Of a stretch of 20,087 nucleotides of DNA, positions 1-20,087 are shown in pieces. The translations under genes were made by a program, and so were the position numbers. The notes below the pieces were generated by a model. It saw nothing but the letters and a program-made list of their open reading frames with translations, made no database searches and was not told where the DNA came from. Each line of letters opens with the position of its first letter. Positions within the stretch are counted from its first letter, which is position 1. Source of the DNA: a virus; the IMG/VR virus record IMGVR_UViG_3300018083_000130, positions 1 through 20,087 of that record. One strand, given 5' to 3'.

Positions 1-516
1 CGTCTCTTGCCAGCTTTTACCGAGTAGATCGCTCGACACCTTCCCGGCGATGTTCTGGTCATTCATCCCGGACAGGGCCTTCGCCACATCCACCATCACG
101 TCGGCCGCATCGCGGCCGTCGTTGACATCAATCCCCAGCGCCTTGAACAGGTTCTGCTTGCCAACATCACCAAGGCGCGCCTCGCCGAGCGATTTGCCAA
201 GTCTGGCCACCGACACGGCGATCGTGTCGAGCGACGTGCCCGCCAGGCGCGCGGGCTCTTCCATGCCGGAGATCTTCTCGGCGGTGGTGCCGGCGATCGT
301 GGCCAGATCCTTGTAGCGCGCGGTGGTCTCGGTCGCGCTCATGATCATCGAGGCGAACTGTTGAACGCCAACAGCCGCCGCCAAGGTCGAAAAAATGCCC
401 TGAGTGTTGAGGAACTGGTTGCCCAGGCCCTGCAGGGCCTTCTCGGTTTCCTTGAATACGCCGCTCGCCGCGTTGTTAGCGGTCAGGCGGAAGTCGATGT
501 TCCGGTTTTCAGACAT
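1..516 (-). CDS. Phage tail tape measure protein, N-terminal part (3' end outside window)
   Basis: The frame opens at ATG 516 and stays open to the left edge, giving the first 172 residues (MSENRNIDFRLTANNAASG...). Tape measure proteins set tail length, line the tail lumen and help DNA enter the host. The start resembles the N-terminal tape-measure domain: a short beta-type opening, an 'F-K-E-T-E-K-A-L' helix, then Ala/Gly-rich helices with 'A-R-Y-K-D-L-A-T-I-A-G' and 'L-A-G-T-S-L-D-T-I-A-V-S'. It follows the frameshifted chaperone gene, the standard place for a lambda gpH equivalent. There is no clear Shine-Dalgarno sequence ahead of ATG 516. The chaperone fusion stops only 12 bases upstream, so translation may be coupled. 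The family is a confident call from composition plus position; most of the protein lies outside the window. Confidence 0.85.
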   Translation of the reverse strand, partial: MSENRNIDFRLTANNAASGVFKETEKALQGLGNQFLNTQGIFSTLAAAVGVQQFASMIMSATETTARYKDLATIAGTTAEKISGMEEPARLAGTSLDTIAVSVARLGKSLGEARLGDVGKQNLFKALGIDVNDGRDAADVMVDVAKALSGMNDQNIAGKVSSDLLGKSWQET

Positions 517-528
517 GGGGGTTTTCTG

Positions 529-1217
529 TCAGCGCGTCTCGCGTCGCAGCTTCTCGGCCTGCTCGGCCTGCGCCTTGGCGTCCAGGTCCGAGAGGATCTC
601 CATCGCGTCGATGTAGTAGTGCGGCTGATCGAGCAGGCCGCCGGCGTGGGGCAGCAGGCGGTTCTTGTAGTGCGTGTACATGCGGAGCAGGTAGCGGGAC
701 TGCTGTGTGATCATCGGCAGCAGGCAAGTGCGGCTTTCGATGACCCCACGGATCACCCACTTGGCAAACGGCGCGGGCCGGGACGCATCGCAGTGCCGCC
801 CCCAGGAGCAGGTCTCGCAGCGGAACAACTCCGCGTTGTGTCCCACCTCGAGGGCGATTACGAGGTTTTTTTTTCCTCCGGCTGCACGTAGCTCGCCGTG
901 AGTATCTGCATCGCCAGCTCGACGCGCAATGCGTAGTCGAGCATGCCAAAATTCGCAGGCACGAAGGCGACCGGCCCACGGTCGTTGGCGAAGTTTTCCC
1001 AATCCACCAGACCGTAGCCGAGGGCGAGCTCCAGCCCCCTGCCGGTCATGCCTTTGATCATGCGGGCCGTGGTGTCGAACTCGAGCTCGGGCACCAGGTA
1101 GCCCTGCTCGGTGCCGTCGAGGCCCCGGATCTTGAAGCGCGTCGGATTCGGCGCGCCGTCCTCCACGCGCGGCGTGTACCAGAACGCCGCGAAGGGGTTG
1201 AGTGCTTTGATGGCCAC
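529..1217 (-). CDS. Tail assembly chaperone, G-T type fusion made by -1 frameshift
   Basis: This is the long form of the tail chaperone. It starts at GTG 1217 and shifts -1 at the A9 run (866-874), reading on to the stop at 529. The expected product is 229 residues: 117 shared with the short form plus 112 from the second frame. In lambda-like phages the short form (G) and the frameshifted form (GT) coat the tape measure protein and recruit tail tube subunits. The second frame has no good start of its own downstream of the slip site. It begins N-L-V-I-A-L-E-V-G and ends in a charged helix (A-E-Q-A-E-K-L-R-R-E-T-R). It holds a cysteine cluster, F-R-C-E-T-C-S-W-G-R-H-C, that could bind metal. 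Position between tail tube and tape measure genes fits exactly. The shift is inferred from sequence and synteny. Confidence 0.82.
858..1217 (-). CDS. Tail assembly chaperone, short form (G-like)
   Basis: A 119-residue protein starting with GTG (MAIKALNPFAAFWYTP...). It ends three codons after the A-run in the zero frame, with last residues P-E-E-K-K-T-S. The middle contains a compact alpha/beta-looking region (T-R-F-K-I-R-G-L-D-G-T-E-Q-G-Y, then F-D-T-T-A-R-M-I-K-G-M-T-G-R-G-L-E-L-A-L). This resembles phage tail chaperone N-domains that start with a phrase about converting a substrate stretch. It is the default product when no frameshift occurs and should be the more abundant form, as in lambda. 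The preceding tail tube gene stops 7 bases upstream; there is only a weak 'GAG' ribosome site, so reinitiation from the tail tube gene is plausible. Family assignment rests on position and on the overlapping second frame more than on sequence identity. Confidence 0.8.
   Translation of the reverse strand: MAIKALNPFAAFWYTPRVEDGAPNPTRFKIRGLDGTEQGYLVPELEFDTTARMIKGMTGRGLELALGYGLVDWENFANDRGPVAFVPANFGMLDYALRVELAMQILTASYVQPEEKKTS
866..874 (-). promoter_or_regulatory. A9 slippery sequence for -1 frameshifting in the tail chaperone
   Basis: Nine consecutive A residues on the coding strand, read in frame 0 as GAA AAA AAA ACC TCG then TAA. They contain the -1 slippery heptamer A AAA AAA. A GGAGG lies immediately upstream. 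Just downstream, CCTCG can pair with CGAGG around a 10-base loop. The zero frame stops at 858-860, and the -1 frame stays open to 529. A run of nine A can also cause RNA polymerase slippage, so ribosomal and transcriptional routes to the same fusion are both possible. Confidence 0.8.
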
Positions 1218-1224
1218 GGGTCGC

Positions 1225-2157
1225 TCAGGTGAAGGCGAGCGAGACTTCGTCGTCGCCGGTGGATTCCGCGGCCGAGAACTTCATCTCGAAGGTGGCGACG
1301 TTGTTGCGGTTGCCGCGGCCGACCTCGGTATGAGTGATCGCCGGCATCTGGACGCGGTAGATGTTGCCGGCCGTGCCGCCGATGGTGCCGGTGTCAAGCG
1401 CCATCGCAGCGCCGGTCTGCCACTTGCTGATGAAGTTGTAGGTTGCGATCAGCACCCGCGCTGGGTCGAACGAGCCGGTGACGTTGCGGCCGACGATGGT
1501 CACTTCTCCATAGCCGTCCGCCGCCGCCATGCTCTCCGGCATCGCGACTTCGACGCCGAGGTCGAACGCGAGCTTGGCGATCACGGCCGCAAACGTATCA
1601 GCCTGGAACGGCACGTTGAGCAGCGGCGCCGGCGACGTGGAATCGTAGGTCGCCGCCGGCAGCGCGACGTCGGTCACACTGACGAAGTGCCCGGTGAATT
1701 CCCAGTTGTAATATCCGACCGACCCGACCGCCAGTTCGACGTTGCCCTTGCCGCGGGCGCCGGTCATCTTCAGCAACAGGCCATCGTCGTAGAAGTAGCC
1801 GGTGGTGGACTTGATGCTCGCCTGCACCGAAGTCGGCTTGTAGGTGACGGATACACCACCGACGATGGTCTCCGCCCAGCCGCTCGCCCGCAGCAGCGGC
1901 GCGATCTCCGGCGCGGTGCCCGCGGCGCCGGAGCCCTTGATCTCTGTCTTGCCGCTGACGGTGATGAGGGTGCCCGCGTAGATCGGCTTCATCGCGGCGA
2001 GCGATGCGCGGATCGGCTTCCGCTGAACCATGCGCGAGTTGCTGAAGCTCCACTTGAGGTCCTCGCACATGATCGCGTCGGTGCCGGCGACCGGGGTGGA
2101 GTCGGTGTTGTACGTGCTCTCATCCTTGAAAAGAGCGACTGCGCGCCTGTCGAGCAT
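1225..2157 (-). CDS. Major tail tube protein (lambda gpV-like position)
   Basis: A 310-residue protein (MLDRRAVALFKDESTYNTDSTP...) with a strong AAAGGAG ribosome site 7 bases before ATG 2157. Tail tube proteins stack as hexameric rings to form the tail shaft. The opening 'A-L-F-K-D-E-S-T-Y-N-T-D-S-T-P-V-A-G-T-D-A' is typical of phage tail tube proteins. So are the following basic patch (M-V-Q-R-K-P-I-R-A-S-L) and the later 'V-E-L-A-V-G-S-V-G-Y-Y-N-W-E-F-T-G-H-F', 'G-S-F-D-P-A-R-V-L' and C-terminal 'A-T-F-E-M-K-F'. The protein reads as beta-rich and lacks long helices or membrane segments. Its place between the tail terminator and chaperone genes supports the call. At 310 residues it is longer than lambda gpV and may include an added C-terminal domain. 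Confidence 0.85.
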   Translation of the reverse strand: MLDRRAVALFKDESTYNTDSTPVAGTDAIMCEDLKWSFSNSRMVQRKPIRASLAAMKPIYAGTLITVSGKTEIKGSGAAGTAPEIAPLLRASGWAETIVGGVSVTYKPTSVQASIKSTTGYFYDDGLLLKMTGARGKGNVELAVGSVGYYNWEFTGHFVSVTDVALPAATYDSTSPAPLLNVPFQADTFAAVIAKLAFDLGVEVAMPESMAAADGYGEVTIVGRNVTGSFDPARVLIATYNFISKWQTGAAMALDTGTIGGTAGNIYRVQMPAITHTEVGRGNRNNVATFEMKFSAAESTGDDEVSLAFT

Positions 2158-2161
2158 GGTG

Positions 2162-2338
2162 TTACTCCTTTACGTTGTCCGTCGTGGTTGTGCTGGCGGC
2201 GGGCGCGTCGTGGCCCGGCTCCGTTCTCCGCTTCGCGCCCTTGCGCGGCACGGCTTCGTTCGTTGATGGATTCAACGTGATGGTCTGGCGTTGACGCACT
2301 GGCGCTGCCGGCGGCTTCACGGGTTTTGCTTCACTCAT
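2162..2338 (-). CDS. Small hypothetical tail-module protein
   Basis: A 58-residue, proline- and lysine/arginine-rich protein (MSEAKPVKPPAAPVRQRQTITL...). I choose ATG 2338 because GAAGGAG lies 8 bases upstream; an in-frame GTG at 2353 would overlap that ribosome site. It has no membrane segment, cysteine or recognisable motif, and the low-complexity composition suggests it is largely disordered. It sits between the tail terminator gene, whose stop is 11 bases upstream, and the tail tube gene, which starts 4 bases downstream. It could be a small accessory virion or assembly protein. I do not recognise a family. Confidence 0.6.
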   Translation of the reverse strand: MSEAKPVKPPAAPVRQRQTITLNPSTNEAVPRKGAKRRTEPGHDAPAASTTTTDNVKE

Positions 2339-2349
2339 GGCGATCTCCT

Positions 2350-2793
2350 TCACGCGCTCGGGTCGAGCCGCGAGCGGCGGTATCTCACGCGGTACTGCAG
2401 TTCCATCGCCGCGGCGGGCTTCGCCAGGTCGCCGCTGACCTGCGGGCGAATCGCGCCCAGCTCGACTATCGCGTGCACGAAGGCGAGGCCGAGCGTGTAG
2501 TCCGCCACCAGCGCGATGTTCACTTCCTTGCGGATCTGGTTGAACAGCGTCTCGACGTTGGCCGCGCTGTCATGCACGAACGCTTCCACCGTCACGTCGA
2601 GATCGGAGTCAAGCAACTGGTGAGCCCACGGCTCGACAATCGTGTCCGCGCCCATCGCCACCCGCAGCGCCGGCGTGCTTCCTTCCGGGATCGGCTCGCC
2701 GCGGCCGCGGTCAACCCTGGTGCCAGTGGTGGCAAGCCCCGTCACCAGGGCCTGCATGGCCGCCATGACTTGTTCAGCGCGATGCAGAGCCAT
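2350..2793 (-). CDS. Tail terminator protein, gpU-like
   Basis: A 147-residue protein (MALHRAEQVMAAMQALVTGL...) with a G-rich ribosome site (GGGGGATAA) before ATG 2793. In lambda, gpU caps the finished tail as a hexamer and provides the surface for head joining. The layout matches that family: an N-terminal helix with 'V-M-A-A-M-Q-A-L-V', a beta strand region with 'P-A-L-R-V-A-M-G-A-D', a central strand 'D-L-D-V-T-V-E-A-F-V-H', a helix with 'V-E-T-L-F-N-Q-I-R-K-E-V', and a final strand 'M-E-L-Q-Y-R-V-R-Y-R'. Its length is close to lambda gpU (about 130). It lies one gene ahead of the tail tube gene and one behind the FII-like gene. The gpZ gene expected between FII and U is absent here. Confidence 0.72.
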   Translation of the reverse strand: MALHRAEQVMAAMQALVTGLATTGTRVDRGRGEPIPEGSTPALRVAMGADTIVEPWAHQLLDSDLDVTVEAFVHDSAANVETLFNQIRKEVNIALVADYTLGLAFVHAIVELGAIRPQVSGDLAKPAAAMELQYRVRYRRSRLDPSA

Positions 2794-2810
2794 TTATCCC
2801 CCGAGAGGCG

Positions 2811-3095
2811 TCACGGCGCTTCCAGCTGCAGCAGCACGAACGCCCCGTCGCCTTCGGGCTCGTAGCCCTTGATGGTGTAGACGATGGTGGTGCCAACGCG
2901 GGTGAAGGTCTTGCCGATGTCGCCCGCGGCGACGTCGGCGGCCTTCGCCAGCGCCACCGGGTTGGTGCCGGCAATGCCGAGCTGCGACAGGTAGGCCGCA
3001 TCGAAGATCGCCGTCACCCCGCCCGCCGCCCCGCCCTGCAGCGTGAACGCCTCGCCCCAGTCGGCGAAGAAGGGGGAGAGGTCTTCGGTGAACAT
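2811..3095 (-). CDS. Head-tail joining protein, gpFII-like
   Basis: A 94-residue protein (MFTEDLSPFFADWGEAFTLQ...). I choose ATG 3095 because AGGAGAG lies just upstream; the open frame extends further back but there it is only an arginine-rich shadow of the previous gene. The pattern of a short N-terminal helix, 'V-T-A-I-F-D-A-A-Y', a middle with 'P-V-A-L-A-K-A-A-D-V', then 'G-K-T-F-T-R-V-G-T-T-I-V-Y-T-I-K-G-Y-E-P-E-G-D-G' and a closing strand matches the small beta-barrel head-tail connectors. In those proteins the 'G-x-x-Y-x-I-x-x-x-x-P-x-G-D-G' stretch is a common signature. In lambda, FII forms the ring between connector and tail. Position between head and tail modules agrees. Confidence 0.7.
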   Translation of the reverse strand: MFTEDLSPFFADWGEAFTLQGGAAGGVTAIFDAAYLSQLGIAGTNPVALAKAADVAAGDIGKTFTRVGTTIVYTIKGYEPEGDGAFVLLQLEAP

Positions 3096-3123
3096 GCGCC
3101 TCTCTCCTCTCGCCTCTCCGGGA

Positions 3124-3501
3124 CTAGGTCGTGTACTTCGGGTGGTACTTGATGTTGACCGCCACCAGCGATGGGCCGGTGACGATGGTACCGACGCAGC
3201 GCACCCAGCCACGCACCGCGCTGGCGTTGACGGTCCGCTTCTGGACCTGGTTGGCCGCGCCCGAGGCATACGCGCCCTCGTTCGGCGTGATGCCGGCGGC
3301 GCCGGTGCCGGAGCCGTCGGTCGCGTCCTCGATGGTCCAGGTGATCGAGCCGGTCATGGCTCCGACCTGGTTGGTGAAGACGATGTCGCCTTCGGCCGCG
3401 CGCGCGTCAATCCACGCGCTGGTGGCCGCCGCGGTGTTCGCGGCCGATGCGGGGTCGAGCAGCTTTACAACCGCCGCCGCCTGTCCTTGATTGCCCATCA
3501 T
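3124..3501 (-). CDS. Putative virion structural or decoration protein
   Basis: A 125-residue protein (MMGNQGQAAAVVKLLDPASA...) with AAAGGAG 7 bases before ATG 3501; a second ATG follows directly. It is rich in Ala, Gly, Thr and Val and reads as a beta-sandwich: 'W-I-D-A-R-A-A-E-G-D-I-V-F-T-N-Q-V-G', 'G-S-I-T-W-T-I-E-D-A-T-D-G-S-G', and 'R-G-W-V-R-C-V-G-T-I-V-T-G-P-S-L-V-A-V-N'. Proteins of this pattern ('sum over a stretch with random error' type beta domains following capsid genes) are common in phages and usually annotated as hypothetical structural. It is the first gene after the terminator that closes the head module, so it may be transcribed with tail genes. The strong ribosome site suggests it is made in quantity. 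Decoration or neck protein are both possible. Confidence 0.6.
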   Translation of the reverse strand: MMGNQGQAAAVVKLLDPASAANTAAATSAWIDARAAEGDIVFTNQVGAMTGSITWTIEDATDGSGTGAAGITPNEGAYASGAANQVQKRTVNASAVRGWVRCVGTIVTGPSLVAVNIKYHPKYTT

Positions 3502-3536
3502 GTTCGTTCTCCTTTATCGAGTGAGACTGCGCATTC

Positions 3537-3565
3537 AAAAAAAGCCCCGCCGGAGCAGGGCTTTT
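3537..3565 (-). terminator. Intrinsic terminator at the end of the head module
   Basis: In the minus-strand transcript an 11-bp stem (AAAAGCCCUGC with GCGGGGCUUUU) closes a UCCG tetraloop and runs straight into a tract of seven U. One pair in the stem is U-G wobble in this direction, but would be a C-A mismatch in the plus direction, which supports use on the minus strand. It sits between the small capsid-adjacent gene (stop at 3583) and the putative structural gene (start at 3501). Confidence 0.85.
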
Positions 3566-3582
3566 GATTAAGGCGCGTACGA

Positions 3583-3792
3583 TCAGACCAGCTTGCCGCC
3601 CCTGGGATCCAGCTTTTTCGATTCCAGCGCCTCCTTAGCGTCAGAATTTGGATCGTGAGGCTCGGCCTTCTTCGCGGCGATCATCTCGGACGCGAAGATT
3701 TTCGGAAGCTCTACGACAGTTCCGACCGTGGTCGGTTTTTTGTCGAAGTAGAACGCGCGTACCACGCGCACTTTCGTAACCTGCAATTGCAT
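3583..3792 (-). CDS. Small capsid-adjacent phage protein
   Basis: A 69-residue protein (MQLQVTKVRVVRAFYFDKKP...) starting at ATG 3792, which has AGGAG 6 bases upstream; a longer in-frame opening reaches back into the capsid gene and looks like a shadow. The body reads 'V-R-V-V-R-A-F-Y-F-D-K-K-P-T-T-V-G-T-V-V-E-L-P-K-I-F-A-S-E-M-I-A-A-K-K-A-E'. This is a well-worn pattern in tailed phages: a short beta unit with a 'G-x-x-V-x-L-P' turn and a helix 'A-x-x-x-I-A-A-x-K-A'. Such genes usually lie just after the major capsid gene. The role is not known to me; a head completion or capsid accessory role, as for lambda FI, fits the position. It is the last gene before the terminator. Confidence 0.68.
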   Translation of the reverse strand: MQLQVTKVRVVRAFYFDKKPTTVGTVVELPKIFASEMIAAKKAEPHDPNSDAKEALESKKLDPRGGKLV

Positions 3793-3867
3793 GTGATTCT
3801 CCTGTGTACTGCCGGCGACGAGCGCCGAGCCCGCCGCCGTCAGGGCCATTTCGGGGCCTGGGTTGGA

Positions 3868-5823
3868 TTAGGTGATGCTGGTTGCGCGGGAGAACGCGAA
3901 CGGACGGCGCACGCCGACGTCCATCGAGTAGATCGCACGCACGCCGATGATGCCCGCCTGGAAGTTGGCGTAGGGGTTGACCTCGACCTCGAGGACACCC
4001 CACTCGCCGACCACCACTTCCTGCCAGTCACCGAAGATCATCGAAGCCGCGGTGAGCTGGTTGGACGACATCGCCGGGATACCGAACAGCGAGCCATCCC
4101 AGGGGTTGCCCATCCACAGCCGGGTGGTACCGGTGGTCGGCAGTTCCGGGCGAGCCATCAGGAGCCCGGCGACCGCCGCCGTGGTGACGTACCCCGGACG
4201 GGCCGGAGTCACGTTGGACGTGGCAACGTCGGTCAAGAACTCGATGACGCCAGCCGCAGCCAGCGACGTGCCGGTTACGGATCCGATGCCAGCCGTGCCG
4301 GAAATGCCCGTCGGCTGGCCACCCGCGCCGGAGCCCTCGAGCACGCCCAGGTCCGCCGCGATCGCTGTGACCTGCGCGAGGTCGTCGGTGACGATCCCAT
4401 CCGCCGCCGGCGAGCTCTGCAGCAGCAACTGGCGGCTGATCTCGGTGTAGGCACCGACGTTCTTGGGAGTCAACGCCATCTGGACGAACGTCTGCTGGCT
4501 CTCGGTGATGGTGCTCGCCTCGTTCGCGAGCCACACCGCCGTCGCCGCTGCGCTCTGCCGCGGAACGGTGACGCTGCCCTGCAGGCCCGACAGCCGGCGG
4601 GCGCCCATGCGGAAGGCGACCGAGCGGTTGCGCAGCATCTCGATGAAACCGATGTTCTCGGTCCCGACCAGGAAGCCACCCGCGCCGGCAGTTGCGACGG
4701 TGAGGTCGCGTCGGCCGAGCGATGAGAGGTACTGCCGCACCTGGAGATCCAGCGGCCGCTCCATCACCTCGAAGGGAATGTAGAACCTGAAATCTTCGGC
4801 CACGCGCCCCAGCTTTTGCGCGACCGCTCGCGAGCACTCCAGCTCGAAGCCGGCGTTTTTCCAGTCCTTGGAAGACGCGGCGATAATTGCTCGAGACAGA
4901 CGGAAACTCTGCGTCTCGTCGGCGGTGAGACCGAGGCGGCTCGCGGGCTGCGGGTTGGTGCGGCCGCGCTCCTCCAGAATGCGCAGGATGTCCTCGGACA
5001 CCTGCTCGATCGCGTAGCCCTGCGAGATCCAGGCGTCGCGCATGCGGTCGTCGAGTTTGTTCGCCTTGCACAGGTTCTCGATCGCCCGGCGGCGGGCCTT
5101 TTCCATCTCCACCACGCTCATCTGCTGCACGGCTCGTTGCGCGCGTTCCACTGCGTCGCCTTGTGTTGCGGCTGCTGCGGCTGCTGCGGCCGCTGCTGTT
5201 GCTGCAGCTGCCGTATCGGCGGTTTGGGTCGCCGCGGCCCTTGCTTCGGTAGTCATAGTCGACTCCTGAGTTGTGGCGGAAACCGCCGGGTTAAGAACCT
5301 GATTTGCTGCCCGGCCCACGCCGACCGTGTGGTCGGCGGGGACCGTCACGAGGGACACCTCGAACGGTGTCCAGCGGGTGACCGTGTATTCGTCTTCCTC
5401 TTCCTTGCCGGTGCGGGTGAGCTTCATCTCGTCGCGGCTGTAGCCGACGGAGACGGAGGCGAGGATGCCGTCCTTGACGTCGCGGAAGACTTCGTCGGCA
5501 CGCTCGCTCTTGCCGAAGCGCACCGTGGCGCGCCCCTTCTTGTCGTCGTCCACGCGCGCGGACTCGACGACGCCCACCCAGTCGCCGGGATCGTGGTTGA
5601 CGAGCATGTTGGCGCGGCCGGACTTGAGCCGCTCCAGGTTGACCGAGCCTTTGGCGTGGGACAGGATCTCCTGCCCATACCACCGCAGCACCGGCTCCTC
5701 GGACGAGAACGCGAGCTCGACGGTGCGCTGGTCTTCCTTGACGCTGGCGCGGTCGAAGTGCGCCTCGAGGCGGTCGCGCCTGGCGAGGATGTCGGCAATG
5801 GTCGGCTTGGTGGCTGTCGTCAT
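3868..5823 (-). CDS. HK97-type prohead protease fused to major capsid protein
   Basis: A 651-residue fusion. Residues 1-175 form a U35-type prohead protease. Candidate catalytic residues are His77 (M-L-V-N-H-D-P-G), Ser125 (A-S-V-S-V-G-Y-S) and Glu155 in the typical 'P-F-E-V-S-L-V-T-V-P-A' motif. Residues 200-220 are a poly-alanine linker. Residues 222-300 are charged and helical, like the HK97 delta (scaffold) domain. About 360-651 is the HK97-fold capsid shell with 'G-G-F-L-V-G-T-E', 'F-R-M-G-A-R-R-L-S-G' and a C-terminal 'V-G-V-R-R-P-F-A-F-S'. Most phages keep protease and capsid as separate genes. I choose ATG 5823, with GAGGTGA five bases upstream; GTG 5829 is an alternative. The portal stop codon overlaps the ribosome site. 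An internal start at 5256 could make capsid protein without protease. Confidence 0.93.
   Translation of the reverse strand: MTTATKPTIADILARRDRLEAHFDRASVKEDQRTVELAFSSEEPVLRWYGQEILSHAKGSVNLERLKSGRANMLVNHDPGDWVGVVESARVDDDKKGRATVRFGKSERADEVFRDVKDGILASVSVGYSRDEMKLTRTGKEEEDEYTVTRWTPFEVSLVTVPADHTVGVGRAANQVLNPAVSATTQESTMTTEARAAATQTADTAAAATAAAAAAAAAATQGDAVERAQRAVQQMSVVEMEKARRRAIENLCKANKLDDRMRDAWISQGYAIEQVSEDILRILEERGRTNPQPASRLGLTADETQSFRLSRAIIAASSKDWKNAGFELECSRAVAQKLGRVAEDFRFYIPFEVMERPLDLQVRQYLSSLGRRDLTVATAGAGGFLVGTENIGFIEMLRNRSVAFRMGARRLSGLQGSVTVPRQSAAATAVWLANEASTITESQQTFVQMALTPKNVGAYTEISRQLLLQSSPAADGIVTDDLAQVTAIAADLGVLEGSGAGGQPTGISGTAGIGSVTGTSLAAAGVIEFLTDVATSNVTPARPGYVTTAAVAGLLMARPELPTTGTTRLWMGNPWDGSLFGIPAMSSNQLTAASMIFGDWQEVVVGEWGVLEVEVNPYANFQAGIIGVRAIYSMDVGVRRPFAFSRATSIT
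5164..5213 (-). repeat. GCN codon run encoding a poly-alanine linker
   Basis: A low-complexity stretch of GCA, GCG, GCC and GCT codons broken only by two Thr codons. It encodes most of residues 204-220 of the protease-capsid fusion, including ten consecutive Ala. It lies between protease and capsid domains and just after the internal start, so it is likely a helical spacer. Mixed codons argue against simple recent triplet expansion. Confidence 0.75.
5254..5267 (-). promoter_or_regulatory. Internal ribosome binding site and ATG for free capsid protein
   Basis: Within the protease-capsid gene, AGGAG (5267-5263) is followed after six bases by an in-frame ATG (5256-5254), codon 190 of the fusion. 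Starting here would give a 462-residue protein (MTTEARAAATQTADTA...) holding the linker, delta-like domain and capsid shell but no protease. This would let the phage make far more capsid protein than protease from one gene. The arrangement recalls the nested lambda C/Nu3 start. Confidence 0.72.
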
Positions 5824-5825
5824 GG

Positions 5826-7502
5826 TCACCTCACAATTGAAACGGCCCGCTTCGGCGGGCCGTTGGTTGCGGAATCTTCGTCTTCCTTATCGGGCGGGTC
5901 GGTGCCTTCTTTCGGCGGCGTCGTCACTGGCGCCGGTTTTTCTTCCGCGACGTAGACCTCGGGCGAGGTGTCAAACATCAGGCCTTTCTCTTCCATCATC
6001 TTCAGCTCGCGCTCGCGCTGGGTGAGCACGTCCTCTAGGTCCAGCCCGTTGCCGGTCTGGGAGATGACGTCCGACACCGTGATGAAGCCGGCCTTGACCG
6101 CTTCCTTGTAGGCGGCGACTTCCTTGGTCGGGTCCACCCAGCTCCAGCCGCGCGGCTTGAACAGCACCGCCTCGAATTTCTTCGGGTCGGTCGCGTATTC
6201 CTCGATGCGGATCGCCGGGACCGTGCGCGACAACACCGCCGCTTGCAGCCATTCCTTATGCACCGGCAGCCGCAACGAGCGCAGCCACCACTGTTGCAGC
6301 ATCTTCCACAGATCGCGATCGTCCAGCAGCGCGAGGCGGCTCGAGGAGTAGTTCGACTGCGAGTAATCGCGGGACACGCTCTCGTAGCTGGGCCCGGTGC
6401 CGGCACAGAACTCGCGCAGCATGTAGCGCATGAACTGGTCGAGCGCGGTGTTGGGGCGCGACGGAACGTGCGTTTCCCATTTTTCCCCCGGATCGAGCCG
6501 CACGCCCATGCCCGGCTCGACCGCGAGTTCCTTCTGCACCGCCGGCGCAGCGGTGCCGCTGCCGGCGGGTACTTGTCCCGCGAGCGGTGACGCTTCGCCT
6601 TCCGGCGTCTCGATCGTGAATACGTACGAGGCCGCCCCGCGCGCCGCGATGATCTCGGCCTCGGTGTAGCCGTCCATGTCGTTCAACTTCCGCACCACCG
6701 CGTGCATCCACGGCACGCCTCGTGTCTGCGGCCATCGGTCCGTCAGGCGCAAGTGGATGATCTGGTCGGCGGGCACGCGCTCGAGCAGGTCGATCTCCCC
6801 GGCCGAGGCGCGCATCTCTCCGGGATGACGGGTTCGGATATAGTAGGCGAGCGGGCGGCCGAAGTGATCCTGCTCGATGCCCATTTTGACGATCACGCCG
6901 GGCGCGACGGGCGTCGGCGGCACCGGATACATATACTCGTCGGCCAGGCGCTCGGCCTCGATCAGTTCGAGGGAGAACGGTATCTCGCCGCCGCCGAAGG
7001 CACGGTGGTGCTTGCGCACGAAAACTTCGCCGGCCTCGAACACTTCTCCCATCAGCGCGCGCTCAAAGTCGCAGAAGTGGAGAGTGCCTCCGGTGTGGCA
7101 ATACTCAGCGCACGCCCAGTCGCGCCAGGCTTCCTCGATGCCATCGTTTACGTCCCGCCGCAGCGCGTCGCGCGATGACATCACCTGAGCCTGCATGCCG
7201 ATGCCGGGGCCGATGACGTTGTTCTGAACGATTACCTTCGCGCGCGTGGCGTATGCCGAGTCGCGCACCAGGGCGCGGCTCCGATTGCGGAGGTCTTTCA
7301 GGCTCGAGATCAGCTCGGAGTCGGCCGAGGTGGTGGACGTGGCCCAACCCGCCGTCAGTCGCGAAGCGCGGGCGGCCGAATACATCCGAGTCTGCACCGG
7401 CATCGCACGCGCAACCGCCTGCACGACGGGTTTCTTTCGCGGCTTGCGCACGGCCTTCGGGCGGATCGCGCGGGCGATGGATTTTCTGAGGTCGTCGAAC
7501 AT
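5826..7502 (-). CDS. Portal protein, lambda gpB family
   Basis: A 558-residue protein, close to lambda gpB (533). The portal forms the dodecameric ring at one capsid vertex through which DNA is packaged and released. Diagnostic sequence is clear. A basic N-terminus (residues 1-35) is followed by 'M-Y-S-A-A-R-A-S-R-L-T-A-G-W' (40-53), 'L-I-S-S-L-K-D-L-R-N-R-S-R-A-L-V-R-D' (64-81), and 'V-I-V-Q-N-N-V-I-G-P-G-I-G-M-Q' (90-104). Later come 'E-A-W-R-D-W-A', 'F-E-A-G-E-V-F-V-R' and 'I-H-L-R-L-T-D-R-W-P-Q-T-R-G-V-P-W'. The Pro/Glu-rich C-terminus may be disordered. ATG 7502 follows the upstream gene's stop (7505) by two bases, with only a weak site (GGAT), so coupling is likely. The end of the gene contains a perfect 10-bp hairpin. 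Confidence 0.95.
   Translation of the reverse strand: MFDDLRKSIARAIRPKAVRKPRKKPVVQAVARAMPVQTRMYSAARASRLTAGWATSTTSADSELISSLKDLRNRSRALVRDSAYATRAKVIVQNNVIGPGIGMQAQVMSSRDALRRDVNDGIEEAWRDWACAEYCHTGGTLHFCDFERALMGEVFEAGEVFVRKHHRAFGGGEIPFSLELIEAERLADEYMYPVPPTPVAPGVIVKMGIEQDHFGRPLAYYIRTRHPGEMRASAGEIDLLERVPADQIIHLRLTDRWPQTRGVPWMHAVVRKLNDMDGYTEAEIIAARGAASYVFTIETPEGEASPLAGQVPAGSGTAAPAVQKELAVEPGMGVRLDPGEKWETHVPSRPNTALDQFMRYMLREFCAGTGPSYESVSRDYSQSNYSSSRLALLDDRDLWKMLQQWWLRSLRLPVHKEWLQAAVLSRTVPAIRIEEYATDPKKFEAVLFKPRGWSWVDPTKEVAAYKEAVKAGFITVSDVISQTGNGLDLEDVLTQRERELKMMEEKGLMFDTSPEVYVAEEKPAPVTTPPKEGTDPPDKEDEDSATNGPPKRAVSIVR
5841..5864 (-). other. Perfect 10-bp hairpin at the end of the portal gene
   Basis: In the transcript AACGGCCCGC pairs with GCGGGCCGTT around a CGAA loop, 12 bases before the portal stop codon and 17 before the protease-capsid ATG. 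It has no U tract after it, so it is not a normal terminator. It could stabilise the capsid message or affect coupling between portal and capsid translation. It also encodes the portal residues N-G-P-P-K-R-A-V. Confidence 0.6.
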
Positions 7503-7504
7503 GG

Positions 7505-8083
7505 TCAGATCCGGTTAAAGCGAATGCCGGCAATGCGCGGGTTGGGGCCGCCGGCCGCCATCTTCGCGGCGGCGTCTTCGTTGGCCACGGCGGCCGCCAG
7601 GCGATCCCGCCAGACGATCATGTCCGGCAGGTCCTGCTTGGTCATGCTGCGCGTGCCGATGGTGTAGGCCTTGACCGCTCCGCTCGCGAGTGCGTCGATC
7701 GCGGTCTCGACCTCGTCGAGGCGCCGGCGGGCGTCCGACCTGCCGTCGTAGCCCTGCGCCGCCGTGGCCGGGTTTTGCCGTATCTGGACTTCGCCCTGGT
7801 CCTCGCTGCTGGTCAGGGTTTGACGTGCCCCGACCTTTTCTACCAGGCGGCTCCAGCCGTAGGCTCCCGCCGCCCACGCCGCCGTGGTCGCGGGCGATGC
7901 CTGCACCTGGTAGGTGCCGTCGGCATTGCCGGTTGCCGTGAGGACGACCTGCGCCTGCGCGGGCGTGGTGAAGCGCGGCGTGAGGTAGTACTTCAGCGTC
8001 CAGCCGTCGGCCGACGGGTAGTCCGGCACCGTGACTTCGAAGTCCAGGGTGTCGCCGGAGGTGTGGACGAAGGGGAAGTTCAT
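7505..8083 (-). CDS. gpW-like head-tail joining protein with extra N-terminal domain
   Basis: A 192-residue protein. The C-terminal 75 residues (about 118-192) read 'R-R-L-D-E-V-E-T-A-I-D-A-L-A-S-G' then 'Y-T-I-G-T-R-S-M-T-K-Q-D-L-P-D-M-I-V-W-R-D-R-L'. This helix-hairpin-helix pattern is that of lambda gpW-like joining proteins, which are normally only about 70 residues. The gene sits directly upstream of the portal gene, as W does in lambda. The N-terminal 100 residues are a separate beta-rich domain ('D-T-L-D-F-E-V-T-V-P-D-Y-P-S-A-D-G-W-T-L-K-Y-Y-L-T') of a kind I have seen in phage structural proteins but cannot name. ATG 8083 overlaps the stop of the upstream gene (ATGA); AAGG lies one base before the ATG and AGGA 12 bases before it. 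The gpW label for the C-terminal part is moderately sure. Confidence 0.7.
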   Translation of the reverse strand: MNFPFVHTSGDTLDFEVTVPDYPSADGWTLKYYLTPRFTTPAQAQVVLTATGNADGTYQVQASPATTAAWAAGAYGWSRLVEKVGARQTLTSSEDQGEVQIRQNPATAAQGYDGRSDARRRLDEVETAIDALASGAVKAYTIGTRSMTKQDLPDMIVWRDRLAAAVANEDAAAKMAAGGPNPRIAGIRFNRI

Positions 8084-10326
8084 GCCTTATCGCTTCCTAT
8101 GCGTTTTGTGGCGTCGCTCGCGACTTCGCTGCCGATTCGATCGCTCTGGTCGCTCGCCGTTGTCGAGCCGATGCGCCGGTTGGGATCAGCGGCCGGCGTA
8201 GTGCCAATCCGTCCGCGCGCGCACCAGCCATAGACCGGCGGGACTACCGTTCCAAACACCTGCTCAGGATCCGGCAGGTAGATGAACCGGGCCACCGGCA
8301 ACGGCGGCGTCCACACCTGCCAGTCCGACTCGACGATGGTGAGCGGCGCCGGCTGCGGGACAATATCGTCTCCGACCACCCACAGCGTGGCCAGCGCGCT
8401 CCGCCACGGCGGGGTTTGCACCCGCCACTCGGTTTCCTCTGTCGCCCCCGGCGCCGGCTGGGGAACGATCTGGTCATCGACCGCCCACAGGGTGGCGACG
8501 AGTGTCGCAGGCTGCGCCTTGAACGGCTGCCAGTAGGCCTCGTCCGGCACCGCGTAGAGCCGCGGGAACTGCTCGGGGTCCGGCAGGTAAAACGGCTTCG
8601 CTGCCAGCAGCGGCGGCGTCGCAACCTGCCACGCATCGTCCGCGTAGTATTGCGGACTCGTGACGAGCGAGCCGGCCGGCACCTGTTCCGGGTCGGGCAG
8701 GTAGAGCGGGCGCGCTTTGACGAGCGGCGGGGTGTATACCTGCCACGGCTCTTCGTCGAACGGTAGCGGCGTCGGCGCGACCGGCAGCTCGTCCGTGAAT
8801 TCCCACAGCCTCAACTCGGGCGTGTATTGCCTGCGCCAAGTGACAGCCTGCGCCGCCCCGTCTCCCGGCGCCAGGGTGAACAGGAGCGGCGTCTGCTCCG
8901 GATCCGGCAGGTAGAGAGCGCGCGCCTTGACGAGCGGCGGGGTGTATACCTGCCACGCCGTTTCCTCCGGCAACCCCGGCGCTGGTTGCGGGACGATTTC
9001 GACATCGATCGCCCGGTATAGCGGCTTCGCGGCGACTGGCTGCGGCGTCCAGACCCGCCAGTCCGACTCGACGATCTCGAGCGGCGTTACAGCACCGGGG
9101 ATAGACCCGCCGCCGCCGATCGCCGGCCAGTTGACGACGACGACCGTTACCGGGTCGCTGCCCGGCTGATACCAGTAGTCCTCGTTCGGAACGAACGCAG
9201 CTGGCTGCGGGACGATCTCATCATTGACCGCCCACGGCTGCGCGGACGGCGGGACGGCCTTCGCCGCGAGCGAGTGCCAGTACTCCTCGGCTGGCGTTGT
9301 CTGCGGCGCGAACTCATCGTCCGACGCGCGCGCGAGTGCTCGTGGCGCTTCGAGCCTCGCCTGCGGCGCGAACCAGTATTCCTCGACCGGAGAAAACGCC
9401 ACCGGCTGCGGGACGATCTCCTCGTCGGCCCATGCCGGAGGCTGGAACGTGAGCGAGACGCGCTGCCCCGCCTGCCACCAGTAGTCCTCGTCTATCCGGG
9501 TCGGGAGATCGTCCTCTACGTTCCAGACCTGGGCGAACCGCGTTTCGATCCGCGTGAATTGCGGCGGGCCTTCGCTCTCATCTACAAGGGTCGCCGCCGC
9601 TTGCGGGACGATCTCATCGTCCGCGAGGAAGGCGTAGCCGAGCGGCGGATCGCCGACCGGGATGAACTGAACCGATTCGGCGGAGCTTATTACCTCGACC
9701 GGCGGCGCGGTTGGAATCTCGTCGTTGTGGTTGAAGCCCGCCTGAATGGCGACCGCAAGGGCAAGCGCGGCAGCGGCCCCCGCCCGCGGCACCGAAACCA
9801 TGTTTTGTTTGCTTCCCGACCAATCGGAATTTTGGTCGTCGTCGTTCGGAACCCAGTATTCAATTGCGATGGTGACAAAATCTATCGCCAGCGTGTTCGT
9901 CGTATCGGTCGACCAGATGGCAACGCCGAATCCAGCGGCGTTGACTATGGCCGGCGTGAGCGTCGCACCCCAAAGGTCCGCAGCGCCGCCGTTGGTCGAA
10001 ATTACTTTCGTCGTGCCGTTGACAGTTACCGCACCCTTCGCGCTGCCGATCAGCGTGGGCGTGGTGTTGCTGATGAGCTGCGGAACGTAGTTCGACGACC
10101 CCGTGCCAGACTCGCTCGCCTCCACTCTGACGGTAACGCCAATGATCGTGGCGTCGGTCGGGATACTGAAACCATAGCTCGACGTGACGAGATAGTCGGT
10201 CGGGACCACCGCCGTCGCGTCGGTTGCGTTGTCCGATACGACGTTTCCAGGGCTCGTCCACGCGGTAGACCCGGCGCGGTCTACGCTCGCGCCTACCGTT
10301 GGGAATACGTTTCCGGTCGAAGCCAT
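8080..10326 (-). CDS. Large repeat-built phage protein with N-terminal jelly-roll-like domain
   Basis: A 748-residue protein not assignable to a known function. Residues 1-160 form a beta-rich domain ('F-P-T-V-G-A-S-V-D-R-A-G-S-T-A-W-T-S-P', 'Y-G-F-S-I-P-T-D-A-T-I-I-G-V-T-V', 'G-A-A-D-L-W-G', 'F-G-V-A-I-W-S') of a type common in phage and surface proteins. A short Ala-rich hydrophobic segment (about 182-197) follows. Residues 195-705 are some dozen degenerate repeats of 35-45 residues, each with a 'D-[DE]-I-V-P-Q-P-A' strand, a 'E-E-x-x-W-x-V' strand and 'T-P-P-L-x-x-A-[RK]' or 'Y-L-P-D-P-E-Q'. The last 44 residues are four 12-residue repeats beginning 'R-I-G-S'. It lies between the kelch/beta-helix gene and the gpW-like gene, overlapping the latter by 4 bases. 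A fibre-like or scaffold-like virion protein is possible. GGTGGTG precedes ATG 10326. Confidence 0.82.
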   Translation of the reverse strand: MASTGNVFPTVGASVDRAGSTAWTSPGNVVSDNATDATAVVPTDYLVTSSYGFSIPTDATIIGVTVRVEASESGTGSSNYVPQLISNTTPTLIGSAKGAVTVNGTTKVISTNGGAADLWGATLTPAIVNAAGFGVAIWSTDTTNTLAIDFVTIAIEYWVPNDDDQNSDWSGSKQNMVSVPRAGAAAALALAVAIQAGFNHNDEIPTAPPVEVISSAESVQFIPVGDPPLGYAFLADDEIVPQAAATLVDESEGPPQFTRIETRFAQVWNVEDDLPTRIDEDYWWQAGQRVSLTFQPPAWADEEIVPQPVAFSPVEEYWFAPQARLEAPRALARASDDEFAPQTTPAEEYWHSLAAKAVPPSAQPWAVNDEIVPQPAAFVPNEDYWYQPGSDPVTVVVVNWPAIGGGGSIPGAVTPLEIVESDWRVWTPQPVAAKPLYRAIDVEIVPQPAPGLPEETAWQVYTPPLVKARALYLPDPEQTPLLFTLAPGDGAAQAVTWRRQYTPELRLWEFTDELPVAPTPLPFDEEPWQVYTPPLVKARPLYLPDPEQVPAGSLVTSPQYYADDAWQVATPPLLAAKPFYLPDPEQFPRLYAVPDEAYWQPFKAQPATLVATLWAVDDQIVPQPAPGATEETEWRVQTPPWRSALATLWVVGDDIVPQPAPLTIVESDWQVWTPPLPVARFIYLPDPEQVFGTVVPPVYGWCARGRIGTTPAADPNRRIGSTTASDQSDRIGSEVASDATKRIGSDKA
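8083..8214 (-). repeat. Four tandem 12-residue (36-bp) repeats at a protein C-terminus
   Basis: The last 44 codons of the repeat protein encode G-R-I-G-T-T-P-A-A-D-P-N, R-R-I-G-S-T-T-A-S-D-Q-S, D-R-I-G-S-E-V-A-S-D-A-T and K-R-I-G-S-D-K-A. The period is exactly 12 residues, with 'R-I-G-[ST]' and 'A-[AS]-D' fixed. The final copy is cut by the stop codon. Confidence 0.85.
8683..8957 (-). repeat. Two near-identical 65-bp direct repeats, 210 bp apart
   Basis: Bases 8683-8747 and 8893-8957 differ at about six of 65 positions, and their last 27 bases are identical. They encode the 'Y-L-P-D-P-E-Q' and 'W-Q-V-Y-T-P-P-L-V-K-A-R' parts of two protein repeats, exactly 70 codons apart. More diverged copies occur across 8280-9620. 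They mark recent duplication or gene conversion inside the repeat protein. Confidence 0.85.
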
Positions 10327-10327
10327 G

Positions 10328-13228
10328 TCACCACCGGCTTATGCGCAAGGGATTCGTCTGCCGCTCCAGCGTGCCGAGCCAGGCGGATTCGTTGAGCGCT
10401 ATGCCGCCCCCACCCTCGTCAGGCGGCGGCTCGCCTCCTGACTCACCCGGAATAGCCGGGTCTGCATCCTCCACCTTCAGGAACCACGGCCCCTCGGTGT
10501 AGTCGTCGAAGTAGACGCAGCAGCCGAGCTTCGGCAGGTAGAGGAACTTGTTGTATGGACCGCCGCCGTTATCACCAGCATGAGGATTCTCTATTCCGGT
10601 CCCGCCGCTCGTTGACAAGGATGAGCAGGCAAATGTTTCCGCATCAACCTTGTATACCGTAGCGCCTGCCGAAGCCTCACGCATCAAGATAGCGTCGAGC
10701 GAAGGAACGTAAACCATTCCGGCCTGACCTAAATTTTCGACGGTGCTCGCCAAGGCTCCGGTCAGTGTTATCGTGGACCACGTTCCCGCGCCAACGTCGT
10801 AATAGTGGTGCGATTCGTCCGTCCCGCCGCCAATAACGATCAGGCGGTTGCGCTTCGTGTCCCACGCGCTTGAGGCTGCACCTCCCTCCGGCTCCGGTCC
10901 TGAGCCGAGGCTCACCCAGGTATTGTCGCTGCGCCTCAGACGCGATGGCGTTGCGAACCCATAGGGACTATACAAATCCCCCGTGAATGGATCAATGCAA
11001 AACGGCCTGTCGAATCCAGCGTGGCCTGTCGGAACATTAGGATGTGTGCCTTCCGCGTTGTAGCTATTCGCTCCGATGTTGTAGGAATCAGTAGTCGGCA
11101 AACCCGGAAAGCCAGAACCATAAGGCGCTCCGGTTGCCAGCATGATCCGGTCATCGAATTCGTTGAAAGCCGAGCCGTAATACGAGTGCCGCGAAGTTGG
11201 CCTGCCGTCCGGCTGATATTCAACATCACTGTCAGGGTTAACGGTGGACGGAAGCGGCCTGGACCAGGACGGCACTTCGGAGAAGGCATCGAATCTGAAT
11301 ACCTCGTTTCCACTCCAATCGCCATGCCCACCATTCGCCACTGAGAACACCGCCGAACGCACGGGGTCCACTGCAAACGAGTTCCACGCGATAAATGACC
11401 CGTTGTCCGTCATCGTGTTTCCCATGACCGATCCGGAATTGGTCAGTTGGAGCCAATCGTTCACGCTCATGGTCTTGACCCACGACGGCACGGTGTTGCC
11501 GTAGATCGGCTGCACGAAGCCGTCCATTGCAGCACCGATGTTCGGAGTGCTGTCTCCCGCGGGAGTGATATTGGGAATCGCCACCCCTTGATCGACGACG
11601 CCGGCGTGGTTCGGCGTCGGGTAGGGCTGGACTGATACCTCATCGGTGTAACTCGACCCGAGCGTAATCGTCACGCTCCACGGGTTTGAAACCGTCACCT
11701 CATCGTTCGTATGGCGCTGCGTCTGCCCGCTAAAAATCGGAGTGGTCGCGCCCAATCCCGCCGCCGCAGCCGATGGGGATGAATAGCCGTTGCTCACCCA
11801 GTGGTAAGCACTCGCCCCGCCGCTCCCGAGATACCAGGCGTTGTTGGTAAAATCAATCGGGTCGTGATCGGTGCTATCCAGCCACACGATTGAGGACACC
11901 GTTCCACGATGCACCAGCAGGTTGTTCCGATAGCCGTAGGACTGCTGGTCACCAGCCCCTCCCGGTTGGTAGAGACCCCCGGAAGCGGGAGGGGCGCCCG
12001 CCGGTTGACTTGTCGTGATCGTGTTGTTGTAGGCGAACCAGCCCGTGTTCGGCCCTCCCGCCTTGATTACCTGCCCGCGCCCGATGTTGTGAGCAATGTT
12101 TCTGGCAATGAGGATCGGTCCGCCCAGAACAGAATCCACCGAAAAGAACGTCATCGAGTTGTGGCTGACGTTATCGTGGAACGTAATGTTCCTCAGCGCG
12201 TCGTCGAACTCGATCAGGTCGTCACAACTGTTCCTCACGTCATTGTGATGGTAGTGGCAGTTGAAGGTGCTCGTCGCTCCGGTATAGGTGACGGCGAAGG
12301 TATCGCCAAAATTCTTGAACGTGTTCCCCCAACCGCTATTCCCGTTGCCTGAAAGTTGAAGACAGGCATCGTTCCAGGTAGCGTTGGAGTCAATGAAAGC
12401 GGACTCCCAACGGTTGTTGCCCACCGCTACGCACTCGTAAACCAGAACCCCGGTGACGTCGTGATCCTCTGTTACAACAAACTGGTCAATCCCGTAAGCG
12501 GTGATGTTCCGGACCGTGATGTTCGACTGCGTGTTCGACGGGTTCAGCCTTATCGCCCGCGAACTCGCTGCCGTTCCAGAATCGGTCTCTGAGCCGACGA
12601 TGGTGAGATTCTCGATCACCACGTTGTCGCAGGTCAGCAAATCCAGCACCACCCCCGTGGTATCAACCAGAATGGTTCCGGTGCGCGTGGTGCCTCGAAT
12701 GTAGAGCGGTGCTGTCGGCGTTCCCGCGCTCAGCGAAAGCGTCAAGCCCGCGAGCGTATGGGTGCCGTCATCAAACTGGATGCACTGCCCTGCCGTCAGC
12801 GCCTCGATTGCCGTCTTGATGTTAGCGGTCGATGTCCCCGTTGCTATGGTGGCAACAGGAAATGGCGCACGACTCGGCAGCTTCCGCGTCGTCGTCGTCA
12901 GCGTCTTATCTACATTAGAATCGCCCGCACTGGAAACTGTGACATCAATCTTGTAGGTGGAATTCGGATCAAGGTCTATGATCGTCCACGCAAACGCATC
13001 CTCGATCCCGGTCCCGCTTTGCAGGTCGGTCCTGATCCGATATAGCGGATGCCCAGTTAGGTGTGCTCCCTCCTCACCGAGACTTGATGGACTCCCTGTG
13101 TTGACCTTGTAGTAAACGCAGGACGCCGTAGCATCTGCATCGGTCGCCCCCGTGATCGGCAGAATCAGCGCGATCTCGAAGGGTGTTGCTACCCCATCGA
13201 GCGCCAGGGTGCCGACGTTAATGGCCAC
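10328..13228 (-). CDS. Beta-helix plus kelch-like propeller protein; putative receptor binding or glycan-active virion protein
   Basis: A 966-residue protein. Residues 1-115 look like a fibronectin-type beta-sandwich (ending 'Y-K-I-D-V-T-V-S-S-A-G-D-S-N-V-D-K-T-L-T-T-T-T'). About 120-500 is a right-handed beta-helix of pectate-lyase type: 'A-G-Q-C-I-Q-F-D-D-G-T-H-T-L', 'D-N-V-V-I-E-N-L-T-I-V-G', 'S-N-I-T-V-R-N-I-T-A-Y-G', 'I-L-I-A-R-N-I-A-H-N', 'Y-G-Y-R-N-N-L-L'. About 585-920 has kelch/galactose-oxidase-like blades ('A-W-D-T-K-R-N-R-L-I-V-I-G-G-G', 'M-V-Y-V-P-S-L-D-A-I-L-M', 'Y-L-P-K-L-G-C-C-V-Y-F-D-D-Y'). A Gly/Pro/Glu linker leads to a short end motif. It starts at GTG 13228, overlapping the upstream stop. 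No catalytic residues can be assigned. Placement in the head module is unusual for an adhesin or depolymerase. Confidence 0.85.
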   Translation of the reverse strand: MAINVGTLALDGVATPFEIALILPITGATDADATASCVYYKVNTGSPSSLGEEGAHLTGHPLYRIRTDLQSGTGIEDAFAWTIIDLDPNSTYKIDVTVSSAGDSNVDKTLTTTTRKLPSRAPFPVATIATGTSTANIKTAIEALTAGQCIQFDDGTHTLAGLTLSLSAGTPTAPLYIRGTTRTGTILVDTTGVVLDLLTCDNVVIENLTIVGSETDSGTAASSRAIRLNPSNTQSNITVRNITAYGIDQFVVTEDHDVTGVLVYECVAVGNNRWESAFIDSNATWNDACLQLSGNGNSGWGNTFKNFGDTFAVTYTGATSTFNCHYHHNDVRNSCDDLIEFDDALRNITFHDNVSHNSMTFFSVDSVLGGPILIARNIAHNIGRGQVIKAGGPNTGWFAYNNTITTSQPAGAPPASGGLYQPGGAGDQQSYGYRNNLLVHRGTVSSIVWLDSTDHDPIDFTNNAWYLGSGGASAYHWVSNGYSSPSAAAAGLGATTPIFSGQTQRHTNDEVTVSNPWSVTITLGSSYTDEVSVQPYPTPNHAGVVDQGVAIPNITPAGDSTPNIGAAMDGFVQPIYGNTVPSWVKTMSVNDWLQLTNSGSVMGNTMTDNGSFIAWNSFAVDPVRSAVFSVANGGHGDWSGNEVFRFDAFSEVPSWSRPLPSTVNPDSDVEYQPDGRPTSRHSYYGSAFNEFDDRIMLATGAPYGSGFPGLPTTDSYNIGANSYNAEGTHPNVPTGHAGFDRPFCIDPFTGDLYSPYGFATPSRLRRSDNTWVSLGSGPEPEGGAASSAWDTKRNRLIVIGGGTDESHHYYDVGAGTWSTITLTGALASTVENLGQAGMVYVPSLDAILMREASAGATVYKVDAETFACSSLSTSGGTGIENPHAGDNGGGPYNKFLYLPKLGCCVYFDDYTEGPWFLKVEDADPAIPGESGGEPPPDEGGGGIALNESAWLGTLERQTNPLRISRW

Positions 13229-13646
13229 GCTTCAGCGCCTTCCAGCGGCGAACAAGCTCCTGGCTCGGCGCGTTGTTCCACATGAACGCAACGGAGTCGC
13301 GCAGCTCCTGCGCGTTGTTCATGTCGTGCAAAGCAACACGGCCCTCGGTAGGTTTCAGCGCGTCATCGTGCAGATCGCATCGGCCGTCCACGTTGAGAAA
13401 CGTGCAGCGACCCTCTGAAGGTGACTTAGAGCTTCTGACTGTAGACGGTACCAGATGCTCGAAGTAACCATGAGCAGCACCTGAAGGGTGAACCTTGAAA
13501 TACAACGTCAGACGATCACCGAACCCGGCATCGACTAACTTGCGCAAATCCTCCGGCGTTCCGAAGCATGGCCTGCGCTCGCACATCGCGACGCACGCTC
13601 GGCATGCGCAGTCAACGGTTTTGAGCGTGCCGACGTTGATCGCCAT
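13209..13646 (-). repeat. 20-bp direct repeat at the starts of two adjacent genes
   Basis: Bases 13209-13228 and 13627-13646 match at 17 of 20 positions and both contain GTGCCGACGTT on the plus strand. Each encodes MAINVGTL at the start of a gene (GTG 13228 and ATG 13646). The downstream proteins are otherwise unrelated. Coordinates span both copies; the DNA between is the cysteine-rich gene. Confidence 0.8.
13218..13646 (-). CDS. Cysteine-rich YkgJ/UPF0153-like protein
   Basis: A 142-residue protein with seven cysteines that matter: Cys13, 15, 18, 22 and 27 near the N-terminus (C-x-C-x-x-C-x-x-x-C-x-x-x-x-C) and Cys81 and 90 in 'G-R-C-T-F-L-N-V-D-G-R-C-D-L-H'. The second half of that pattern is characteristic of the YkgJ family of putative zinc or iron-sulfur proteins, where it usually reads 'G-x-C-x-F-L-x-x-x-G-x-C-x-I-H'. 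A 'P-E-D-L-R-K-L-V-D-A-G' helix between the clusters also fits. Function of the family is not settled. The first eight residues (MAINVGTL) and the DNA for them are shared with the next gene. It is flanked by binding-type virion genes, so its presence here is odd. ATG 13646 overlaps the upstream stop region; the ribosome site is weak. Confidence 0.68.
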   Translation of the reverse strand: MAINVGTLKTVDCACRACVAMCERRPCFGTPEDLRKLVDAGFGDRLTLYFKVHPSGAAHGYFEHLVPSTVRSSKSPSEGRCTFLNVDGRCDLHDDALKPTEGRVALHDMNNAQELRDSVAFMWNNAPSQELVRRWKALKRGH

Positions 13647-13647
13647 A

Positions 13648-14271
13648 TCAAGGCACTTCGCTTATCGAGAAATCCTCGAAGCGCGCGCCGTCCGCAAACT
13701 GGGCAAACAAGCCGTGCTTGGTCGCGGTCTGGTTGAACGCATCGGTTCCGCTCGTCCGAAGATTCCACGCGCCGCTGGTAAAGTGCCAGCCCTCGATGGT
13801 GGTTCCGTTCAAAACCACCTTGACCTTATCTCCTGTGGCAATCGTTCCGACCCATTCAGTGCCGACAATGGATTCACCGCCTCCGTCCACCTTCTGAATA
13901 TCCATCCCGCCGCCGGACCTCCCACAACGCAGCCGGTATAGATTGGTGGAGTCAACTACCCGGAACACTAGCCCGACGCCATCCCCCGCCTTGTTGGAAA
14001 TGGTGACTTCAACCACTGCGTCTGTCTGCGATGACTCAAGGTAGCAGGCTCCGTTGTTGCCGAAGGTTGGAGAATACGCGGCGTTTCCGTTGATGCCCCA
14101 ATCGTTGACGAGCGCCACCCACGCAGAGCCTGCATCGGACGGCGTGCCGATATTGTTGGTGGTATCGGCGCGGTTGAAAGTGTCCGATCGAAAAATCTCC
14201 GGCTCGCCGCCCTCCGCAGCAGGCAGTACATCCCCGCCCGATCCGAACAGCGAGACGAAATTACGCGGCAT
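13648..14271 (-). CDS. Concanavalin/LamG-like domain protein, putative virion binding protein
   Basis: A 207-residue protein (MPRNFVSLFGSGGDVLPAAE...). After a glycine-rich 30-residue start, residues about 30-207 read as one beta-sandwich of the concanavalin-like type: 'D-T-F-N-R-A-D-T', 'G-S-A-W-V-A-L-V-N-D-W-G-I', 'G-V-G-L-V-F-R-V-V-D-S-T-N-L-Y-R-L-R-C-G', 'G-D-K-V-K-V-V-L-N-G-T-T-I-E-G-W-H' and 'H-G-L-F-A-Q-F-A-D-G-A-R-F-E-D-F-S-I'. The 'G-L-V-F-R' plus 'Y-x-L-R' plus 'H-G-L-F' set is typical of this fold in phage tail and surface proteins. The likely role is carbohydrate binding or virion decoration. It starts at ATG 14271 without a strong ribosome site, 51 bases after the previous gene ends, and its stop is one base from the next start. 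No catalytic site is evident. Confidence 0.75.
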   Translation of the reverse strand: MPRNFVSLFGSGGDVLPAAEGGEPEIFRSDTFNRADTTNNIGTPSDAGSAWVALVNDWGINGNAAYSPTFGNNGACYLESSQTDAVVEVTISNKAGDGVGLVFRVVDSTNLYRLRCGRSGGGMDIQKVDGGGESIVGTEWVGTIATGDKVKVVLNGTTIEGWHFTSGAWNLRTSGTDAFNQTATKHGLFAQFADGARFEDFSISEVP

Positions 14272-14322
14272 ACGGGCGCACCCACGCCGGAGCCAACGCC
14301 CCGGCGTTCAGGCACTCACCGA

Positions 14323-14802
14323 TTACTCGGCGATTTCGCAGCCGACCGAGTGCAGCAGCGAAGCCTCTCCGGCGACGCTGTTGATGTCGATCTCGTCCGC
14401 GCTGCCGGCTTCCAGGCAGATTGCGGAATCCGCGTCACGGGCAACCCAACCGCCAGGACCGGCCTTGCCGCAGCCGAAGCCCACCTGGTAGGCGCCGGAC
14501 ACGGTGCCCGCGGTGATCGCCGAGGCCTTGTCCACGCACACTGTCGATGCGGTCGTGCCGATGCGGCGCGGCGCGGGCGTCACGGTGGTGCCACCGGTGC
14601 CAACGGTGGTCCAGCGGCGAACCTTGTAGCCGATGCCGCTGATCGTCGTGGCCGCAGCCGCGCGCCCGAGGCAGAAGATCGCCTGTATGTCGCAGTTGCG
14701 CGTGGTTTGTCGAAGAACCAGCGTCGGATCTTCGGTGTTGGGCACCGCGTGCGTCGCGTAGGGGGTGGCGGGCGCTTGTTCTACTCCGTAAACGAAGGGC
14801 AT
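14323..14802 (-). CDS. Putative abundant virion protein, beta-rich
   Basis: A 159-residue protein (MPFVYGVEQAPATPYATHAV...) with a strong GGAG site 6 bases before ATG 14802. It is rich in Ala, Gly, Thr and Val with eight or so predicted strands, such as 'T-I-S-G-I-G-Y-K-V-R-R-W-T', 'G-A-Y-Q-V-G-F-G-C-G-K-A-G-P-G-G-W-V-A-R-D-A-D' and the end 'S-L-L-H-S-V-G-C-E-I-A-E'. The pattern of 'G-W-V-A-x-D-x-D' followed by an acidic C-terminal 'E-I-x-E' recalls small phage virion proteins annotated as hypothetical. It holds seven cysteines, unusual for a cytoplasmic-assembled capsid protein. Its ribosome site lies in an inverted repeat, so translation could be controlled. It heads the block of binding-type genes. 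The function is not recognised. Confidence 0.65.
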   Translation of the reverse strand: MPFVYGVEQAPATPYATHAVPNTEDPTLVLRQTTRNCDIQAIFCLGRAAAATTISGIGYKVRRWTTVGTGGTTVTPAPRRIGTTASTVCVDKASAITAGTVSGAYQVGFGCGKAGPGGWVARDADSAICLEAGSADEIDINSVAGEASLLHSVGCEIAE

Positions 14803-14804
14803 GT

Positions 14805-14831
14805 GCCTCTCCTTGAAAAATCCAAGGAGGC
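14805..14831 (-). promoter_or_regulatory. Hairpin covering the ribosome binding site of the 14802 gene
   Basis: In the transcript CUCCUUG (14829-14823) can pair with CAAGGAG (14815-14809) around a 7-base loop, GAUUUUU. The second arm contains the Shine-Dalgarno sequence. Outer bases GCC/GGC could extend it with a bulge. In this form the ribosome site would be closed, so a protein, ligand or coupled ribosome might open it. The 87 bases between 14803 and 14889 otherwise show no clear promoter. Confidence 0.65.
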
Positions 14832-14889
14832 AAATGTCCGGCGGGGCGTGAGCGCGGCGGGACGCGAGCTTGGTAGTTGATTGAAAAAG

Positions 14890-14991
14890 TTACTTCTGCT
14901 TCTGAGTCTCCAGCCATTTCTCCCACGCCGAGATCACGCCTTTAACAAGGCGTATCAGGGTTTCGTGTAATTGAAGGGTAGCGGGGTTCAT
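14890..14991 (-). CDS. 33-residue small protein
   Basis: A short gene coding MNPATLQLHETLIRLVKGVI and ending S-A-W-E-K-W-L-E-T-Q-K-Q-K. Its ATG (14991) overlaps the upstream stop as ATGA, the style used throughout this operon, and there are no rare or shadow-like features. The sequence forms one amphipathic helix with two Trp and a charged end; it is not hydrophobic enough to be a holin. Genes of this kind, one helix ending in 'A-W-E-K-W-L', are seen beside terminase genes in other phages as far as I recall, but I know of no function. Its DNA contains a perfect 7-bp stem (14936-14953). Support is overlap, length and protein-like composition only. Confidence 0.62.
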   Translation of the reverse strand: MNPATLQLHETLIRLVKGVISAWEKWLETQKQK

Positions 14992-15281
14992 GCTTTGAAA
15001 AAAACCAGCCTTGGTATTCCGAACAAGTTCTGGTTTTGCATCAACCTCTGGTAAATCAGTTGCTGATTCCCAGGGCGCATCAACGTAATACGCACAACCT
15101 TCGAGACAGGCGGCTTATCGTCAGTTGCCGGCTCGTATCCCTCTACAACGAGTTCTACCTCGCCCATAATTGGATCGCGCCTGAAGTCAGATATCCAGTT
15201 GTCACGCTCTATCGTTGGCATCCAACTAAACATCGTATGCTCGCTGCCATTGGTAATGCCGATACATGCCTTAAGGTTCAC
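14988..15281 (-). CDS. Hypothetical phage protein (about 97 residues)
   Basis: A protein with 'W-M-P-T-I-E-R-D-N-W-I-S-D-F-R-R-D-P-I-M-G-E-V-E-L-V-V-E-G-Y-E-P' and the end 'L-M-R-P-G-N-Q-Q-L-I-Y-Q-R-L-M-Q-N-Q-N-L-F-G'. I choose GTG 15281, which overlaps the end of the upstream gene and has GAGG nine bases before it. The open frame extends back to ATG 15386, but that part lies wholly over the preceding gene and its many cysteines look like a frame shadow. An internal ATG at the 'M-F-S-W' position is an alternative. No known domain, membrane segment or metal motif is seen. It lies between two other small genes on the way from terminase to the structural block. Confidence 0.62.
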   Translation of the reverse strand: MNLKACIGITNGSEHTMFSWMPTIERDNWISDFRRDPIMGEVELVVEGYEPATDDKPPVSKVVRITLMRPGNQQLIYQRLMQNQNLFGIPRLVFFKA

Positions 15282-15486
15282 GGCAAACGTCCTCAAACAG
15301 CGGTGCTGGTCCCAACATCGGACCGAATCGTGACGGCTCAAACCGCATTTCGGACAACCTGCGCAGCGCCCACAGCAATTGAGCATCCTCGCTTGAAAAT
15401 CCGCGCAGCTTCATCTTGGAGATAGGTTGAACCTTGGATTGTTCCATGAGTTCTCCCCATAACTGCAATAGCTGCTCGTCAGTCAC
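15271..15486 (-). CDS. Small hypothetical phage protein (71 residues)
   Basis: A helical protein (VTDEQLLQLWGELMEQSKVQ at its start, the first residue being Met in vivo). I choose GTG 15486 because AAGGAGG lies upstream and its GTGA overlaps the TGA stop of the preceding gene. The longer open frame is arginine- and serine-rich and reads as a shadow. Residues 1-55 suggest two or three helices ('E-D-A-Q-L-L-W-A-L-R-R-L-S-E-M-R'), and the end carries 'G-P-M-L-G-P-A-P-L-F-E-D-V'. No motif reveals a function. The tight overlap on both sides makes it a real operon member. Confidence 0.62.
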   Translation of the reverse strand: MTDEQLLQLWGELMEQSKVQPISKMKLRGFSSEDAQLLWALRRLSEMRFEPSRFGPMLGPAPLFEDVCREP

Positions 15487-15818
15487 TTCCCCTCCTTCAG
15501 CAGCTTCGCCAGCGGCGTGGCATCCGCTTCCACGACTGCTGCGAGCTCTTGCTGATTCAGATAACGGCCATGGGACGCGATCTGTTCCTGCTTCAGTTTT
15601 TCGAAAAACACCTCGTCCGGCATGACCATCGTGTTGGTCAGGTGTCCGTGAGTCTCGAAACACTTTTGGCAGAGGTAAAACAGAAAAGTCATGTTTTCTT
15701 CAGGGCACGATCCCCCGTTCGCCCCGCAGTTCGCGCAGAACACGGGAATCCACACGCCCACTTGCGTGAAGATGCGCCCCTTCGTTTCCTTCGCGCGGCT
15801 GTCGGGGAGAATGTCCAT
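15483..15818 (-). CDS. Zinc-ribbon-like small phage protein
   Basis: A 111-residue protein (MDILPDSRAKETKGRIFTQV...). Residues about 28-60 hold C-A-N-C-G, a further Cys in 'G-G-S-C-P-E-E-N', and C-Q-K-C, with 'H-G-H' just after. This gives a C-x-x-C ... C-x-x-C metal ribbon with spare Cys and His. The C-terminal half is helical and acidic ('D-E-V-F-F-E-K-L-K-Q-E-Q-I', 'Q-Q-E-L-A-A-V-V-E-A-D-A-T-P-L-A-K-L-L'). It follows the large terminase gene by three bases and may be translated with it. A role in nucleic acid binding or as a packaging accessory is only an inference; no known family is recognised. Confidence 0.72.
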   Translation of the reverse strand: MDILPDSRAKETKGRIFTQVGVWIPVFCANCGANGGSCPEENMTFLFYLCQKCFETHGHLTNTMVMPDEVFFEKLKQEQIASHGRYLNQQELAAVVEADATPLAKLLKEGK

Positions 15819-15821
15819 CGT

Positions 15822-17981
15822 TCACCAGTTCTTCACAAACCCGCCGCGGCGGCGCGGGGGCGGCGAGTATTTCTGCCGTGCAGACGTCTGGACAGCCGGG
15901 GCCGGCGCCGCATCCGCCGCGCCTTCCGGAGCAGTGTCCGACTCGGTTGCGGCGCCGGTGTCCGTCGTGACCTTCGCCGCCTGGAGCAGCAGGTCCTGCT
16001 GCGCGGGGTTGATCGCGCGCTCGAGCTGGTCCCAGTTGAGGCGCGAGCGGCCGGAGTATTCGGCAGCCGCGTCCGCCATGCCGGCGCAATCGAGCGCCTC
16101 GTTGCGCCGCCCCTTCTCCAGCACCCACTCGACGCGCGGCTGCCCGCGCAGGTAGCGAGTGACGCGCTTCTCCGCCGTGATCTGGTCGAACACGTCGTCC
16201 GGCAGCCCGCTTGGGAAATGCACGTAGCCGGGAATTCCCCCAGGCTGGACCGCGGCCCAGTCGATGGCGCCGGCGGCGGTCTTCGGCGGTTCGAGTTTCA
16301 ATCGCGCGTAGAGCGAGCCCTTCGCGGTGTCGGAGCCGTACTGCCAGATCTCGACGCCGCCCTTGATTACTTCGCCGTGGTGGTTGACGTCCTGCTTCGA
16401 CGGCTTGCCAATGACGGCGCGGCCTGCTGCTGCTTGTCCCTTAACCGCGATAACTCGCCGGGTATGTGCCCATTTGCGCGCATAAACTCGCACGAAGTGC
16501 GTCGTTACGCCGTCGCCTGCGTCGATCGCCATCGCGGTGATGCGCAGGCTGTTTCCGCCCGCGTGCGGGTAGCCTTTAGCGAGCAGGTCGTCGAGCGCCT
16601 GCCATGTGGCCTCCAGCGCCGGCGAGCCGAAGATCACATGCCGGTCGATCAGCCAGGACTCGCGGTCGCGCCCCTCGCCCCACACGTAGGCCTCAAGGCG
16701 ATTGTGCTGGACGTCGACGCCGGCGGTGAGGAGCAGGCATTTCGCCGGCACCACCGCGCCCAGGCGCCACGGCTCGACGCGCGCCTTGAGAAAATGCGCC
16801 TCGATCGCCTCGCCCGCCTCGTCGTAGGCCTCGCCGAGGATCGTATTCCAGAACGTCTTGAGTTTGGTGCCGCTCGGGTCGCGCTGCGCTTCGAGCCACT
16901 TCAGCACCACCTGCCGCCAGGAGAACCAGCCGAGCGGCGAGTAGAGCGCGTTGATCTTGAATCCGGCCGCGCGGTCCGGGCCCGGGTTGGTCGCGACCCA
17001 CCGCCCCGCCGCGAGGAGCTCCGGCTTGATGTGCTCGTCGATGCGGCCGTGGCAGGCTTCGCATTCGTAGTGCACGTCGAGGAGCTCGCCGGTGTCGCGC
17101 TCGATCGCGCCGGGCTCGTCGGCCGCCGCGGCGCGGATCTCGCCGGTGCCGGTGTCGGTGATCTCCCAGGTCTTGCGCGTTTCCCAGCGCAGCCGCTCGA
17201 AGATCAGTACCTGCTCGTGCGCGCAGCCCGGGCACGGCACCTTGTAGACGCGCTGGTCGCTCGCCTTGTAGGCAACATCGATGCGCCCGCCGGTGATGGT
17301 TGGGGTGCTGCATTTAAAAATCTTGCGGCGCGCGAAGGTGTCGGTGCGCTTCTCGGCGAGCTCCTCGGGGTCGCCCTGGCCGTCGACGTCGGCCGGATAT
17401 TCCTCGATCTCGTCCAGGAACAGGTTCCGGATCGGGCTCGACTTGAGCTCGGTCGCGGAGTTCGCGCCGGCGAAGAGCAGCACGCCGCCGTCGAATTCCT
17501 TGAGCAGTATCGTGTTGCCGCTGTCGCGCGACTTCGCCTCGCGCACCTTCTCGCGCAGGCACGGCGTGTCCTGGATCATCGGGCTCACGCGCGTGCGCGA
17601 GGTCTTCTTCGACGAGCCTGAGGTCGGCGACACGAACATCGTCGGGCCCAGGCCTTGGTCGATGATCGAGCCGATCCAGTTGTTGCCGCACTCGGTGCCG
17701 CCGAGCTGCGTCGCCTTTTTCAATACAACGACGACCGTAGGGTCCGACGTCGAGAGCGCATCCATGATCTCGCGCAGATACGGCGTGCGATCCGTCCGCC
17801 AGCGGCCGGGCTCCGCTGCGTAGCTCTTGTTCAGTATCCGGTTCTCGTCCGCCCACTGGCTGACCGGCCGCTCGGGATCCAGCGCCAGGCCCGAGGCGAA
17901 CGCGCTAAAGCAAAGCTGGCTCGCGTTCGTCAGCCCCGGCAGCAGCGGCTGCTCGTTGTTCCAGTTCAGCGCAGAATTCAC
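15822..17981 (-). CDS. Large terminase subunit, lambda gpA family
   Basis: A 719-residue protein that cuts concatemeric phage DNA and drives it into the prohead. The ATPase half shows 'V-V-V-L-K-K-A-T-Q-L-G-G-T-E' (Walker A region, about 84-97) and 'N-L-F-L-D-E-I-E-E-Y-P' (Walker B, Asp190-Glu191). A zinc pair follows: Cys250 and 253, Cys307 and 310, as in other gpA proteins. The nuclease half has 'L-L-T-A-G-V-D-V-Q-H-N-R-L-E' (Asp423), 'A-M-A-I-D-A-G-D-G' (Asp487) and 'R-N-E-A-L-D-C-A-G-M-A-D'. Length is slightly above lambda gpA (641) owing to an Ala/Thr/Pro-rich C-terminal tail ending in basic residues. The start is GTG 17981 with AAGG upstream, overlapping the small subunit by 77 bases. 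A later start cannot be excluded. Confidence 0.95.
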   Translation of the reverse strand: MNSALNWNNEQPLLPGLTNASQLCFSAFASGLALDPERPVSQWADENRILNKSYAAEPGRWRTDRTPYLREIMDALSTSDPTVVVVLKKATQLGGTECGNNWIGSIIDQGLGPTMFVSPTSGSSKKTSRTRVSPMIQDTPCLREKVREAKSRDSGNTILLKEFDGGVLLFAGANSATELKSSPIRNLFLDEIEEYPADVDGQGDPEELAEKRTDTFARRKIFKCSTPTITGGRIDVAYKASDQRVYKVPCPGCAHEQVLIFERLRWETRKTWEITDTGTGEIRAAAADEPGAIERDTGELLDVHYECEACHGRIDEHIKPELLAAGRWVATNPGPDRAAGFKINALYSPLGWFSWRQVVLKWLEAQRDPSGTKLKTFWNTILGEAYDEAGEAIEAHFLKARVEPWRLGAVVPAKCLLLTAGVDVQHNRLEAYVWGEGRDRESWLIDRHVIFGSPALEATWQALDDLLAKGYPHAGGNSLRITAMAIDAGDGVTTHFVRVYARKWAHTRRVIAVKGQAAAGRAVIGKPSKQDVNHHGEVIKGGVEIWQYGSDTAKGSLYARLKLEPPKTAAGAIDWAAVQPGGIPGYVHFPSGLPDDVFDQITAEKRVTRYLRGQPRVEWVLEKGRRNEALDCAGMADAAAEYSGRSRLNWDQLERAINPAQQDLLLQAAKVTTDTGAATESDTAPEGAADAAPAPAVQTSARQKYSPPPRRRGGFVKNW

Positions 17982-18519
17982 GGAGGGCCTTCTGGATCTC
18001 GTCGGTCAGGTACTTGTGGATCTGCGTCGGGTTGGTCATTGATGCGAGCACCGGCGCAGTGCGGTCCGGGATGGCCAGCATCCTGTTTCGTATCCCTCGC
18101 GCCGCCTCCGATTCTGCCTTCCTCACGCCGGCCGACGGCACTAGCGCCCCCGCCTCCTTAAGCATTTTCATTTCCGCAAGCGACGCCACGGCCTTCTGTT
18201 CGCGAGCCTTGTCGGCCCAATACGACTTGTCGTCGCGCGCAGCGTTGGCGGAGTCCGGCTTATCCGCCGGCTTCGGGAGCAACTCGGGCTGCACACCAGG
18301 CGCTGGCGCTTCTGGCACCGAACTTGTCGACGTGATGTTCCCGTCCCGCCTGATACCCTTCGCCTGGTCCAGCGACGCATCGAGCAGCGCGTTCGACGCA
18401 TCCGCGTCAACCCGGCCGTCTTCCAGCACCACCACGCGCCCGTCGTCCACCCACTGGTAGACCCGGGCACGGGAGACCTTCCGTTCCTTAGAAAACTCGG
18501 TCTTCGTTAGCGGTCGCAT
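17905..18519 (-). CDS. Small terminase subunit, Nu1-like DNA-binding protein
   Basis: A 204-residue protein that would recognise the packaging site and hand DNA to the large subunit. Residues 1-25 (M-R-P-L-T-K-T-E-F-S-K-E-R-K-V-S-R-A-R-V-Y-Q-W-V) form a winged helix-turn-helix of the Nu1/MerR type, with 'V-S-R-A-R-V-Y-Q-W-V-D-D-G-R-V' as recognition helix and wing. A Pro-rich linker (about 70-95) leads to a charged helix region ('S-Y-W-A-D-K-A-R-E-Q-K-A-V-A-S-L-A-E-M-K-M-L-K-E-A-G'), typical of self-association domains in this family. I choose ATG 18519 with AGGGG upstream. A GTG at 18546 would read through one of the direct repeats. Adjacent to gpA-type large subunit, as in lambda. Confidence 0.88.
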   Translation of the reverse strand: MRPLTKTEFSKERKVSRARVYQWVDDGRVVVLEDGRVDADASNALLDASLDQAKGIRRDGNITSTSSVPEAPAPGVQPELLPKPADKPDSANAARDDKSYWADKAREQKAVASLAEMKMLKEAGALVPSAGVRKAESEAARGIRNRMLAIPDRTAPVLASMTNPTQIHKYLTDEIQKALREFCAELEQRAAAAAGADEREPALL

Positions 18520-18525
18520 AGCACC

Positions 18526-18568
18526 CCTGACACCATCTAACGCCACCCCGTCAAGTCATCCTGACACC
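18526..18568 (-). promoter_or_regulatory. Two direct repeats upstream of the small terminase gene (candidate cosB-like site)
   Basis: On the coding strand GTTAG-N-N-GGTGTCAGG occurs twice (18576-18560 and 18542-18526 by repeat), 34 bases apart, with 14 of 17 positions equal. The second copy touches the ribosome site of the small terminase gene. In lambda, repeats bound by the Nu1 protein (cosB) lie just before its gene. They might instead act as an operator. A TTGACG at about 18554-18549 has no good -10 partner. Confidence 0.5.
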
Positions 18569-18626
18569 CACTAACTAAATCGCGATCGAGGTTGGAATTA
18601 CCCCGAGGGAAAAGGTCCAGGAAGAA

Positions 18627-18662
18627 CCTACGAAATTTTAGGGACTTATATACTTAACTCCC
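18627..18662. repeat. Left arm of inverted repeat around the methyltransferase gene
   Basis: The core is 18641-18662. Its reverse complement matches 19151-19172 at 21 of 22 positions, beginning GGGAGTTAAGTATATAA. Matching continues more loosely out to CCTA at 18627. The arm is much richer in A/T than its surroundings. It lies seven bases beyond the methyltransferase stop codon. A second CCCGAGGG copy occurs at 18602-18609, and the DNA from 18570 to 18626 shows nothing else I can name. Confidence 0.9.
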
Positions 18663-18669
18663 GAGGGCA

Positions 18670-19146
18670 TCATTTCGGCTCAAGAATGAAAGCCGCGATG
18701 TGTCGCCCGGTGCCTTTGCCGGTGGATCCGTCCTCGATGGCGTTCCAGCGCACGTCGCCGAGGTTTCTGACCTTCGTGCCGATCACCGACAAGATCATCA
18801 GCACCCACTTGTCCACGGGATACACCAGTACTACCCGTTTGCCTTTCGCGTTTTCCTCAATCGCCTTGCGAACCCACGCTGTAGGGCCTTTCTTGCGCCC
18901 CTGGTGCATGATTGACCCGAAAGGCGGGTTTACGTAGTTGCTGGATCCCCACTCGCAGGAGAGGCCGTCAAAGCCTTCCGGCAGCGGATACGGGCACGGG
19001 TCGAAGTCAAAGTGAAACTCGGCATCCAGTGCGGCATACAGCACCGGTGGTGTCAGCCAGTAGTGCAGACCGTCCGCACCGTTACCGGCGTGGAACTTGT
19101 TTTCTGCCGGAACCAGTTGGCTTTGATGTTTAGGATTCATTCTCAT
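18670..19146 (-). CDS. Phage DNA N6-adenine methyltransferase (Dam-type)
   Basis: A 158-residue protein of the small phage adenine methyltransferase family. It shows 'H-Y-W-L-T-P-P' (28-34), 'F-D-F-D-P-C-P-Y-P' (46-54, with the Asp-Pro motif) and 'N-Y-V-N-P-P-F-G' (70-77, the N-P-P-F catalytic motif IV). Such enzymes methylate adenine in phage DNA and can protect against host restriction or mark DNA. The length is typical for the family. The gene is bracketed within a few bases by inverted repeats. No Shine-Dalgarno sequence precedes ATG 19146 (or ATG 19140); the repeat arm occupies that place. TATACT in the arm could be a -10 box giving a nearly leaderless message, but no -35 is evident. It lies between HNH and small terminase genes. 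Confidence 0.9.
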   Translation of the reverse strand: MRMNPKHQSQLVPAENKFHAGNGADGLHYWLTPPVLYAALDAEFHFDFDPCPYPLPEGFDGLSCEWGSSNYVNPPFGSIMHQGRKKGPTAWVRKAIEENAKGKRVVLVYPVDKWVLMILSVIGTKVRNLGDVRWNAIEDGSTGKGTGRHIAAFILEPK

Positions 19147-19150
19147 TCGT

Positions 19151-19185
19151 GGGAGTTAAGTATATAAATCCCAAATTTTATTAGG
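19151..19185. repeat. Right arm of inverted repeat around the methyltransferase gene
   Basis: The core is 19151-19172 (GGGAGTTAAGTATATAAA and TCCC on the plus strand), the inverted partner of 18641-18662. Weaker matching extends through AAATTT to TTAGG at 19185, which includes the HNH stop codon. It begins four bases ahead of the methyltransferase start codon and covers the place where a ribosome site would be. Confidence 0.9.
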
Positions 19186-19813
19186 ACAGCTGCTTGACGC
19201 GCCAAGCGCGTGCCCGCTCCGCAGAGTGCAGTGTGCTAGGTGGGAGCGTGCCCATCTCACGCTGCCGAATCCACTTTGCCGCCTTGCTACAGGGCTCAGA
19301 ACAGAACAACGCTTTAGGGGAATGAGTCTCGAACGCCTCGCCACAATGGCTGCAGGTCTTGGCGGCTTTCGGCTTGGCCTCGTAGATGTAATTCGCGCTG
19401 GGCTTGCACTCATCCGAGCAATAAACGCGCGGCGACCCAGTGAGCAAACGCTTGTCGAAGAACACCTCTTTACATCCCCGGCAGCAGATCTCTCTCTCCA
19501 CGACAATTGTGTTAGCGAGGTTCTCTTTCCTGGTCACCACACGTAGGTTGCTTCTTCGGTTGTCTAAACCGTCACGATTCCGGTGATCAATATCAAGCGG
19601 CCCCGAGTAGAGCAGGATGGCGCGGTGCATCCTCACCATGGTGCAAAGGCCATCTATGTAGATGCTTCGCACCGCGTAGATGTGGTTGTGCGAACCGTTC
19701 CACTTGGCCTTCCATCTCCATTGGTTCAGGTAGTCGTACACGTCATCATCCACCACCGTGAATTGGTGGTCACCGACCGCATACTTGCCGCCCAACTCTA
19801 TCAGCTTTGCCAT
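19181..19813 (-). CDS. HNH endonuclease with two C-terminal zinc-binding motifs
   Basis: A 210-residue protein. The HNH core is 'M-H-R-A-I-L' (His63) followed by 'L-D-I-D-H-R-N-R-D-G-L-D-N-R-R-S-N-L-R' (about 73-91), the classic His-Asn-His homing type pattern. The N-terminal 60 residues carry the usual 'A-V-G-D-H-Q-F-T-V-V-D-D-D' lead-in strands. Two zinc pairs follow: C-x-x-C with Y-C-S-D-E-C (about 111-136), and C-S-H-C-G with F-C-S-E-P-C (154-175), likely DNA-binding. This type is commonly free-standing in phages and may be selfish. HNH proteins beside terminase genes can also assist packaging cuts. I choose ATG 19813; a TTG at 19831 lies upstream and would overlap the preceding gene. No clear ribosome site is seen. 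Confidence 0.92.
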   Translation of the reverse strand: MAKLIELGGKYAVGDHQFTVVDDDVYDYLNQWRWKAKWNGSHNHIYAVRSIYIDGLCTMVRMHRAILLYSGPLDIDHRNRDGLDNRRSNLRVVTRKENLANTIVVEREICCRGCKEVFFDKRLLTGSPRVYCSDECKPSANYIYEAKPKAAKTCSHCGEAFETHSPKALFCSEPCSKAAKWIRQREMGTLPPSTLHSAERARAWRVKQLS

Positions 19814-19820
19814 GGGGACA

Positions 19821-20087
19821 TTATGCAGCAATAGGCAGCGGCGTGGCGACGCGGATGCGTTGGAGTTCGCGTTCGAGTATGGCGTTGAACTCGCGTTGTG
19901 CGGTGCGCTCGGCTATCTCGTAGAAGCGGAAGCGCGCGGCGTAGCGTGGTGCACGGACGAAGATGAAGATGGGGCGCAGGCCGAGCGGGCCCATGCGTTC
20001 CCAGATGCCGTCGGGCGAGCCGGGCTTGGGCTTGCCGACGAAGTAGTTAACCAGCGCCTTGGGGCGCTTTGATTTGGCACGCCGTGC
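19821..20087 (-). CDS. C-terminal part of putative gpZ-like minor tail protein (5' end outside window)
   Basis: The minus frame is open from the right edge to TAA 19821-19823, giving 88 residues. It is basic at first (A-R-R-A-K-S-K-R-P-K-A-L-V-N-Y-F), then 'D-G-I-W-E-R-M-G-P-L-G-L-R-P-I-F-I-F-V-R-A-P-R-Y', then a long helix 'F-Y-E-I-A-E-R-T-A-Q-R-E-F-N-A-I-L-E-R-E-L'. This pattern (G-I-W-x-R, a hydrophobic strand, 'A-P-x-Y', then a helix ending the protein) resembles the C-termini of phage minor tail protein Z/HK97 gp10-like tail completion proteins. That gene would normally lie between FII and U, where it is missing here. The start and N-terminal domain are outside the window, so the family is a moderate call. 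Confidence 0.6.
   Translation of the reverse strand, partial: ARRAKSKRPKALVNYFVGKPKPGSPDGIWERMGPLGLRPIFIFVRAPRYAARFRFYEIAERTAQREFNAILERELQRIRVATPLPIAA

Follow-up and report, generated by a model that had tools for sequence, protein, structure and literature searches.

The unit at positions 18641-19172 of the window (the whole 20,087-base stretch of a viral IMG/VR record) is very probably a mobile insertion cassette with terminal inverted repeats (TIRs) of an IS1595 lineage, inserted with an 8-bp target duplication. This reading follows from the ends and the duplications taken together with transposase elements that have matching ends, the variety of cargo genes, and the restoration of an interrupted gene in another stretch (L020). 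The ends belong to an IS1595-family lineage that resides mainly in uncultivated environmental phages. As judged from its sequence, the element is a non-autonomous relative of IS1595 elements and not an insertion sequence, since it encodes no transposase. A minimal mobile cassette without a transposase had already been proposed in a preliminary description of this DNA, and the proposal is borne out by the presence of the same core in other phages, around other cargos and with 8-bp duplications, as well as by the empty-site counterpart of L020.

According to the repeat search, the arms agree at 21 of 22 positions in inverted orientation with 488 bp between them, as described previously, and the match extends to 25 nt at 92% identity. 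Within each arm, the sequence is imperfectly palindromic, and no further copy of the arm core with up to 3 mismatches exists within the window (shuffled sequences also give an expectation of 0). What was earlier attributed to the inverted repeat, a weaker match reaching about 35 bp, is actually an exact 8-bp direct repeat, AAATTTTA, located immediately outside both arms; this octamer is nearly palindromic, and therefore its direct repetition is easily taken for extra inverted matching. Exact direct repeats of this length around a TIR pair read as the mark of transposition. The 488-bp interior leaves room for the methyltransferase ORF alone and has no transposase match. The ORF coordinates agree with the former statement that the arms enclose essentially one gene, with 4 bp before its start and 7 bp beyond its stop (Table 1). 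The insertion point is an AT-rich spot just past an HNH gene of a tailed-phage genome, and the neighbours of the unit include terminase genes, as recognised by profile matches. Positions 18526-18541 and 18560-18575, immediately upstream of the gene for the small terminase, contain near copies (88%) of CCTGACACCATCTAAC, 34 bp apart, possibly an operator or a packaging-related site.

Table 1. Coordinates of the cassette and its parts within the window.
Feature	Position	Strand	Basis or remark
Whole element: TIR, Dam gene, TIR (532 bp)	18641..19172	.	TIR pair and perfect 8-bp flanking duplication
Left TIR, GGGACTTATATACTTAACTCCC, read outside to inside	18641..18662	+	21/22 inverted match to right arm
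Right TIR, GGGATTTATATACTTAACTCCC, read outside to inside	19151..19172	-	
Target site duplication AAATTTTA, left copy	18633..18640	+	
Target site duplication AAATTTTA, right copy	19173..19180	+	Abuts HNH stop codon 19181-19183
Cargo: predicted Dam-type DNA adenine methyltransferase (158 aa)	18670..19146	-	Profile matches; DPCP and NPPF motifs

As for the cargo, it is predicted to be a Dam-type methyltransferase. The protein matches PHROG_111 with E=7e-16 and scores 27.4 bits with the Pfam Dam profile, slightly under the cut-off of 28.1. Relatives conserve both its DPCP and its NPPF motif; among 36 of them, the NPP is invariant and the following F nearly invariant. The structure was modelled with high confidence (pLDDT 86.6); matches of the model in the PDB are weak (best E 0.009), and the top ones are adenine methyltransferases.

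The core pattern GGGANTTAAGTATATAANTCCC is present in 40 IMG/VR stretches, with an estimated 0.1 expected by chance, and its variant in at least 120. In 257 Gb of genome sequence from bacteria and archaea, the first of these patterns occurs in 23 stretches, 7 of which belong to FCPU426 genomes. For most cores, an inverted partner lies at a distance of a few hundred to 2,500 bp, and the core flanks other cargo genes in other phages, a point that the preliminary description had proposed to check. Parsing with the TIR model GGGAnTTATATAnnTnACTCCC, in which the duplication served as a criterion, gives 85 elements, 82 with a perfect 8-bp duplication. Because the parse itself used the duplication, a separate flank-blind test was performed on 106 consecutive left-right TIR pairs picked without looking at the flanks. 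Flanking octamers are identical in 78 of these pairs, compared to 0 matches at six shifted positions and a mean of 1.0 (maximum 6) when right flanks are shuffled. Targets are AT-rich. The total number of distinct elements is 79, including 33 with a transposase and 46 without; the latter value counts two elements that keep only the transposase start (L008 5049-5784 and L023) and is slightly too high, since L076/L109 and L129, whose inner ends resemble a transposase C-terminus, are probably derelict transposase elements.

Some members of the family show features of their own. A MAG of FCPU426 (G007; L172, L174, and others) has about 15 TIR matches across its contigs, some of them paired at a distance of ~190-210 bp; they represent miniature members of the family on the chromosome, and no close transposase was found in that genome. 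Within ~13 kb of a contig of 101,523 bases (L033) there are at least 3 family elements, one with a transposase, along with unpaired ends, and unrelated small cargos on this contig have the leader AAGTAAACAAAGGAGATA in common. The right-hand TIRs of L020, L027, L034, L036, and L159 provide the stop codon, with ORFs ending in ...ELSI* or ...LSI* within GGGAGTTAAGTATATAA.

The transposases of the 33 autonomous elements are ~305-313 aa long, and the scanned ones match both the DDE domain of IS1595 and its zinc ribbon, as reported by PF12762 (E from 1e-40 to 2e-46), PF12760, and NF033547 (195-210 bits against a cut-off of 75). Target duplications of 8 bp are typical of the IS1595 family. The closest ends belong to an autonomous element on a Deltaproteobacteria MAG contig (L250), both of which are identical to the left TIR of the window at 22 of 22 positions; its flanking octamers, however, agree at only 6 of 8 positions, which is a point against. 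Ends of the elements in L027 and L186 are also close to the window TIR. The two transposase-less elements mentioned above, L008 5049-5784 and L023, retain the first ~20-26 transposase codons, and such leftovers are as expected of derivatives of transposase elements. On the contigs of L008 and L033, transposase-bearing and transposase-less elements are found together. This transposase lineage is a distinct one: its best identity is ~37% among 50,697 phage records (cultured phages) and at most 46% among 72,556 plasmid records, while some MAG contigs reach 67-71%. Inside one end, L008, L011, L012, L023, and L165 have TTGACA-N17-TACAAT-like promoters with a spacer that contains GGGAGTCATCTA, half of the TIR; the position of this half site suggests that the transposase may repress its own gene.

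A search with the window Dam protein returns 68 viral loci. Most of these relatives have no TIRs, which shows the gene to be independent of the cassette, and three informative ones have them. L186 1809-3457 is a complete autonomous element with the duplication ATTAAAAA, containing a transposase and a Dam gene 82% identical to that of the window. In L201 (3975-4482), Dam lies between diverged ends GGTACTGACATACTTGGCTCAC with the 8-bp duplication ATTGGATG; such ends probably form a type of their own that is related to the others. In L182 (3643-4999), two almost identical TIR units of 181 bp, arranged as direct repeats, enclose a Dam gene 88% identical to the window's; the outer flanks have CATTTTTG in common and the inner flanks differ, as though a pair of miniature elements had transported Dam between them as a single unit. 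Such a composite is a possible capture route for genes. The distribution of TIR-borne proteins over the Dam tree requires 4 state changes, at least 3 of them forced by well-supported branches. Dam has thus probably entered such cassettes more than once, although losses may account for some of the changes and the branches of L017 and L057 are long.

DNA-modification genes, identified by a Pfam or PHROG match, occupy 19 of the 46 distinct transposase-less elements and represent at least 6 unrelated families (Dam, N6/N4 methylase, D12, C5, MT-A70, and Mom). The control set contains 135 random ORFs of 130-380 aa from outside the elements on the same contigs, with length and gene calling matched imperfectly, and has 1 modification-family match among the 25 of 38 families listed. 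The resulting excess has a Fisher p of 3e-12 and would hold at p 1e-5 even were all 13 remaining control families modification enzymes. Autonomous elements can also have extra cargo, namely C5 methylase (L128 and its copy L094), Dam (L186), and a PAPS-reductase-like gene (L155). Different modification cargos of L009, L018, L021, and L028 have the TIR-adjacent leader ..ATCAGcGGGTTATGA in common, which suggests that cargos may be swapped behind one shared start. The MT-A70 cargo of L034 (5585-6164) extends over two overlapping frames (5590-6000 and 5879-6151) and therefore may be frameshifted. The cargo of L162 (1944-2466) is nucleoside deoxyribosyltransferase-like (PHROG_12607, E 4e-42), and several others, among them L051 9791-10945, L001, L007, L047, and L154, are of no known family; all of these named cargos, L162 included, are candidates for undescribed modification or defence-related functions.

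Sequence evidence of precise insertion comes from L020, where the element at 2249-2959 sits within a C5-methylase gene. Removal of the element and one copy of TTTCATTT gives a continuous 338-aa ORF that stays colinear through the junction with an intact relative in L051. Here, a C5-methylase cassette interrupts a different C5 methylase gene. The L020/L051 pair served for the empty-site test in place of the window locus: IMG/VR contains no exact copy of the joined 22-mer CTACGAAATTTTATTAGGACAG, and a search for relatives of the window locus via the small terminase or the HNH protein found nothing. The sister without the unit, brought up in the preliminary description, is thus matched by a counterpart in L020 versus L051 and not by an exact empty site of the window.

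The missing empty-site sister fits another explanation, according to which the unit is a fossil: a single IS1595-type transposition brought it in, the ends have since become inert, and the gene is now passed on like any other phage gene. The whole 20,087-base record, a 20-kb fragment, has no transposase, which counts in favour of this explanation and against mobility, and most Dam relatives do without TIRs. However, the two window TIRs disagree at a single position out of 22, both copies of the target duplication remain identical, and the ends of an autonomous element (L250) equal the left TIR. A single past arrival followed by loss of function is consequently considered unlikely, while being the most serious competitor of a cassette that is still mobile.

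A regulatory origin of the arms has far less in its favour. About 34 nt separate the start of the Dam gene from the stop of the HNH gene, which lies on the same strand, and inspection of the region upstream of the start reveals no Shine-Dalgarno-like sequence, in agreement with the ribosome site reported missing before. No sigma-70-like promoter was found in either window arm. In a read-through RNA from the minus strand (19130-19190), the 5' arm pairs with the first Dam codons (-10.4 kcal/mol, z -2.65), and this modelled fold could damp Dam translation on transcripts entering from outside. Pairing of the two arms with each other in the message, also suggested earlier, was set aside as unnecessary, the local 5' hairpin having been found instead. 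The fold over the start, the lack of a visible ribosome-binding site, and the imperfect palindrome in each arm, resembling a dimer-binding site, would suit arms that regulate the methyltransferase locally, as operators, promoters, or mRNA hairpins, and are not transposon ends. However, the same ends surround transposases and unrelated genes with 8-bp duplications, taking out one such unit (L020) restores an intact gene, and no promoter was found in the arms, which makes this explanation highly improbable. Regulation is thus not needed to account for the arms, while the part of the former claim that concerns the 5' arm stands in so far as its RNA could fold with the start, and a secondary regulatory effect could exist alongside the transposon role.

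Movement of the unit by the adjacent HNH endonuclease in a homing-enzyme fashion, for which the proximity and shared strand of the HNH_3 protein speak, is the least credible explanation and was dropped, because its gene ends outside the target duplication, no homologue is located near other elements (TIR cassettes elsewhere have no such HNH neighbour), and TIRs with 8-bp duplications are not what homing would be expected to leave. Neither this enzyme nor phage recombination, the other mover put forward previously, is supported, as the matching ends belong to IS1595-transposase elements.

For the insertion cassette, the following mechanism is proposed. An IS1595-type transposase from another element in the phage, from a co-infecting phage, or from the host would bind the cassette ends and, most likely, move the cassette in trans. 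Since no promoter was found in the arm and the start lies so close to the same-strand HNH stop, Dam would be expressed by read-through from upstream genes. Its product would methylate phage DNA and allow escape from restriction, due to which the cassette would be kept. A broader proposal, made tentatively and with slightly less than even confidence, is that this lineage in environmental phages represents counter-defence gene traffic: its ends would repeatedly capture unrelated modification genes out of the pool of phage genes, paired miniature copies as in L182 being an example of such capture, and a transposase acting in trans would move them between phages.

Among known systems, the most similar are mobile insertion cassettes. 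MIC231 of Bacillus cereus was the first described, and, as related in the qnrD paper, the IS231A transposase mobilises it in trans (PMC3913671); another is the qnrD mic of Proteeae (PMC3913671). Like these two, the window unit has a cargo between IS-type inverted repeats, no transposase, and a target duplication. In contrast, MIC231 and the qnrD mic derive from other IS families and reside in bacteria or plasmids, whereas the window cassette has IS1595-lineage ends, is located in a phage, and belongs to a family concentrated on DNA modification. Mobilisation in trans is known for MIC231, while for the window cassette we infer it. Passenger genes of IS1595 are said to blur the line between insertion sequences and transposons (Siguier 2009, as cited in PMC3129680). 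The related elements described here resemble such passenger-gene ('transporter') members in their PF12762/PF12760/NF033547 transposase, 8-bp duplications, and, in several cases, passenger genes; unlike IS1595 insertion sequences, the window element has no transposase. TIMEs are described as composite miniature elements derived from Tn3 (PMC4133298). Similarity to MITEs and TIMEs consists in being non-autonomous and TIR-bounded, and L182, with Dam between two 181-bp TIR units and an outer 8-bp duplication, is an example; unlike them, most transposase-less elements here hold cargo and are not empty. As a single accessory gene between structural genes, the cargo also resembles phage morons and free-standing Dam genes. 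Bradyrhizobium phage ppBjS10J-1 (L043) has a homologous Dam (72.7% DNA identity) but no TIRs. Cultured phages provide no model beyond this TIR-free homologue and transposases at no more than 37% identity.

Mobile insertion cassettes and IS1595 passenger genes are thus known already. Within the literature covered, which is incomplete, nothing on point was found on IS1595 elements or insertion cassettes with phage methyltransferase cargo, and no description of a phage-borne IS1595 lineage with cassettes concentrated on DNA modification. DNA-modification genes of phages are scattered across genomes, and their vehicle has been unclear. A TIR family with at least 6 modification families would give this scatter a mechanism, transposition in trans, as well as a searchable signature, and predicts that protection against restriction can hop between phages in one event. 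Its small, precisely bounded cargo genes also form a set to mine for modification or defence-related functions. Phages thus seem to exchange genes for protective marks on their DNA in the form of jumping cassettes.
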